A DNA stretch of 64,000 nucleotides from positions 1 to 64,000 of the forward strand of contig CACEHM010000003.1 in NCBI GenBank assembly GCA_902559355.1. The letters run 5' to 3'. Source of the DNA: an uncultured Gammaproteobacteria bacterium. GTDB taxonomy: Bacteria; Pseudomonadota; Gammaproteobacteria; GCA-002705445; GCA-002716945. Numbering within the stretch: position 1 is the first letter of the stretch; each line of letters starts with the position of its first letter. The notes below the pieces were generated by a model. The model ran no database searches, was not told the origin of the DNA, and worked only from the letters and a program-made list of their open reading frames with translations. Below are positions 1-64,000 of this stretch, piece by piece. A program made the position numbers and the translations under genes.

Positions 1-19
1 TTCTCACTTATCCATAAAC

Positions 20-514
20 ATGAATAAACGAGACTCTGTAATTATAGGGAAGGTTATATCTACACATGGTATTCATGGGTGGCTATCTATTTATTGTTAT
101 GCACATCCTCCAGAGAATTTAAAAAACTATAATACTTTCATATTTTTAAATAACCTGATAAGACAAATTAACATCACTGATATTAAAGTAATGCCTAAGA
201 AAGTTATTATAAAGATCAAGGATTATAATGATATTACTACATCGGAAAATATCTTAGGAAAAGACATACTAATTGATAAATCTGACATGCCTATACTTGT
301 TGATGGTGAATATTATTGGAGGGAGTTAGAAGGTTTAGAGGTGGTGACATCAGAAGAAAAGTTTCTTGGAGTGGTAGACTTCATTTTTAATAATGGGTCA
401 AATGATGTTCTAGCGATAAAGCATAATAATAAATATATTTACATAGCTCTCATAAAAGATAATATAACTTTAGTTTCAAATAAAAAAATTATCATAAAAC
501 ATGAATCAGTTTAA
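20..514 (+). CDS. rimM: 16S rRNA processing protein RimM
   Basis: RimM binds the 30S subunit (via S19) and helps 16S rRNA maturation. The N-terminal part has the family motif GKVISTHGIHGW, followed by a PRC-barrel-like C-terminal half around YYWRELEGLEV. At 164 residues the length is typical. The stop overlaps the start of trmD by 14 nt, matching the conserved rpsP-rimM-trmD-rplS ribosomal operon; rpsP would lie just outside the window. The ATG start sits only 19 nt from the window edge, so an upstream signal cannot be judged fully. Confidence 0.95.
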   Translation: MNKRDSVIIGKVISTHGIHGWLSIYCYAHPPENLKNYNTFIFLNNLIRQINITDIKVMPKKVIIKIKDYNDITTSENILGKDILIDKSDMPILVDGEYYWRELEGLEVVTSEEKFLGVVDFIFNNGSNDVLAIKHNNKYIYIALIKDNITLVSNKKIIIKHESV

Positions 515-1241
515 TATATTAACTATTTATCCAGATTTTTTTAAATCATTTAATAAACATGGTTTGATTAAAAAAGGCCTTGATAAAGAAATAATTCATA
601 TAAATATAATTGATCTTAGATTACATACTCAAGATAAACATAATAGAGTCGACTTTAAAACATATGGTGGTGGTCCTGGCATGGTCATACAGTACCAGCC
701 AGTTAAAGACTCTCTAGAAACGATAAAATCTGGTAAATGTTATTTCTTGTCACCACAAGGAAAGACGCTTAATCAAAAAAAACTTATAAAGCTATCAAAA
801 GAAAAAAATATTACTCTTTTATGTGGAAGGTATGAGGGCGTTGATCAACGAGTTATAGATAACTTGGTAGATGAAGAAATATCTATCGGAGACTATGTTT
901 TATCAGGAGGAGAGTTGCCTGCAGCTATAATAATAGAGTCTGTGACAAGATTATTACAAGGAGTAGCAGAGGACATCGACTCTATCCACAATGATTCTTT
1001 TTATAATGGAATTCTCGATCATCCCCATTATACTAAACCAGAAATTATTGATGACATGTCTGTACCCGATACTCTTCTTTCCGGCAACCATAGAGAAATT
1101 GTATTATGGAGACGAAAGCAGGCACTGGGAGCAACATTTGTAAAAAGGCCAGACTTGTTAAAAAACGTGAAACTTACAAAAGAAGATGATAAACTACTGC
1201 AAGAATTTATTACTGAGTTGAAAGCTAGAGAAAATGAGTAA
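501..1241 (+). CDS. trmD: tRNA (guanine-N1)-methyltransferase TrmD
   Basis: TrmD makes m1G37 in tRNAs that read certain CNN and related codons, which prevents +1 frameshifting. Visible family motifs are TYGGGPGMV near the N terminus, [12 protein letters not shown], and the knotted SAM-site segment [16 protein letters not shown]. The 246-residue length is normal for the SPOUT-fold dimer. It overlaps rimM upstream and rplS downstream by a few bases, so translation is probably coupled. Confidence 0.97.
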
Positions 1242-1578
1242 AATAATTGAAAATATCACTTCAAGACAGATTAAATCTGTCCCGAATTTCTCATCTGGAG
1301 ATACTATCGTTGTGTCTGTAAAAGTTAAAGAGGGCAAAAGAGAGCGTATTCAAGCATTTGAAGGCGTGGTAGTGGCGGTAAAAAATAGAGGCATCAGCTC
1401 ATCGTTTACTGTTAGAAAAATCTCATACGGAGAGGGCGTTGAGAGAGTTTTCCAAACTCACAGCCCTATCATCGATAAAATCCAAGTCAAACGCAAGGGA
1501 GCTGTAAGAAGGGCTAAGTTGTATTATTTGCGTGAAAGATCTGGAAAATCTGCAAGGATTAAAGAAAAGCTTAACTAA
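1234..1578 (+). CDS. rplS: 50S ribosomal protein L19
   Basis: L19 lies at the interface of the 30S and 50S subunits. The 114-residue protein has the hallmarks [27 protein letters not shown], and a basic C terminus with [19 protein letters not shown]. The start overlaps the end of trmD by 8 nt. It is the last gene of the ribosomal operon; the following folK begins 10 nt later and may be read through. Codons here are richer in G+C (CGT, GGC) than those of neighbours, as expected for a highly expressed gene. Confidence 0.98.
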
Positions 1579-1588
1579 GCACTAAAAA

Positions 1589-2044
1589 TTGAATCAAGTT
1601 TTCATAGGCATAGGAAGTAATAAAAATCATCCTTACTTCAGAATATATTCTGTTTTAAAACAAATAAACCGAATTAAATCTACTAGAATTGTAAAAAAAT
1701 CAAGCTTATACGAAACGAAACCTCTAGGACCTCAAAGTCAGCCTAATTTTATTAATGCTGTAATAGAAATCAAAACAAATTTGAATCCACATGAATTATT
1801 GGATGAACTCCAAGTACTTGAGAAACAGCATAATAGGAAAAGGACAAAAAAGTGGGGACCCAGAAGCATAGATTTAGATATACTCATTTATAATAGAATT
1901 ACTATGGAGTCAAGAGACCTAATAATCCCTCATCCAGGGCTAGAATATAGAGAGTTTGTCTTAATACCGTTATATGAAATAACGAACTATGGATATGAAA
2001 TACCAAAATATGGCAAGGTCTCAAATTTAATTAAAAACTTATAA
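1589..2044 (+). CDS. folK: 6-hydroxymethyldihydropterin pyrophosphokinase (HPPK)
   Basis: HPPK transfers pyrophosphate from ATP to 6-hydroxymethyl-7,8-dihydropterin in folate synthesis. Motifs: N-terminal VFIGIGSNKNHP, SSLYETKPLGPQSQPNFINAV, and the catalytic block KKWGPRSIDLDIL followed by IPHPGL. Length 151 residues, usual for a monofunctional enzyme. No ATG fits; the frame opens with TTG just ahead of the conserved N terminus, so a TTG start is likely. Its stop abuts the next gene. Its folate partner folP lies at 38991 in this window. Confidence 0.93.
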   Translation: MNQVFIGIGSNKNHPYFRIYSVLKQINRIKSTRIVKKSSLYETKPLGPQSQPNFINAVIEIKTNLNPHELLDELQVLEKQHNRKRTKKWGPRSIDLDILIYNRITMESRDLIIPHPGLEYREFVLIPLYEITNYGYEIPKYGKVSNLIKNL

Positions 2045-2673
2045 TGATAAATAACAAATATATTGCTATAGAAGGTGCGATTGGTGTTGGTAAAACTACA
2101 TTGGCTAAAACTATATCTAATACCATGAAATGCCAAACCCTATTTGAAGATTATATTGATAATCCATTCTTAAAAAAATTTTATGATGAAAACCAGACTA
2201 ATTCTTTTTCTACGCAGCTATATTTTCTTTTAAAAAGAATCGATCAATCTGAAAAAATCAATAGAACAAATGATATGCTAATTTCTGACTTCTATTTTGG
2301 CAAAGATGAGTTATTTGCTAAATTGAATTTATCAGAGCTAGAATTTGAAATGTACAATAGTGTCCGTAAAAAGCTCAATTTTATCCCACCTTTACCAGAT
2401 TTGATTATTTATCTTCAAGCCTCAACAGATATATTAATTGAAAGAATAAAGAAACGAGGCTTAGATGCAGAAAAAAATATGAAAAAAAAATATATAGAAT
2501 CTGTTAATGATCTATATATGAAACATTTCCACGAATACACATCGTCACCTGTTCTGATAATTAACACCTCCAATGTAAATATAAATGATCAGAATGATTA
2601 TCAGTTATTGATAGAAGAAATATCATCTGATATTAATGGTAAAAAATATTTCAATCCCTCTTCAATAAAATAA
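2044..2673 (+). CDS. Deoxynucleoside kinase family protein
   Basis: The protein belongs to the deoxyadenosine/deoxyguanosine kinase family, which phosphorylates deoxynucleosides for salvage. It shows a P-loop (EGAIGVGKTTLAK), the family segment around FYDENQTNSFSTQLYFLLKR, a DRS-like site altered to SDFYFGKDELFA, and the lid region ERIKKRGLDAEKNM. Length 209 residues is normal. A kinase gene between folK and panB is a recurring gammaproteobacterial arrangement. The exact nucleoside specificity cannot be read from the sequence. Confidence 0.88.
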   Translation: MINNKYIAIEGAIGVGKTTLAKTISNTMKCQTLFEDYIDNPFLKKFYDENQTNSFSTQLYFLLKRIDQSEKINRTNDMLISDFYFGKDELFAKLNLSELEFEMYNSVRKKLNFIPPLPDLIIYLQASTDILIERIKKRGLDAEKNMKKKYIESVNDLYMKHFHEYTSSPVLIINTSNVNINDQNDYQLLIEEISSDINGKKYFNPSSIK

Positions 2674-3416
2674 TGACTGCTTTAGATAATTTATTAAAGT
2701 CTTATAGAAATGGGACTGCGCTTTCATGTGTCACTGCTTATGATGCAAGCATAGCTAAATATCTTGAAACTCAAGGTGTTAATATTGTACTTGTAGGTGA
2801 TTCTTTGGGACAGGTCATCAAAGGTGATAAATCTACGCACAATGTCTCATTTGAAGAAATAACTTATCACGCAAAATGTGTCACATCAGGAACTAAGAGG
2901 ACAACTGTTATGGTTGATCTTCCAAAAAATACTTACAATACTAAATTGACTGCATTAAAAAATTCAAAAAAATTAATAAATAATAACCTAGCTGACCTTA
3001 TAAAAATTGAAGTTAATTCTGATAACTTAGATATTGTTAAATATCTTATTCAAAAAAATATACCAATATGTGCTCATCTAGGCCTTTTGCCACAATCGGT
3101 AAAAAATAAATCAGGATTTAGAAAACATGGTAAAACTAAAAAAGAAGCTAACCTGATATATAATAATGCAATATTGTGTGATGAAATCGGAGCTAAAATT
3201 ATTCTTTTAGAATGCGTAGAAGGCGCATTAGCTAGAAAAATAGCAAACACATGCAGTTGTCCAGTTATAGGTATTGGCTCAGGCTTAGGTCTAGATGGAC
3301 AGGTTGCTGTCATCTATGATCTCTTAGGGATTAGTTTTAATAAAATTACATCACTTACTAAAAAAAATGAAAAAGTCATAAATAAAGTAATACAAGCGTT
3401 CATAAAAAAAACCTAA
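2673..3416 (+). CDS. panB: 3-methyl-2-oxobutanoate hydroxymethyltransferase
   Basis: PanB adds a hydroxymethyl group from 5,10-methylene-THF to ketoisovalerate, the first committed step to pantothenate. The protein has VTAYDASIAKYLE, VLVGDSLGQVIKG and the segment CAHLGLLPQSV, with Asp/Glu ligands typical of the metal site. At 247 residues it is slightly shorter than usual (about 260). The start overlaps the preceding stop (TAATG) and panC follows after 3 nt, so panBCD forms one transcription unit. Confidence 0.95.
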   Translation: MTALDNLLKSYRNGTALSCVTAYDASIAKYLETQGVNIVLVGDSLGQVIKGDKSTHNVSFEEITYHAKCVTSGTKRTTVMVDLPKNTYNTKLTALKNSKKLINNNLADLIKIEVNSDNLDIVKYLIQKNIPICAHLGLLPQSVKNKSGFRKHGKTKKEANLIYNNAILCDEIGAKIILLECVEGALARKIANTCSCPVIGIGSGLGLDGQVAVIYDLLGISFNKITSLTKKNEKVINKVIQAFIKKT

Positions 3417-3419
3417 GTT

Positions 3420-4247
3420 ATGAAAGTAATTAGTTCTCTAGATGATGCAAAATCTTTCATAAACGATCATAAATCTGATGAGACAATATCATTAATTCCT
3501 ACAATGGGAAATATTCATTCTGGTCATTTAAAGCTTATTAACAGCGCATCAAGTTCTTCACTAAAAATTGTTTCAATATATGTCAATGAACTTCAATTCG
3601 ATGATAGAAATGACTATATAAGCTATCCAAGAACACTAGCTGATGATTTATCTATTTGCGAAGATAATAATGTAGATCTAGTATTTGCTCCCGATAACTC
3701 AGTCATATGCAAACAGCTTGATAGTGATAAAAATGACCTTCCTAAATTTACATCATATATGTGCGGGGCTAATAGACCGGGACATTTCTCAGGGGTATTT
3801 AGGATAGTTAAATTTCTTTTTAAAATAATTGAGCCAAATTATGCATACTTTGGTAAGAAAGATTTTCAACAACTTTTATTGGTAAAATATATAGCTAGTA
3901 CCTATTTTCCAAAATTGAAAATCATTGATGTTGATACTGTAAGAGACTCAAACAATATTGCTCTCAGTTCAAGATTAAGTAAGGTGTCTCGAGAATCACT
4001 TCACCAAGTTAAATTGATTTTTCAAACATTGATGATAATGAAAAAAAAATTACTTAGCGGATTGGAATATAATGATGTCAAAGAAAGCAGTTTATTAGAC
4101 TTAGAAGATAATAATATATCAGTCGAATACTTAGACTTAAGATCTCTTGAAACATTAAAAGAGCAAGTAAATATTAATCACCCATGTGGAATTTTTATTG
4201 CTTGTTATATAGATAACATTAGACTAATAGATAATATTGAAATTTAG
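3420..4247 (+). CDS. panC: Pantoate-beta-alanine ligase (pantothenate synthetase)
   Basis: PanC joins pantoate and beta-alanine using ATP. Motifs: IPTMGNIHSGHLKLI (the HIGH-like nucleotide site, normally TMGALHEGH), VNELQFDDRNDYISYPRT, RPGHFSGVFRIVKFLFKI and YFGKKDFQQLLLVK. The KMSKS-like region is present as ALSSRLSKVS. Length 275 residues is typical. It follows panB by 3 nt and precedes panD. Confidence 0.95.
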   Translation: MKVISSLDDAKSFINDHKSDETISLIPTMGNIHSGHLKLINSASSSSLKIVSIYVNELQFDDRNDYISYPRTLADDLSICEDNNVDLVFAPDNSVICKQLDSDKNDLPKFTSYMCGANRPGHFSGVFRIVKFLFKIIEPNYAYFGKKDFQQLLLVKYIASTYFPKLKIIDVDTVRDSNNIALSSRLSKVSRESLHQVKLIFQTLMIMKKKLLSGLEYNDVKESSLLDLEDNNISVEYLDLRSLETLKEQVNINHPCGIFIACYIDNIRLIDNIEI

Positions 4248-4282
4248 TTATAATCTTATAAAAAAGATAGTAATATACATTC

Positions 4283-4663
4283 ATGGAAAGGCAGTATTTA
4301 AACTCAAAAATACATAAGGCAACGGTAACAAATTCTAATATTGACTATGAAGGATCTTGTGAAATTGATGTGGCTCTTTTAAAAGCAGCGAATATAGATC
4401 CTTATGAAAAGATAGATATCTATGATATTACCAATGGAGAAAGACTATCTACATATGCTATTCCTGGCAAGCCCGATACAGGAATTATTGGAATTAATGG
4501 TGCATGTTGTCATAAGATCAAAATAAATGATGAAATAATAATCTGTAGTTACACAATGTTGAATGAAAATGAACGCATAAATCATGTACCAACAATAATA
4601 TATGTAAATCAATCAAATCAAATTATTGATAAACCTGTAAACCAAAAACTTAATGCCATATAG
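4283..4663 (+). CDS. panD: Aspartate 1-decarboxylase proenzyme
   Basis: PanD makes beta-alanine from aspartate and is a pyruvoyl enzyme that self-cleaves. The cleavage site Gly24-Ser25 is visible in YEGSCEID, and YDITNGERLSTYAI plus the NGACCHK segment match the family. Length is 126 residues. It supplies the second substrate of the adjacent panC. The small gap from panC (35 nt) leaves the operon intact. Confidence 0.95.
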   Translation: MERQYLNSKIHKATVTNSNIDYEGSCEIDVALLKAANIDPYEKIDIYDITNGERLSTYAIPGKPDTGIIGINGACCHKIKINDEIIICSYTMLNENERINHVPTIIYVNQSNQIIDKPVNQKLNAI

Positions 4664-4665
4664 CT

Positions 4666-6087
4666 GTGGACATCAAAGAACGGCTAAGAAATATTTCATC
4701 CAAATCAAAAAAAGGAAGAAGTACACTTTTAAAGAATAAAATATTCAGCGGAATCACTCTTGATTTGTCTAGGAACTTCATTAGCAGTGATGTTTTTATG
4801 AAAATGAAATCTTTGCTGACGGTGAATAAATTTTTAGAAAAAAGAAAAAAACTTTTTACAAATAAGCTAATAAGTAAAACTGAATCACAAAAAGTTTCAT
4901 TTATACATTATCGTAATAGCCAAATATATGACAAAGCTATAGAGAAAATGTCTAAATTTTACTTACAGATTAAAGAAAATAAAATTAAAAGCTTCAATGG
5001 AAATAAAATTGATACTATCATTCATATTGGCATCGGAGGTTCTATTTTAGGACCGAAATTCTTATCAGAAGCATTAGAAAATTTTAAAAGAAATGATTTT
5101 GTAACATATTTCATCTCAAGTGGAGATACTGATGAAATAGCTGATCTAATTAAAAAAATAGATGTAGAACGTACACTATTTATTTTTGCTTCTAAAAGCT
5201 TTAAGACTGATGAAACGATGAGAATAAAATTATTTATTGATAATTATTTAGAGAAAAATCTCTCTGACCAAGCAGATTATATTCATAAAAATCAATTTAT
5301 AGCAATCTCATCAAACAAGCAATTATGTAAATCTCTAAATTTTTTACCTAAAAATATCTTTACCTTTCCAAAAACAATCCCTGGAAGATTTTCAATTGCT
5401 ACGCCAGTTACTTTGATTAATATGTTTGAAATAGGCATCGAAAATTACATAAAATTTGTCAAAGGAATAAGATCTATGGATGCACATTTTTTAAAAGCTA
5501 AAATTGAATCTAATTTACCTATTAACTTAGCTCTAATTAATATTTGGAATATTAATTGTCTTTCTAAGCATGGAAACATAATTGTCCCTTACTCATACAG
5601 GCTCAGAAATATCTCAAATTATATCCAACAAATTGAGATGGAAAGTAATGGGAAATCAATGACAAATAATTTTGAACATACCTTGAATATGACATCACCT
5701 ATAGTTTTTGGTACCTCTGGTACGGAATGTCAACATTCTTTTTTTCAAGCTGCACACCAAGGAACCTTAAATGTATATTTCGATTTCATATATGTTAAGA
5801 AACCCAATACTAATTCAAATAGATTTCTGGCAGCCAATGTTCATGCTCAAGCAGATTTACTATTTAAAGGTAAGAAAAAAAAATATTTATACAAATCATT
5901 AAATGGTAATTCGCCATCTAATTTAGTTTCTCTAGATAGAATTTCTCCAGATAGGATAGGCAAACTTATAAGTTTGTATGAACATAAAGTCTTCATTGAG
6001 GGTGTGATATGGAATATAAATAGCTACGATCAGTGGGGCGTTGAAGAGGGTAAAATCTTAGCTAAGAAAAATCTTTCGAAAAATTAA
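4666..6087 (+). CDS. pgi: Glucose-6-phosphate isomerase
   Basis: Interconverts glucose-6-P and fructose-6-P. Recognisable parts are HIGIGGSILGPKFLSEAL (phosphosugar site), the SIS-like segment FIFASKSFKTDETM, a GRFS element (PGRFSIATP), and GTECQHSFFQAAHQGT with the catalytic His region. A GTG start 2 nt after panD is the only fitting start. At 473 residues it is shorter than the E. coli type (549) and lies at the compact end of the family. It converges with purK, overlapping by 4 nt. Confidence 0.93.
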   Translation: MDIKERLRNISSKSKKGRSTLLKNKIFSGITLDLSRNFISSDVFMKMKSLLTVNKFLEKRKKLFTNKLISKTESQKVSFIHYRNSQIYDKAIEKMSKFYLQIKENKIKSFNGNKIDTIIHIGIGGSILGPKFLSEALENFKRNDFVTYFISSGDTDEIADLIKKIDVERTLFIFASKSFKTDETMRIKLFIDNYLEKNLSDQADYIHKNQFIAISSNKQLCKSLNFLPKNIFTFPKTIPGRFSIATPVTLINMFEIGIENYIKFVKGIRSMDAHFLKAKIESNLPINLALINIWNINCLSKHGNIIVPYSYRLRNISNYIQQIEMESNGKSMTNNFEHTLNMTSPIVFGTSGTECQHSFFQAAHQGTLNVYFDFIYVKKPNTNSNRFLAANVHAQADLLFKGKKKKYLYKSLNGNSPSNLVSLDRISPDRIGKLISLYEHKVFIEGVIWNINSYDQWGVEEGKILAKKNLSKN

Positions 6088-7166
6088 TTATCTAACACTT
6101 TTAAACACTCAGGTAGAATTGATTCTAGTTGCTCAGCACTATTTTTAGTTATAGTTATGTGTCCAAGTTTTCTCAAATTCCTTTCTTCCTTATCATAACT
6201 GTGAAAATAATGTGACTCTAGGTCATTCAATACATTATCATCCGGATATTTTGATAATATATTAAACATCAGTGAAGATTTGAAGTTAATTGGTTTGTTG
6301 TCTAGACCCCCAGTAATTGCTCTCACATGAAGTTCAAATTGACTTGTAGAGGAGCCCTCTATTGACCAATGGCCTGAATTATGAACACGGGGAGCCATTT
6401 CATTAGCGACTAATTTACCGTCCTTTGATACAAAAAACTCAAGTACCAGTACACCTACATATTTAAAATAATTTAGCAGCTCTTTTCCATACTTCTCTGC
6501 AGTATCTTGTAATTCTTTATTTATATAAGGGAATTTACTATATTTTAAGATTCCATCTTCATGGAAATTTTCAATAAGAGGATAGAAAATTATATTATTA
6601 TCTTCCTGTCTTACACAAACTAATGATACTTCAGTTGAGAAATCTACAATCTTTTCAATTATACACGAGCATTCTGATAGAAGCTCTTCTAGTAAATCTA
6701 TTTTCGAGTTACATTTTAGTTGATTTTTTCCATCATATCCAAATCTTCTAGATTTAAGTAAATACCTTGATTCATTTCCCTGACAATAATTTTTTAAATC
6801 TGACATGTTTTTTATTTCTTTATATTCAGTTACATTGATATTCAATTTTCTAAAAAGATTTTTCTCCAGAAGTCTATCTTGACATACCTCAAGCGCTTCA
6901 GTGGGGGGAAAGACTTTTATCTTCCTCTCTAAAAACCTCATTGCTGATATATCTACGTTTTCAAAGTCTATAGTTGCAACATCATAGTTAGCAATAATAT
7001 AATCTAATGTCTTTTGGTCAGTATAATCAGTTTGTAGATGTTTAGCATGTTTACCTGCAGGTGGATTTTGAGAAGGATCTACAACTATGAAATCATGATT
7101 TAATTTGGATGACTCTTCTATCATCATCATAGCCAGCTGCCCAGCACCAAATATAGCTATTTTCAT
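6084..7166 (-). CDS. purK: N5-carboxyaminoimidazole ribonucleotide synthase
   Basis: PurK is an ATP-grasp enzyme that carboxylates AIR to N5-CAIR in purine synthesis. It starts with the dinucleotide-fold motif IAIFGAGQLAMMM and contains SRRFGYDGKNQ, the ATP-grasp strand VLVLEFFVSKDGKLVANEMAPRVHNSG and the GHWSIEG segment. At 360 residues the length is normal. It directly follows purE (the ATG and the stop share one base), so the two are cotranscribed on the minus strand. Confidence 0.96.
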   Translation of the reverse strand: MKIAIFGAGQLAMMMIEESSKLNHDFIVVDPSQNPPAGKHAKHLQTDYTDQKTLDYIIANYDVATIDFENVDISAMRFLERKIKVFPPTEALEVCQDRLLEKNLFRKLNINVTEYKEIKNMSDLKNYCQGNESRYLLKSRRFGYDGKNQLKCNSKIDLLEELLSECSCIIEKIVDFSTEVSLVCVRQEDNNIIFYPLIENFHEDGILKYSKFPYINKELQDTAEKYGKELLNYFKYVGVLVLEFFVSKDGKLVANEMAPRVHNSGHWSIEGSSTSQFELHVRAITGGLDNKPINFKSSLMFNILSKYPDDNVLNDLESHYFHSYDKEERNLRKLGHITITKNSAEQLESILPECLKVLDN

Positions 7167-7660
7167 TAGAGTAATTTACTTGCTTTTAGTACACGTCTTG
7201 TTTGTTTTTTCCTAAATTCTAAAACTTTCTTATATATATTAGGATATTTTATACTTAATATTGAGGCTGCGAGTAAACCTGCGTTTATGGATCCTGCTTT
7301 ACCTATTGCAACTGTAGCTACTGGAATTCCAGCTGGCATCTGCAGGATAGATAATAACGAATCTTTACCCTCTAGGCTCTTAGTTTTTATTGGCACACCA
7401 ATAACAGGTATATGTGTCTTTGCTGCTGTCATGCCAGGAAGATGTGCAGCGCCGCCAGCTCCAGCGATAATAACCTCTATCCCTCTCTCACTTGCATTTT
7501 CAGCATATTCGAATAATAAATCAGGTGTTCTATGCGCTGAAACTACTTTTTTTTCGTGATTGATGGCTAGATTTTCTAGAGTGTCTGACGCATGCTTCAT
7601 GATTGGCCAGTCAGATTGTGATCCCATTATGATACCAACAAGTATTTGTGATCTTTTCAT
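7166..7660 (-). CDS. purE: N5-carboxyaminoimidazole ribonucleotide mutase
   Basis: PurE (class I) shifts the carboxyl group of N5-CAIR to give CAIR. Clear motifs: [29 protein letters not shown] (catalytic His in SAHRTP), and [14 protein letters not shown]. Length 164 residues is typical of bacterial class I enzymes. Divergent to hldD, with about 100 nt between the two starts carrying AT-rich promoter-like sequence, including a TATAAT at 7726-7731 in the hldD direction. Confidence 0.97.
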
Positions 7661-7760
7661 TTTTTTAAAAAAAGTAATTGTAACAGCAATATCAAGATCA
7701 TAACAATACTTTTATTAAGTATTATTATAATTGACACTAAAATAAGGTATTATTCACCAT

Positions 7761-8702
7761 ATGATTATTGTAACTGGCGGCGCGGGTTTCATAGGTACAA
7801 ATCTTGTGCGATCTTTAATAGAATCAGATAAAGAAATTTTGATTATTGAAGAATTAGATAGATATACAAAAAAATTTGAAAATATAAAGAATTTAGAAAT
7901 TTTAGATTGCCTCGATCATAATATCTTTTTAAAAGATTTACATAATGGTAAATATGTAAATAAAATAGATCAAATATTCCATTTGGGTGCATGTTCAAAA
8001 ACTACAGAACCTGACAGAGATTATATCATGGATGTGAATCTCAATTACTCAAAAAAACTTTTGGAATATTCTGCTAATAATAATATCGATATGATTTATG
8101 CTTCTTCAGCATCAGTTTATGGTGACGGGACTATTTTTAAAGAAGATTCAGATAATGAATCTTCTTTGAATCATTATTCAGAGTCTAAACTATTATTTGA
8201 TAATCATGTAAGAGAGAACATTACTAAGATTAGGTCTCAGATTGTTGGGATGCGTTATTTCAATGTCTATGGACCTTATGAGCAACATAAAGAAGTTATG
8301 AGCAGTGTTGCATATCATTTCTATAATCAACATAAACAGCATGGAGTGTTAAAACTTTTTAAAGGTAGCCATGGTTATGATGATGGGGAACAAAGAAGAG
8401 ACTTTGTATATGTTAAAGATACTATAGATATAAAATTATGGTTTATGCAAAATAAATGCTCAGGAATATTTAATGTTGCTACAGGTAAAAGTCGTTCATT
8501 TAATGATGTTGCAAATGCAGTAATAAATCATTTTAATTCAGGTCATATTGAATATATAAATTTTCCTGAGGGTTTAGAAGAGCAATACCAAGCTTTCACT
8601 GAGGCTGATATGATTAATCTCAAAAACATAGGTTATCAGAAGAAAGCCACTGAACTAGAGAATGGGGTATCGTCATATTTGAAATTCTTAGATCAAAATT
8701 AA
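7761..8702 (+). CDS. hldD: ADP-L-glycero-D-manno-heptose 6-epimerase
   Basis: HldD is the last enzyme making the activated heptose for the LPS inner core. It is an SDR-type epimerase: N-terminal VTGGAGFIGTNLVRSL, FHLGACSKTTEPD, the YxxxK pair in HYSESKLLFDNHV, and the heptose-epimerase signature MRYFNVYGPYEQHK. Length 313 residues is standard. It is followed 3 nt later by waaF, which uses its product. Its presence shows a Gram-negative cell with heptose-containing LPS. Confidence 0.95.
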   Translation: MIIVTGGAGFIGTNLVRSLIESDKEILIIEELDRYTKKFENIKNLEILDCLDHNIFLKDLHNGKYVNKIDQIFHLGACSKTTEPDRDYIMDVNLNYSKKLLEYSANNNIDMIYASSASVYGDGTIFKEDSDNESSLNHYSESKLLFDNHVRENITKIRSQIVGMRYFNVYGPYEQHKEVMSSVAYHFYNQHKQHGVLKLFKGSHGYDDGEQRRDFVYVKDTIDIKLWFMQNKCSGIFNVATGKSRSFNDVANAVINHFNSGHIEYINFPEGLEEQYQAFTEADMINLKNIGYQKKATELENGVSSYLKFLDQN

Positions 8703-8705
8703 AAA

Positions 8706-9692
8706 ATGCCAAACAAAAAAATATTAATAGTTGCTCCTGCATGGATCGGAGATTTTATTATAAGTGCATCATTCATAAAGGCATTAAAAAAAAATCGAAA
8801 TAATTCTATTGATATTCTTGTTAATTCAAATCTTTTGAATCTAGCTAGCCTAATACCTGGCATAAGAAGAGTTATAGAATCTGAGACAGAACATGGGAAA
8901 TTATCATTAATATATAGAATTAAAAAAGGTCTAAGTCTTAGATCAGAGAAATATGACGAATGTTATATTTTACCTAATAGCTATAAATCAGGAATTATTC
9001 CCTTAATTGCAAGAATAAAAAAAAGAATTAGTTATTTAGGAGAATTTCGTTATGGATTAATAAATATTATAAAACAACCTATTAAAAGAAACTTAGGTAT
9101 GGTTAATAGGTATTTAAATTTAATAGACCAAAAGTATACTGATAAAGTTAATCCTACTCTTAATATCAAGACGAATAAACAATCAATTTTTGATAAATTT
9201 AAATTCGATGGTAAATATATAGTTTTTTGTCCTGATGCTGAATATGGTCCAGCAAAGCGATGGCCAACTAATAAATGGCTAAACCTCGCTAATGATTTAT
9301 CACAATATTATAATGTCATTATTGTAGGCTTAGATATTAGTATAAGTCATGCATTCAGATCTTTAGAGTCAGATAAAATAATTAATCTTATTGGCAAAAC
9401 TAATTTAGTTGAAGTTATGGAAATAATTGCATCATCCGAGGGAGTCATTTCAAATGATTCTGGTTTAATGCATGTTTCTGCATCGTTAGATAAAAAAATA
9501 ATAGCTTTATATGGGTCATCATCACCGACTTATACCCCGCCTCTAATTTCAAAAGAAAAAAGAGATATTATTTATAAAGATTTACATTGTAGCCCGTGCT
9601 TCAAAAGAGTTTGCCCATTAGGGCACACAAAGTGCTTAAATGATATAAAAGTCGATGAAGTAAAGGAATCAGTAACTAAATTATTTCAATAA
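8706..9692 (+). CDS. waaF: ADP-heptose:LPS heptosyltransferase II
   Basis: A GT9-family enzyme that adds the second heptose to the LPS core on the cytoplasmic face of the inner membrane. Motifs: ILIVAPAWIGDFIISASF at the N terminus, FCPDAEYGPAKRWP, the nucleotide-sugar site ISNDSGLMHVSASLDKKIIALYGSSSP, and the family end CSPCFKRVCPLGHTKCL. Length 328 residues is somewhat short but normal. It directly follows hldD and converges, with a 12-nt overlap, on another GT9 gene. Confidence 0.9.
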   Translation: MPNKKILIVAPAWIGDFIISASFIKALKKNRNNSIDILVNSNLLNLASLIPGIRRVIESETEHGKLSLIYRIKKGLSLRSEKYDECYILPNSYKSGIIPLIARIKKRISYLGEFRYGLINIIKQPIKRNLGMVNRYLNLIDQKYTDKVNPTLNIKTNKQSIFDKFKFDGKYIVFCPDAEYGPAKRWPTNKWLNLANDLSQYYNVIIVGLDISISHAFRSLESDKIINLIGKTNLVEVMEIIASSEGVISNDSGLMHVSASLDKKIIALYGSSSPTYTPPLISKEKRDIIYKDLHCSPCFKRVCPLGHTKCLNDIKVDEVKESVTKLFQ

Positions 9693-10628
9693 TTTATTAT
9701 AAATTTCGTTTGCAATTCTAAATATATCAATTTTAATGTATTTATCATCCGTACCAGAATCTTCATAAGCTAGTCTGTTAAATTCATCATTAATGGTTGT
9801 CCACCTAAGAGATGTTGATGATTTCTTTGATGGATAAAAAGCTACTGTTTTTTTATTTAAAGACCCGGCAACGTGTAACGGGCCTGTTGATCCCGCTATA
9901 AACAAATCACATTGATTAATATTTGAAAACATTTGTGTAAGTTGTTTAGTTGGTTTAATCACATCAATATCTAATTTGGATAATCTATTTTTCATTATTT
10001 GACATTTATCATAATCATGCATATCACAATGTAATATAAATTTATATGAGCATATTTTATTCAACTCTATGCATAATTTTATAAAATCATCTTCAGATAA
10101 AGTTTTGGATGATCCTCCGGTAAATGGATGAATAAAAATTATTTTTTTTTTGCTCTTATTTATTTCTTTTTGATTCTCTAATTTTATGAAAGGACCATTA
10201 GTTTTAATAATTTGATAACCATTGTCATTTAAAAAATAGCATGCAAGATCATTGTTATATTCATATTCAGGCTTAAGTGATGTTGACCTATTCTGCTTGA
10301 TTGTTTTGTTATATAGAACTTGGGCTAGTTTTGTTGCTGGCGCGTATCTATTTTTAATGTTTGCTTTCCATAGTTTATATCCAATATTAAATGTAGAAAA
10401 AAAGCTTATGGAGTAATTATATTCATGATTTAAAAGATTATTAGCTGAAATAGTATCTGCTAATACATTATCAATATCATTTGATAATAATGATATATCT
10501 TTATAACTTTCATTAACAAGACAATCTATTTGTATATCTGGTATGGATGATTTTATGATTTTTAGAGCAGGAAGAATCAACATTAAGTCTCCTAAACGAT
10601 CATTTCTTATAACTAGAATCTTATTCAT
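9681..10628 (-). CDS. GT9-family glycosyltransferase (heptosyltransferase-like)
   Basis: A second GT9 protein, 315 residues. The N terminus ILVIRNDRLGDLMLILPALKII and the nucleotide-sugar site LFIAGSTGPLHVAGSLNKKTVAFYPSK match heptosyltransferases I, III and relatives. The acceptor is not decidable from sequence. It lies on the opposite strand, tail to tail with waaF, and is divergent from the GT4 gene at 10713, so it has its own promoter in the 84-nt gap. Most likely it acts on an LPS core heptose. Confidence 0.8.
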   Translation of the reverse strand: MNKILVIRNDRLGDLMLILPALKIIKSSIPDIQIDCLVNESYKDISLLSNDIDNVLADTISANNLLNHEYNYSISFFSTFNIGYKLWKANIKNRYAPATKLAQVLYNKTIKQNRSTSLKPEYEYNNDLACYFLNDNGYQIIKTNGPFIKLENQKEINKSKKKIIFIHPFTGGSSKTLSEDDFIKLCIELNKICSYKFILHCDMHDYDKCQIMKNRLSKLDIDVIKPTKQLTQMFSNINQCDLFIAGSTGPLHVAGSLNKKTVAFYPSKKSSTSLRWTTINDEFNRLAYEDSGTDDKYIKIDIFRIANEIYNKLLK

Positions 10629-10712
10629 TTGTGTATTACAACAATAAAAATTGTCACTTACAAATTATTCTTTGTTTCTTCACTAATAATAAGACTATAA
10701 TATCGAAAATAT

Positions 10713-11804
10713 ATGAAAATTAATAAAGTACTTGCTCTATGTTTATCTCCTGACCAAGGTGGCCTGGAGTTATATTTTACAAAACTTGTCCATCATTATA
10801 GAAATATGGGCTATAAAATGCATGCCGCTTGTGGAAAAAGATCATATATTTCAAAAAGCATCATTAATAATAAAGTTGAATGTATTCAGAAAGGTTTTTT
10901 CAAAGATATAATAAACTTATTCGTATTAAGAAAATACATTATCAAAAATAAATTAAATATTCTTCATGTAAGTTGGTCTAAAGATATATTCATGGCAGTG
11001 ATGCTGAAGTTATTAACACCTGGAAATATCAAGATAATTTTTTATAGGCAAATGAAAATACCACATTCAAAAACAATCTTCTATCATAAATTCTTTTATA
11101 GAAACATAGATTTAATTTTAGTTATAACAGATAAACTATATGAAGAAGCTTATAAGAATCTACCAATAGATAAAGATAAAATTAAAAAACTTACTTATGG
11201 CATCAGTAAACCAAAATCAAATATAAAACTAAATAGATCTGATTTCATGAATATTAATAATATCGATCCAGAAATTTTTTCTATAGGTATATTTTCACGT
11301 GTTGAAGAACAAAAAGGTCAGCACCTTGTTTTGGACGCTATGAATATGAGCTCTAATCAGATACAACTGTGTATTATTGGACATGTCATGTCTAGGCAGT
11401 ATAAAGAAGATTTGCTTATCAATGCTAAAATATATCACTTAACTAACTATTTAAAATTTGTTAATTTTGTAGATTCACCCATGTCATATATGCCATTTTT
11501 TGATTTAGTGATACTGCCTACTTATGAGGAGACATTTGGCTTAGTTGCTGCAGAAGCAATGATTATGGGGGTACCAGTTATTGGAAGCGATGCCGGTGGT
11601 GTACCAGAAATTATCTCACATGGGACTAATGGTCTTTTATTTGAAACAAAAAATGCTAGTGACCTTTCAAAAAAAATTGACATGTTGTATGAAAATAAAA
11701 CCTTAAGAGAACAACTGAGTTCTAATGCATCTGAATATGCATATAAGCGGTATAATTATGATAAACATTTTGGTAGATTAGAGGAGATATTTGACTCTCT
11801 ATAG
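10713..11804 (+). CDS. GT4-family glycosyltransferase
   Basis: A 363-residue GT-B fold enzyme. The N-terminal acceptor part has SPDQGGLELYFTKLV, and the C-terminal donor part has FSIGIFSRVEEQKGQHLVLDAM and the EX7E segment LPTYEETFGLVAAEAM followed by GSDAGGVPEII. The position between LPS core genes suggests it adds a sugar to the core oligosaccharide. The GT2 gene follows after 2 nt. Donor and acceptor are unknown. Confidence 0.85.
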   Translation: MKINKVLALCLSPDQGGLELYFTKLVHHYRNMGYKMHAACGKRSYISKSIINNKVECIQKGFFKDIINLFVLRKYIIKNKLNILHVSWSKDIFMAVMLKLLTPGNIKIIFYRQMKIPHSKTIFYHKFFYRNIDLILVITDKLYEEAYKNLPIDKDKIKKLTYGISKPKSNIKLNRSDFMNINNIDPEIFSIGIFSRVEEQKGQHLVLDAMNMSSNQIQLCIIGHVMSRQYKEDLLINAKIYHLTNYLKFVNFVDSPMSYMPFFDLVILPTYEETFGLVAAEAMIMGVPVIGSDAGGVPEIISHGTNGLLFETKNASDLSKKIDMLYENKTLREQLSSNASEYAYKRYNYDKHFGRLEEIFDSL

Positions 11805-11806
11805 AA

Positions 11807-12568
11807 ATGAATAAAATCACAGGCACAATAATAACTCTTAATGCTGAAAAATACATCGAAAGAGCAATAAAAAGTTTACAAAGTATTTGCGATGAAGTAG
11901 TGGTGCTTGATTCTGAAAGTACAGATCTAACAAGAGATATAGCTGTCAAATCTGGAGCAAAGGTATTCATTCAACCTTTCTTAGGAGATGGTGCTCAAAA
12001 AAAAGAAGCTTCTAAATTTTCTAAAAATAACTGGATATTTAGCATGGATGCAGATGAATATTTAGCAAATGATCTAGTAGAATTTATGAAAAAAATAAAA
12101 CTTAATGATGACTATGATAGCTATTCATTTCGTAGGAAAAACTTTTGTGGAGATGAGTGGATAAAAGCAGCCGGTTTCTATCCCGATGAAGTCACAAGAT
12201 TATATGATAAAACTAAAGTGAATTATGACACTAGGGCAGATCATGCTGCTGTAGCAAGCATTAAAAAATATAAAACCAAAATGCATATAATACATAATAC
12301 ATATGAGTCTATGGAAGAATGGATAGATAAAATGAATTTTAGGAGTAGCATGAGCGCTCAACAACTTCATAAAGATGGAGTTAGAGCATCTTCCATCCGA
12401 CCAATTACAAGATGTATTTTTGCATTTTTCAAGAAGTTAATAATTAAAGGTGGAATATTTCAAGGGAAAAATGGATTTAAAGTTGCCCTCACCACAATGT
12501 TTAATACTTATCTAAAATATATAAAGCTCAATGATCTACATAAAAAAAAAGACAGTTCAAATGAATAA
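11807..12568 (+). CDS. GT2-family glycosyltransferase (WaaE/KdtX-like)
   Basis: A 253-residue single-domain GT-A enzyme. It begins with ITGTIITLNAEKYIERAI, carries VVVLDSESTDLT and the metal-site FSMDADEY (DxD). This pattern fits the group that includes LPS core beta-glucosyltransferase WaaE and KdtX. It is the last gene of the plus-strand LPS cluster and overlaps by 12 nt the end of a convergent gene. Substrate not readable from sequence. Confidence 0.8.
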   Translation: MNKITGTIITLNAEKYIERAIKSLQSICDEVVVLDSESTDLTRDIAVKSGAKVFIQPFLGDGAQKKEASKFSKNNWIFSMDADEYLANDLVEFMKKIKLNDDYDSYSFRRKNFCGDEWIKAAGFYPDEVTRLYDKTKVNYDTRADHAAVASIKKYKTKMHIIHNTYESMEEWIDKMNFRSSMSAQQLHKDGVRASSIRPITRCIFAFFKKLIIKGGIFQGKNGFKVALTTMFNTYLKYIKLNDLHKKKDSSNE

Positions 12569-13141
12569 TAAATCTTTTTCACAGTCAATATCTTTTAGCT
12601 CTCTTATAAGCTTGTAACTAATTTTATTTTTCTTACAGATGGCTATTAAGTGATGAATTAAAATAGTATCCATATTGAGATTTTCAAATATGAAATGTGC
12701 ATTAGCTTTAGTACCTACAAGATAAAAGCCTCCATCATTTGAAGGGCCTAAAACACAATCGTATTCATTTAATAAATTAATGCATTCAGAAATTTCATCA
12801 ATACTTATAGATGGTATATCTGCACCTATTACTAATTTCTTTTCAAATGTTTGATTATCTTGATTTAATATGGAATGTATCTTATCACTTAGCTGACCTG
12901 GGCTTTGAATCTGAGGTGTTATATTATACTTATTTGAAAGACTTTTTATAAACATGCCATCTTTATTTGGAAACAGATGGAGTATATTTGTAGTATTAAA
13001 CTCTGACACAACGCTACAAGTTATATCAAGCATATGCTTTGTTACATATACTCTTTCTTCTCTTGATAAAAGACTCTTTAATCTAGTTTTGCATTCAGCA
13101 AAGTCAGGATTTTTTGACATAATATTAATTACTGTGCTCAT
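12557..13141 (-). CDS. TIGR04282-type glycosyltransferase (DUF2064)
   Basis: This 194-residue protein fits the TIGR04282/DUF2064 nucleotidyl/glycosyl transferase group found beside ArsS. The N terminus has the CKTRLKSLLS segment (family KTRL), then VIGADIPSISI and the family-specific LGPSNDGGFYLVGT. The start overlaps the end of the TIGR04283-like gene by 4 nt, so arsS, the GT2 and this gene form one operon. A sugar-transfer role in arsenosugar-like metabolite synthesis is known by association only. Confidence 0.82.
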   Translation of the reverse strand: MSTVINIMSKNPDFAECKTRLKSLLSREERVYVTKHMLDITCSVVSEFNTTNILHLFPNKDGMFIKSLSNKYNITPQIQSPGQLSDKIHSILNQDNQTFEKKLVIGADIPSISIDEISECINLLNEYDCVLGPSNDGGFYLVGTKANAHFIFENLNMDTILIHHLIAICKKNKISYKLIRELKDIDCEKDLLFI

Positions 13142-13809
13142 TTATAAATACTAGCTAGAAATCTATCATTAACGCCAAGGAAATATAGTATTCTTAAAAA
13201 TCTCATCAAGAGAATCGTTTTAAAAAAACCATATTTTTCCCATCTCCTTGGAGAGGTTATAGCTAAGCCTTTAATTAAACTTGGATTGCTTAATTTTTTT
13301 ATTCTATTAGAAAGCTCTACATCTTCCATTAGATATATCTCTTTGAAACCTTTCACTCTGTGAAAAAAACTATTCTCCACTATGATAACTTGATCGCCTG
13401 TCGCGTAATTAAACAACCTGCTTCTTATGTTTATAAGCGAAGATAGTATCTTGTACTTAAAATTATTTGATTTTATTTTGATACTAAAAAACCCCCATTG
13501 AGTATTTTTTTTAATCTTTTTAAGATGGTCTATTGCGTCATTATCCAGTATGGTATCAGCATGAAGAAATACTAAGTGATTCCCGCTGGCATGTTTTGCT
13601 CCCAAATTAAATTGTTTCGACCTAGAAGGTTCAGATATGTATACATTACAAGATAATGTTTTTGCAATATTTACTGTAGAATCATGGCTTCCCCCGTCAA
13701 CTATTATCAATTCAGCATTAAGATATTTTCTTATTTTTTTTAAAAAAATTAGATTTGATAAAAGCGTACGTTCCTCGTTAAGTGTCGGAATAATGAAAGA
13801 AAGATTCAT
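13138..13809 (-). CDS. TIGR04283-type glycosyltransferase family 2
   Basis: A GT2 enzyme of the arsenosugar-cluster type: LSFIIPTLNEERTL, IIVDGGSHDSTV, the run SRSKQFNLGAKHASG then LVFLHADT, and YATGDQVIIV followed by YLMEDVELSNRIKK. I place the start at the ATG giving MNLSFIIPTL, because the family begins there; a longer form starting at 13833 would run into arsS. Length is then 223 residues. It is translated between arsS and the DUF2064 gene. Confidence 0.83.
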   Translation of the reverse strand: MNLSFIIPTLNEERTLLSNLIFLKKIRKYLNAELIIVDGGSHDSTVNIAKTLSCNVYISEPSRSKQFNLGAKHASGNHLVFLHADTILDNDAIDHLKKIKKNTQWGFFSIKIKSNNFKYKILSSLINIRSRLFNYATGDQVIIVENSFFHRVKGFKEIYLMEDVELSNRIKKLSNPSLIKGLAITSPRRWEKYGFFKTILLMRFLRILYFLGVNDRFLASIYK

Positions 13810-13811
13810 GC

Positions 13812-14762
13812 CTATATTGTTGTTCCGCCACAACTACTTCCAGATCCTGCTGTGCAACCATAACAATGGTCTCCGGTTGATATCTCTCTATTATGTAGAT
13901 ATTTTTTTGTCATCTTGGTGATATGAGTTTCTTTACCTGATAAGTTCATTTTGAGCATTTGATTGAAATCACAATCAAAGACGTTTCCGTTATAGTCAAT
14001 GCTAATTAACTCTTTACACATTACATTCTCTTTTGCTTTCTCTGAAAATGATGATTTTAGAAGTGTCATATAACTCTTAAATTTATCTTGGCTTACTAAT
14101 GTGCTACCAAATCTATTAATTGGCATGTTCGTAATTGTAAACAAGTTATTGAACTCTATATCAAAACTCTTTCTAAGATAAGACTTATACTCTTTTTCTA
14201 ATTCAATTTGTGAAGGAGGCAGAACAGGACCTTGTGGGTTGTAGACTAGATTTAAAATTAGATCTTTCTCTACCCCATATCCTATATTATTAAGTAGTCT
14301 TAATATATTAATACTCTCATCGAACACACCTTTACCTCTTTGACGATCCACATTTTTTTTTATATAACAAGGTAAGGAAGCAATAATTTCTATTTTATGT
14401 TTTACAAAAAAACTTGGTAAATCTTCCATGCCATCTTCATTGAGTATAGTCAAATTACATCGATCAATTATATGAATATCATGTTTTCTTAATTCATTGA
14501 CCATATATTTAAAATACTTGTTTATTTCAGGAGCACCTCCTGTAAGATCAACAGATTCGATTTTATTATTAATAGCAAAATCGATTACATTATCTATGGT
14601 TTTTTTATCCATCATTTCTCTTCTTTTTGGACCGGCATTAACATGACAATGAAGACAACTTTGATTACACTTATAACCTAAATTAACCTGGATGGTCTTA
14701 AGACAAGACCTTCTAATGCTTGGGAAATTCGTATTTTTAATAAGAGGATAAATCTTATGCAT
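13812..14762 (-). CDS. arsS: ArsS-type radical SAM protein
   Basis: The CNQSCLHC sequence (CxxxCxxC) binds the radical-SAM 4Fe-4S cluster, and SVDLTGGAPEINKYF is the usual GGE-like strand. The C terminus carries GDHCYGCTAGSGSSCGG, typical of ArsS (TIGR04167), thought to join a 5'-deoxyadenosyl group to dimethylarsenic in arsenosugar synthesis. The start at MHKIYPLIKN avoids overlap with tldD; a longer version to 14825 is possible. No arsM is seen nearby, so the true substrate is open. Some homologues are selenoproteins; this one uses Cys. Confidence 0.85.
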   Translation of the reverse strand: MHKIYPLIKNTNFPSIRRSCLKTIQVNLGYKCNQSCLHCHVNAGPKRREMMDKKTIDNVIDFAINNKIESVDLTGGAPEINKYFKYMVNELRKHDIHIIDRCNLTILNEDGMEDLPSFFVKHKIEIIASLPCYIKKNVDRQRGKGVFDESINILRLLNNIGYGVEKDLILNLVYNPQGPVLPPSQIELEKEYKSYLRKSFDIEFNNLFTITNMPINRFGSTLVSQDKFKSYMTLLKSSFSEKAKENVMCKELISIDYNGNVFDCDFNQMLKMNLSGKETHITKMTKKYLHNREISTGDHCYGCTAGSGSSCGGTTI

Positions 14763-14801
14763 AATTATAGTTAAATGATACAATGTATCCGCCACTAAAT
14801 C

Positions 14802-16235
14802 ATGAAAAATGAATTTATAAATCAAATAAACAGCTATCTTCCAAACGTTGACTACTGCTCTTTCCGTTTTGTCAGCAAATATACGAATGTTTTATCGGTT
14901 ACAAGAAATGTCTTAGAGCCAATTGAGATTATAGAAGATGAAGGCCTGATGGTAACGGTAATTCATAACGGTGGATATGGTTATTCTGCAACGAGCGATT
15001 TGACAAGGGAAGGAATATTGAAAGCGACAGAAGAGGCAAAGAAATGGTCTGCATTTACAAAAGGCAACTTAATCCATCAGCCCACTCCTCCAGCTGATAT
15101 CATCGATAATGGCAAATATTTTACTCATGAACAAGATACTTGGGCCAAAGAATCAAACAAAGATAAAGTTGATTATCTATATGAAATTAATAAAGCCTTA
15201 AAGTCTAAACCAACAATTTCAAACTGGGGAGCAAGCTTTAGATATAATAAAATTGAGACATTATTTACTGATACAAATGGAAGTAAATTTAGACAAAACA
15301 TCTCGTACATACTTCCCCAACTAATTGCATGCGCAGAATATAAAAAAGAAATCCAAACCAGGACATATGGGGGCCATGCTCATGCTAGACAAATTGGATA
15401 TAATTTTATTAAAGATTCAAATTTAATTGATACTGCAACATCAATCGCAAATGATGCAATAGAACTGTCTATGGCACCAAACTGTCCAAGTAAAAAATGT
15501 GATGCGCTAATAGCGCCTGATCAGATGATTTTACAAATTCACGAATCTATCGGACATCCACTAGAATTAGATAGAATATTAGGTGATGAGAGAAATTATG
15601 CTGGCTCAAGTTTTGTTAATCTTGATATGTTTGGTAAATATAAATATGGATCTGAAAAGCTGAACATATCTTTTAATCCTGAACAAGAATCAGAATTAGC
15701 ATCATATAACTTCGATGATGATGGAACTCCAGCTCAAAAAAAATATCTAATACAAAATGGATTACTAAAGAAACCAATAGGTAGCTTTTACTCCGCTCAA
15801 AGAGCTGAACAAGATTATGTTGCCTGTTCAAGAGCTACGAGTTGGAATAGACCACCTATTGATAGAATGGGTAATATTAACATGGAGCCAGGCGATACTC
15901 CTCTATCTGAAATGATAGCAGCTATCGAAGATGGAATTTTTTTAGAAACGAATAATTCATGGTCTATTGACGATTATAGGAATAAATTTCAATTTGGTTG
16001 TGAAAAAGGAACCATCATCAAAGATGGAGAGATGAAAGGAGTAGTTAAGAACCCAAACTATCGGGGTATCACTAAAGATTTCTGGCATAACTTAGCCATG
16101 GTCGGTGATGAATCATCTTATTCCATCCTTGGAACAGCAAATTGCGGAAAGGGAGAGCCTAATCAAACTATTTTTGTAGGCCATGCAACACCGTCTTGCT
16201 TGTTTAAAGACATTGATGTTTTTGGTGGAGAGTAA
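14802..16235 (+). CDS. tldD: TldD-family metalloprotease subunit
   Basis: TldD is the catalytic half of the TldD/TldE zinc protease, which cleaves unfolded or modified peptides (for example antibiotic and cofactor precursors). The zinc motif HESIGHPLELDR is intact, followed by the typical FDDDGTPAQKKYLIQNG. Length 477 residues is normal. It overlaps the next gene by 1 nt. About 40 nt separate it from the divergent arsS start, so promoters must be short or overlapping. Confidence 0.88.
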   Translation: MKNEFINQINSYLPNVDYCSFRFVSKYTNVLSVTRNVLEPIEIIEDEGLMVTVIHNGGYGYSATSDLTREGILKATEEAKKWSAFTKGNLIHQPTPPADIIDNGKYFTHEQDTWAKESNKDKVDYLYEINKALKSKPTISNWGASFRYNKIETLFTDTNGSKFRQNISYILPQLIACAEYKKEIQTRTYGGHAHARQIGYNFIKDSNLIDTATSIANDAIELSMAPNCPSKKCDALIAPDQMILQIHESIGHPLELDRILGDERNYAGSSFVNLDMFGKYKYGSEKLNISFNPEQESELASYNFDDDGTPAQKKYLIQNGLLKKPIGSFYSAQRAEQDYVACSRATSWNRPPIDRMGNINMEPGDTPLSEMIAAIEDGIFLETNNSWSIDDYRNKFQFGCEKGTIIKDGEMKGVVKNPNYRGITKDFWHNLAMVGDESSYSILGTANCGKGEPNQTIFVGHATPSCLFKDIDVFGGE

Positions 16236-17560
16236 TGAGAGAGTATTTTGAAAATATCACTAGAGAATTATTTAAAAATATAAAAAGTAATGAACTCTTA
16301 ATTATTAATTTCGATGCTGAAGAATCAAAATTTGTGAGACTTAATAAAGGTAAAATAAGACAAGCTGGAAGTGTAAAACAAATTTCAATGACACTAAGTT
16401 TGTCTACTAAAGATAAAAGAAATTTAAAATCATATGTAAGACTAAATGGAAGTTTTGAAAGAGATATATCCACGCTAATAAAAACTCTTAATTACTTGAG
16501 AAGGGAGTTGCCGGATTTGCCTAAGGATCCATATATGATGTTTTCCACATCTGTTCATTCAACTGAGATATCTTCTGAAAAGCAAAGCACTAGTGATGAA
16601 GTAATTCTAGAACACATATTGAATAGCGCAACTAAGCTAGATTTAGTTGGAATATTTTCATCAGGATCCATTTATACTGGACTAGCAAATTCGTTAGGCC
16701 AAAAAAACTGGCATGAAGATTATTCCTTTAGCTTTGACTATTCTATTTATAACAAAAATAATAATGCTATAAAGCTTAACTACTCATCAAAAAAATGGAA
16801 TAAAGATGATTATGATTTTATTCTCAATAAAGGTATAGAAAAGTTGGCAATACTATCGAATACAGAGAAGAAAATTACTACTGGAGAATACAGAGTATAT
16901 CTTGAACCATCTGCACTTAATGAAATCATAGATATGATGGCATGGGGAGGATTTAGTTATAAATCCAATAAAATTGGAACTAGCCCTCTGCATTTATTAA
17001 ATAAAAAAGAAAGAAAACTAAATGAACTAATATCTATAGATGAAAATATTAAAGAGGGACTTTCTGCTAATTTTAATTCCGATGGTTTTATAAAGCCTGA
17101 GGAGATCAGTATGATTAAAAAAGGAGAATTTATAGAATCTTTAACCTCACCTCGTTCATCACTAGAATATTCAGTAGTTCACAATGCAGCAAGTCCCTCA
17201 GAATATCCCTGTTCTATAGATATGAAAGCAGGCTCCATAAGCGATGATAAAATCTTAGAAACAATTGATAATGGAATTTATATAAGTAATCTCTGGTATT
17301 TAAACTTTTCAGACAGAAACAATGGAAGAATGACAGGACTTACAAGGTTTGGATGTTTTCTAGTAGAAAACGGTAAGCTTACTGCTCCAATTAATACAAT
17401 GAGATTCGATGATAGCGTATACAGTATGTTGGGTGATAACTTGATCGGCCTCACTTCAAGTAGGGAGCTTCTAATTGACTCTGGAACATATGAGGAGAGG
17501 TCAACCTCAAGTGCAAGATTACCCGGCGCCATAGTAAATAACTTTAAGATGACACTATGA
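16235..17560 (+). CDS. TldE/PmbA-family protein
   Basis: The non-zinc partner of TldD (PmbA/TldE family), 441 residues. It lacks a HExxxH motif, as the family does. It shows EYRVYLEPSALNEIID and the LYIS/NLWYLNFSDRNNGRMTG segment near the C-terminal core. It starts one base into the tldD stop codon, and gltX starts inside its own stop (ATGA), so the three genes are probably one operon. Assignment as heterodimer partner is inferred from pairing. Confidence 0.82.
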   Translation: MREYFENITRELFKNIKSNELLIINFDAEESKFVRLNKGKIRQAGSVKQISMTLSLSTKDKRNLKSYVRLNGSFERDISTLIKTLNYLRRELPDLPKDPYMMFSTSVHSTEISSEKQSTSDEVILEHILNSATKLDLVGIFSSGSIYTGLANSLGQKNWHEDYSFSFDYSIYNKNNNAIKLNYSSKKWNKDDYDFILNKGIEKLAILSNTEKKITTGEYRVYLEPSALNEIIDMMAWGGFSYKSNKIGTSPLHLLNKKERKLNELISIDENIKEGLSANFNSDGFIKPEEISMIKKGEFIESLTSPRSSLEYSVVHNAASPSEYPCSIDMKAGSISDDKILETIDNGIYISNLWYLNFSDRNNGRMTGLTRFGCFLVENGKLTAPINTMRFDDSVYSMLGDNLIGLTSSRELLIDSGTYEERSTSSARLPGAIVNNFKMTL

Positions 17561-18918
17561 TGATTAAAACGAGATTTGCACCTAGCCCTACAGGATGGCT
17601 TCATATTGGCGGTGTCAGAACCGCACTTTATTCCTGGCTTTATGCAAGAAAGAATAATGGAAAGTTTTATTTAAGGATAGATGATACAGATACCACTAGA
17701 AGTACAGAAGAATATAAAAATTCCATTATATTTGCTCTTAATGAACTTGGCCTTAACTATGATGATGAAATAACTTATCAGTCAAATAGATTCAATCATT
17801 ATGTAGATAAAATAGAACAACTTTTAAACAATGGTATGGCTTATTACGATAAAGTTGAAGTAAATGAAAAAACTAAAGAGACAGATCTTTCAGTGCAATT
17901 TGAAAATAGACTAAATAAAAAAGGACATGTAATCCGATTTAGAAATCAAAAAGAAAATAGCATAACTATTAATGATTCTGTACATGGTGAAATAATATTT
18001 GACCCTAAAGTCTTTTTTGATGTCGTAATATTAAGATCAAGTGGTGTCCCAACATACAACCTCACATCAGTGGTAGATGATATAGACCTGGGTATAACAC
18101 ATCTCATAAGAGGAGATGACCATCTTAGCAATCTTCCTGTTCAGGTGAATTTATTTGAATCTTTTAAAGCTAGAGTTCCCTCTTTTTCACACCTTCCAAT
18201 GATTCATGGTGTAGACGGCAAAAGACTATCAAAAAGACATGGCGCAGTTGATATTAACCATTTTTTAAATGAAGGGTACAGAGTGGATGCAATATTAAAT
18301 TATCTTGCTAAAACTGGATGGTCTCATGGAGATCAAGAAATATTTAGTATAGATCAATTAATTGAGCTATTTGATTTAGATAGAATAACAAAGTCAGCAG
18401 CTGCATTTGATATTGAAAAAATGAATTGGTTAAATCAGCATTATATCAAAAATGATTCTATTGAGAATATTGCTCAGCAAATTCTTCCTTTTTTAATCGC
18501 TAAAGAGTTACCAAACACACCAAAAAATGATAAATATTTACATGAAATTCTACTTTTGGGTATCGAAAGAGAATATTCTTTGAAAAATATTGCAAATAGC
18601 ATTACCTATTTTTATGAAAATGAGATTGAATATGACCTAGATATCATCACTAAATTTGAAAAAGAACAAACAATAAAAATTCTCAAAGATATAATATCTA
18701 AATTATTTATTGTTGATTTTAATGACAAGTCATCAATAAGCGCATGTGTAAAAGCAACATGCAAAGATTTGTCTCTAAAATTTAAAGATGTAGGCCCACT
18801 AATCCGATTCTCAGCTACAGGAAGACTTAATGCGCCATCAATTGATGATCTATGTTTTGTGTTAGGAAAAAAAAGAATAATTGAGAGAATTTCAAGATTT
18901 CTTGAGATATATAAATGA
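17557..18918 (+). CDS. gltX: Glutamyl-tRNA synthetase
   Basis: Charges tRNA-Glu with glutamate. Class I signatures are clear: RFAPSPTGWLHIGGVRTAL (HIGH), a zinc-free middle part, LIRGDDHLSNLPVQV and the KMSKS-like GKRLSKRHGAVD. Length 453 residues is close to the usual 465-470. Two adjacent ATG codons occur; the first overlaps the preceding stop. Its tRNA substrate gene lies at 33542-33614 in the same window. Confidence 0.96.
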   Translation: MMIKTRFAPSPTGWLHIGGVRTALYSWLYARKNNGKFYLRIDDTDTTRSTEEYKNSIIFALNELGLNYDDEITYQSNRFNHYVDKIEQLLNNGMAYYDKVEVNEKTKETDLSVQFENRLNKKGHVIRFRNQKENSITINDSVHGEIIFDPKVFFDVVILRSSGVPTYNLTSVVDDIDLGITHLIRGDDHLSNLPVQVNLFESFKARVPSFSHLPMIHGVDGKRLSKRHGAVDINHFLNEGYRVDAILNYLAKTGWSHGDQEIFSIDQLIELFDLDRITKSAAAFDIEKMNWLNQHYIKNDSIENIAQQILPFLIAKELPNTPKNDKYLHEILLLGIEREYSLKNIANSITYFYENEIEYDLDIITKFEKEQTIKILKDIISKLFIVDFNDKSSISACVKATCKDLSLKFKDVGPLIRFSATGRLNAPSIDDLCFVLGKKRIIERISRFLEIYK

Positions 18919-19000
18919 TTGTTTTACACCTACCAAGATCACTATAATTGTTCACAAAAAATTTATGGGTTATATAATACTATGATGTATAAATTACTTA

Positions 19001-20755
19001 ATGAAAGATAAAAGGGTCAAAGACTCAGATATTCAAAAAATACTCGAGTATTTTAATAAGGATGAATATCATGAAGCTGAAAAATTAGCAAAATATTTTC
19101 TATTAAAAGAATCTGAAAATTTATTCTGTTTGAAGATTCTTGGCATTATTTATAGTAAGTTAGGAAGATTAAATAAAGCCCTCCATATTCATGAAAAACT
19201 GATATTAATAAATAAAAATGATTCAGAATCATATAATAACTTAGGAATATGTTATAAAAATCTTAATAGAACAGAAGAATCTTTATCTGCATTTGAACGT
19301 GCAATAAATTTAAATCCGAATTTTTCAGATGCCTATTACAATTTATCAAATATTTTAGAGAAAAAAGGACTAAAAAATGAATCCTTACAGGCTAATCAAA
19401 AAGCTGTTGAACTCGGATCTAATAATCCTAGAGTACATAGTAAATTTGGAATCAGGCTTTACAACTCAGGTTTGTTGAGTGAGGCGGTGTTATCATTTCA
19501 AAAGTGTATTGAATTAGAGTCCAATAATGCTGAGTATTTTTTTTATTTAGCAAATACATTTCTTAAGCTTGAACTGTTAGAGGATGCTATTGCTAATTAC
19601 ATTAAAGTTACTGAAATAGATAAATATCATTATAGTGCTTATAGTAATTTAGGGTATATATATTCACAGAAAGGTAAAACAAAACTTGCACAGCAATATG
19701 TTGAAAAAGCTATATCTTTAAATCCAGATGTTGGAAAAACTCACTTTTTATTATCCTCAATTAAAAAATATCTAAATGTTTATGACACTCAAATATCTCA
19801 AATGGAAAAAGGATATTCTAATAATAAAAATAATGATACGGATCGTTGTTATTTTGCTTTCGGTCTCGGTAAAGCTTACGAAGATTTAGGTAATTTTAAG
19901 AATTCTTATGATTGCTATGTTAATGGTAATTACTTAAGAAAAAAACAACTTAATTATAATATTGGTAATGATATTGAGTTTTTCGATAAAATCATATCTT
20001 TTCAAAAAAAAATAAATAAGTATACATTACTCCCCAAGAACTTAATCATGAAACACACTCCAATATTTATTATTGGGATGCCACGTTCAGGTACTACCAT
20101 AGTAGAGCAAATTATTTCATCACATACAAAAGTGACAGCTGGAGGGGAGTTGAAATTTATTTCTAAACTCAGTAAACATATTTTTGATGAAAAAGATAAT
20201 ATTAATAATAATTCTTTGACTCAATTTAGAGAAAGCTACCTTGATAACCTGAAAAAAATATCTAATAAAAATATTATCATTACTGACAAAATGCCACAAA
20301 ACTTTCGTTTTATTGGACTAATTACAGCTGCATTTCCTGAAGCAAAAATAGTTCATGTTCATAGAGACCCATCTGCTACCTGTTGGGGGATATTTAAACA
20401 ATGCTTCACTTTAGAATCGGATGCTCTAGGATTTGCATATTGTCTTGACGACATTATTGGATATTATAAGCTCTATCTCAATTTAATGAGGTTCTTCAAC
20501 GATTCTTTGAATCATAATATTTATAATCTTGATTATGAGTCACTTGTTGTGAACAATGAGAAAGAAACAAGGGACCTGCTCCAGTATTTAAATATTGACT
20601 GGGATGAAGCTTGCCTATCACCACACAAAAATCCTAGACCTGCTTTGACAGCATCGAATATTCAAGTAAGGGAGAAGATTTATCAAGGTAGTTCTAATAG
20701 GTGGAAAAACTTTCAACCGTTTTTAAATGGCGCCTTAGATAATATAGGTAAATAA
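19001..20755 (+). CDS. TPR-repeat sulfotransferase
   Basis: A two-part protein of 584 residues. The first 300 or so residues are tandem TPR units (for example SYNNLGICYKNLNR and SAYSNLGYIYSQKGK), which bind partner proteins. The C-terminal half is a PAPS-dependent sulfotransferase: FIIGMPRSGTTIVEQIISSH (5'-phosphosulfate loop) and VHVHRDPSATCWG (3'-phosphate site). No signal peptide. It faces cysC tail to tail 7 nt away, which makes its likely sulfate donor. Acceptor unknown. Confidence 0.85.
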   Translation: MKDKRVKDSDIQKILEYFNKDEYHEAEKLAKYFLLKESENLFCLKILGIIYSKLGRLNKALHIHEKLILINKNDSESYNNLGICYKNLNRTEESLSAFERAINLNPNFSDAYYNLSNILEKKGLKNESLQANQKAVELGSNNPRVHSKFGIRLYNSGLLSEAVLSFQKCIELESNNAEYFFYLANTFLKLELLEDAIANYIKVTEIDKYHYSAYSNLGYIYSQKGKTKLAQQYVEKAISLNPDVGKTHFLLSSIKKYLNVYDTQISQMEKGYSNNKNNDTDRCYFAFGLGKAYEDLGNFKNSYDCYVNGNYLRKKQLNYNIGNDIEFFDKIISFQKKINKYTLLPKNLIMKHTPIFIIGMPRSGTTIVEQIISSHTKVTAGGELKFISKLSKHIFDEKDNINNNSLTQFRESYLDNLKKISNKNIIITDKMPQNFRFIGLITAAFPEAKIVHVHRDPSATCWGIFKQCFTLESDALGFAYCLDDIIGYYKLYLNLMRFFNDSLNHNIYNLDYESLVVNNEKETRDLLQYLNIDWDEACLSPHKNPRPALTASNIQVREKIYQGSSNRWKNFQPFLNGALDNIGK

Positions 20756-20762
20756 ACTTAAA

Positions 20763-21296
20763 CTAACGATCTAAAAAAATATTATTATACAGGAGATCAA
20801 CACATTCAGTTATAGACAAGTTCTTAGTATCAATCATCAAAAATGGATTTTCAGGAACTTCATAACTACTACTAATTCCTGTAAATTCTTTTATTTCATT
20901 ATTTCTAGCTTTTTCATACATGCCTTTGGTGTCTCTTTTTTGACACTCTATTATATCTGTTGATATATATACCTCAAAAAATCTACCATCATCTTTAAAA
21001 AGTTCTTTTGCAAAAAATCTATGCTGTGCCAAAGGAGATATTACAGATACAATTGTTGTAATACCTTGTGTACATAGTAACTGTGATAAATATGCAACTC
21101 TTCTCATTGCTTCATTTCTTGATTTTATATCAAATCCTAAATCTGAATTTATAGATGATCTGAGTACATCTCCGTCTAAAACCAATGATGGGATTCCCTT
21201 AGCAATTAATTTAGTTTGCAAATTATTTGCAATGGTAGTTTTACCTGAGCACGGTAATCCTGTCAACCATATACAATTAGATTTAATCATCAACAT
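20763..21296 (-). CDS. cysC: Adenylylsulfate (APS) kinase
   Basis: Phosphorylates APS to PAPS. Walker A GLPCSGKTTIAN, the DGDVLRSSINSDLGF motif and the substrate segment TKGMYEKARNNEIKEFTGISSSYE are all present. 177 residues is the usual size for a stand-alone CysC. No cysD/cysN lies beside it. The placement next to a sulfotransferase suggests it feeds surface or metabolite sulfation rather than (or besides) assimilation. Confidence 0.93.
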   Translation of the reverse strand: MLMIKSNCIWLTGLPCSGKTTIANNLQTKLIAKGIPSLVLDGDVLRSSINSDLGFDIKSRNEAMRRVAYLSQLLCTQGITTIVSVISPLAQHRFFAKELFKDDGRFFEVYISTDIIECQKRDTKGMYEKARNNEIKEFTGISSSYEVPENPFLMIDTKNLSITECVDLLYNNIFLDR

Positions 21297-21380
21297 TTAA
21301 CTTATATAATAAATAAAACATAAACAAAAGTTTTAAAAAGCTTAATAATAATATTTATATATATTATATCGATGATTTTG

Positions 21381-21524
21381 TTAGTAATGAGGCGGCTTAT
21401 CTACCTCATAGTCTAGAGTATCGATTTTTTTCTCCCCATACTCATCATAATTTTGTTTATCAGTATCTATTGGCACGTTTATCTTCTTCTTAGTCTTTTC
21501 ATTTTTTTTTTTATTATTCTGCAT
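21381..21524 (-). CDS. Small hypothetical protein
   Basis: A 47-residue reading frame with an AAGGA ribosome-binding site about 10 nt ahead of the ATG. The N terminus is very basic (KKKNEKTKKK) and the C terminus is acidic to neutral and ends YEVDKPPHY. It lies in a gap of about 270 nt otherwise without genes, between cysC and a divergent DUF2721 gene. No family recognised. Because it is short and lysine-rich in an AT-rich genome, chance is possible, but the good start and neat fit favour a real gene. Confidence 0.45.
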   Translation of the reverse strand: MQNNKKKNEKTKKKINVPIDTDKQNYDEYGEKKIDTLDYEVDKPPHY

Positions 21525-21565
21525 GATATATCATTCCTTGGCATGAATAATGCACAACTATTAGT

Positions 21566-21991
21566 ATGAATGATATCAAGTTTTTTATGTGGTACCCAGC
21601 TTTATTATTTCCAGCAATACCAATTATGTTATTGGTTTTTACTAATAAGTATACTGCACTTGCAATGCTGATAAGAAAGTTACACATTCTTTCATATGAT
21701 AATTCAGGTAATTATCTATCAGCAGAGAGAATACAAATATTATCATCTAGATTACTCCTTTTAAGATGGATGCAAACATTTTCAGGATTATCTTTTCTAA
21801 TAAATCTCCTAACAATATTTTTTGGTTATATAGATTTTATGAACATTGCTTTAAATTTATTTGTAACTGCAGTTTTTCTTTTATCGATAGCAATCATATT
21901 ATTCATTATAGAGTCACAGCAATCACACTATGCCTTAAATCTTCATTTAAGAGATCTTGAGATATATAATAAAAAAGATTTAGGTAACTAA
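21566..21991 (+). CDS. DUF2721 family membrane protein
   Basis: A 141-residue protein with an N-terminal hydrophobic segment (PALLFPAIPIMLLVF), a polar middle with RIQILSSRLLLLRWMQT, and two further membrane helices in the second half. This arrangement and the LSSRLLLLRWMQ stretch match DUF2721, a family of unknown function common in proteobacteria. The end overlaps a convergent gene by 4 nt. Confidence 0.75.
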   Translation: MNDIKFFMWYPALLFPAIPIMLLVFTNKYTALAMLIRKLHILSYDNSGNYLSAERIQILSSRLLLLRWMQTFSGLSFLINLLTIFFGYIDFMNIALNLFVTAVFLLSIAIILFIIESQQSHYALNLHLRDLEIYNKKDLGN

Positions 21992-22455
21992 ATTTTATAG
22001 ATAATAGGTTTAACAGTTTTAAGTATATTATTTAATTTTTCATTTTTTACAACTGATACAGGCCTAAATTCTTTATTTGTTTCAAACAAGTCATCTCTTT
22101 GAGCTTGATTAATTACTATTGAACCCTTTTCACCAGATACAGAACGGTGATATGTATTCAATGGAATTTTTAATGCTCCACTATCACGGTTGAGTTTTAC
22201 TATCTGATAAGGGCGATCCCAACTAAAATTAATCAATTCAAAAGTTCTAGAACCACTGATAACGCGATTATTATCAATCTGATGAGAGTGTATATAAAAC
22301 TGCTTGTTACCCAAATCATCATTGGGTGGTGATATTGCTGCTGATTCATGAATAACTAAGTCTGATGCATTTGATTCTTTAATTGAGATATCATAAAAAA
22401 GTACATTATCTGTTTTTTTGAATATTTTATGTTTATTAAGTTTAATGGCACTCAT
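21988..22455 (-). CDS. Cupin-like hypothetical protein
   Basis: A protein of 155 residues from the ATG giving MSAIKLNKH; a TTG 18 nt further upstream would lengthen it slightly. The layout FYIHSHQIDNNRVISGSRTF and, about 45 residues later, GALKIPLNTYHRSVSG recalls the two cupin motifs with His ligands, so a small cupin fold is suspected. It is divergent from the glucosylglycerate genes and may share their regulatory region. Function unknown. Confidence 0.5.
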   Translation of the reverse strand: MSAIKLNKHKIFKKTDNVLFYDISIKESNASDLVIHESAAISPPNDDLGNKQFYIHSHQIDNNRVISGSRTFELINFSWDRPYQIVKLNRDSGALKIPLNTYHRSVSGEKGSIVINQAQRDDLFETNKEFRPVSVVKNEKLNNILKTVKPIIYKI

Positions 22456-22536
22456 GACTTTTAAAATGCACAAATCATGCCAAAATATACATACGGCATG
22501 TTAATTGCATAATTTACTATAAATAATTACAAAAAG

Positions 22537-23394
22537 ATGAATTTTTTGATCAAAAATATGACCTTATTAATATTTACCGATATAGATGGAACATTCATTG
22601 ACAATGATACATTTGACGAAGGATTAAACACTAAAATTATTTCTGAACTAGCCCAAGCCCAGCACTCAGTTGTATTTAATACAAGTAAGACATTTGAAGA
22701 GGTTGACTACTTTCAAAAAAAAATTAAAACATCACTCTCATTCATATGTGAGACTGGCGGGGGCATATATATAGCAAATGATAATCTTAAAACAACTGAG
22801 TCATCTAGAGGAGCATATCAAGTTTTATATGAATCTAGAAAGATAACCGAATATAAGGATCAAATTCAATCTGAAATAAATAAAAAATTTAGAGATGACT
22901 TAACCTTTTTTGATGACCTTAGTATTGGGGAACAATCTTCATTATCTGGACTATCTGGTCATGATTTAGAGCTTGCTTCAAGAAGAGATTTTTCAATATT
23001 AATTAAATGGAAGTCAACAAAACATAAATATGATGAATTTAAATTATTTCTTAAAAAATTTAAGTTGAACCTTATTACCGGAGGAAGATTTTCTCATATT
23101 TGTTCTGAACATGATAAAGGCAAGGCTGCCAAATTATTTATAGATCAAACCAAAAATCTTTTCAAAACATCTAACATTGTTACTGTAGCGATAGGAGATA
23201 GTAAAAATGATTTTGAGATGTTAAATGTAGTAGATTTTCCATGTATTGTGAAATCTCCAAATAATCATTTATTACAGGATAGTCTAGATAGTAAAAATAT
23301 CACATTCAGTGATCATCAAGCGCCAACTGGATGGATTGAATGTATTGAAAAAGTAGTATCAAAAGTTAAATTTTCGGAGATTGCAGATGTCTGA
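22537..23394 (+). CDS. gpgP: Glucosyl-3-phosphoglycerate phosphatase (HAD family)
   Basis: HAD-family phosphatase of the mannosyl/glucosyl-3-phosphoglycerate phosphatase type. The catalytic motif is LIFTDIDGTFIDND near the N terminus, with SKTFEEVDYFQ, the ETGGGIYI segment and the final VAIGDSKNDFEML. It would remove the phosphate of GPG to release glucosylglycerate, an osmolyte. An ATG at 22558 (giving MTLLIFTDIDG) is an alternative start. The end overlaps gpgS by 8 nt; context with gpgS favours the glucosyl form. Confidence 0.83.
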   Translation: MNFLIKNMTLLIFTDIDGTFIDNDTFDEGLNTKIISELAQAQHSVVFNTSKTFEEVDYFQKKIKTSLSFICETGGGIYIANDNLKTTESSRGAYQVLYESRKITEYKDQIQSEINKKFRDDLTFFDDLSIGEQSSLSGLSGHDLELASRRDFSILIKWKSTKHKYDEFKLFLKKFKLNLITGGRFSHICSEHDKGKAAKLFIDQTKNLFKTSNIVTVAIGDSKNDFEMLNVVDFPCIVKSPNNHLLQDSLDSKNITFSDHQAPTGWIECIEKVVSKVKFSEIADV

Positions 23395-24601
23395 TTTTCA
23401 TCAAAACGGAGTCATTAGTACTCTACACAATTTATCTACACGTCCATTAGATGACATTGAGAATGAACTTAGAGATTATTCTAAAACTGCACCAATTGAA
23501 TTAATTCTACCTTCACTTTATTCAGAACTAGAAGGGCCAGCCTTAAAAAATATAGTTGAATGTTTGAGTAAAGTAAAATATCTAAATCATATTACTATAG
23601 GCCTTGATAGAGCATCGAAAAAAGAATACATAAAAGCAAAAGAGTTTTTTTCTAATTTAAACCAATCTCATTCGGTATTGTGGAATGACAGCCCAAAAAT
23701 GAAAAAGCTAGATAAAGATTTTATGGCACTAGGTATTGCGCCTGACCAAGCTGGGAAAGGTAAAAATGTTTGGTACTGCATGGGATATACGTATTCTCGT
23801 AATGAGGCAAAATCAGTTGCCCTTCATGATTGTGATATCATGACTTATTCGCGTGAACTATTAGCAAAATTGGTATATCCGGTAGCCAACCCTCATTTTA
23901 ATTATGAGTTTTGCAAAGGATATTATCCGAGAGTGAGAGATGGTTCATTAGGAGGAAGGGTCACAAGGCTGTTAGTTACGCCATTACTTAAGACTTTTAA
24001 AAAAGTTCTTGGACATAGAGATTATATTGAGTTTATTGATGTTTTTAGATATCCGTTAGCTGGAGAGTTTTCATTTAGAAGCAGGCTACTCAAAGAGATA
24101 AGAATTCCATGTGATTGGGGTTTAGAAATTGGATTATTATCAGAAATGCAACGTAATCAGGCATACAATAGGATATGTCAAGTAGATATAGCTGATACTT
24201 ATGATCACAAACATCAGCCTCTCTCTGAAGAAAACAGAGATGCTGGTCTATCTAAAATGTCTATTGATATAACAAAAACTCTTATAAGAAAACTTGCGGC
24301 ACAAGGTGATACATTTACGCACAATACACTAAGAACTCTTAAAGCTACATACTATCGAACAGCTCTTGATTTATTAGAAACATATTATAACGATGCAAAA
24401 ATAAATGGATTAAATTTAAATATTAATGAAGAAGAGATTGCTATTGAATTATTTGCAAATAATATAATTATTGCAGGACAAGAATTTTTAGATAATCCTA
24501 ACCAAAATCCTTTAATTACTAATTGGAATCGTGTCGAAACCGCCATGCCAGATATTAAAAAAAGATTCTTAGAAATAGTTGAGTCAGACTCTAAGATATA
24601 A
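23387..24601 (+). CDS. gpgS: Glucosyl-3-phosphoglycerate synthase
   Basis: Transfers glucose from an NDP-glucose to 3-phosphoglycerate. Visible hallmarks: APDQAGKGKNVWYCMGY, a metal site ALHDCDIMTYSRE, and CDWGLEIGLLSEM, which match the GT81 GpgS group. I use the ATG at 23387, preceded by a GGAG ribosome site at 23376-23379, rather than a TTG 6 nt earlier. 404 residues is usual for this type. It overlaps gpgP and is followed 12 nt later by a GH13 phosphorylase. Confidence 0.86.
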   Translation: MSDFHQNGVISTLHNLSTRPLDDIENELRDYSKTAPIELILPSLYSELEGPALKNIVECLSKVKYLNHITIGLDRASKKEYIKAKEFFSNLNQSHSVLWNDSPKMKKLDKDFMALGIAPDQAGKGKNVWYCMGYTYSRNEAKSVALHDCDIMTYSRELLAKLVYPVANPHFNYEFCKGYYPRVRDGSLGGRVTRLLVTPLLKTFKKVLGHRDYIEFIDVFRYPLAGEFSFRSRLLKEIRIPCDWGLEIGLLSEMQRNQAYNRICQVDIADTYDHKHQPLSEENRDAGLSKMSIDITKTLIRKLAAQGDTFTHNTLRTLKATYYRTALDLLETYYNDAKINGLNLNINEEEIAIELFANNIIIAGQEFLDNPNQNPLITNWNRVETAMPDIKKRFLEIVESDSKI

Positions 24602-24612
24602 AATCTATAAAC

Positions 24613-26361
24613 ATGGCAGAAAATAAAAAAGAAAATTTAGAGAAAAGAGTTAATCAACATATTGATCGCATTTATGAAGGTATATTGAATTCAGATGAAT
24701 TAACACAACTAACAGGTAGTATTTTATCGAAGATTATCGACTCTCAACATGAATTACCAAAGCATATCACTCAAGAGGGCGAGCCTTGGTCAGAAAGGAC
24801 CATAGTGTTAATTACCTATGCAGATACAATTAACGATAAGAATAATCTTCCGATTAACACAATCAATAATTTTTTACATGGCCACGCGAAAGATTTCTTT
24901 GAGATAGTTCACATACTCCCATTTTTTCCATCAAGTTCTGATACTGGTTTTTCTGTAATGGACTACTACACTATTTACCATAAATTCGGTCAATGGAATG
25001 ACATTTTAAAAATTTCTAAAGATTTTGGAGTGATGGCTGATGTTGTGATCAACCATGGTTCATCTCAAGGAAAGTGGTTTAACAATTTTATAAAAGGGAA
25101 GGGTAAAGGTCATGACTATTTTTTAAACTTTGACGAAAAATTTGATGTATCCAAAGTTATAAGACCAAGGACCAGTGATTTACTGAATTCCTTTGATACG
25201 AGTGCTGGTGAGAAATTTGTATGGTGTACTTTTAGTAAAGATCAAGTTGATTTTAACTTCAGCAAACCAGTAGTTCTCTATGAATTTATTGAAATAATAA
25301 TATTTTATCTAACTAAAGGAATTACTGTATTTAGATTCGATGCAGTAGCATTTATTTGGAAGAAAATTGGGACTCGTTGTATTAATCTTGATAAAACGCA
25401 TGAAATTGTAAGATTATTTAGAACCTTATTAACCTATTTATCACCAAAAGCTATTTTAGTTACTGAGACAAATACACCAGCTAGAGAAAATGTTTCTTAT
25501 TTTGGTAATGCTAATGAAGCACATTGGATCTATAATTTTTCCCTTCCTCCGATTTTAATATACTCTATTCTTTGTGGCGATTCATCATATCTAGAAAAGT
25601 TAACAATGAGTATGCCCCCATCTCAACTTGGAACATCTTATTTAAATTTTATTGCATCACATGATGGAATTGGACTTCGTCCAGCTGAATCTTTTCTATC
25701 ACAAGATGAAATTTATAGATTTATAGAACAGATGGAAAATAATGGAGGTAAAGTATCTTATCGTTCAAACAACACAGATACACCTGAGCCATACGAAATT
25801 AATATTTCACTTTATGATGCTATGACTGTCTCCTTCAATAAAGAGTCAAATCTTGGTCTTGAAAGATTTATATGTATCCATGCCATAATGCTGTCACTTG
25901 AAGGTGTTCCTGCATTATACATTCATAGCTTGTTCGGTACAAAAAATGACTATGAATTGTTTGATAAAACTGGACAAAATAGATCATTGAATAGAGGAAA
26001 AATAAAATATAAAGATATTGAATTATTAGATAAATCTAAAAATCAAACCAAAATATTTAATAAACTCAAAACACTTTCTAATATCAGAAAAAGGCAGCGT
26101 GCATTCCATCCTAATGCTGTCCAATTTACACTTCACTTGGGCAAAAACTTATATGGGATATGGAGACAAAGTTTAGATAAAAAGCAAAGTATTTTCTGTA
26201 TTTCTAATCTTACAGATAAAGATGTAGGTCTTAGTTTATTGGATCTCAACCTGATAGGTTTTGATGAATGGGAAGATTTAATTTCACAAAAGAAATTCCA
26301 TGATGTCTCTATGAAACTAACTTTAACGCCTTACCAAACAGTATGGCTGACAAATTTATGA
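24613..26361 (+). CDS. Glucosylglycerate phosphorylase (GH13_18)
   Basis: A GH13 sucrose-phosphorylase-like enzyme of 582 residues. The catalytic blocks are ADVVINHGSSQG, VFRFDAVAFIWK (nucleophile Asp), LVTETNTPAREN (acid/base Glu) and FIASHDGIGLRP. GH13_18 includes sucrose phosphorylase and glucosylglycerate phosphorylase. The directly preceding gpgP and gpgS make the second the best guess: it would turn glucosylglycerate plus phosphate back to glucose-1-P and glycerate. Plain sucrose phosphorylase is less likely. Confidence 0.8.
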   Translation: MAENKKENLEKRVNQHIDRIYEGILNSDELTQLTGSILSKIIDSQHELPKHITQEGEPWSERTIVLITYADTINDKNNLPINTINNFLHGHAKDFFEIVHILPFFPSSSDTGFSVMDYYTIYHKFGQWNDILKISKDFGVMADVVINHGSSQGKWFNNFIKGKGKGHDYFLNFDEKFDVSKVIRPRTSDLLNSFDTSAGEKFVWCTFSKDQVDFNFSKPVVLYEFIEIIIFYLTKGITVFRFDAVAFIWKKIGTRCINLDKTHEIVRLFRTLLTYLSPKAILVTETNTPARENVSYFGNANEAHWIYNFSLPPILIYSILCGDSSYLEKLTMSMPPSQLGTSYLNFIASHDGIGLRPAESFLSQDEIYRFIEQMENNGGKVSYRSNNTDTPEPYEINISLYDAMTVSFNKESNLGLERFICIHAIMLSLEGVPALYIHSLFGTKNDYELFDKTGQNRSLNRGKIKYKDIELLDKSKNQTKIFNKLKTLSNIRKRQRAFHPNAVQFTLHLGKNLYGIWRQSLDKKQSIFCISNLTDKDVGLSLLDLNLIGFDEWEDLISQKKFHDVSMKLTLTPYQTVWLTNL

Positions 26362-26430
26362 CCTAATAATTTAATATCCATACTTTTATTGTTAGTATAT
26401 TTTTTGTATTAACATCTGTATAGTGAGTAT

Positions 26431-26538
26431 ATGTCTAAGTTGAAAATATATTGTTCGAAAAAATGTAAAAAGAAAAATTGTACAAAAAAATGTAAATCTA
26501 GAGAGAAAAAGTTCCTTAAGACATTGAAGACTACCTAG
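26431..26538 (+). CDS. Tiny cysteine/lysine-rich protein
   Basis: A 35-residue frame: four cysteines in the spacing C-x3-C-x4-C-x3-C (residues 8, 12, 17 and 21), and about 15 lysines. The spacing is symmetrical and could bind a metal such as zinc. A weak GTGAG precedes the ATG. It lies in a 405-nt gap between a convergent methyltransferase and the phosphorylase gene. It may be chance; I rate it a candidate only because the Cys pattern is so regular. Confidence 0.35.
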   Translation: MSKLKIYCSKKCKKKNCTKKCKSREKKFLKTLKTT

Positions 26539-26585
26539 AGATATACCATATAAAAAATATGATAGGCATGATAATAAATAAAGAT

Positions 26586-26620
26586 ATTAGGTACACTCGA
26601 ACCATTGTTCTGAACCTAAT
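26586..26620. terminator. Nested stem-loop in intergenic region
   Basis: ATTAGGT (26586-26592) pairs with ACCTAAT (26614-26620), and inside it GAAC pairs with GTTC. There is no long T-run, so it may be a bidirectional barrier between the plus-strand phosphorylase block and the convergent methyltransferase at 26767. The rest of the 228-nt gap after 26538 shows nothing else I can support. Confidence 0.4.
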
Positions 26621-26766
26621 CTTTGTCTGTAACTCTTTGTTCAAAATTCTTCCTCACTCAACTATCTAATCGAAACATATTATTCAAATTATATCTATGG
26701 TTTGTTATGCATTTTTTAACATGAAAATGATTTCCAATATCTACAATTCTACCATAGAGTCATAAA

Positions 26767-27639
26767 CTAATTCTTTATTGCCTTGGTAACAATTATCATA
26801 CCCATACATCTAAGGTCATCATCAGATAAGTCTCTAAAGTCTTTGGATAATTTATTTCTATGTAAAGGCGCCTGGTTTACAAAATCTTGATGAAATATGG
26901 ATACTTCAAATCCATTTTTTGATAACAAACTAATTACTTGAGATGGTCTCAGACGATTCGTATAAAACCCGGAATTTTTGAATAAATAAGATTCCCAAAT
27001 AGACTTATTAAATCTTAGGCTATTGATACTACCAGATAGATGGTCTCTAAAATCTATAGAATGAACAGCCACCGAATTATGCTTTAGTATTCTATGAAAC
27101 TCTTTAAATACATTCTCAATTTGATCAGCATGGATATGTTCTATTACTGATTTTGACCATATTAAATCAACAGATGAATCTGATATTTCATTATATGATT
27201 TCATTCCTTCAGTTTTATATTCAATATTATTATATTTTAAAAAATCTTCTATAGAATTTAACTTGTTATAATTATTGTGTTCAATTTTCATTTCTAATGA
27301 AATATTAATTAAATGATTAAGATTAGTATAAGCATTTTTTTTTGTATCTACTAACAAGTATTGTCCTGCCCCATGCTTTTTAGCAGCTAAGCTTGTAATA
27401 ATTGAATCACCAGGGCCTACTTCAAGACATGTATAATCTTTTTCTATATGAACATATTTCCGTGCTATAAATAAATATCTTTCGATGGTTCTCAGAGCAG
27501 TGGCAGATTCATTAGCATTGGGAGCAGAATGGCGAAATAGAGAAATTGAACGCCATGTTGAATAATCAATGGGTAATCTAGATAAGATAATTTTAACAAA
27601 GATTTTGAGCCACCATGGCAGCAGCGTTTTAAGTATCAT
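26767..27639 (-). CDS. Class I SAM-dependent methyltransferase
   Basis: A 290-residue protein with the SAM-binding loop CLEVGPGDSIITSLAAKKHG (motif I) and the post-motif segment SVDLIWSKSVIEHIHADQIE. A hydrophobic, positively charged N terminus (LLPWWLKIFVKIILSRL) may associate with the membrane. Substrate unknown; the type resembles methyltransferases acting on glycans or lipids. Divergent from the next gene, with about 200 nt between them. Confidence 0.75.
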   Translation of the reverse strand: MILKTLLPWWLKIFVKIILSRLPIDYSTWRSISLFRHSAPNANESATALRTIERYLFIARKYVHIEKDYTCLEVGPGDSIITSLAAKKHGAGQYLLVDTKKNAYTNLNHLINISLEMKIEHNNYNKLNSIEDFLKYNNIEYKTEGMKSYNEISDSSVDLIWSKSVIEHIHADQIENVFKEFHRILKHNSVAVHSIDFRDHLSGSINSLRFNKSIWESYLFKNSGFYTNRLRPSQVISLLSKNGFEVSIFHQDFVNQAPLHRNKLSKDFRDLSDDDLRCMGMIIVTKAIKN

Positions 27640-27835
27640 GATTTGTTTTGATTGAGAAAATAATATTTCTTATGCATATCGTAGTTAGTTTAACATATTT
27701 AGTAAATCCTATAGAAATAAATAAAACACTGAGAATATATAGTTAAATTATTATTACAGACGGTATGATAATATGATTTATGTATTGAAATAATTAATCT
27801 TTAAAAGAATAAGTTAGTTTTAGTATAATGAAAAG

Positions 27836-28723
27836 ATGAATATAGAAGATAACTTTAGAAATATAACACTTAATGATATTCATTTAGTAAATTGTATCAT
27901 TAGCTCTATAAGAGAGAAACGTAACTTATCAGGGCATATGAGGATACTTGAAGTTGGATGTGGTAGTGGAACATTTCTTCTGTACATGATTGATATGTTG
28001 TCAAAGACATTTCCTAAAATTACTTTTGATTTTCATGCTTTTGATCTTCAAGAGAGCGAATTAATTTTCAATGATGAAGAACTTAAAGAACCTCATCTTT
28101 CCAGATTACATATAGTATTAAAAAGAAAATATAAAAATGGCAATTGGGAAAGAAAAATAAAAATAATAAAGCCATCAGATGATTGGCATGAACAACTTGA
28201 GTTTTTCGATTTAATTGTATCAAATCAAGTATTAGAACATGTAATGGATAAACCTACTTTTTTTAATAAACTAAGTAAAAATCTAAAATTATCAGGCAAC
28301 TCATTTCATATATTTCCAGCATTAGATGTTTTTTGGGAATGGCATATACATGTTCCATTCGCCCACTGGTTTAAATCTGAAAAAATGTTGAGGAAGTATA
28401 TTACTCTTTATAGATACTTTACGTCACCTGTAAAGTTTTTTAAAAATCATAAACTCATGATGAACTCCATCAATCATGACGCAAAATATATTTTTGATAA
28501 AACACACTACTGCTCAACTAAACAATTTATAAAATATTGTAATGATTTGAATCTAAGTGTGAATCTAAAATATACTTATCCTTATTATTTTCTCAAAGCA
28601 TGTCAATGGCTTAAAATAGATATCAATAAATTTAATTTTTATAGCTGTAATAGATTCTTACATTATTTAACATTTTTTATAACTAAGCATATTTCATCTA
28701 TTACTGTTCATATATCAAAATAA
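27836..28723 (+). CDS. Class I SAM-dependent methyltransferase
   Basis: A 295-residue methyltransferase domain protein: motif I ILEVGCGSGTFLLYMIDML and FDLIVSNQVLEHV. The C-terminal third has aromatic, Tyr/Lys-rich sequence. It is the last host gene before the integrated element. Its substrate cannot be told; it and the divergent neighbour at 26767 look like sugar- or lipid-modifying methyltransferases. Confidence 0.7.
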   Translation: MNIEDNFRNITLNDIHLVNCIISSIREKRNLSGHMRILEVGCGSGTFLLYMIDMLSKTFPKITFDFHAFDLQESELIFNDEELKEPHLSRLHIVLKRKYKNGNWERKIKIIKPSDDWHEQLEFFDLIVSNQVLEHVMDKPTFFNKLSKNLKLSGNSFHIFPALDVFWEWHIHVPFAHWFKSEKMLRKYITLYRYFTSPVKFFKNHKLMMNSINHDAKYIFDKTHYCSTKQFIKYCNDLNLSVNLKYTYPYYFLKACQWLKIDINKFNFYSCNRFLHYLTFFITKHISSITVHISK

Positions 28724-28885
28724 TAATTCCTATCTTTTTCAAAATTTCTTTAAATAAATTTATAGTAAATTTTGATTTTCTCGTTGTTTTAGGGTTTCAG
28801 TTGGGGGTTCAGAATATCTGAATTATTTTGTAAGTCTTACAAGTCAATGTCACTGGAGTTTGTAGAATAGTATTGTTTGACATTG

Positions 28886-28904
28886 TCGTCCCCAAGGGAC
28901 TCGA
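28886..28904. repeat. attL core
   Basis: The 13 bases TCGTCCCCAAGGG match the tRNA-Glu 3' end exactly at 33541-33553. The next bases, ACTCGA, match tRNA GATTCGA apart from one missing G and a C/T change, so about 19-20 nt are related. The copy lies 177 nt upstream of the integrase start, as expected for a site-specific insertion. Confidence 0.75.
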
Positions 28905-29026
28905 TATAATTTACATTATACACTCGATTTGAACAAAGCAACGAAATATTACTTTGATTAATGTTGAATTCATTGGGAAAATTGTATGTAGAAATATTTT
29001 AGTCTCTCGATTGAGCGCTCATAAAA

Positions 29027-29048
29027 TGGGGGGTCAAGTGGGGGGTCA
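29027..29048. repeat. Left arm-type integrase sites
   Basis: Two direct copies of TGGGGGGTCA at 29027-29036 and 29039-29048, 12 nt apart, just upstream of the integrase gene. Copies in the same orientation and spacing are found at the right end (33465-33486). Such G-rich paired repeats beside P4-type integrases are usual arm-binding sites. The ribosome-binding site of int lies just after them. Confidence 0.7.
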
Positions 29049-29062
29049 GGAGTGAATAGGAA

Positions 29063-30271
29063 ATGACAGTCAAACTAACTGACTTAAAAATCAAAAACCT
29101 CATACCTGAGGACAAGAAGTACAAGGTATGGGATGCAGTAGTCTCAGGGATGTATGTCCTTGTTAGACCCTCAGGCAGCAGAATGTTTGTCCTAAGGGTT
29201 AGGGAATTCAATAAACAAAAAGAAATTACTATAGGCGCGTATGGTGTTTGGAATCTTGCAGATGCTAGAGCAAAAGCGCTTGAGATAAAGTTAGCACATT
29301 CCCAGGGTGAGCAAGTATCACGTACTTACGCAGCATCAACGAAAGCAGAAAAGTATAAATCTCTCGAGGACGTTTGCATCAATTGGTTAGCAAACTACAA
29401 GCTTGAGTATCCTAGAAAGCACAGAGAAACTGAGAATCGAATGAAGAAACATTTGTTTCCATTCTTCAAAGGCAGAACAATCCAGGAGCTAAAACGACAA
29501 GACATTAAAGATTTTATTACTCACATGAAACGCAAAGGCATTGAGCATACTGCGATAAGAATAAAACAAAACCTTGTGCACGTATGGGAGGATGCAAGAG
29601 ATAGAGAACTCATATCTGAAAATATCATTGTTGGTATTAAACTCAAAAAACCAAAGCATCAGCACCAACAAGCAGAACTGAATACTGAAAAATTTGCACA
29701 GATTCTAAATCGCATTGATACCTACAAATATTCCAACATTCATCAGGAAGTAGGGATTAAATTAATGGCTCACTTATTTGCGAGACACTCAGAACTTACT
29801 GCAATGAAATGGAGTGATATTGATTTCACGAAACGCAAATGGGAATACATGCAGACTAAGACTAACGATATCAGATTAGTCCCATTATCTAAGCAAGTTA
29901 TTGCGTTATTGAATACATTGAAGATTGTCGGCTCTGCCGATCAATCGGATTATGTATTTCCTAGTGATGTATCTAAGACAGGACATATCTCATCATTCAG
30001 AAATGAATTTGTGAAGATAGTAAAACCTGAGGAACATTCGATACATGGTTTCAGAGCAGTAGCACGTACATTCATGCAAGAAGATTTGAAATATAGTCCT
30101 GATGTCATTGAACATCAATTAGGTCATGTTGTTCCAGATAGATTGGGCGCAGCATACAACAGAACAAAGCATCTTGAAGATAGAACTAAGATGATGACTG
30201 ATTGGAGCAATTACCTAGATAGAATCAAACGTGGTGTTAAAGAAATCAAATTGGTAAACAAGGATGACTGA
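29063..30271 (+). CDS. int: P4-type tyrosine recombinase/integrase
   Basis: A 402-residue integrase. The N-terminal arm-binding domain (DUF4102: LTDLKIKNLIPEDKKYKVWD) is followed by a core-binding domain and the catalytic domain with FARHSELTAMKWSDID (first Arg), SIHGFRAVARTF (HxxR) and LGHVVPDRLGAAYNR (GH and the Tyr nucleophile). AGGAAATG precedes the start. It sits next to attL and reads into the element. It recombines at the tRNA-Glu 3' end. Confidence 0.94.
   Translation: MTVKLTDLKIKNLIPEDKKYKVWDAVVSGMYVLVRPSGSRMFVLRVREFNKQKEITIGAYGVWNLADARAKALEIKLAHSQGEQVSRTYAASTKAEKYKSLEDVCINWLANYKLEYPRKHRETENRMKKHLFPFFKGRTIQELKRQDIKDFITHMKRKGIEHTAIRIKQNLVHVWEDARDRELISENIIVGIKLKKPKHQHQQAELNTEKFAQILNRIDTYKYSNIHQEVGIKLMAHLFARHSELTAMKWSDIDFTKRKWEYMQTKTNDIRLVPLSKQVIALLNTLKIVGSADQSDYVFPSDVSKTGHISSFRNEFVKIVKPEEHSIHGFRAVARTFMQEDLKYSPDVIEHQLGHVVPDRLGAAYNRTKHLEDRTKMMTDWSNYLDRIKRGVKEIKLVNKDD
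29928..29943. repeat. 16-nt hairpin repeat, copy 1 (inside int)
   Basis: TCGGCTCTGCCGATCA occurs here and again, exactly, at 32947-32962 inside the TerS-like gene. Its first 13 bases form a hairpin (TCGGC, loop TCT, GCCGA). A relative with the same stem but another loop lies at 31372-31398. The repeat stands out for its G+C in AT-rich DNA. Confidence 0.6.
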
Positions 30272-30953
30272 AGATAAATATTTTGTAAGCCTTGAAGATA
30301 GAGAAGTATGGGACGACTTTGAGCAAGGACTGTTAGATACTTACAAGAAATATCCTACAGTAGAAAATGCAGAGAATATTTTGCTGCATTATAAATCCTA
30401 TATCGGAACACATTGTAGACCATGTCAGGCATTACAAGATTGGATAGATTCAGGACTAAAAGCTTATCTTGAAAATGATGACCCTAAGATTAGAAACCCA
30501 ATTGAAAAAGCATTAGGGTTATCAGGCATCAAAGGACAAAAGAATTCTAAAGACCAGGAACACGCAACTGTTCACATGTATGTTTGGCAGAGATTATTCA
30601 TGGGTGAGACTAAACAACATGCATTTCTCTCAATAGCTGATGAATTAAAAATGGGCGCAGATAAAGTCAGAATCACATTTGATGATTGCTCATTCACAGT
30701 CAAAGACAAAGAAACAGGTGAAGAATTAAGATTCATGGATATTGAAAAATATGATAGAGGAATTAATGCATGGATGCTGCGCGTAGGTAGAGGATTAAAT
30801 CCTAGTGAAAGCAGAATCGTTTGTGAAGTCTTAAACGAAAGAAGAAAAGCAATTGAAAAAAATAATCCTAAATCACAATCACAAGTACTACCAATGCATT
30901 ACAGCGCAGAACTCTATAAAAACCAAATAAAGAAATCTAAAGATAAAAAATAA
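30264..30953 (+). CDS. Hypothetical satellite protein
   Basis: A 229-residue, charged protein without membrane segments. It overlaps the end of int by 8 nt, so it is likely translated with it. A short CRPCQ motif near residue 55 and a basic C-terminal tail (NQIKKSKDKK) are the only features I can point to. No family recognised. Size and place resemble accessory or replication-related genes of satellites, but nothing in it proves a role. Confidence 0.6.
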   Translation: MTEDKYFVSLEDREVWDDFEQGLLDTYKKYPTVENAENILLHYKSYIGTHCRPCQALQDWIDSGLKAYLENDDPKIRNPIEKALGLSGIKGQKNSKDQEHATVHMYVWQRLFMGETKQHAFLSIADELKMGADKVRITFDDCSFTVKDKETGEELRFMDIEKYDRGINAWMLRVGRGLNPSESRIVCEVLNERRKAIEKNNPKSQSQVLPMHYSAELYKNQIKKSKDKK

Positions 30954-30978
30954 CGAGCTGTAAGCACCCTTAACCCCC

Positions 30979-31087
30979 TATACGAATATGTTTGTATAGT
31001 ATATGTCCACTCCACTCACTATCGGGGGAAATAACTTCCGAGATTCTTGCGCAACTGTCTTCATTAATTAACCTGTATATCAATACA
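30979..31087. promoter_or_regulatory. Operator-like inverted repeats upstream of alpA
   Basis: Two inverted repeats lie in the 181-nt gap before the AlpA-like gene. TATACGAA (30979-30986) faces TTTGTATA (30991-30998) with one mismatch. TGTAT (31074-31078) faces ATACA (31083-31087) exactly. A strong AAGGAGG ribosome site follows at 31124-31130. They could be binding sites for a repressor or for AlpA. No fixed promoter boxes are claimed. Confidence 0.4.
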
Positions 31088-31134
31088 TATCGCATGAGAT
31101 ATTAAATGCAATTAAACACCTTTAAGGAGGATTA

Positions 31135-31359
31135 ATGCACGAAGAAAAAAAAGAAAAAAAGATAGTCTACAAACGAGACTTGAATGTAACCAAAGTATAT
31201 CGAATGAAAGAATTGCCTGATGTTGTCAGCGCAAAAGCATCAACGATTTACACATGGATACGTGAGGGCAAATTCCCAGCACCTAAGAAGATGAATCGTA
31301 TTTCAATTTGGAGTAAAGATGTTGTCGATAATTGGGTGGAGGAGAAATTGTCAGCTTAA
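31135..31359 (+). CDS. alpA: AlpA-family regulator/excisionase-like
   Basis: A 74-residue protein with the AlpA/MerR-like winged-helix core VSAKASTIYTWIREGKFPAPKK and WSKDVVDNWVEEKL. AlpA proteins activate excision in P4-like elements and switch on satellites after phage infection. It has a perfect AAGGAGG ribosome site 4 nt upstream. The N-terminal 20 residues are rich in Lys and Glu. Its place after the int gene suits a switch protein. Confidence 0.83.
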   Translation: MHEEKKEKKIVYKRDLNVTKVYRMKELPDVVSAKASTIYTWIREGKFPAPKKMNRISIWSKDVVDNWVEEKLSA

Positions 31360-31371
31360 TTAATCTTCTGT

Positions 31372-31398
31372 GAGGTTGCCGATTTGATCGGCAGCCTC
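31372..31398 (+). repeat. 12-bp stem hairpin (TGCCGAT...ATCGGCA)
   Basis: GAGGTTGCCGAT faces ATCGGCAGCCTC across a TTG loop, with a single G-T wobble, between alpA and the next gene. The core TGCCGAT/ATCGGCA shares its stem with the two 16-nt hairpins in int and terS. No T-run follows, so a classic terminator is unlikely. Attenuation, RNA stability or a DNA recognition site are alternatives. Confidence 0.55.
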
Positions 31399-31436
31399 GT
31401 AGAAATATTGTCAGGAATTGACAGGAGAATTATAGC

Positions 31437-31736
31437 ATGGCTATAACGAAACAAAAGAATACATTAGGGTGGCATCATCCTGATGAAGAATGTCAGGTAA
31501 TGGAAGATATGACATCTCATGTAGAAGATAAAATCTTTGATGAAATCATACCTACCTTTGCTGAAGAACTCGCTGCTGCAACATCTATTGATGTTAATGA
31601 TTTAAAAAATTGGAATGAATCATATTTCAATAAATGCATTGATACACGCATTGCAGTCAAGTACGCATTGATGAAAATGTATTTCAACGAAATGCTAGTA
31701 GATAACATTGGAGGTGCGTATGACAGAGTCAGCTAA
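31437..31736 (+). CDS. Small hypothetical satellite protein
   Basis: A 99-residue acidic protein, with AGGAGAA ahead of the start. No family recognised and no membrane segment. Its end overlaps the following gene by 17 nt, so the two are probably coupled. It belongs to the element by position and is likely expressed with alpA. Confidence 0.55.
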   Translation: MAITKQKNTLGWHHPDEECQVMEDMTSHVEDKIFDEIIPTFAEELAAATSIDVNDLKNWNESYFNKCIDTRIAVKYALMKMYFNEMLVDNIGGAYDRVS

Positions 31737-32223
31737 TAATCATAAACAAAGGGGGATGCCTTGGTGGAGGCAATCTCATAGTGAAATACTAGCTGATATG
31801 AATCTTCGTAGCTGTTTCCCTGAGGGGAAATGGCTCGAGGGTTTAGGCTTATACATGATTCTAAAAGCTTTAACGTCAGCGCAATATGAAAAGGATGAGC
31901 CTAGCTCATGCACGTTTGCAATTGGAGTTAATTATTTACTAGGTCAATGCGAGGGTAACATCAGCAAAGAAACTTTGTTGGATTATTGTAATCGCATGAA
32001 GATGCGTAATGTCATTGATAATTTTGTGGTGGAAGATTTTATATTAACTATCACGATATATCGCATCTATGATGAAGTAGACAAGTATCGAATGGATAAT
32101 CGTTATGCAGAATCACCAAAGCAAAAAAGCGAAAGAAAAGAAAAAGAAAAGGTATTAAAGCCTGGTACAGATGAACACTTCAAAGAGCAGCAAAAAATAC
32201 ACAACATCCCTAGGATTCATTGA
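31720..32223 (+). CDS. Hypothetical satellite protein
   Basis: A 167-residue protein from the ATG at 31720, chosen because GGAGG at 31710-31714 sits right ahead of it; a longer frame would start 12 nt earlier. The middle has the segment KWLEGLGLYMILKAL and LLDYCNRMKMRNVIDNF, which looks like helical DNA- or protein-binding sequence. The C terminus is highly charged (KSERKEKEKVLK). I cannot assign a family. It overlaps the preceding gene. Confidence 0.55.
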   Translation: MTESANNHKQRGMPWWRQSHSEILADMNLRSCFPEGKWLEGLGLYMILKALTSAQYEKDEPSSCTFAIGVNYLLGQCEGNISKETLLDYCNRMKMRNVIDNFVVEDFILTITIYRIYDEVDKYRMDNRYAESPKQKSERKEKEKVLKPGTDEHFKEQQKIHNIPRIH

Positions 32224-32382
32224 TGTAAGTAACATGCAAGTAACAGGGCACTACATTACATAACAAGTTTTATACTATTAGGGGAATGAATATATATAGG
32301 GATTTAATATTAAATAAATATATCCTCACTAAGCAATTGGTGGGGGTATGTTAAAATATAAATATTAACTAGGAGATACACT

Positions 32383-32637
32383 ATGGATAAAATAACAACA
32401 CCAATGGCAGTACTTATTTCTGGAGTATTAATATTTATTGGTTTATTGATTTTAAGTAGTAGCTTGAAAGATGAATATTATTATCATGTAGATACTACGT
32501 CTACAAGTGCAGCATGGTTGGTTAAAACACATAAAGTTACAGGATTATCATGTTATACAAGTGCTAATACAGTAGACGTTTTTAAAGATATTCCAGAGGG
32601 TAGAGATAGTAAATGGGTTTGTATTGATACTAAATAA
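32383..32637 (+). CDS. Small single-pass membrane protein
   Basis: An 84-residue protein with one transmembrane helix (PMAVLISGVLIFIGLLILSS) and a polar C-terminal part with two cysteines, likely outside the cytoplasm. AGGAGATACACT precedes the ATG. No family recognised. It may act at the membrane, for example in superinfection control, but this is a guess from position only. The 159-nt gap before it shows only AT-rich sequence. Confidence 0.55.
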   Translation: MDKITTPMAVLISGVLIFIGLLILSSSLKDEYYYHVDTTSTSAAWLVKTHKVTGLSCYTSANTVDVFKDIPEGRDSKWVCIDTK

Positions 32638-32642
32638 AGATT

Positions 32643-33068
32643 ATGCCTAGATTGATTGATAAAGAAAAAGAAAGAATATTTATAAAAACATTCACGCAAA
32701 CAGGTAATGCTACCTACAGCGCACGTGTATGTGGTTATGATTCTAACCCAAGACAAATGGGTAGTTACTTAAAACACAAGAACATGGATGAAATTGAAAC
32801 TAACATCAAGATGAAATTAGATTCCATGACAGGCGCAGCAATTAGCACAGTACAAAACTTACTTAATTCCAAAAGCGATATGTGTAAATTGAAAGCAGCA
32901 GAATATATTCTTAAATGTGGTGGGTATGATAAACCTAGTGCGAGTATCGGCTCTGCCGATCACGAGCACATGAACAAGTTAAGTGACGAAGAACTAGCAA
33001 ATAAGATAATTGAACTAGCATCACAAAACGAATTCATCATGAAAAAACTACAACAAAAACTAAGTTAA
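32643..33068 (+). CDS. Terminase small subunit-like protein
   Basis: The 141-residue protein has an N-terminal helix-turn-helix like terminase small subunits: RIFIKTFTQTGNATYSARVCGYD, then QNLLNSKSDMCKLKAAEYILKCGG. Small terminase subunits choose the DNA that a phage packages. In satellites, TerS redirects packaging of the helper phage. No large subunit is present here, so if functional it must use a helper phage's terminase. The 16-nt hairpin repeat lies inside it. Confidence 0.7.
   Translation: MPRLIDKEKERIFIKTFTQTGNATYSARVCGYDSNPRQMGSYLKHKNMDEIETNIKMKLDSMTGAAISTVQNLLNSKSDMCKLKAAEYILKCGGYDKPSASIGSADHEHMNKLSDEELANKIIELASQNEFIMKKLQQKLS
32947..32962. repeat. 16-nt hairpin repeat, copy 2 (inside terS-like gene)
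   Basis: Exact second copy of TCGGCTCTGCCGATCA (first at 29928-29943). With the base before it, the hairpin arms grow to ATCGGC and GCCGAT. The two proteins share only GSAD at this point, so codon chance alone is possible but the match extends through both codon boundaries. Confidence 0.6.
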
Positions 33069-33177
33069 TTTATCTTTGACAGTAAAAATTACAGAAAAGA
33101 CTCGTATATCTACATTAACAGACAGCAAGTAACGTTGAAGACATTTGGTAATTAGATTTAGAGGTGGGTAGCCACAC

Positions 33178-33199
33178 ACTCACTCTGCTGAGTTTTTTT
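33178..33199 (+). terminator. Rho-independent terminator after terS-like gene
   Basis: ACTCA (33178-33182), loop of six bases, TGAGT (33189-33193), then a T-run to 33199. It follows the plus-strand satellite genes after about 110 nt. It overlaps the end of the minus-strand zinc-ribbon gene at 33180. Confidence 0.6.
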
Positions 33200-33380
33200 G
33201 AATTGGAGGACAATTGATATCTCCATAAGAGCAAAACACACAACAATCACCAGCTTTAGCTTTTATAACTGTTTTGCAATTTGTACACTCTAAAAAATAT
33301 TGACAAAAAGTCGAGGGCATCGTGATAGTTTTTTCATGACTGCAGTGTGGACAAACGAGTTTAGATTTATGATTAATCAT
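33180..33380 (-). CDS. Cysteine-rich zinc-ribbon protein (GDCCVFCSYGD type)
   Basis: A 66-residue protein from the ATG giving MINHKSKL; a longer form extends 13 residues upstream. It has two CxxC pairs (CPHC and CTNC), then GDCCVFCSYGDINCPPIQ, which resembles a short proteobacterial protein family seen near metal-resistance genes. It probably binds zinc. It lies on the opposite strand at the right end of the element, so it may be cargo. Exact role unknown. Confidence 0.65.
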   Translation of the reverse strand: MINHKSKLVCPHCSHEKTITMPSTFCQYFLECTNCKTVIKAKAGDCCVFCSYGDINCPPIQKNSAE

Positions 33381-33464
33381 ATCTATAATTCTATATAAAT
33401 TTAAAAATAACATTAACAAATTCGCACACTTTTCTTTACAAATATTTTTTGTTTTTAAATTAAG

Positions 33465-33486
33465 TAGGGGGTCAAATGGGGGGTCA
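33465..33486. repeat. Right arm-type integrase sites
   Basis: TAGGGGGTCA at 33465-33474 and TGGGGGGTCA at 33477-33486, again 12 nt apart and in the same orientation as the left pair at 29027-29048. A further direct repeat TTAAGGGCTA occurs at 33495-33504 and 33518-33527, between these sites and the tRNA, and could be an additional recombination protein site. Confidence 0.65.
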
Positions 33487-33540
33487 AAATATTGTTAAGG
33501 GCTACAAGCTTTGTTTATTAAGGGCTATTTAAAGCTTGAC

Positions 33541-33560
33541 TCGTCCCCAAGGGGATTCGA
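33541..33560. repeat. attR core in tRNA-Glu
   Basis: Matches the left core at 28886-28904. The shared 13 bases cover the 3' acceptor strand of tRNA-Glu and the next bases enter the T-arm. Because the tRNA sequence stays complete here, insertion leaves the gene functional. Confidence 0.75.
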
Positions 33561-33614
33561 ACCCCTGTTGCCGCCGTGAAAGGGCAGTGTCCTAGGCCTC
33601 TAGACGATGGGGAC
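33542..33614 (-). tRNA. gltT: tRNA-Glu (anticodon TTC)
   Basis: Reading the minus strand gives GTCCCCATCG..., a complete cloverleaf of 73 nt: acceptor pairs GTCCCC/GGGGAC with discriminator G, a D-arm GTCTAGAGGCC, the anticodon loop CTTTCAC (anticodon TTC), and the T-arm CAGGGGTTCGAATCCCCT. No CCA is encoded. It is the insertion site of the element on its 3' side. Confidence 0.95.
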
Positions 33615-33763
33615 TTAACAGTTTGAAATATTATACAGAGATATTTAATAAAAAGACAATATTAATAAAACATATTAAAATTAATGTAAATAATAATATT
33701 TCTATTTTTTTTTGTAGGTTTTTGACTATAACGATACTCTAGTTATGCTACGATGCCTTTAAT

Positions 33764-34321
33764 ATGTCTTTAGCTAACAAACCAATTCAAAAGTTCTGTA
33801 TCGTTTGCGGTTCTCCTACAGAATTTAAAATCCCAGAGGGGGATAATAAAGAGAGAGCTGTTTGTACAGTGTGTGGACACATTCACTACCAAAATCCGAA
33901 AGTTGTATCAGGCTGTATACTAGAGTGGGAAGATAAAATAGTTTTGTGTAAAAGAGCTACTGAACCTAGATCGGGTTATTGGACACTCCCTGCTGGTTTC
34001 TTAGAAAACAATGAAACAGTTGCCGAAGGTGCGCAAAGAGAGACACTCGAAGAGGCGAATGCAAAATCTGATAGTATTAAGCTATTTTATATGTGCGACT
34101 TACGACATATTAGTCAAATTTACATGATGTATCTAGGTAAGCTTCTAGATGGTAAATATTCGCCTGGACCAGAGAGTGAAGAGGTAGAATTATTTTCAGA
34201 GTCAGAAATTCCATGGAATGATATAGCTTTTACTGTTATTGAGAATACATTAAGACTTTATTATGAAGATAAGAAAAAAGGGAATTTCTCTATTCATTTT
34301 GATACTATAGACCCTAGATGA
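33764..34321 (+). CDS. Zinc-ribbon Nudix hydrolase
   Basis: A 185-residue protein. An N-terminal zinc ribbon (CIVCGSPTEF and CTVCGHIHYQNP) is followed by a Nudix box GFLENNETVAEGAQRETLEEA that fits GX5EX7REUXEEX. Such proteins clear nucleoside diphosphate derivatives, for example NADH or ADP-ribose. Its exact substrate is unknown. It overlaps the next gene by 4 nt. Confidence 0.9.
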   Translation: MSLANKPIQKFCIVCGSPTEFKIPEGDNKERAVCTVCGHIHYQNPKVVSGCILEWEDKIVLCKRATEPRSGYWTLPAGFLENNETVAEGAQRETLEEANAKSDSIKLFYMCDLRHISQIYMMYLGKLLDGKYSPGPESEEVELFSESEIPWNDIAFTVIENTLRLYYEDKKKGNFSIHFDTIDPR

Positions 34322-35133
34322 AAAAAATTATCCTCCACTATTCTTTTTTAATGATACTAGTCACTTCAGCATATGCTCATGAGGATAATGAAGAGAGAAT
34401 AAAGTTTTGGAAAGAATATTATAATCCTAAAGTCGAAGTAAAAAATCAGAACATACCATCTGTTAAAATCACACTTATTAAAAATAAACCTTTTTATCAA
34501 GTAAGAACTCAAGTCAAAAATTTTACTTTCACACCCGAAAAGAATATGGAAAATAATAAGCCAACGGAAGGATATGGCAAGTTATATATTAATGGAGATT
34601 ATGTAAGTAGAATTTATAGTGAGTATCATTTTGTTAAAATATTACCGGTAGGAAATAACGAGATTAAAGTGATTCTTAGCACAAATCTTGATCATGATAT
34701 CGCTAATAATGGAAAAGTAATTTCTGATGATATTACTTATCAATTTCCTGAGTACACATTTTCTGAAGCGAGAAACCAATCATATAATCAAATGATACAA
34801 TGTGAATTTTCCGAAACTGGAAAAATATTACTTAACGAACTTGCAAAAAAAGGTATGGCCATCACTGAGTCTTCTGACCATCTTCAGTGCAGATATGATG
34901 CGAGACATGATATTTTAGGACCTTTCACACAAAAAATGACACGCTTGCAAAGGTACTACCATGAAGTGAGCTTGGATATATTAAATAAGAGAATTCAAGT
35001 TTGGAAAGATTTTGAAAGCAATTCGATAAATCTAAAAAAGGCTAGAGACATGAATCGTTCCTTGGAAAGTAGTGTTGATAAATTGATGCAAAAGAAGGTT
35101 GAACAATTAGAGGCGGCAAAAAAGGATGTATGA
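34318..35133 (+). CDS. Periplasmic hypothetical protein with coiled-coil tail
   Basis: A 271-residue protein. A signal peptide (IILHYSFLMILVTSAYA) precedes the mature chain. The segment GKLYINGDYVSRIYSEYHFVK and ILSTNLDHDIANNGKVI is seen in some periplasmic proteins of unknown role and its histidines could bind metal. The last 80 residues are helical and charged, coiled-coil-like. It overlaps the Nudix gene and the next small gene by a few nt. Confidence 0.6.
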   Translation: MKKIILHYSFLMILVTSAYAHEDNEERIKFWKEYYNPKVEVKNQNIPSVKITLIKNKPFYQVRTQVKNFTFTPEKNMENNKPTEGYGKLYINGDYVSRIYSEYHFVKILPVGNNEIKVILSTNLDHDIANNGKVISDDITYQFPEYTFSEARNQSYNQMIQCEFSETGKILLNELAKKGMAITESSDHLQCRYDARHDILGPFTQKMTRLQRYYHEVSLDILNKRIQVWKDFESNSINLKKARDMNRSLESSVDKLMQKKVEQLEAAKKDV

Positions 35134-35356
35134 TTTATTTATAAATGCTTACACCATCACATCACTCGTAATGTTTCCAATACTTGTCTTTATAGTTATA
35201 TTACTGATAAGAGATTTAGGTAAATATTCAAAACTTTCAGAAAAAATAAATAACATCATTAAAGATCTTTCTGAAGATATAACCGATAAAGGTTTTAAGA
35301 AAAATGATACAGAATCAACCCTATCTCATATAAGTAGATTCATAAATAAAAAATGA
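35126..35356 (+). CDS. Small membrane protein
   Basis: A 76-residue protein: one transmembrane helix (MFPILVFIVILLIRDLG) near the N terminus followed by a charged, helical cytoplasmic tail. It overlaps the preceding gene by 8 nt. No family recognised. Confidence 0.55.
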   Translation: MYDLFINAYTITSLVMFPILVFIVILLIRDLGKYSKLSEKINNIIKDLSEDITDKGFKKNDTESTLSHISRFINKK

Positions 35357-35359
35357 TAA

Positions 35360-36367
35360 TCATTTAAGTATGTATTCCAGAATTCTGTCTGGAGATAAAT
35401 CAATCATACACTTGTTTTCAGGACATGATGTGATTCTACTCGTATTGTAGCAAGGAGAACAATGCATCTTTAAATTGGCTTCTATAATTTCATTCATGGA
35501 ATTACCATAGGGCCCGGTTTCTTCAAAAGGAGTTGGACCGTGAAGTGCGATAACCCTCTTACAACTAACTCCTGCAACATGCACCGAGCCACTGTCATTA
35601 GCAATGACACACTCACTATTTTTCATAACTTCATAAAGATTTGGAAGACTAGTTACCCCACATAAGTTATGAACCCTATCATTTTGAATATTTAGCACAT
35701 CTATAAATTCTTTTTCATTTTTTCCACCTGTTATAACAATATCCAATGTTGTTTGACTTATAATCTTTTTAATTAGATCCTTCCAATTTTTCAACGGCCA
35801 AGCCCTATATCCTCTATGATTTTTTTTATTGTTCTTACTAGTTGCAGGACAAATGACAATATACTTGTTAATTATACCGTATTCATGAGCAACATCTATA
35901 TTTGAACCAACCAAGTATGGATAACATTCATCTGCATTTATGTTTTTGAAATATGATTGTAGTATTCTTAACTGATGTTTAACTCGGTGCTCATTTTTTC
36001 TATTTTCTGCGACATATTTATAAGGTTGACCTACTTTGATCTTGGATTTTATTAATCGTGCAAAATTTTTAAATTTTGAACCAACTTCTAAATTAATCAC
36101 AGCATCATATGGATTCATATAGGATTTGAGTATTATTTTTAATTTACCCATATTAATTAGAAGTGGCAGCTTAGTAAACTTTAATACTATAGGTGATATT
36201 CGTGAATCATATTTAAATAGATCAATTAAATTAGGTTTGGTAATCCAATCAATAGTTAATTCATCACCAAAATATTCTGTTAGTGGTTTTACAACTGCAG
36301 TTGAGTCAATAGTGTCTCCTAGTAACCCACATCTAATTATTAAAATTCTTGGCTTTTTTTTATTCAT
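35360..36367 (-). CDS. GT9-family glycosyltransferase (heptosyltransferase-like)
   Basis: The third GT9 enzyme in the window, 335 residues. N-terminal ILIIRCGLLGDTIDSTAVVKP, the sugar-nucleotide site CVIANDSGSVHVAGVSCKRVIALHG, and a terminal cysteine group like that of waaF (CSPCYN...CPENKCM). It stands away from the LPS cluster. The substrate is unknown, though a further heptose transfer on LPS is the natural guess. Confidence 0.83.
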   Translation of the reverse strand: MNKKKPRILIIRCGLLGDTIDSTAVVKPLTEYFGDELTIDWITKPNLIDLFKYDSRISPIVLKFTKLPLLINMGKLKIILKSYMNPYDAVINLEVGSKFKNFARLIKSKIKVGQPYKYVAENRKNEHRVKHQLRILQSYFKNINADECYPYLVGSNIDVAHEYGIINKYIVICPATSKNNKKNHRGYRAWPLKNWKDLIKKIISQTTLDIVITGGKNEKEFIDVLNIQNDRVHNLCGVTSLPNLYEVMKNSECVIANDSGSVHVAGVSCKRVIALHGPTPFEETGPYGNSMNEIIEANLKMHCSPCYNTSRITSCPENKCMIDLSPDRILEYILK

Positions 36368-36409
36368 TAATTCGTTTAGAATACACCCACTAATAAATTA
36401 TATACCAAA

Positions 36410-37177
36410 ATGTCACACTGGATAAGATTTACAGAAAACAATAAAGAATCATTTGGAACTCTGGACGGAAATGATATTACTGTCTATGAGGGTAGTTTAT
36501 TTAATGATCCTATTAAATCAAACCTTAAGCTTAAACTCGAAGATGTGACTATAAAAAATCCATGCAAACCTTCTAAGATGATAGCGCTTTGGAATAACTA
36601 TAAATCACTAGCAACAGAAAAGGGTTTGTCAAAACCAAATAATCCACTTTACCTAAATAAAGCAATCTCTTGTATTATTGATCAAGGCGAGAATATTATT
36701 CGCCCAAAAACCTATAATGAGAATATTTTTTTTGAAGGTGAACTTGGCATAGTCATAGGAAGAAGCTGTAAGGACATAGATATATCAGATGCTGAAAATT
36801 ATATTTTTGGTTATACCTGCATTAATGATGTCACTGCAATGGATCTTGTAAAAAAGGATCCAACATTTGATCAATGGACAAGATCCAAAAGCTACGACAC
36901 GTTTGGTATATTTGGACCTTGTATTACCGATGACATTGACCCAATGTCTCTTACGATCACAACCACTGTCGATGGAGATATAAAACAAGATTATAAAACA
37001 AGCGATATGTTTTTTAATGTTTATGAGATTGTAAGTTATCTCTCACATGATATGACTCTAAATCCAGGTGACATAATCGCATGTGGTACCAATTCAGGAT
37101 TAGGCCCAATGGTTTCAGGCGAGACTGTAACTGTTTCTGTAAGTTCAATTGGCAAAGTTGTTAACCAACTTATCTAA
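36410..37177 (+). CDS. Fumarylacetoacetate hydrolase-family protein
   Basis: A 255-residue protein with the FAH-fold metal-site segment NIFFEGELGIVIGRSC and the C-terminal IIACGTNSGLGPMVSGETV. Family members hydrolyse or decarboxylate oxo-acids and other C-C bonds. No clear pathway partner lies beside it; convergent fdhD ends 8 nt away. Reaction not identified. Confidence 0.82.
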   Translation: MSHWIRFTENNKESFGTLDGNDITVYEGSLFNDPIKSNLKLKLEDVTIKNPCKPSKMIALWNNYKSLATEKGLSKPNNPLYLNKAISCIIDQGENIIRPKTYNENIFFEGELGIVIGRSCKDIDISDAENYIFGYTCINDVTAMDLVKKDPTFDQWTRSKSYDTFGIFGPCITDDIDPMSLTITTTVDGDIKQDYKTSDMFFNVYEIVSYLSHDMTLNPGDIIACGTNSGLGPMVSGETVTVSVSSIGKVVNQLI

Positions 37178-37184
37178 AAAGATA

Positions 37185-38051
37185 TCATCTTCTTTTCCAC
37201 ACATCAGTTGCTCCCTCAGGTCTAGGTTCTGGTATTGAATCAAATTTTATATTTTCTTTACCATTATAAATCAAGAAATGTTTGCCCTTTGCTCTGCCGA
37301 GTAAGATTACATTTGTCTCTTTAGCAACATTTAAACCCATCTCTGTGATACCTGATCGTGATAATAGAACACCGATATTCATTTGAGCAACTTTAATTAC
37401 CATCTCTGATGTTAATCTACCTGTAGTATAAAATATTTTCCCTTCACCTTGTATATCATTCAGCCACATATTGCCCGCAATTGCATCTACAGCATTATGT
37501 CTTCCAACGTCTTCTACAAAATCTAATATTTTATCTTGACTACACAGAGCACACCCATGAACTGCGCCAGATTTTCTGTAAATTTCATTTTTATCATGAA
37601 GAAGTTTTAAGAGTTTATATATTGTTGATTGTTTGATGTTAAATGAGCTTACTTTTTTTTCTTTGAGCTCATCCATTATTCCTCCAAATGTTGTTCCTTG
37701 CCCACAACCGGAGGTGACAACTTTATGTTTAAGTTTATTCTTAACCTTCGCAAGATCTAAACCTTTAGTCGTAACAGCTGCAGAGTTAACAGACCAATCT
37801 ACATGAACAGACTCTAATTGAGTAATATCATGTATAATACCTTGATTTCTAAGATAACCAATCACTAGTGCTTCAGGATAATGCCCTAGAGTCATCAATG
37901 TAACTATCTCTTTTTTATCTAAGTAGATTGTAAGAGGTAATTCACCCGTAATTGGAAAAAATCTGTCAGAGTTATACTCATCTGTAACTTTAATCTCAGA
38001 AGTATCTGGCCTTTTTGATTCTGTAAGGTCAATTTTGTTTTTATTATCCAT
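37185..38051 (-). CDS. fdhD: Formate dehydrogenase accessory sulfurtransferase FdhD
   Basis: FdhD moves sulfur to the molybdenum cofactor before it enters formate dehydrogenase. Here the family segment reads VVTSGCGQGTTFGG, with one visible catalytic Cys, and the later VHGCALCSQDKILDFVEDVGRHNAVD with TTGRLTSEMV is typical. 288 residues is normal. It lies about 3.4 kb from the fdsA gene it serves; the two are on the same strand. Confidence 0.93.
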   Translation of the reverse strand: MDNKNKIDLTESKRPDTSEIKVTDEYNSDRFFPITGELPLTIYLDKKEIVTLMTLGHYPEALVIGYLRNQGIIHDITQLESVHVDWSVNSAAVTTKGLDLAKVKNKLKHKVVTSGCGQGTTFGGIMDELKEKKVSSFNIKQSTIYKLLKLLHDKNEIYRKSGAVHGCALCSQDKILDFVEDVGRHNAVDAIAGNMWLNDIQGEGKIFYTTGRLTSEMVIKVAQMNIGVLLSRSGITEMGLNVAKETNVILLGRAKGKHFLIYNGKENIKFDSIPEPRPEGATDVWKRR

Positions 38052-38076
38052 ACGTGATTAATTATATTACAATACT

Positions 38077-38994
38077 ATGATGAGAATATTTCTTTTTTTA
38101 TCCCTAATTATGTTATCAAGTAATATCTATGCAGATATAATAAAGGTAACCATCTTGGGAAGCGGAACACCAAGAGTCAATATTGATAGATTTTCACAAT
38201 CAATTCTTATAGAACATAAAAATGATAAATTCCTTTTTGATGCGGGTAGAGGAGCGCTTCTTAGGCTAAATCAATCGCGCATATTACCAAATGAAATCGA
38301 AAATATCTTTTTTACTCACCTGCATTCAGATCATATACTTGGGTTTTCCGATATTCTAATGACTGGCTGGGTCTATCACAGGCAAAAACCACTCAATATT
38401 TTTGGACCTCCAGGTACAATTAATTTTGTAGATAGTACAATCAAATCATTTGAAGAAGACATCAAAGTAAGAAGCCTTCCTCCAGAAAGTTTGAATGTAG
38501 AAAATCTTAAATCAAATATAGAAATTATCTATGATGATTTTACTTATAATAAAAATGGATTAACAATTGAAACATTTGCAGTTAAACATGAACCATTTAC
38601 ATACGCCTTTGGATTCAAAATTTTTAATAGTAAATATTGTATGGTGATATCTGGTGATACGACATATTCTGAGCAAGTAATAGAAAAAACAAAAAATTGT
38701 GATTTATTAATTCATGAAATAGCTCATGCATCAGAGCACACATTAGAGAAATATCCTAAAGCAAAAGGAGTTATTTCTTATCATACCAATGCATCTCAAG
38801 TTTCTAAGATTATAAATACTGTAAAGCCCAGACTTACAATCCTGAATCATGTATTATCCTTAGATGGCTCATCAGATGAACAAATATTAAATGAGATTAA
38901 AAAAAATACTAAACATAAGGTACTAATTGCTAAAGACTTAATGACAATTGATTTAAAAGATGAAATTTATATTTATAAACAAAAAAACTTATGA
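38077..38994 (+). CDS. Exported MBL-fold hydrolase
   Basis: A signal peptide (FLFLSLIMLSSNIYADII) precedes a metallo-beta-lactamase fold with THLHSDHILGF (the HxHxDH metal site), a later SGDTTYSE, and HVLSLDGSS. The core resembles ribonuclease Z, but a signal peptide makes an RNA role unlikely, so a periplasmic ester- or phosphodiester-hydrolase is more probable. 305 residues. It overlaps folP by 4 nt. Confidence 0.75.
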   Translation: MMRIFLFLSLIMLSSNIYADIIKVTILGSGTPRVNIDRFSQSILIEHKNDKFLFDAGRGALLRLNQSRILPNEIENIFFTHLHSDHILGFSDILMTGWVYHRQKPLNIFGPPGTINFVDSTIKSFEEDIKVRSLPPESLNVENLKSNIEIIYDDFTYNKNGLTIETFAVKHEPFTYAFGFKIFNSKYCMVISGDTTYSEQVIEKTKNCDLLIHEIAHASEHTLEKYPKAKGVISYHTNASQVSKIINTVKPRLTILNHVLSLDGSSDEQILNEIKKNTKHKVLIAKDLMTIDLKDEIYIYKQKNL

Positions 38995-39788
38995 CAAAAA
39001 TAATTGGAATTCTTAATCTTACTCTTGATAGCTTTTCTGATGGGGGAATGTACTATGATCTTGAATCTGCTAAAAAACATATTTCAGAAATGATTACACA
39101 AGGTGCTGATATAATTGACATCGGGGCAGAGTCCACAAGATCAGGCTTCTCGGATGTAAGTGCAGATACTCAGATTAATACACTTGCACCTATTATTGAA
39201 TTTATTAATAAAAATCATGATATTAAAATAAGTATTGATACTAGATCTAGTGAAGTTATTAATGCTTTCTCTAGTCAGAATATTTTATTTGTAAACGATG
39301 TATCATCAGGGTTTCATGACATGAATATGCTCAAAACTGTATCGCATCTAAAATGTAATTATATTATGACTCACATGCCTGCCGAGCATCAAAAAGGTTT
39401 GAATAAAAAATATAATAATGTGCTTGATGAATTAAATATTTTTTTTAATGAACGAATTAAATCATGTATTGATCAGGGTATAGACAAAGAAAAGATAATT
39501 ATTGATCCTGGTATAGGTTTTGGAAAATCAGGTGATGATAATATTAAAATTCTAGAAAATATAAATGTACTAAAATCTATCCATACCAATATTTGTATAG
39601 GAAGTAGCAATAAGAGATTTTCAAGCAAATTATTTGATGGCATTGAAACTAAAGACGATTTAAAGGTAGCTAATCTTGCAACATTTGCAGTAAGTTCACT
39701 ACGAGGAGTTACATATCTTAGAGTCCATGATGTCGATATCACTAAAGATACGATCATGATAATTGATAAAGTAAAAAATGTTAGCTAA
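38991..39788 (+). CDS. folP: Dihydropteroate synthase
   Basis: Joins pterin pyrophosphate to p-aminobenzoate. The family layout is complete: GILNLTLDSFSDGG, IIDIGAESTRSG, IDTRSSEV, IIDPGIGFGKSGDDN and CIGSSNKRF. Two prolines that are usual in the first two motifs (TPDSF and STRPG) are Leu and Ser. 265 residues. HPPK (folK) for the previous step lies at 1589. Confidence 0.85.
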   Translation: MTKIIGILNLTLDSFSDGGMYYDLESAKKHISEMITQGADIIDIGAESTRSGFSDVSADTQINTLAPIIEFINKNHDIKISIDTRSSEVINAFSSQNILFVNDVSSGFHDMNMLKTVSHLKCNYIMTHMPAEHQKGLNKKYNNVLDELNIFFNERIKSCIDQGIDKEKIIIDPGIGFGKSGDDNIKILENINVLKSIHTNICIGSSNKRFSSKLFDGIETKDDLKVANLATFAVSSLRGVTYLRVHDVDITKDTIMIIDKVKNVS

Positions 39789-41481
39789 AGCATTTTAAAA
39801 GCGTCTGCTCAAAATCTCTTGTAAAACTTCTAACACTAAATATGTCGGGATTATTGATTTTTTGTTTAATTAATTCTTTTGCAGAGGCACACTCATCTTG
39901 ATTGATCAATGATACTATCTTACTTTCATACTCCTCATAACTTTCTGTAATAAAATCATTTAATTCAAGACTTTTTAAGATACTAGAACTTACTCTCGAA
40001 GCAAAGTGGGATCCTTTAAGCGTAACTAAAGGAACGCCAGCTTGGATCATATCTATAGTTGTTGTATGTCCATTATAAATCCTTGTATCAAGAGCAATAT
40101 CAATATGTTGAATCCTTTTGAGATGTCTTTCGTAGCTTATCCTATCGGCATATATTATTCTTTTTGAATCAATTCTTTTGTCTATGAACTTTTTAATATT
40201 TTCTCTCATCTCATAACCACAATCTAATAGCCAAAGATATGTACTTTCATGATTTTTCATTATAGTAAGCCATATATCAAAAAATATAGGATCAAGTTTA
40301 AAAGATTGATTCAAGCATCCCAAAATAATCCCTTCTTTGGGTAAACTAAAATCTGATCGTTCGCTTTTAATATCTGTATTTATATCACCATTATTTATTT
40401 GGTAGCTTTTAGGAAGATACAGAAATTGTTCAGTAAAATATTTCTGATTATCTAAAGGTGTAACAACATTGTCTGTAAGAATATAATCATAAATTTGGCT
40501 ACCCGTAGTTCCTGGAAAAGCAAGATAAGCAATAGTAATTTTTGCAATATCTTGATGAATTATATTGGAACGGTTGTGCGAAATGATTGTTGTGAGATCT
40601 ATTAATATATCTAAGTCATAACTTTGAATTTTATTAGTTGATTCAGTAGTGCTAAGTGCAGTGATATCTACAAATTCATTAAAATCTTGTTCTATATGTA
40701 GCTTTTTATCTGTTTCATGATTGTATGAAAACATATAGATAGAAAAACTATCTTTGTCGAGATTTTTGAAAAAATTTTTCATTAAATAGAATGTTGGATG
40801 GTTTCTTATTTCTCCACACAAGAAACCTAATCTAATTTTATCATCGGTCTTTGTAATTTCTTTTTTTATAAGAGAGCTCATATTATTTTCCCCCCATTTA
40901 CAGGCATTTTCATAATTACTAATTTCATTTGAAACACTGGAGACATGAAGGAATGGATGAACAGTAACCTGATTAGATTTGAGTAGCTGTTGTGTTTGAA
41001 CATAATTATCCCAATTACAAGTAATTTGTTCAATTCTAACTTTTAATTCAAAGGCTCTATTTTTATAATCGCTGGCGCTAGCAAGTTCTAAACAAATATC
41101 TAATGATTTTAAATATTCATTATTCTCAAATAAACCAACTGCTAAATTGTATTTAGCATCATTATATTCTTTGTTTCTTTTTAATGCTTCATGAGCGTAC
41201 TCAATACATTTTTGATTGTTACCTAATTCCAGCATTATAAGAGACAAATTATTATATGCTATTGATGAGAGAGGTGACTCTAAGAGGGAAGTATAAACAT
41301 CTATAGCTTCCTCATTACGCTCAAGCATCTTATAAATATTACCTAGATTTAGTTTTAATTTTTCCTCATGAGGAAAATGTTTTATTGCTTGCAATAATAA
41401 ATCAATGCAGGAGAGATAATCATTGGAATTAATAAAACTTTTGAATTCAGATATATATTCATTTAGAGTTTTATTTTGCAA
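39781..41481 (-). CDS. TPR protein with OGT-like (GT41) domain
   Basis: A 566-residue protein. The first 190 residues are TPR units (for example LNLGNIYKMLERNEEAIDVY), followed by a GT41/SPINDLY-type region: IRLGFLCGEIRNHPTFYLM, LDILIDLTTIISHNRSN, IAYLAFPGTTGSQIYDYIL and YNGHTTTIDMIQAGVPLVTLKG. This is a bacterial O-glycosyltransferase-like protein; targets unknown. It overlaps folP by 8 nt tail to tail. Confidence 0.8.
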   Translation of the reverse strand: MQNKTLNEYISEFKSFINSNDYLSCIDLLLQAIKHFPHEEKLKLNLGNIYKMLERNEEAIDVYTSLLESPLSSIAYNNLSLIMLELGNNQKCIEYAHEALKRNKEYNDAKYNLAVGLFENNEYLKSLDICLELASASDYKNRAFELKVRIEQITCNWDNYVQTQQLLKSNQVTVHPFLHVSSVSNEISNYENACKWGENNMSSLIKKEITKTDDKIRLGFLCGEIRNHPTFYLMKNFFKNLDKDSFSIYMFSYNHETDKKLHIEQDFNEFVDITALSTTESTNKIQSYDLDILIDLTTIISHNRSNIIHQDIAKITIAYLAFPGTTGSQIYDYILTDNVVTPLDNQKYFTEQFLYLPKSYQINNGDINTDIKSERSDFSLPKEGIILGCLNQSFKLDPIFFDIWLTIMKNHESTYLWLLDCGYEMRENIKKFIDKRIDSKRIIYADRISYERHLKRIQHIDIALDTRIYNGHTTTIDMIQAGVPLVTLKGSHFASRVSSSILKSLELNDFITESYEEYESKIVSLINQDECASAKELIKQKINNPDIFSVRSFTRDFEQTLLKCFS

Positions 41482-41482
41482 A

Positions 41483-44239
41483 CTAATGTTTAGTATTACT
41501 CATTATGTTTACAGCACAAAATTTGAACTCTGGTATTTTAGCAAAAGGATCTAATGCTGCATTTGTGAGTAAGTTAGCTGCGGATTCAACATAACAAAAT
41601 GGTATAAATATTTGTCCAGGTTGCAGCATATCATCTCTTCTTGCATAGACATCAATTTTACCTCGTCTAGACTCGACTGTTATGAGATCACCATCAACAA
41701 TGCCGAATTTTTCCATATCCTCGTGACACAAATTTGCATTTGGGTCAGGTTCTATTTCATGCAACATAGATGCTCTTCGAGTCATTGATCCCGTATGCCA
41801 ATGTTCTAATTGTCTTCCCGTAATTAAAACAAACGGATATGACTCATCGGGGAGTTCTGCTGCATTAATAAGAGGTGATTTTACAAATTTAGCTTTGCCT
41901 GTTTCCGTAGGAAAATCATCAATAAATATTACAGGTTGTCCAGGATCTTTTGAATCATCACAAGGGTAAGTAATGGAGTGATTCTTCTCAAGTCTCTCCC
42001 ATGTAATCCCTTGAATACTTGGCATACACTCAGTCATCTCCTTAAAAATTTCTTTAGGATGTTTATAGTTCCATGTCAGACCCATACCTCTCGCAATTTG
42101 TTGGATAATCCATAAGTCTTGTTTTGCTTGACCTGGTGGATTAACTGCTTGGTTGCCTAGCTGAACTCTTCGATCAGTATTTGTGAAAGTCCCTGTTTTT
42201 TCTGGAAAAGCAGATGCTGGAAGAATAATATCAGCATACATTGCAGTTTCTGTTAAGAAAATATCCTGTACTACAAGATGCTCTAGCTTTGAAAGTGCAT
42301 TCCTCGCATGATTTAAATCAGGATCAGACATTGCAGGATTTTCTCCCATAACATATAGTCCTTTAATTCTTCCTTTGGTGATTTCATACATGATTTCAAC
42401 AACTGTTAGTCCAGGATTTGGATCAAGTTCAGCATCCCAAAATTTTTCAAAAAAATTATTTACTTCAGGATTATCTACTCTTTGATAGTCAGGGTAGACC
42501 ATAGGTATTAATCCTGAGTCTGACGCCCCTTGAACATTGTTTTGTCCTCTTAGAGGATGTAATCCTGTTCCTGGTCTTCCAACTTGTCCTGTCATAAGAG
42601 CAAGTGAAATTAATGCTCTTGCATTATCTGTACCATGAATATGTTGAGATACACCCATCCCCCAAAAGATGATAGATGCTGGCGATGATGCATAAATTCT
42701 TGCTACTTCATGAATTGTTTGAGCATCAATACCACAAATTGACGTCATCTTTTCAGGAGTGAAATCAATTAAATGTTTTTTTAGATCTTCAAAATCTGTT
42801 GTTCTTTCATTAATGAATTTCTTATCAATTAAATTTTGATCTATTATTGATTTCATTATGGCATTTAGAAGCGCTACGTCTGTATCAGGTTTAAATTGTA
42901 AATAATGAGTTGCGTGTCTAGCAAGATCATTTTTTCTAGGATCTAAAACTATTAAATTTTTTCCTGCTTTAGCTGCGTTTTTAATGAACGTTGCTGCAAC
43001 AGGATGGTTTACTGTAGGATTTGCTCCGATAACGATGATTGTATCCGCTTCCGCAACATCTGCAACTTGGTTTGAAACGGCACCTGAACCAATCATTTCT
43101 AAAAGAGCAACAACAGAAGATGCATGGCATAGTCTTGTGCAATGGTCTACATTATTATTTTTAAAACCTGTCCTTATCAGTTTCTGAAACAAATAGGCCT
43201 CTTCATTTGAACCTTTTGCACAACCAAAACCTGCAGTTGATTTTACATCTTGATCAGTCAGTGATTTGAATTTTTCAGCAGTTCTTTCTATAGCATCTTC
43301 CCAAGAGATTGGTTCAAAATAATCCTCTATTCTGTCTAAATTAAAATCCTCAGGTTGAATATTTTTAGTAACACCTTCTTTTCTTGCAAGAGGCACGGTT
43401 AATCTTTGCTCACTATTTACATAGTTAAAACCATATCTGCCTTTTACGCATAGTCTGCTCATATTAGCAGGTCCATCTCTTCCTTCTGCGAAAAGTATTT
43501 TGTCATCTTTTATATTATAAGTAAGCAAACAGCCTACGCCGCAATATGGACATACACTATCTACTTTTTTATCAGGTATAACTTTACCGATTTCTTTTGA
43601 TGGCATCAACGCGCCAGTTGGGCAAGCTTGAACACACTCTCCGCAACCAACGCATGTACTTGTTCCCATAGGATCATCCAAATCAAATATAATTTCTGAT
43701 GCAAGTCCTCTTTGAGCGTATCCAATGACATCATTCACCTGTTCTTCTCTACAGGCCCTTACGCATCTTGTGCATTGTATGCATGCATCTAAATTTACAG
43801 CAATTGCAGGATGAGATAAGTCATGTTTATTTTGTACTTTAGAGGGAAATCGCGTTTCTTGGACTTGAAGTTTATCTGACCAATGCTTAAGTTCAGAGTT
43901 TGGATCATACAGTTCTTTTGATACATCTGATTGAAGTAATTCTATTACAACTTTTTGTGAGTGAATAACTCTGTCGTTATGTGTGTTAATAACCATGCCA
44001 TCATGTACTTTTCTAACACATGAAGGTTGAAGAGCTCTCTCCCCCTCTATCTCAACCACACATACTCTACAGTTCCCATCGGGCCTCATGCCTTCTTTAT
44101 AACAAAGGTGCGGAATTTCAACACCAATTCTTTTTGACACTTCAAGAATTGTCTCATCTGTATTTGCAGAGTATTCCTCTCCATTCAATGTGATGGAACA
44201 ATTGATATCAAGATTAATATCTTCAGGTTTTGCCGACAT
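41483..44239 (-). CDS. fdsA: Formate dehydrogenase, catalytic alpha subunit
   Basis: The 918-residue catalytic subunit of a soluble NAD-dependent molybdenum formate dehydrogenase. The N-terminal 2Fe-2S part (CRVCVVEIEGERALQPSC) is followed by 4Fe-4S clusters (CIQCTRCVRAC, CVGCGECVQACP), the CPYCGVGCLL cluster and the Mo-binding core. The Mo ligand is a Cys (about residue 371 in HCTRLCHASS), so it is not a selenoprotein. It ends the C1 route: formate to CO2 with NADH. It overlaps the beta/gamma gene by 17 nt. Confidence 0.96.
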   Translation of the reverse strand: MSAKPEDINLDINCSITLNGEEYSANTDETILEVSKRIGVEIPHLCYKEGMRPDGNCRVCVVEIEGERALQPSCVRKVHDGMVINTHNDRVIHSQKVVIELLQSDVSKELYDPNSELKHWSDKLQVQETRFPSKVQNKHDLSHPAIAVNLDACIQCTRCVRACREEQVNDVIGYAQRGLASEIIFDLDDPMGTSTCVGCGECVQACPTGALMPSKEIGKVIPDKKVDSVCPYCGVGCLLTYNIKDDKILFAEGRDGPANMSRLCVKGRYGFNYVNSEQRLTVPLARKEGVTKNIQPEDFNLDRIEDYFEPISWEDAIERTAEKFKSLTDQDVKSTAGFGCAKGSNEEAYLFQKLIRTGFKNNNVDHCTRLCHASSVVALLEMIGSGAVSNQVADVAEADTIIVIGANPTVNHPVAATFIKNAAKAGKNLIVLDPRKNDLARHATHYLQFKPDTDVALLNAIMKSIIDQNLIDKKFINERTTDFEDLKKHLIDFTPEKMTSICGIDAQTIHEVARIYASSPASIIFWGMGVSQHIHGTDNARALISLALMTGQVGRPGTGLHPLRGQNNVQGASDSGLIPMVYPDYQRVDNPEVNNFFEKFWDAELDPNPGLTVVEIMYEITKGRIKGLYVMGENPAMSDPDLNHARNALSKLEHLVVQDIFLTETAMYADIILPASAFPEKTGTFTNTDRRVQLGNQAVNPPGQAKQDLWIIQQIARGMGLTWNYKHPKEIFKEMTECMPSIQGITWERLEKNHSITYPCDDSKDPGQPVIFIDDFPTETGKAKFVKSPLINAAELPDESYPFVLITGRQLEHWHTGSMTRRASMLHEIEPDPNANLCHEDMEKFGIVDGDLITVESRRGKIDVYARRDDMLQPGQIFIPFCYVESAANLLTNAALDPFAKIPEFKFCAVNIMSNTKH

Positions 44240-45902
44240 CTTTTACCTCATTCGAGAAGTATTTTAACACAGATTTTACAGGATTAGATGCTGCTTGACC
44301 TAAGCCACATATAGAAGCATCTGACATTGTTTGGCTTAAGTCTTCAAGAAGACTTATATTCCATTTTTTTTCTTGCATAAGTTCAGAAGCTTTAGATGTA
44401 CCAGCTCTACATGGAGTACACTTACCACACGATTCATGTTTGAAAAAATCAATAGTTGTTTTTGCAGCATCCCTTGCTTTATCTTTATCAGATAGTATAA
44501 CGACCGCGGCTGATCCTATAAAACATCCATATTCCTCAAGTGTACCGAAATCTAAAGGGATATCATTCATGCTTGCTGGCAGGATACCGCCCGATGCTCC
44601 ACCAGGAAAATAACCATAGAACTCATGCCCATCTAACATGCCACCTGCATAATCATCTATTAATTTTTGAACTGTAATTCCAGCAGGAGCTAAATGTACG
44701 CCAGGTTTTTTTATTCTTCCACTAACAGAGAAAGATCTTAGTCCTTTTCTACCATTGACGCCTTGATTTGCGAACCAATCCGATCCTTTATCTAATATAT
44801 CTCTTATCCAAAAAAGAGTTTCCATATTATGCTCTAACGTAGGTCTTCCAAATAAACCAACTTGTGCAACAAAAGGAGGACGGAGTCGAGGCATACCCCT
44901 TTTACCCTCTATAGACTCGATCATTGCTGATTCTTCACCACATATATATGCACCAGCTCCTCGTCTCATCTCAATTTCTGGAATATCTGTGAAATGGTTT
45001 TTGATTTTATCTATCTCCGCTTCCATAATGTTTTTAACAGCAGGGTATTCATCTCTTAAGTAAATATATATTTTATCTATACCTACTACTCTGGATGCTA
45101 TTAACATGCCTTCAAAAAATCTATGAGGATCAGATTCAAGATAGAATCTATCTTTAAAAGTACCAGGTTCACCTTCATCAATATTAATAGCAAGAAGTCT
45201 TGGAGATTCTTGTTCTCTTAGTATTCTCCATTTTCTACCAGCCGGAAAACCTGCGCCACCTAGACCTTTAAGTTCTGATGCTTCAAGAATTTCCACAGCA
45301 CTTTCATGAGAAATTTTCTCATCAATAATTGATTCATAAATTTCGTACCCACCATCAGAAATATATTTATGTAGATCTATATAATCAGGAATCTCAGGAT
45401 GAAATGCTTTGGCATCAACATTTTTTTTGATTTCTTTAAAAGTTGCATTATCAATGGGATTAAACTTCACGACAGCTGCCGGCGCAGACTGACATCTGCC
45501 TATGCATGGAACTTTTTGGATTCTAACAGTGCCTTTGTAATAATCATCGAGAGTTTTTGCAAGCTCATTAGCTCCATTCATTTCGCATGTAACTGAGTCA
45601 CAAATTCGGACAGTAAGTGATGGCGGCTTATCTGAATCAGATTCTACAACATCAAAGTGATGATAAAAAGTTGCAACTTCATAAACTTCGGTTTGAGAAA
45701 TACCCATGAGACTGGCCAGAGCTGCCATGTAATTTTTAGTTATTGCACCTTGAGAATCCTGTATCTTATGAAGGTATTCAATAAGATGATCTCTTCTGTA
45801 TGAGGAGGTATCAAGGATAGTCTCAAGTTTACCCAAGACATCAAAATCAACTTTACGACCTCTCGGCCTCAGAGTAATTTTATTCTTAAGTGTTTTTTTC
45901 AT
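44223..45902 (-). CDS. Formate dehydrogenase, fused gamma-beta (NuoE-NuoF-like) subunit
   Basis: A 559-residue protein in which two normally separate subunits, FdsG and FdsB, are one chain. The first 165 residues are NuoE/FdsG-like, with a 2Fe-2S thioredoxin-like fold (CDSVTCEMNGA and CIGRCQSAP). The rest is NuoF/FdsB-like with GLGGAGFPAGRKW, GGGA/IDEGEPGTFKDR and the 4Fe-4S group CGKCTPCRAGT. It passes electrons from formate to NAD. It reads into fdsA. Confidence 0.93.
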   Translation of the reverse strand: MKKTLKNKITLRPRGRKVDFDVLGKLETILDTSSYRRDHLIEYLHKIQDSQGAITKNYMAALASLMGISQTEVYEVATFYHHFDVVESDSDKPPSLTVRICDSVTCEMNGANELAKTLDDYYKGTVRIQKVPCIGRCQSAPAAVVKFNPIDNATFKEIKKNVDAKAFHPEIPDYIDLHKYISDGGYEIYESIIDEKISHESAVEILEASELKGLGGAGFPAGRKWRILREQESPRLLAINIDEGEPGTFKDRFYLESDPHRFFEGMLIASRVVGIDKIYIYLRDEYPAVKNIMEAEIDKIKNHFTDIPEIEMRRGAGAYICGEESAMIESIEGKRGMPRLRPPFVAQVGLFGRPTLEHNMETLFWIRDILDKGSDWFANQGVNGRKGLRSFSVSGRIKKPGVHLAPAGITVQKLIDDYAGGMLDGHEFYGYFPGGASGGILPASMNDIPLDFGTLEEYGCFIGSAAVVILSDKDKARDAAKTTIDFFKHESCGKCTPCRAGTSKASELMQEKKWNISLLEDLSQTMSDASICGLGQAASNPVKSVLKYFSNEVKDVGKT

Positions 45903-45998
45903 GGTATTTATTTCCTTCCCTGGTAACTATACACAATTATATGTTCTTTATATAATGATTCAAGCTGACATAAATTAATATAATAAGGAGAGAGTAAT

Positions 45999-46370
45999 AT
46001 GAGCCAGGAAAAAGTATATTCAGAAGATGAGATTAATTCCTACTTATCAGATAAATTACCCCATTGGTTTTATGAAAATGGGTGGATAAGAAGGAAATAT
46101 AAAACTAGTGGGTGGAAAGGAACACTTATGGTAGTTAACACTGTAGGTCATTTAGCAGAAGCTGCATGGCATCATCCTGACATTGCTGCGTCTTATGGTT
46201 TTGCAATAGTAAAACTTCAAAACCACGCTGCAAAGGGCATCACCGATAAAGACTTCTTACTTGCTGAGAAAATCGAATCAGTTGTTCAATGGCAGCCGTC
46301 GAAAGAAGATAATACTCTTGAAGGTACACCAGAGGATCCCAGATTTAAGTATGTCAAATATGATGAGTAA
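45999..46370 (+). CDS. Pterin-4a-carbinolamine dehydratase-family protein
   Basis: A 123-residue protein of the PCD/DCoH family: LPHWFYENGWIRRKYKTSGWKGT, AWHHPDIAASYGFAIVKLQNHAAKGITDKD with the conserved HHP and H..GIT histidines. Known to act in pterin recycling; in methylotrophs such homologues sit near tetrahydromethanopterin genes and may serve pterin chemistry there. It follows a strong AAGGAGAG ribosome site and is divergent from the formate dehydrogenase genes. The exact substrate is unknown. Confidence 0.88.
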   Translation: MSQEKVYSEDEINSYLSDKLPHWFYENGWIRRKYKTSGWKGTLMVVNTVGHLAEAAWHHPDIAASYGFAIVKLQNHAAKGITDKDFLLAEKIESVVQWQPSKEDNTLEGTPEDPRFKYVKYDE

Positions 46371-46373
46371 GTA

Positions 46374-46958
46374 TTAGAGAAATTTTTTTACAATTCTTGT
46401 TATTTCTGTACTTGGTATTCCATTAGGTATAATTTTTTTTACCTGAAGTTTTTTATCAAGTACATAAATATTAGAACTGTGTTCAACTATATAACCTTTA
46501 TTTTTTGGATCTACAAATTCATATTTAGTTTTAAAAAATTTTGTTAAGGCGTCAATATTTTCTTTATTAGAAGTTAATGCAGCAATCCTATTATCAAAAA
46601 AATCTACATATTCACGGACTTTTTTATAATCATCTCGATCATAATCGACACTTATAAACATCGGTAATACTTGGCTAGATTTATCGCCCAAACCTCTCAT
46701 CACCCGTGCCATGTCTAATACTGTTGTAGGGCAAACATCTGGACAATGTGTATAACCAAAAAAAACTAAAAGAACTTTATTTTGATGACCATTAAATTTT
46801 GTAATTTTATTATTCTTATCGTAGAAACTTACTCTCTCAAAAACATTTGACATATCAGGGAATGCTTTTGAGATATCTGAATATGAATTAGTAGGACTAA
46901 GTATTACCAAGGTTAAAAGTATCAGTAAAGTGATTTTCAATGTGTGAATTATTCGCAT
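46374..46958 (-). CDS. SCO1/SenC-family copper protein
   Basis: A 194-residue thioredoxin-fold protein with a signal peptide/anchor (ITLLILLTLVILSPTNSYS) and the copper site GYTHCPDVCPTTV (C72, C76, CxxxC) plus a His in VEHSSNIYVLD. SCO proteins deliver copper or act as redox proteins, classically for cytochrome oxidase. This one lies beside the monooxygenase block and is a second SCO homologue beside the one at 54317. Confidence 0.88.
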   Translation of the reverse strand: MRIIHTLKITLLILLTLVILSPTNSYSDISKAFPDMSNVFERVSFYDKNNKITKFNGHQNKVLLVFFGYTHCPDVCPTTVLDMARVMRGLGDKSSQVLPMFISVDYDRDDYKKVREYVDFFDNRIAALTSNKENIDALTKFFKTKYEFVDPKNKGYIVEHSSNIYVLDKKLQVKKIIPNGIPSTEITRIVKKFL

Positions 46959-47080
46959 GACCTAATATACAATAACAAAAAATAATTTGTAATTAATTAC
47001 CATTTTTTATAGGGTAATTTCAAGACTTAAATATTAGAATAATCTTATATTCTTATCTACTCATTGTATGCATTATTGTT

Positions 47081-47109
47081 TTGACACTCAAGCAAACTGA
47101 TATTAATAT
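47081..47109 (+). promoter_or_regulatory. Strong sigma-70-type promoter
   Basis: TTGACA at 47081-47086, 17 nt, then TAATAT at 47104-47109, a near-consensus -35/-10 pair, 97 nt ahead of the monooxygenase start. It is the only convincing promoter for the plus-strand block that follows. The leader between has GGAAAA/TTTTTCC pairing ability. Confidence 0.65.
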
Positions 47110-47150
47110 TTACGCAATGGGAAAATTTTTCCTAGGGAACTCAGCTGAAG

Positions 47151-47163
47151 TGGCATGATGCCA
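47151..47163. promoter_or_regulatory. Operator-like palindrome in leader
   Basis: TGGCATGATGCCA has 6-bp inverted arms around a central G. It lies between the promoter and the start codon, where a regulator could bind or an mRNA hairpin form. Only the symmetry is seen; no protein is assigned. Confidence 0.4.
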
Positions 47164-47205
47164 AGGGAAGTTGAGAAAACAAATTCGATTAATCTGGAGG
47201 TAAAG

Positions 47206-48438
47206 ATGATCGGACAAATACTTTTAAACACACGTTACCTACTTGCACCAATACTAATTATAGTAGCGGGTGCTGGTGTCTTACTAGGCGGTATTATGGC
47301 TTGGTTAGGCGTTGTATTACTTTTTGTAGGTCTACTAGTAGACATCGCTACAAAATTTGAAACAACAGGCGTTGGGTATGATGAAAACGGTGAAAGTCTT
47401 GGATGGCCTACATTCCAAAACTTAACAATGTATTTCATGTTACCTATATTCGTACTATTCCAATTAGTAATGGCATGGAGACTTTATACATTCATGGCAC
47501 TAGGTGGAGCAGAAGGCGCGGTAGTAATGGAATTAATTCCAGGCATTTTAGTAATGCACGAAGGAATTACAGCTGTTAACTTAATCGGTGCTACATTATC
47601 ATCAGGTATCTTTATAGGTATCGGTATTATTTACGGACATGAACTATCACATACTAAAGGTTTTGGTTTTGTAATTTCACGTTTGATGATGGCATTATCA
47701 GGTTCAGCACATTTCTGCTATGCACACGTTTACAACCATCACTTAGAACTTGCTAGTGAAGATGATCCTGCAACTGCACCTCGCGGTCGTACAATTTATG
47801 GTCATTACCCACTATCATATCTAGGACAATCTAAATTCTTATACAACATGGAAAAAGAAAGACTTTCAAGAATGGGAGTTTCATTCATTTCATGGCAAAA
47901 CCGTTGGATTCGTGGTTATCTAATGGCGGTACCTACAGTAGCACTATTCTTTATGGCTGGTGGCTGGATAGGTATGGCTGTATTAGCTACAGTCTGGGGA
48001 ATTTCAAACTTCGAATTAGAAGCATTGAACTACCTAGAGCACTACGGTTTAATACGTGTAAAAGATCAACCTATTGATTATCGCCATAACTGGGATAACT
48101 CAACATGTTTCACAGCATGGTTCTTCATCGAAATCGGTCGTCAAGCTGACCACCATGATCGTGGAGAAACACATTTCTGGGAACTTGAAAACGTAGGTTG
48201 CCCTAATACAGGTTGGGGATACTTTGTAGTATTCTTCATCGCACTTGTACCGCCAATATGGCACTGGTATATGCGTAAAAGATTAGCTGCATGGGATACT
48301 CATTTTGCTACAGACGAAGAAAAAGCGATTGCTGCAAGAATCAACAAAGAAGTTGGTTACGAAGGCACACCTTTCTCAGGCGATGTATTACAAGATGCTG
48401 GTAACGTTGACCTTGGCTTAAGATCAGCTAAGAAGTAA
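47206..48438 (+). CDS. AlkB/XylM-type membrane di-iron monooxygenase
   Basis: A 410-residue membrane protein (several hydrophobic helices) with His boxes of the AlkB/XylM family: HELSH (145-149), HVYNHH (174-179), NYLEHYGL with His279, and GRQADHH (311-317). AlkB enzymes have His where this has Gln313. Family members hydroxylate alkanes, methyl-aromatics or similar substrates with O2 and electrons from an iron-sulfur protein. Start: ATG at 47206 after GGAGG at 47196-47200. The substrate here may be a methyl-sulfide or hydrocarbon. Codons favour CGT, hinting at high expression. Confidence 0.88.
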   Translation: MIGQILLNTRYLLAPILIIVAGAGVLLGGIMAWLGVVLLFVGLLVDIATKFETTGVGYDENGESLGWPTFQNLTMYFMLPIFVLFQLVMAWRLYTFMALGGAEGAVVMELIPGILVMHEGITAVNLIGATLSSGIFIGIGIIYGHELSHTKGFGFVISRLMMALSGSAHFCYAHVYNHHLELASEDDPATAPRGRTIYGHYPLSYLGQSKFLYNMEKERLSRMGVSFISWQNRWIRGYLMAVPTVALFFMAGGWIGMAVLATVWGISNFELEALNYLEHYGLIRVKDQPIDYRHNWDNSTCFTAWFFIEIGRQADHHDRGETHFWELENVGCPNTGWGYFVVFFIALVPPIWHWYMRKRLAAWDTHFATDEEKAIAARINKEVGYEGTPFSGDVLQDAGNVDLGLRSAKK

Positions 48439-48464
48439 CTTACACCTAAGCAGTAAGTAAATTT

Positions 48465-48496
48465 GAAGGTGCCTGGATTTCGATCTAGACACCTTC
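48465..48496 (+). terminator. Stable hairpin with TTCG loop
   Basis: GAAGGTG faces CACCTTC at the base with further pairs CT/AG and GAT/ATC up to a TTCG tetraloop, ending at 48496, and ATCTTATT follows. A partial terminator or mRNA-protecting hairpin between the monooxygenase and the ferredoxin genes, which could give more monooxygenase than ferredoxin. Confidence 0.55.
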
Positions 48497-48569
48497 ATCT
48501 TATTAAAGGGAAAGGGTATTTTAAGACATATGTCTTATCAATCAACAAAATATTAACTCGGAGAATAAT

Positions 48570-48749
48570 ATGAAAGTAACTTATAATGCAGACGTTTGCA
48601 CACACGCCGGAGAATGCGTAAAAGGTGCACCAAATGTATTTAAAGTAGTAGATGGTCAATTTGTAATTGACACAGCTGCCGATAGTGAAGAAAATATAAG
48701 AGCTACTGTTGGTAATTGTCCGTCAGGCGCACTTGTAATCGAAGAGTAA
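48570..48749 (+). CDS. Small three-cysteine ferredoxin
   Basis: A 59-residue protein: CTHAGECVKGAPNVF near the N terminus and NCPSGALVIEE at the end. Three Cys (10, 16, 52) place it with small divergent mono-cluster ferredoxins of the 3Fe-4S/4Fe-4S type. CGGAGA precedes the ATG. Between the monooxygenase and a GST-like gene, it is a likely electron carrier for the monooxygenase. The family assignment is by sequence pattern only. Confidence 0.85.
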   Translation: MKVTYNADVCTHAGECVKGAPNVFKVVDGQFVIDTAADSEENIRATVGNCPSGALVIEE

Positions 48750-48784
48750 AAATTTAACTAACAATTCATAATTAGGGGGTAATT

Positions 48785-49435
48785 ATGCCAATTGGAGATC
48801 ATTTGAGAGACGTGATGGACTTATATGGTAGTCCTAAATGTCCTCACACAAATGCAGTGCTTATAGCTGCAGGTGAAAAAGGAGTTGATATCAACTCTCA
48901 CGTAGAAGATGACTGGGGTCCTAGTTCATCAATCAGAAGCATGAGTCCACTAGGTATTGGACCGGTCCTTAAAGATCGTTCTGCAGTAAATATTGGTGTT
49001 GTATCATGTATGTCTTATCTTGATGATAAAGGCTTTGGACCATCACTAGTACATAGAAATGGTGTAACCAGAGCAAGAATGTTCCAGGAAATCACTATTG
49101 CTCAACAAACTGATTGCTCCGATGATGCTGCATTAGCTGCTGCATTAGATCAATTAGAAGCTACACTAAATTCACCACTTGGAAACATGAAAGGTGACTA
49201 TTGTGTAGGTCAGTACACATTAGCTGATTGTGCTTGGGCAGGCGTATGTCAAGTTGCAACAAACATGGGCAAAGGCACTGCTGTAAGCTCACGTTCTGCT
49301 GTCAATACTTGGTTCGCTGCTGTTCAGTCACATCCATCAACAAGTAAAGAAGCTATCAACCCATTTAGCTGTCTATCTACAAAAGCTGATCATGATGCAA
49401 ATAGTATGCGTGACGTAAGAATTAATACTGCTTAA
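48785..49435 (+). CDS. Glutathione S-transferase-like protein
   Basis: A 216-residue protein with a thioredoxin-like N-terminal part (LYGSPKCPHTNAVLIAA, a CPH active-site-like group) and a helical C-terminal part with GDYCVGQYTLADCAWAGVC. It matches GST architecture. It begins after GGGGGT and follows the ferredoxin by 35 nt. It could handle a reactive product (for example a formaldehyde or epoxide adduct) or sulfur compound. Its role is inferred from context. Confidence 0.75.
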   Translation: MPIGDHLRDVMDLYGSPKCPHTNAVLIAAGEKGVDINSHVEDDWGPSSSIRSMSPLGIGPVLKDRSAVNIGVVSCMSYLDDKGFGPSLVHRNGVTRARMFQEITIAQQTDCSDDAALAAALDQLEATLNSPLGNMKGDYCVGQYTLADCAWAGVCQVATNMGKGTAVSSRSAVNTWFAAVQSHPSTSKEAINPFSCLSTKADHDANSMRDVRINTA

Positions 49436-49460
49436 TTACAAAAGTATTAATCTAAGAATG

Positions 49461-49495
49461 GAAACCCCAGTTATTAATTGGGGTTTCTTTTTTTT
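49461..49495 (+). terminator. Rho-independent terminator
   Basis: GAAACCCCA (49461-49469) pairs with TGGGGTTTC (49479-49487), followed by a run of T to 49495. It closes the monooxygenase-ferredoxin-GST transcript. The downstream reductase gene then needs read-through or another promoter. Confidence 0.92.
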
Positions 49496-49559
49496 GTCAA
49501 AGTGATAATGTATTACCGAATATAACGAAACGCTTATACAACACTTTTTATATAGTTTT

Positions 49560-50660
49560 ATGAATATTTATAAATACCTATGGTTTTTTGGAACTAAACC
49601 ACAAGATAGCGAAGCAAGACTATTACCATCTGGTAAAAACTTAGAAGTCTCTCGCGATGAAACACTTTTAAATGCAGCTCTAGAGCAGGGTCTAGATTGG
49701 CCTCACAATTGTAAATTTGGATCTTGCGGTGAATGCAAGTGTCGATTAGTCAAAGGTAAAATTAAACCCATGGTTGATTTTAGTGAAGCACTTACAAAAC
49801 AGGAATTAGCAGACGATTACATTCTTGCATGCCAATCACGGCTAACAATGGATTGTGATATTGAAGTAGAGTTGGGCGATCTCATTAGAGTCCCTGCTAG
49901 AACGTGTAATGCAAAAGTAAAAGCTACTGAAATGCTAACATCAGATATTATGTCTTTAACAATCGGAACTGATAGTGATATCCCTGAAGGTAAAGACAGA
50001 CCAGGATTAGCAGGCATGTGGGCTGAACTATCTATACCAGGACTTGAACGTCCCAGATCATACTCATTTGCTAGCGCACCTCAAAATGAAAATAAAAATG
50101 AATTTACTTTTTTCATTAGGAAAGTACCTGGCGGTAAGTTTACCGAATGGCTCTTCAGTGACGACAGAGATCCTGATGAATGTGTCACTATAAATGGCCC
50201 ATTCGGCACATTTTATTTAAGAGAAAAAGAAACTCCAATCGTGTGCATTGCAGGCGGTAGTGGATTAGCACCAATAAAAGCAATTTTAGAAGGTGGTGTT
50301 AATGATCAAATCAAAAGAGATGTTATTTTTCTATTTGGAGCGCGCACGCAAGCAGACTTATATTCATTAAAAGAGATAGAAGATATTAAAAATAATTGGA
50401 ATAAGGACTCATCTTTTCAATTTATACCTGTTCTTAACATGGAACCAGAAGATAGTGATTGGAAAGGCGCAAGAGGAATGGTTACGGATTACTTTGAGCA
50501 AGAAGTTATTCCAAAACAAAATTTAGATATAAACGGGTGGCAGGCATATTTATGTGGACCTCCTCCGATGGTAGATGCTGCTGGTGTATGTCTCACTAAA
50601 AATGGTATTTCTGAAGATGAAATCTTCTATGATAAGTTTACAGATTCTAGTAATTTATAA
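49560..50660 (+). CDS. 2Fe-2S/FAD/NAD(P)H oxidoreductase
   Basis: A 366-residue monooxygenase reductase. The N-terminal plant-type 2Fe-2S domain has CKFGSCGEC and a later Cys (residues 51, 56, 59, 91). Next comes the FAD part with RPRSYSFASAP and then the NAD(P)H part with GGSGLAPIKAI and CGPPPMVDAA. It is like XylA/TmoF. With the AlkB-like gene it forms a XylM/XylA-like pair, so electrons could flow from NADH to the di-iron site directly or via the small ferredoxin. Confidence 0.92.
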   Translation: MNIYKYLWFFGTKPQDSEARLLPSGKNLEVSRDETLLNAALEQGLDWPHNCKFGSCGECKCRLVKGKIKPMVDFSEALTKQELADDYILACQSRLTMDCDIEVELGDLIRVPARTCNAKVKATEMLTSDIMSLTIGTDSDIPEGKDRPGLAGMWAELSIPGLERPRSYSFASAPQNENKNEFTFFIRKVPGGKFTEWLFSDDRDPDECVTINGPFGTFYLREKETPIVCIAGGSGLAPIKAILEGGVNDQIKRDVIFLFGARTQADLYSLKEIEDIKNNWNKDSSFQFIPVLNMEPEDSDWKGARGMVTDYFEQEVIPKQNLDINGWQAYLCGPPPMVDAAGVCLTKNGISEDEIFYDKFTDSSNL

Positions 50661-50790
50661 AAATTTGAAACACCCCTTATTTATCAATAAATTCTTTACA
50701 AATCATAATATTTAGATTATTTTATTTCTACGGTATGTGCATAATTTATATCACAATATCGTTAAATGCTAATATAAGAGGAGAGTAAAT

Positions 50791-51063
50791 ATGGGATTTC
50801 TATTCGGTAAGACAGCTCAAGGCACTTATGTCGTTGTAGCTTTCTGGATAGCGTGTTACTACTTCTTCAGCAGCATGTTCCCAATGTGGCACTTTGCACC
50901 AGGTTCAAACCCTGGACTTGCTGGGTGGCCTGTAGCATTACTTATTGGTACACTGTTAATCGTAGCTAATATGATAAGTGTTTATCTTTTCATAAAAGTT
51001 GCAGGTAACAGACCATGGGAATGGTTTGAAGATGGAGTCTACGGACCAGGAGACGAAGGGTAA
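50791..51063 (+). CDS. Small two-helix membrane protein
   Basis: A 90-residue protein with two hydrophobic helices (TYVVVAFWIACYYFF and ALLIGTLLIVANMISVYLFI) linked by a Trp/Pro-rich loop, ending in a charged tail (ENRPWEWFEDGVYGPGD). GAGGAGAG precedes the start. No family recognised; no large transporter lies beside it. Its place in the block suggests a structural helper of the monooxygenase or a small channel. Confidence 0.6.
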   Translation: MGFLFGKTAQGTYVVVAFWIACYYFFSSMFPMWHFAPGSNPGLAGWPVALLIGTLLIVANMISVYLFIKVAGNRPWEWFEDGVYGPGDEG

Positions 51064-51203
51064 AAGAGTTGCAACGGAAGTTGTAATACTTTAGGAGTCT
51101 TTAATACACGGATTTTACGGGGGAAAACTTAATTGATTTCAGTACTGGACGTATGTCCCCAGCCATAAGACGTTATATATATATATAAATGAGGAAAAGT
51201 TAT

Positions 51204-52691
51204 ATGAAAACTTTCAAAAAAGATTGGAAGCTAGGAGCTGCCGTCGGGACAGCGCTGTCTCTAGGCTCTGCTGGCGCAATCGCAGGACCACACGGGTTCG
51301 ATCTTCATAACGTGTTACACGGTGCATCAGCGTCTTTTGCTGGTACATCTATTGCACATACTGAAGATCCAGTATCCGCAGTGTTTGGTAACCCTGCAAC
51401 GCTTGCACAATATTTCGGTGGTACTAACTTTATGTTCGGTGCTACTTTCTATATGCCACGTGCAACTATGGTTCATGATGGTTCAGCGGGTTTCGCTGTA
51501 TCTGGCCATACATCACTTGATACATTAGTGGAAGTCGGAGGTTCTTCAAGTACTGAAGCGGTCTCTGCTTTTGCTTTTGATTCTACATCTAAAGCTGATG
51601 TTTATGCTGTACCTACTGTAGCTGTAACACAAGATCTAAGTGGTCTTGGTATACCAGTTGTATTGGGTGTCGGTGTATCAGCAACATCTGGTATTGGTGT
51701 TGATTATAGACATACATCAAATTCTCTAGGTGCCGGTGCAGAACTTATTAACTTAGGTGTAAACGCTGGAATAGGTATGAAAATGTCTGACACTTTAGAC
51801 GTTGGTGTAGCTATGACAATTACTTACGCTATGCTTGAAGCTGGTCTAACAGGATCTGGTAACCAAGTCCATGATATTGGTTTCAGGGCTGCTGTTGGTG
51901 CCCGTAAGAGTATGGGTCCTATGACTATAGGTGCCTACTTTCAAAGTGAACAAGAGCATAAGTACAACAATCTACACGTAACAAGTAATGATGGTACTGG
52001 TCTAGATAACCTAACAGGCGCTAGTGGCTATACTGTCAAATGTAACAAAGATCGTGGCAATGTATGTCGTCAAGACGTAACTGTTCAACAACCTTATAAC
52101 ATAGGCTTGGGTATATCCATGGATATGGGTAATAACCTAATGGTTATGGCTGACGTGACTCATAAAAAATGGTCAGAAGCTCATTTCTTTAAAGAGTTCT
52201 ATGATGATCAAAACGTAGTTTCTTTTGGTGTCCAAAAAACAATGGGTAACCTGAAGTTACGTGCTGGTTATGGTTATGCTGATGATCCACTACTATCACA
52301 AGTAGAACAAGGTCAAGAAATACAGACCATTGGTGGTGTCAACGTAATGGGTGAGTCATATACATCACCTATGTATGGACTATTTATGTCTTATTTCCAA
52401 GCAATGGAAACACCAGTTATCTATAAGCACAGAGTTGCTGTAGGTCTTGGTGTTGAAAGCTTCTTGGGAGTTCCATTCTTAAGTCTTGATTCTCATGTTG
52501 CTTTGCAACTAGAAGAAGATAAATGCTTTGGGTCTGGACAAACAGGACTAGCAACGTCGAAATCATTCGGAGCAGCTGTTGGTACATCACTAACTGGTAC
52601 TGCGGATGTTTCAGGTTGTACAGCCTCGGATCATACAAAAGCAACAGTTTCATCATTCCACTTAGGTGGCGCATTAACTTGGAGCTTCTAA
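51204..52691 (+). CDS. FadL/TodX-family outer membrane channel
   Basis: A 495-residue outer-membrane beta barrel. A signal peptide (about the first 27 residues, to AIAGPHG) and the mature FDLHNVLHGASASFAGTSIAHTEDPVSAVFGNPA start match OmpP1/FadL/TodX proteins, which let hydrophobic substrates cross. Many Gly/Ser/Thr strands end in a typical terminal Phe (LTWSF). Start chosen at 51204 because GAGGA at 51191-51195 precedes it. The 140-nt gap before it has a weak hairpin at about 51150. It may import the monooxygenase substrate. Confidence 0.83.
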   Translation: MKTFKKDWKLGAAVGTALSLGSAGAIAGPHGFDLHNVLHGASASFAGTSIAHTEDPVSAVFGNPATLAQYFGGTNFMFGATFYMPRATMVHDGSAGFAVSGHTSLDTLVEVGGSSSTEAVSAFAFDSTSKADVYAVPTVAVTQDLSGLGIPVVLGVGVSATSGIGVDYRHTSNSLGAGAELINLGVNAGIGMKMSDTLDVGVAMTITYAMLEAGLTGSGNQVHDIGFRAAVGARKSMGPMTIGAYFQSEQEHKYNNLHVTSNDGTGLDNLTGASGYTVKCNKDRGNVCRQDVTVQQPYNIGLGISMDMGNNLMVMADVTHKKWSEAHFFKEFYDDQNVVSFGVQKTMGNLKLRAGYGYADDPLLSQVEQGQEIQTIGGVNVMGESYTSPMYGLFMSYFQAMETPVIYKHRVAVGLGVESFLGVPFLSLDSHVALQLEEDKCFGSGQTGLATSKSFGAAVGTSLTGTADVSGCTASDHTKATVSSFHLGGALTWSF

Positions 52692-52739
52692 GTTAAATGA
52701 TGGATATGTATTGCAATGAATGTGATACACAAAAGAATT

Positions 52740-52765
52740 GGAGGGGAGATTTATTTCTTCCCTCC
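52740..52765 (+). terminator. GC-rich hairpin before mtoX
   Basis: GGAGGGGAGA pairs with TCTTCCCTCC (one G-T pair) across a TTTATT loop. No T-run follows, so it may weaken rather than stop transcription, or protect the upstream mRNA. It sits between the FadL-like gene and the methanethiol oxidase, whose own ribosome site AAAGGAG follows. Confidence 0.55.
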
Positions 52766-52803
52766 GATGTTTAATATTAAATAAAAAAAGGAGCGCGCAA
52801 ATA

Positions 52804-54165
52804 ATGAAAAAACTTATATCAACTTTATATGGTATGTTGATGTCAGCTTTTCTTGCAGTAGCACTTGTACCAACTCAAGCATTCTCAGATGAGACATGCA
52901 TGTCACCATACATGGCTAAAATCGTAGGCCAAGAGGACTATGTATATGTATGGACATTAGGTCAAGTGGGCGTAGGAGATGAACAGGATAAATTGGTAAC
53001 TATAGCAGTTAATCCAAATTCTCCACACTACGGCAATGTAATAGGACACGTTTCTGTCGGTGGACGTAATGAAGCTCATCACTCTGGATTTACAGATGAT
53101 AGACATTACCTCTGGGCAGCAACTCTAGATACCAGTAAAATTTTCATTTTTGATGTTCACACAAATCCTAATAAACCAAAACTTCATAAAGTTATAACAA
53201 ACTTTGTTAAAGCTTCTGGTGGGATTGTGGGACCTCACACAACATATGCTTTACCAGGAAGAATGATGATTTCTGGTCTTTCTAACAACCAAGATTTTGG
53301 TGGTAGAACAGCACTTGTTGAATATACAAATGATGGTACATATGTAGCTACATATCACATGCCTCATGATGAAAATCTTTATGGTGCTACTAAAACAGGA
53401 CAAATAGCTGATGGATATGGATATGATGTTCGTGCATTACCACGTCGTAATGTTATGATCACATCTTCATTCACAGGTTGGAATAACTACATGATGAACT
53501 TAGGTAAACTCATGGGTGACTCTGATGCTATGAAACGTTTTGGTAACACAGTAGTAGTATGGGATTTACATTCACGTAAACCTAAAAAAGTATTTGATGT
53601 ACCAGGTGCACCACTTGAAATTAGATGTGCATGGGGTTCTCAAAATAACTATTGCTTCACTACAACCGCATTAACTTCACAAATCTGGTTGATTTATGAA
53701 AAAGATGGTGAGTGGCAAACTGAGTCTGTAGGAACTATTGGTGATCCTGCAAAAATTCCTTTACCTGTTGACATCTCAATTACAGCTGATGATAAACATT
53801 TATGGGTAAATACATGGAATGACGGCATGACAAGAGTATTTGATATTTCAGATCCTCATAATGCTAAAGAAGTGTATACAAAAGTAATTGGTGACCAAGT
53901 AAACATGCTATCTCAAAGCTGGGATGGAAAACGTGTTTATTTCACATCATCACTTCTAGCTAACTGGGACAAAGCAGACGGACCAGAAAAAATGCCTCAG
54001 TTCTTCAAAGCTTATGATTATAAAGATGGTGAATTACAATTTAAATTTGCTATCGACTTTGCAACTGAAAAGTTAGGTATGCCTCATCAAATGAGATTTG
54101 GTGCATATTCTTTATATGCTAAATCTCCAAAAGATGGAGCTAAAGTCGCAGAACTTTCTAAGTAA
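52804..54165 (+). CDS. mtoX: Periplasmic methanethiol oxidase (SBP56 family)
   Basis: A 453-residue SBP56-family protein. A signal peptide (ISTLYGMLMSAFLAVALVPTQAFS) indicates the periplasm. Family parts include YVYVWTLGQV, GRNEAHHSGF, GPHTTYALPGRMMISGLSN and FDIHT/PHQMRFG. MtoX converts methanethiol to formaldehyde, hydrogen sulfide and hydrogen peroxide with copper. The following SCO and MauG genes are the partners known from Hyphomicrobium. ATG chosen for the AGGAG site. Some SBP56 proteins have other roles; the operon supports MtoX. Confidence 0.86.
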   Translation: MKKLISTLYGMLMSAFLAVALVPTQAFSDETCMSPYMAKIVGQEDYVYVWTLGQVGVGDEQDKLVTIAVNPNSPHYGNVIGHVSVGGRNEAHHSGFTDDRHYLWAATLDTSKIFIFDVHTNPNKPKLHKVITNFVKASGGIVGPHTTYALPGRMMISGLSNNQDFGGRTALVEYTNDGTYVATYHMPHDENLYGATKTGQIADGYGYDVRALPRRNVMITSSFTGWNNYMMNLGKLMGDSDAMKRFGNTVVVWDLHSRKPKKVFDVPGAPLEIRCAWGSQNNYCFTTTALTSQIWLIYEKDGEWQTESVGTIGDPAKIPLPVDISITADDKHLWVNTWNDGMTRVFDISDPHNAKEVYTKVIGDQVNMLSQSWDGKRVYFTSSLLANWDKADGPEKMPQFFKAYDYKDGELQFKFAIDFATEKLGMPHQMRFGAYSLYAKSPKDGAKVAELSK

Positions 54166-54230
54166 AGTTTTGTCTAAGTTATTAGACACCCTCATTGGTG
54201 GTTAATAACGTAAAATGGCTGAAACGTTGA

Positions 54231-54260
54231 GGCCGCTTGATCTAGGTTAAGCGGCCTTTC
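54231..54260 (+). terminator. Terminator-like hairpin after mtoX
   Basis: GGCCGCTT (54231-54238) pairs with AAGCGGCC (54249-54256) and TTTC follows. A shorter hairpin CACC/GGTG lies at 54187-54200. It likely reduces read-through from mtoX to the SCO gene. Confidence 0.7.
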
Positions 54261-54316
54261 ACGTATTAAAATAAAGGTTGTTTGCGACTAAAAATAAACT
54301 AAAATATAACCCAGGG

Positions 54317-55021
54317 ATGTTTAAGAAAATATTATTTATCTGTTTATTGCCGCTTGTAGCTTCTGCACAAGAAACTATATATGACTCTTTTGTATTAGCC
54401 CCTGGGTGGACTAAGTTGTCTTTCATACCGCCAGAATCGGGAACATATACTCTCCCAACATATCCTAAAGCAACAAATGGCAATGTTATTAATCATAAAA
54501 GTGAAGTTAAAAGCTTATATCAATTATATGACAACAAAATAACACTTCTAAATTTTATGTATACTACGTGTACAGATATAAATGGTTGTCCACTTGCTAC
54601 AGCTGTATTTCATAAAATACAACAAAAAGTATCTAAAGACCCTGTGTTATCTAAAAAAATACGATTACTGAGTCTAAGTTTTGATCCTAAAAATGATACG
54701 CCAGACGTCTTGAAACTCTATGCTACCGGAACTGATAAGCAATTAGTAGATTGGCAATTTCTAACATCATCTAGTCCAGAATTACTGGATCCAATACTAA
54801 GAGGATACCAACAGAGAATTGTAAAAGAGTATGATGAAAATGGAAATTATATTGGTTCGATATCACACATACTAAGAGTTTTTCTAATAGATCAAGAAAA
54901 AAATGTAAGAAACATTTATAGTGTGTCATTTCTACATCCTGACTTATTAATTAATGACATAAAAACCTTACTTGATCCAAAAACTAAGAATGGTACGGTC
55001 ATTGCGAGGAGTGCGAACTAA
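54317..55021 (+). CDS. SCO1/SenC-like protein partner of mtoX
   Basis: A 234-residue protein with signal peptide (MFKKILFICLLPLVASA). The copper site is changed from CxxxC to C-x5-C: MYTTCTDINGCPLA (C85, C91), with SISHILRVFLID bearing the usual His. In Hyphomicrobium mtoX lies next to a SCO1/SenC gene thought to supply copper; this is the same order. Start chosen at the ATG after CAGGG. MauG starts 1 nt after its stop. Confidence 0.83.
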   Translation: MFKKILFICLLPLVASAQETIYDSFVLAPGWTKLSFIPPESGTYTLPTYPKATNGNVINHKSEVKSLYQLYDNKITLLNFMYTTCTDINGCPLATAVFHKIQQKVSKDPVLSKKIRLLSLSFDPKNDTPDVLKLYATGTDKQLVDWQFLTSSSPELLDPILRGYQQRIVKEYDENGNYIGSISHILRVFLIDQEKNVRNIYSVSFLHPDLLINDIKTLLDPKTKNGTVIARSAN

Positions 55022-55022
55022 C

Positions 55023-56378
55023 ATGAGGCTATTGTTCATAATTTTATTTTTTCTGCATTCAAACCATCTCTTTGCAGAAACAAACTTATCGAGCGAAGAT
55101 AAGCTTAATCAACCTAAATCAAATGTATCAAAGCTATCTAAACCTGGTGATGATAAAGACGGTTATCATTCAAAGGATTATGAAAGTGCTAGTAAAAGCC
55201 TTGAACGATCTGGTAAACCAGCTGACTTATATAGTATTGCTACAACAAGACAGCTTGGTATGCCAGAATTATCTTTCGCAGAGGGAACAAACTTAACGCC
55301 TGAAAAAATAGCACTAGGGAGAAAACTTTTTTTTGACAGGAGATTATCTCATACAGATACAATATCATGCGCAATATGTCATGTCCCTGAAATGGGTTTT
55401 GCTCATAATGAACTTAAAACAGCTGTTGGCACAGAGGGAAGATCTGTTCCAAGAAATGCACCTACTGTGATTAATGTTGCCTTTCTCACAAAATTATTTC
55501 ATGATGCACGTGAAAATTCTCTTGAAGATCAAGTATGGGGACCACTTCTTGCTCACAATGAAATGGCTAATCCATCACCCGGATACATAATAAATAAACT
55601 CAAATCTATTCCAGATTATGAAGGATTATTTGAGAATGCTTACGGTAGGCCTGCTAACATGGATAATATAAGCAGAGCACTTGCAGCATATCAATATTCA
55701 CTGGTTAGTGGTAACTCACCATTTGATAAATGGTATTATGGCGGCCAATCAAATGCAGTTGATGATTCAGTAAAAAGAGGTTTTGAAATATTTTCAGGTA
55801 AAGGTAATTGTACAGCTTGTCATCTTATGAATGACAAATATGCATTATTTACTGATGAAAAACTTCACAATACAGGTATGGGATTTGCTACTTCCATGTA
55901 TGTTGAACCTCCAAGAAAAAAAGTTGTTTTAGCTCCAGGCATTGAAGTTGATGTGGATACTTCTGTTTATGCTAACGATTCAAGATTCAAAAATGAAATA
56001 GCGCCAAACGATTTGGGGTTATATGTTATCACACAAGATCCAAATGATAGATGGAAATTCAGGACTCCTACACTAAGAAACGTCGAGCTTTCGGCTCCAT
56101 ACATGCATAATGGCCAATTATCAACATTAAAGGAAGTTGTAGAATTTTACAATAAAGGTGGTACAAGAAGTGTTGGTAAACATAAAAATGAGACTATCAG
56201 TCCGCTGATGTTTGAATTAAATTTAACTGATAATGAAGTCAATGATGTCGTTGAGTTTTTAAAGGCATTGACAGGAGAGAACATGGATGTGCTTATTATG
56301 GATGCTTTTGCTGTTCCTGTCGGTGATGTATCTCTAGATGATCCAAATTGGTTCCATGAAAATAAACTAAAATACTAA
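55023..56378 (+). CDS. MauG/cytochrome c peroxidase-family diheme protein
   Basis: A 451-residue diheme c-type cytochrome with a signal peptide (MRLLFIILFFLHSNHLFA). Heme sites are CAICH (116-120) and CTACH (263-267). Downstream come FRTPTLRNVELSAPYMHNG, as in cytochrome c peroxidases. MauG forms a modified Trp cofactor in methylamine dehydrogenase; in the mtoX operon a MauG is suspected to mature MtoX. A plain peroxidase, removing the H2O2 from MtoX, is an alternative. Confidence 0.86.
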   Translation: MRLLFIILFFLHSNHLFAETNLSSEDKLNQPKSNVSKLSKPGDDKDGYHSKDYESASKSLERSGKPADLYSIATTRQLGMPELSFAEGTNLTPEKIALGRKLFFDRRLSHTDTISCAICHVPEMGFAHNELKTAVGTEGRSVPRNAPTVINVAFLTKLFHDARENSLEDQVWGPLLAHNEMANPSPGYIINKLKSIPDYEGLFENAYGRPANMDNISRALAAYQYSLVSGNSPFDKWYYGGQSNAVDDSVKRGFEIFSGKGNCTACHLMNDKYALFTDEKLHNTGMGFATSMYVEPPRKKVVLAPGIEVDVDTSVYANDSRFKNEIAPNDLGLYVITQDPNDRWKFRTPTLRNVELSAPYMHNGQLSTLKEVVEFYNKGGTRSVGKHKNETISPLMFELNLTDNEVNDVVEFLKALTGENMDVLIMDAFAVPVGDVSLDDPNWFHENKLKY

Positions 56379-56380
56379 CA

Positions 56381-56959
56381 ATGAAAAAATATTTTATTAT
56401 CTTTCTTGTCATTTTCCTGATAACACCTTTCCATCAAGCCCAGTCAGAAAAATATCCTCTCCCTACAAAAATGCTTATGGACCCAATGCCAGCTGCAGAC
56501 ATGGCACCAGAGATAAATGTTATTGACATGAATGGTCAAAAAAGAACTTTAGAGGATTTAAAAGGTAAATTTGTTTTAGTCAATTTCTGGGCAACTTGGT
56601 GTAACCCATGTAAAGTTGAGATGCCATTATTAGAGAATCTTCATCAAACACTTAAAAGTGATAAATTTACAGTTCTTGGTCTTCATGTTGGCCCAGGACC
56701 AGAAAACATAGAAGCATTCAAAAAACTCATGCCAATATCTTTTCCAATATATGTTGACATGGAATTAGAGGTAGATTGGGGAGTTCCGGGATTACCTACA
56801 ACATACCTTTTAAATCCAGATGGAAGATTAATATATAGAGCTGTAGGTAAAAGAGAGTTTGCATCGGACGACATGATCAACTTCATAAGAAATCAAATTG
56901 AAGGCTATAAGTTCGCTCAAAAATATGAAGGTAAGATTGTACCTCCTATGATGAGGTAA
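56381..56959 (+). CDS. TlpA/ResA-type periplasmic thioredoxin
   Basis: A 192-residue protein with signal sequence (YFIIFLVIFLITPFHQAQS) and redox motif WATWCNPCKVEMP (C74, C77), as TlpA/ResA. It starts 2 nt after the MauG stop and so belongs to the operon. These proteins keep cysteines reduced during cytochrome c and copper-site assembly, which fits the MauG heme and SCO copper neighbours. Confidence 0.87.
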   Translation: MKKYFIIFLVIFLITPFHQAQSEKYPLPTKMLMDPMPAADMAPEINVIDMNGQKRTLEDLKGKFVLVNFWATWCNPCKVEMPLLENLHQTLKSDKFTVLGLHVGPGPENIEAFKKLMPISFPIYVDMELEVDWGVPGLPTTYLLNPDGRLIYRAVGKREFASDDMINFIRNQIEGYKFAQKYEGKIVPPMMR

Positions 56960-56964
56960 TTTTA

Positions 56965-57756
56965 CTATATAACAAATAGCTCTATAAGTTCCTTTCCAGA
57001 CTTAGTCCCGAAATACCTCACAGGCTTTGACGAATTAATTATGCTTTTATTTAGTATTTTATTAATTTTTATTTTATAGAAATTAAAAAAGGTTAAATCT
57101 GTTTGATTCGCTTTAATATATTCCCGACATATGGATTTATCTCTCGTAAAAATTGTTCCTCTGCGAGCATTATGGCAAAAGTTATTACCAATTTTTCCTA
57201 AAACAACTACAGAACCTGATATTAGCTCGAGACATGAACCTGACCCAATGTTTCCACCTATTATGATATTCCCTCTTCTCATTCTTACAACAGAGTCATC
57301 TCCCACACTTTTTTGAACGTATATAAACCCATCAACAAGCCCTTCATTCATGCTTGTAGGCAAACTACAAAATCCATCATCTGCATTACCTAGAATATGT
57401 ACAGAACCTCCTTTCATCCCTGAGCATGCATTCTTACCAGCATTACCATTTAGTATAATTTCCCCACTACACATGCCTTTTGCAAGTCCAAATCCAACAT
57501 TTCCAAAAATAGTAATTTTTTTGTCTTCAAGATTATTACCAATATTATCTAGATGTTTATTTGAATTACTAATTATAATATCTTTGAAGTTATTACCTGA
57601 TACATCGAACAAAGTAGACAACTTATATTCTTTAGATCCATAGTTTACCCGGAGGTTTTTAATATTCGATAGACTAGACGTTTTGATTTTCGAAAGCCAG
57701 CTCATGTCCAGTCTTCGTTTATCCTTAATTTTGCATTTAAAGACTAAAGGTTTCAT
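56965..57756 (-). CDS. fhcC: Formyltransferase/hydrolase complex subunit C
   Basis: FhcC (263 residues) is homologous to formylmethanofuran dehydrogenase subunit C. It has the repeated G-rich beta-helix strands (GFGLAKGMCSGEIILNGNAG, GGSVHILGNADDG, GNIIIGGNIGSGS). It is part of the complex that turns formyl-H4MPT into formate. Last gene of the minus-strand fhcBADC unit, its start overlapping fhcD's stop by 4 nt. It is convergent with the TlpA gene. Confidence 0.93.
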   Translation of the reverse strand: MKPLVFKCKIKDKRRLDMSWLSKIKTSSLSNIKNLRVNYGSKEYKLSTLFDVSGNNFKDIIISNSNKHLDNIGNNLEDKKITIFGNVGFGLAKGMCSGEIILNGNAGKNACSGMKGGSVHILGNADDGFCSLPTSMNEGLVDGFIYVQKSVGDDSVVRMRRGNIIIGGNIGSGSCLELISGSVVVLGKIGNNFCHNARRGTIFTRDKSICREYIKANQTDLTFFNFYKIKINKILNKSIINSSKPVRYFGTKSGKELIELFVI

Positions 57757-58649
57757 TTTAATATCTTTCTTAAATGAAAGTGATGCGGACCTAACTTTCC
57801 ACCATAATTACCAGCTGAGACAGACACAATATCTTTTTTATAATTAGATTTAGATATTGCAATCAACGATTCACGTATACCCTTATCAATATCTTCTTTG
57901 GTTAAGCCGTTTATAACTATCTCCATTACACAATTAACACTTTTATGTAATTTGCTACCGGTAATGCCGCTTAGAGATGGACAAAATGCATCATTTGTTG
58001 ATGCTATCAATGCTTTGTACTTAGAGCCAACTTTAGATCCAGACCTGACAACTCCACCTGGGAATGGGGTTATAATGTTACCAATTTCACTCATTACATT
58101 CACTGCTATTTCACATGCTGAAAGACACGAAGCTCTATTTTTTGACAACAATATAAAATTACCACCACCAATTGCTGGGACACGTGCAGTCGTCTCCTCG
58201 CACATAAATTCTCCATCCATAACCGGTATTCTCCAAAATCTTTTTTTATCGATACGTTTTGAGATTTGAAAACCATCGCCAAAATATTTTAAATTTTTTC
58301 CAAGGGGAATCATATCTTCTCCATCAAGACCTGAAAACAGGGCAGTAGTTGGACATGTCAAGATACACTGCCCAGCCCTTGTTTCAAGCTGTTTCTCTAG
58401 TTGACTTCGTGACATTGAGAAAAGAAGTATGGCGAACCCTGGTCTTCCATCTGGCGTTTCTTTGGCTTTCAACTGTCTTTCTATGCCAGCTTCTATTCCA
58501 CAAGCGATAACAGATGTTGCAAATCCGGTAAATGATGTAGCTGCATTTTTAGCCCACTTTATATTATCAGCTGTTACAATAATCCTACTTGCTTTCATAT
58601 TGAAAGCCTCAGCAAAGGTATTCTCAATAGCTAACCCATTAATTTTCAT
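57753..58649 (-). CDS. fhcD: Formylmethanofuran:H4MPT formyltransferase subunit
   Basis: FhcD (298 residues) transfers the formyl group between formyl-H4MPT and the methanofuran analogue. Family segments: INGLAIENTFAEAFNMKASRIIVTA, AGQCILTCPTTALF and FPGGVVRSGSKVGSKYK, and the C-terminal GGKLGPHHFHLR. It overlaps fhcA and fhcC by 4 nt each. Confidence 0.95.
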   Translation of the reverse strand: MKINGLAIENTFAEAFNMKASRIIVTADNIKWAKNAATSFTGFATSVIACGIEAGIERQLKAKETPDGRPGFAILLFSMSRSQLEKQLETRAGQCILTCPTTALFSGLDGEDMIPLGKNLKYFGDGFQISKRIDKKRFWRIPVMDGEFMCEETTARVPAIGGGNFILLSKNRASCLSACEIAVNVMSEIGNIITPFPGGVVRSGSKVGSKYKALIASTNDAFCPSLSGITGSKLHKSVNCVMEIVINGLTKEDIDKGIRESLIAISKSNYKKDIVSVSAGNYGGKLGPHHFHLRKILK

Positions 58650-60301
58650 GATATTCTTTTCCTGTTACATTTAACTTCATTTATATCAGATCCAATTACC
58701 TCTGACATTTCATCATTACTGATAGAGTAGTTAGGTAACGCAATAGTATGGTATTTATCAAAATATTTTTTCAGTTTTTTCTCAATAGTAGCATCATATT
58801 CGGGCTTAACGACTTGTGTTTTACCCCATGTATAATTTTTTATTTCACCATCTTTAACTACTACAACTCCATCTTTAATAACATGCGTTGGGCTTGCAAA
58901 CATCTCTTCTACATCTTTAATATTGCTATCATAGATCGTTATGTCAGCATCAGCCTCTTTTGAGAGGGAGCCTTTATTTCTCAGACCTAAGATCCTAGCA
59001 GGTGCAGATCGAGTCATTGTTGCTATTTCTGATAATGTATATTCTCTCTTTATGTCTTTCAAAATAGTATGTTTTGAAATATCTACTGATAGTTGATCTA
59101 GCAAATTATCTCTAAATGACTTATCCATAAGTAGTTTTATTAAGTGAGGGTATGATGTAAATGGGGCACCATTAGGATGGTCTGTAGTAAGAAATATTTT
59201 ATCTGGATCTTCTGTCAAAAGAAATGTTTCAAGCCCAATCGCCCACTGTAGGGCATTTACAAAGCTTTGATCTGTATATTTAAACGGAACGACACCACAG
59301 CCAGCCTCACATTCAATATCCATACAAAGCCATTTATCTGGATGAGCATGACTATGATTTGCATGCTGTTTCATGCTATCCCCAGACATTGTAGCTGTTT
59401 GTCCAAACAAAACTTGACCAACATCACATGTTAGATTTGGTATTTTATTTATGTAGTCAGTTATTTCAGCAGAGGCTGATGAAAAGTTACGATCTCCATT
59501 ATTACCATAGCTATGAAATTGAATATGAGTTATATGCACTGGTAAACCCTCAGCAGCTTTTATGGTTTCAATCGTTGATTTAAAATTTCCAGGGACGCCT
59601 AGGTTACTGCAGTGAACATGTAGAGGATGTGGCACGCCCAACTCATAAACAGCTCTTGCGAGTAAACGGACAATTTTACGCGGTGTTATCTTATATCTGA
59701 CTGAATTTTCATCCACATTCAGTGCTCGTTGATTAAACTTAAAAGCATTTATACCGCCCGGATTAACAACTTTTATACCTATACATTGTGTTGCTTTTAA
59801 TATAAATGCTACATAGTCATTAATCTCTGATTGATGAGCTCCTCTTGAAATTAGATCTAATAGGAAATCATCATTACCAAGAAGCGCATAACCGCCTTTA
59901 TCTATGAACGGCGTATCAGCCATTTCTGAATGAGACTGTCTAGCATTTATCGGAAGCACAGCTGGTTCAAAGCAGGATGTATAACCCATTTTAATATATT
60001 GGAGACCAGTTTTAAGTGTACTTGGAATAAAATCAGCAGTTAAATCATAGTCTCTGTCACTGTTGTTATGAAATTCTTGTAGCATTAATCTTGCTATATT
60101 TACTTTCCCACCACCTATGTGCGTGTGCAAATCAATAGCACCTGGCATAATAATTTTATTCTTGCAGTTGATAGTTTCAGATATTTTTTCATTTAATTTT
60201 TCTACAATTTTTCCATCTTTGATATAAATGTCTTTCTTCTTATTGAAAATTTTATTTATAGGATCAAAAATCTGACCATTTTTTAAACATAGGGTAGTCA
60301 T
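58646..60301 (-). CDS. fhcA: Formyltransferase/hydrolase complex subunit A
   Basis: FhcA (551 residues) is the amidohydrolase that releases formate from formyl-methanofuran. The zinc site is visible as GAIDLHTHIGGGKVN (HxH), with HVHCSNLG and DHPNG later. Homologous to formylmethanofuran dehydrogenase subunit A. Start shared with the end of fhcB; order B-A-D-C is like other methylotrophs. Confidence 0.95.
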   Translation of the reverse strand: MTTLCLKNGQIFDPINKIFNKKKDIYIKDGKIVEKLNEKISETINCKNKIIMPGAIDLHTHIGGGKVNIARLMLQEFHNNSDRDYDLTADFIPSTLKTGLQYIKMGYTSCFEPAVLPINARQSHSEMADTPFIDKGGYALLGNDDFLLDLISRGAHQSEINDYVAFILKATQCIGIKVVNPGGINAFKFNQRALNVDENSVRYKITPRKIVRLLARAVYELGVPHPLHVHCSNLGVPGNFKSTIETIKAAEGLPVHITHIQFHSYGNNGDRNFSSASAEITDYINKIPNLTCDVGQVLFGQTATMSGDSMKQHANHSHAHPDKWLCMDIECEAGCGVVPFKYTDQSFVNALQWAIGLETFLLTEDPDKIFLTTDHPNGAPFTSYPHLIKLLMDKSFRDNLLDQLSVDISKHTILKDIKREYTLSEIATMTRSAPARILGLRNKGSLSKEADADITIYDSNIKDVEEMFASPTHVIKDGVVVVKDGEIKNYTWGKTQVVKPEYDATIEKKLKKYFDKYHTIALPNYSISNDEMSEVIGSDINEVKCNRKRIS

Positions 60302-61557
60302 TATTTAAGAATCTCCCTTAGTATTTCTTGGGTACTTCTGTTGTGGGACATCCTCAATGATGTCAATGGCAAACTCACAACATTATCTGTTCTAAATATA
60401 TGTCCTTTAAAGTCAATACCAGGTATGCCACATGATATAAATACATCTGGTTCAATATTAAACTTGGTGCATGGTCGTCCTATAACAATATTCTTATTTT
60501 TTTTATTCAAGACTAATTTTTTCTCTGAAATGGGATTAAGATGTATCACTAAATCTGAATTTCCTGAATTGATCAGTTGTATTGCGTTATTTGCATCTCT
60601 ATCATACTCAAAGAAATTCCCTGTAAATTTAATTCTAGATGGGAATCCTGTCATCCATCCTAAAGTTTGTGAGAAACTTACATCCCCATCATTTCCTGAT
60701 AATGATAAACAAGCAGCTCTCGATGTCTTATTCAGCGAGACAACATATGCAGAGATATTATATATAATTTCATCACACTCTTTATAACTATCAAACTCAG
60801 ATGTAGCCCAAAGAACAGATAAATATTTAGATGTTTCAATACTGGCAAGTAACTTATTGAAGATCTTATTACTAATTGAAGATTCATTTTTCTTACTAAT
60901 AAAACTATTTATCAGTTTAGTTATATTTCTATTATTAAAATCTATATAAGTTATCCTCTTATCCCTAATGTTACAGTCTTTTGTATTTTTTACTTTTTTT
61001 CCAATTACATATATTTCTTTTTTTTTCGAATTGACACTAAAGCTGTTTTTAGTTGCAAGAAACTTCTCCATCAAACGGGGATAAGTTTCAAAAAGATTAT
61101 TAGAAAAGACAATAATGACGTCTGATTTATTCTTAATCTCTGTCAGAGATGTCGCCATGTAACCTCGCCTCTGATAAATACTAATATTTTTTAAAAAAAT
61201 ACTACTATTAACATGATCAACAATAGCATTAACCTTTGATGCAGCTGATAATACCTCGCGAGTAACATTCACATCGCTACTTGAGTTGAGAAGAACAGTC
61301 TCTTTTGATTTCTTTATGAGTTGTCTAGAATACTGGTAAGCTTTTTTTGGTTCACATGGTTTACCTTTGACTGTTGTAACCATATCTTTAAATTTTGGAA
61401 GATTAAGTTTCTCATATTTGAATGCGCATGACTTTGGAACATTACTTTTAACATATAGCTTGTTGTCATGAACATCTATCTCTAAATCATCGCAGTGTAG
61501 AGAGCAAAAAGGACAGACAATATTCTTAAGATTAAGAGAATCTGATATCTTTGACAT
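60301..61557 (-). CDS. fhcB: Formyltransferase/hydrolase complex subunit B
   Basis: FhcB (418 residues), related to the molybdopterin subunit of formylmethanofuran dehydrogenases, but in aerobic methylotrophs it has lost catalytic metal use. The N-terminal CPFCSLHCDDLEI is conserved; SLSGNDGDVSFSQTLGWMTGFP is another family part. First gene of the operon. It is divergent from the beta-RFAP synthase gene, with 62 nt between them for both promoters. Confidence 0.9.
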   Translation of the reverse strand: MSKISDSLNLKNIVCPFCSLHCDDLEIDVHDNKLYVKSNVPKSCAFKYEKLNLPKFKDMVTTVKGKPCEPKKAYQYSRQLIKKSKETVLLNSSSDVNVTREVLSAASKVNAIVDHVNSSIFLKNISIYQRRGYMATSLTEIKNKSDVIIVFSNNLFETYPRLMEKFLATKNSFSVNSKKKEIYVIGKKVKNTKDCNIRDKRITYIDFNNRNITKLINSFISKKNESSISNKIFNKLLASIETSKYLSVLWATSEFDSYKECDEIIYNISAYVVSLNKTSRAACLSLSGNDGDVSFSQTLGWMTGFPSRIKFTGNFFEYDRDANNAIQLINSGNSDLVIHLNPISEKKLVLNKKNKNIVIGRPCTKFNIEPDVFISCGIPGIDFKGHIFRTDNVVSLPLTSLRMSHNRSTQEILREILK

Positions 61558-61619
61558 AAATTATTTTACATCAATAATAAATAACTTTACATGCAAAAAC
61601 ATTAATATATTCTATTTTA

Positions 61620-62561
61620 ATGGCTACCAAAAAGACATTCAAGGAAGTAAAAATTGAAGCAAATTCACGTCTACATTTGGGTTTTATTAGTCTTAATTCA
61701 TCTACACCATTTACATATGGTGGAGCAGGTATCTCGATTTCTGGTCAGCCAACTATTGTCAGTATAAAAAAATCAAAAAAATTTGAATCAAATCTTCCGA
61801 AAAATATAACAAATGGAATATTAAACTTTCTTACATCTAAGAAACTTCATAGTATGATTAAAATTGATTGTGTACATTCTCCTGAAAATCATATTGGACT
61901 AGGGTCAGGAACGCAACTCATACTATCGTTAGAGGAATTAATTACCGAATTTTATAAATTAGATATAACTCCAAATATATTCAATAGGAAATTTAGGTCA
62001 GGTATAGGAATGAACTCCTATACAAAAGGAGGCTTTATTGTTGATTCACCAAAAAATAATCTCTCTCAGAGCGAAATAATATTTCAGACCAAATTCCCAT
62101 TAGAATGGAAAGCCATTCTTTTATTTGATAATAAAAAAAAAGGTCTTCATGGAAAATCTGAAAAAAAATTTTTTGCAAATACAAGTTCTCATAATCTACG
62201 TAAGAACTTATCTGATATTACTTTAAATGAATTAATACCATCTGTGATTTATAAAGACTTTAGAATATTTGCAAAGAGTTTAACTAAATTCCAAAACTTG
62301 AATGCTATGTTTTATTCAAAAGTACAGAAATCTCTTTATTTGAGTAATGATATAAACAAAATTATAAATCAAATTTCCAAGCGGTTTGTTGTAGGTTGCG
62401 GACAAAGTTCTTGGGGACCAACAAGTTATATGTTTGTGGATTCTAAAAATGATCTAAATGAAATTTTGCCTATTTTAGATAAGGCAATAAGTATGTATAA
62501 TAACCTCTCATACGAAGTCGTGTCAGCTAAAAATAAAGCACGTAAGCTAATTTATACATAG
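61620..62561 (+). CDS. Beta-ribofuranosylaminobenzene 5'-phosphate synthase
   Basis: A 313-residue protein of the beta-RFAP synthase family (GHMP-like): SRLHLGFISLNSSTPFTYGG near the N terminus, HIGLGSGTQLILSL and GIGMNSYTKGGFIVD. It commits p-hydroxybenzoate or p-aminobenzoate to methanopterin, so its presence shows the cell makes H4MPT. It precedes mtdB by 9 nt and is divergent from fhcB. Confidence 0.92.
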   Translation: MATKKTFKEVKIEANSRLHLGFISLNSSTPFTYGGAGISISGQPTIVSIKKSKKFESNLPKNITNGILNFLTSKKLHSMIKIDCVHSPENHIGLGSGTQLILSLEELITEFYKLDITPNIFNRKFRSGIGMNSYTKGGFIVDSPKNNLSQSEIIFQTKFPLEWKAILLFDNKKKGLHGKSEKKFFANTSSHNLRKNLSDITLNELIPSVIYKDFRIFAKSLTKFQNLNAMFYSKVQKSLYLSNDINKIINQISKRFVVGCGQSSWGPTSYMFVDSKNDLNEILPILDKAISMYNNLSYEVVSAKNKARKLIYT

Positions 62562-62570
62562 GAGATTTTC

Positions 62571-63461
62571 ATGGACAAACCGTATATCTTACATTTAATT
62601 ACATCTGAAAAAAATGCTAGCCCTTTTGATGTGAATATGGCTATTGATGCTGGGTGGACGAATATTATTCCTTATACAAATGCTGAACAGACTGAAATAC
62701 AAACTCTTGTACAAGATGCTATATTCTCAAGATCTCCGTCAGGATTACAAAGGACGGGGATATTTTTTGGTGGTAGAGATACACATGAAGCTATGGATAT
62801 GATTCAAGAAGCAAAAAAACATATGGTGCCTCCATTTGAAGTATCTGTCTTTGCTGATCCAAGCGGGGCATTTACTACTGCAGCAGGTATGGTTGCCCTT
62901 ACAGAAAAATATCTTAAAGATGGTTTTGATCATGGATTAGATAAATCAAGCGTTGTTATTCTAGGTGGTACTGGTCCAGTCGGTGTAGCATCAGCTGTGA
63001 TCTGCGCCAAAGCAGGAGCAAATGTCAGATTAGTTGGACGTAGTATAGAAAAAGCCGAAAAAACTGCGGCAATTTGTAATGACCGATATCAATCTAAAAA
63101 TGTTGTTGCGGGAGCAGATGCAGATAAGCAAGATTATCTTAATAAAGCTGACATTGTTTTAAATACAGGAGCTGCTGGGATTCAATTAATGAGCGATGAA
63201 AATATACAAATGAGTTCTAATTTAAAAATATGTGCAGACACTAATGCCGTTCCGCCATCTGGTATTGCTGGTGTTGACGTTATGGATAGTGGAAAAATTA
63301 TGGAGAAATCTCCAAATAAGTGTCGAGGCATCGGCGCATTAGCAATTGGAAATGTAAAATATAAATCTCAACATGAATGTTTGAAACTAATGTACACATC
63401 TGATGATCCAGTCTATCTAGATTTTGAAGATGCATTTAAATTTGCACAAAAAAGCGTATAA
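62571..63461 (+). CDS. mtdB: NAD(P)-dependent methylene-H4MPT dehydrogenase
   Basis: MtdB (296 residues) oxidises methylene-H4MPT to methenyl-H4MPT. Features: HLITSEKNASPFDVNMA, a Rossmann motif VVILGGTGPVGVASAV, RLVGRSIEKAEKTA, and the substrate segment CADTNAVPPSGIAG. A GGAG site is 6 nt upstream. Its stop lies inside the following ATP-grasp gene. Confidence 0.94.
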   Translation: MDKPYILHLITSEKNASPFDVNMAIDAGWTNIIPYTNAEQTEIQTLVQDAIFSRSPSGLQRTGIFFGGRDTHEAMDMIQEAKKHMVPPFEVSVFADPSGAFTTAAGMVALTEKYLKDGFDHGLDKSSVVILGGTGPVGVASAVICAKAGANVRLVGRSIEKAEKTAAICNDRYQSKNVVAGADADKQDYLNKADIVLNTGAAGIQLMSDENIQMSSNLKICADTNAVPPSGIAGVDVMDSGKIMEKSPNKCRGIGALAIGNVKYKSQHECLKLMYTSDDPVYLDFEDAFKFAQKSV

Positions 63462-64000
63462 AAAAGTTCTACTAATTGCTAACGGTCATGAACCATATTA
63501 TGATGATGTTTCTAAACTTGCTGAAAGTGTTCACTATATTGATCCGTATTCACAAGATAAAAATTATATCCAATCTTTAAAAACTTTTAAAAAGTACTTA
63601 GACGATAATAATCTAGATAGTAAATCAACAAAAATTATATATGGCTCCGGATTAGAAGATGAAATAGGTATACAAGAACATCTAGATAATGAATTCTCTA
63701 TAGCAGGAAATTCATTTTCAAAATATAGATACCTGAGTAATATATATAACTTGGATGAGGCTATTTTTAATAAAAAAATATCATTACCTGAAATTTCTAA
63801 GTCATATCATTATAAATACTTGAGCAAAAAATATAATAGCTCTGGCGGGTTGCATGTAGGAAATAATATTTTTTCAAAAAATATATACTATCAAAAATAT
63901 CTTCCGGGGAAAACTTACTCAATTTCTTTTATCGCAAATGATGAATATTTTAAGATATTAGGTCTTAATCAATTATTTTTAGTCAAAGATAATATAAAGT
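63430..64000 (+). CDS. ATP-grasp protein of the H4MPT gene cluster (partial)
   Basis: Open from an ATG at 63430, which overlaps mtdB by 32 nt, to the end of the window (190 residues seen). It starts MHLNLHKKAYKKVLLIANG, and the later KYNSSGGLHVG and IYYQKYLPGKTYSISFIA look like the nucleotide-binding strands of ATP-grasp ligases. Homologues lie beside H4MPT genes in methylotrophs and probably act in its synthesis. The C terminus is outside the window. Confidence 0.85.
   Translation, partial: MHLNLHKKAYKKVLLIANGHEPYYDDVSKLAESVHYIDPYSQDKNYIQSLKTFKKYLDDNNLDSKSTKIIYGSGLEDEIGIQEHLDNEFSIAGNSFSKYRYLSNIYNLDEAIFNKKISLPEISKSYHYKYLSKKYNSSGGLHVGNNIFSKNIYYQKYLPGKTYSISFIANDEYFKILGLNQLFLVKDNIK

Follow-up and report, generated by a model that had tools for sequence, protein, structure and literature searches.

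A 4.7-kb tRNA-Glu element encoding an integrase, AlpA and a terminase small subunit is a probable minimal phage satellite in an uncultured marine gammaproteobacterium

The closest described systems to the element reported here are small satellites and satellite-like elements of Gram-negative and marine bacteria. In Gram-negative PICIs, alpA is induced by the helper phage, and some islands bear a terS gene that redirects packaging (PMC6092414). The phage-inducible chromosomal minimalist islands (PICMIs) of Vibrionaceae, whose prototype is 6.1 kb with six genes and whose known helpers are virulent, have an alpA that is sufficient for excision and need iolg, a gene overlapping the int stop that is present in 21 of 35 PICMI subfamilies (PMC10803314). 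Homologues of prim occur in most satellites (PMC10803314). Virion-encapsidated integrative mobile elements (VEIMEs) are described, where PMC10803314 and PMC11389934 cite them, as satellite-like elements of marine bacteria.

We analyzed a 64,000-nt stretch of contig CACEHM010000003.1 from an uncultured gammaproteobacterium, hereafter the window, and identified a 4,655-bp integrative element at 28886-33553 inserted in tRNA-Glu(TTC). A first-pass annotation had placed the element at exactly these coordinates and described a target-site duplication, an integrase, AlpA and a TerS-like gene in tRNA-Glu, all of which hold, with exact att repeats and Pfam and PHROG matches. The element is bounded by a 13-bp direct repeat, TCGTCCCCAAGGG, identical at 13 of 13 positions, with attL (33541..33553) forming the 3′ end of the tRNA gene and attR (28886..28898) a displaced copy of that end, a junction that also flanks a copy in the congener G005. 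The target tRNA-Glu(TTC) gene is intact (33542..33614, minus strand; ARAGORN, Rfam). Near the element ends lie a left pair (29026..29048, ATGGGGGGTCAAGTGGGGGGTCA) and a right pair (33466..33486) of putative integrase arm-type sites that repeat one another. The motif GGGGGTCA occurs four times in the 64 kb, always within these two pairs, and this confinement to paired sites near both ends matches the expectation for integrase arm sites; the sibling element L032 has a similar pair. The element also contains two TCGGCTCTGCCGATCA repeats. Just outside attR, positions 28720..28886 align with 33430-33541, including an arm-like pair, and 11 of 1,000 Markov shuffles score equally well; the alignment is suggestive of a relic right end from an earlier tandem family member. 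Within the element the gene order is int, ORF2, alpA, ORF4, ORF5, ORF6 and terS, followed by a GDCCVxC gene on the opposite strand, and all ORFs are intact and nearly all co-oriented.

A sibling element of ~4.4 kb in the congener G004 occupies tRNA-Arg(CCT), has CGGGCGGGGAGG as its 12-bp end repeat and keeps the order int, alpA, terS at identities of 34%, 48% and 46%, respectively. The window int (29063..30271, plus strand) encodes a 402-aa tyrosine integrase of P4 type (Pfam; PHROG 1, E 1.5e-54) that exceeds the Pfam gathering scores for Phage_integrase, Arm-DNA-bind_3 and Phage_int_M and shares 29% identity with P4 Int, against 34% with the sibling Int. ORF2 (30264..30953, plus strand; 229 aa) shares 8 nt with the end of int, in the position that iolg takes in PICMIs, and has no family match in Pfam, PHROG or NCBIfam; it is distantly related to a family of chromosomal genes in the genus, with homologues there at 18-26%. 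The sibling has a different ORF at this position, and profile comparison ruled out homology between the two. Downstream, alpA (31135..31359, plus strand) encodes a 74-aa AlpA-family regulator/excisionase (Pfam PF05930, above cut-off; PHROG 66, E 1e-7), 48% identical to the sibling AlpA. The alpA leader (30965..31134, plus strand) is conserved with the sibling (local alignment score 79; shuffle maximum 53), a degree of sequence conservation consistent with a shared switch for alpA, and contains CCACTCACTATCGGGGGA, which matches a T7-type promoter at 15 of 18 positions. A strong RNA hairpin 3′ of alpA (31366..31404, plus strand; fold −26.7 kcal/mol, z −7.1) is a possible terminator or attenuator. 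The sole weak match to defense cargo, mad1 to AlpA, is explained by a shared HTH.

The gene at 32643..33068 (plus strand) encodes a 141-aa protein recognized as a terminase small subunit (TerS) by PHROG, by a family profile and by predicted fold. Alone, the window TerS matches Pfam Terminase_2 at E 9e-4, under the curated cut-off, and PHROG 2538 TerS at E 6e-6; the sibling TerS in G004 exceeds the Pfam Terminase_2 cut-off, and all seven TerS family members scanned match this family. A profile built from the window TerS, the sibling and five viral relatives matched PDB entries for the TerS of PaP3 (6w7t, E 2.9e-11) and NV1 (7joq, E 5.4e-10). An AlphaFold model of moderate confidence (mean pLDDT 73, built from 7 sequences) returned PaP3 and NV1 TerS as its best Foldseek matches (best E 3e-3), and the thirteen best matches were all TerS. 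Profile and model thus firmly indicate a true TerS homologue, which in the predicted structure keeps the full TerS fold beyond the HTH alone. The first-pass concern that this gene might encode an unrelated DNA-binding protein is answered by these profile and fold matches to solved TerS structures.

The remaining ORFs offer few functional assignments. ORF4 (31437..31736, plus strand; 99 aa) has no reliable family match in Pfam, PHROG or NCBIfam. ORF5 (31720..32223, plus strand; 167 aa) corresponds in position to a 220-aa sibling ORF with weak similarity, and a DNA-binding or replication-initiation role is a possible lead from position alone. A more specific idea for ORF5, a phage replisome-organizer, was set aside after searches of Pfam, NCBIfam and PHROG gave no usable match and the structural model was poor (pLDDT 45). 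ORF6 (32383..32637, plus strand; 84 aa) is a small putative membrane protein with a hydrophobic N-terminus, and its weak PHROG holin match (E 0.0095) carries no weight in this assignment. At the far end, a gene on the minus strand (33180..33419, first ATG 33380) encodes a GDCCVxC zinc-ribbon-like protein (NCBIfam NF041374, E 1e-25). The 289-bp element end on which this cargo gene lies matches its counterpart in the tRNA-Arg sibling at 98% identity, which indicates recent module exchange, and the best explanation is that the 3′ slot is an exchangeable cargo position now held by the GDCCVxC gene.

Among the element ORFs, we recognized no capsid, tail or TerL gene (Pfam, PHROG) and no primase, helicase or replication initiator (Pfam, PHROG, NCBIfam), in agreement with the gene content first proposed, and no capsid-remodeling or interference gene was recognized in the element. 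The missing replication gene is one of the points favoring an alternative in which an integrative element moves by generalized transduction, vesicles or a conjugative helper and the TerS acts as a DNA-binding regulator or a phage-interference protein. TerS binds DNA and could serve as a decoy for the helper's motor, and packaged copies were not found in IMG/VR. However, Pfam and PHROG searches of the element ORFs turned up neither a relaxase nor any further conjugation gene, the sibling conserves TerS together with int and alpA, the predicted fold extends beyond an HTH, and packaging use of TerS has precedent in SaPIs and PICIs; we consider this alternative unlikely.

We compared the locus with its counterparts in the genus. 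Uncultured marine gammaproteobacteria make up the named relatives, among them AG-894-P10 (CABYTF010000003.1), which from its name we take to be a single-cell genome, and the GTDB order of the host contains one family in the genome collection used. The earlier suggestion that the host is a methylotroph found no support, as no PQQ methanol/ethanol dehydrogenase scored above the family cut-off in the 93%-complete genome. A first TerS search of the genome contigs found nothing. The check proposed at first pass, for related elements in tRNA-Glu of other genomes, did find them. The congener G005 carries at the same site a 0.93-kb internally deleted copy, its deletion lying between 10-bp copies of GCAGCAGAAT at window positions 29175 and 32895. 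Two segments of this copy, 686 bp and 314 bp long, are 98.3% and 98.4% identical to the window element, respectively, whereas the flanking chromosome reaches 71.4% over 2.47 kb; this contrast demonstrates recent horizontal movement of the element between species. We take G005 to be a single-cell genome, in which an amplification artifact may explain the deletion; the high identity stands regardless. At this tRNA, G008 retains a right end that has diverged, and it has a terS fragment at the end of another contig. Two of the four family loci in the genus (G005 and G008) are therefore degraded, and activity of the window copy is accordingly only putative. The other first-pass ground for refutation, att repeats that match no empty site in close relatives, fails as well: tRNA-Glu is unoccupied in three congeners (G002, G004 and G007). 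In the closest of these, G002, the sequences corresponding to the outer flanks at window positions 26707 and 33541 lie ~0.25 kb apart, which places the neighboring methyltransferase genes in a variable island as well.

Degraded copies in two congeners, phage-type TerS and Int proteins and cargo-like genes at one end could also be accounted for by a decayed prophage, in which the ends and int, alpA and terS would be the remains of a temperate phage stripped of its structural genes. This reading has a low probability in our assessment: the two elements, independent of each other and in different tRNAs, agree in compact gene order and in size, with intact ORFs and no structural remnant, and the G005 copy shows spread at the present gene content or smaller. 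Moreover, phages with this type of TerS have TerL and structural genes, and relatives of the TerS are rare, with one weak match outside the genus in a sample of 369 gammaproteobacterial genomes.

To place the element TerS among phages, we used a two-row TerS alignment and recovered 79 IMG/VR loci at 35-46% identity, whereas viral searches with single ORF2, TerS or Int sequences gave no matches. TerL is present in six of the eight TerS-bearing IMG/VR records examined, which are marine phage contigs, and the TerL examined shares 60% identity with that of Pelagibacter phage Baldr, 57% with Vibrio phage proteins and 51% with those of Pseudomonas phages; Baldr carries a TerS relative too. Terminase_6N, the matching TerL family, was found in none of five genomes of the host's family, some of them incomplete and the host genome included, and together with the rarity of TerS in the 369 genomes this means that the motor would need to be supplied by an infecting phage. 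The proposal of helper phages with a matching terminase thus gains related TerS and TerL genes in marine phage contigs, but no particular phage emerges as the helper. The proposed check for packaged 4.7-kb DNA in viral data found no IMG/VR contig bearing the element end signature and no close integrase in IMG/VR. No packaging site shared between the element and the TerS-related phages was found, at TerS identities of only 35-46%.

The T7-type promoter likeness in the alpA leader raises a further account, in which a T7-like phage RNA polymerase transcribes the alpA operon and the helper is an autographivirus instead of a phage of the PaP3/Baldr type. The 15-of-18 match to the T7 promoter core is the top match of the 64-kb window and falls in the sibling-conserved block, but the sibling block matches at ~13 of 18 by eye from the alignment and the window match is possibly due to chance. 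IMG/VR yielded no promoter arrays and only chance-like matches, and such arrays were rejected as a helper signature when the viral scan returned three unrelated groups, one of them a phage tmRNA gene. We give the likeness little weight because a search with T7 as the positive control showed no T7-type polymerase in the TerS-related phages, and we regard this account as highly improbable.

An element with this integrative anatomy, a TerS homologue, a sibling family, recent inter-species transfer and host genomes free of a matching TerL is in our judgment probably a minimal phage satellite that excises through Int and AlpA and uses its own TerS to divert the packaging motor of an infecting phage. 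The first-pass view of a satellite that steals packaging therefore survives as the best reading of a satellite-like locus, while its packaging and helper components are putative. By analogy with PICIs (helper-induced alpA, terS packaging) and PICMIs (AlpA excision), we infer phage induction, replication, packaging, transduction and a helper as follows. The satellite would remain quiet while integrated in tRNA-Glu until phage infection triggers AlpA expression, upon which AlpA and Int, perhaps with the overlapping ORF2, would recombine the att repeats and so release the element. Helper or host enzymes would probably do most of the amplification of the excised DNA, and the element TerS would bind a site in the satellite DNA and dock it onto the helper TerL and procapsid. 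Helper particles would then deliver the satellite DNA to another cell, and Int would reinsert it into the tRNA there. A more speculative extension, to which we give a fairly low probability, is a lineage of satellites under 5 kb that has lost its own replication genes and for which Int, AlpA and a private TerS suffice, with replication, motor and capsid taken from virulent marine phages; the conserved alpA leader would sense the helper, and even the 0.9-kb form with its internal deletion may travel in trans.

If confirmed, the satellite reading would extend the host range of phage satellites to an uncultured marine bacterial genus whose genomes are small (~1 Mb), provide one of the smallest TerS-bearing satellites, and name a testable helper class, marine phages with a PaP3/Baldr-type terminase. 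Identity of 98% where the background stands at 71% gives direct evidence, at the sequence level, of cross-species element movement in the ocean. The very small size noted at first pass is real at 4.7 kb but not new by itself given the 6.1-kb, six-gene PICMI prototype, and the candidate new family is better described as a new lineage of an already known kind, the marine satellites represented by VEIMEs, PICMIs and PICIs.

Comparison with these systems places the element close to each. Like PICMIs, it is tiny, marine and free of capsid-remodeling genes (PMC10803314), and int is followed by an int-overlapping gene, with ORF2 starting 8 nt inside int, and then alpA; unlike PICMIs, it combines int and alpA with no DUF3987/DUF5906 primase match in any ORF, resides in tRNA-Glu instead of at fis, carries the terS that PICMIs lack and belongs to another host family. 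It shares with Gram-negative PICIs int, alpA, the terS that some of them bear, a specific att site and freedom from structural or lysis genes, but has no recognizable pri-rep module, is only 4.7 kb and has no known helper. Like VEIMEs, as far as their cited descriptions go, it is an integrative element of marine bacterioplankton (att sites, Int, marine relatives); its encapsidation is putative. A P4-type integrase (29%) and AlpA/Vis recall P4-like satellites (PMC8628076), whereas Pfam and PHROG gave no match to psu, delta, sid, epsilon or alpha and the size is roughly half. Its TerS belongs to the sequence and fold family of PaP3/NV1/LUZ24-type phages and Pelagibacter phage Baldr, yet these are whole phages with TerL and the element has TerS alone; unlike a prophage, it has no TerL, capsid or tail genes, and the genome has no Terminase_6N. 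The element works like PICIs, PICMIs and VEIMEs and, on the features tested, matches the full definition of no family: it departs from PICMI on primase and fis, from P4 on psu, delta, sid and alpha, and from PICI on pri-rep. For VEIME the defining property, encapsidation, is putative here, the end signature being absent from IMG/VR. We therefore call it a marine phage satellite without a named family.

The element carries a GC-rich 16-bp repeat, TCGGCTCTGCCGATCA, in two perfectly identical copies at 29928–29943 within int and 32947–32962 within terS, and the repeat lies in frame in both genes. Used as a search pattern, its reverse complement TGATCGGCAGNSC gave two matches genome-wide, the int copy and the terS copy only. 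The terS copy is retained in the congener genomes G005 and G008, and the repeat is possibly a packaging or regulatory site.

Both congeners carry altered family loci. G005 harbors an internally deleted 0.93-kb copy of the element (locus L033, 8935–9869) that keeps the two ends and the cargo gene, and this copy could be mobilised in trans or could instead be a single-cell assembly artefact. In G008, the fragment of terS is separated from the tRNA end by an insert (L148, 142–2490, and L034, 94–700) with a number of small ORFs plus one protein of 484 aa, and this position is probably a cargo slot. Beyond attR, window positions 28720–28886 resemble what a second member of the family would leave behind after decay of its tRNA-proximal end, a relic-like sequence that suggests past tandem integration.

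Among IMG/VR viral sequences, phage contigs of the L244–L255 group carry a tmRNA gene called by ARAGORN (for example L251, 6810–7126) with the predicted tag ANANTYAIAA.

ORF2 belongs to a chromosomal gene family of ~186 aa that occupies two neighbourhoods across the genus, with members in loci L033 (10446–11006), L035 (7796–8359), L036 (7985–8542), L037 (7920–8477), L038 (8377–8931) and L039 (1967–2521).
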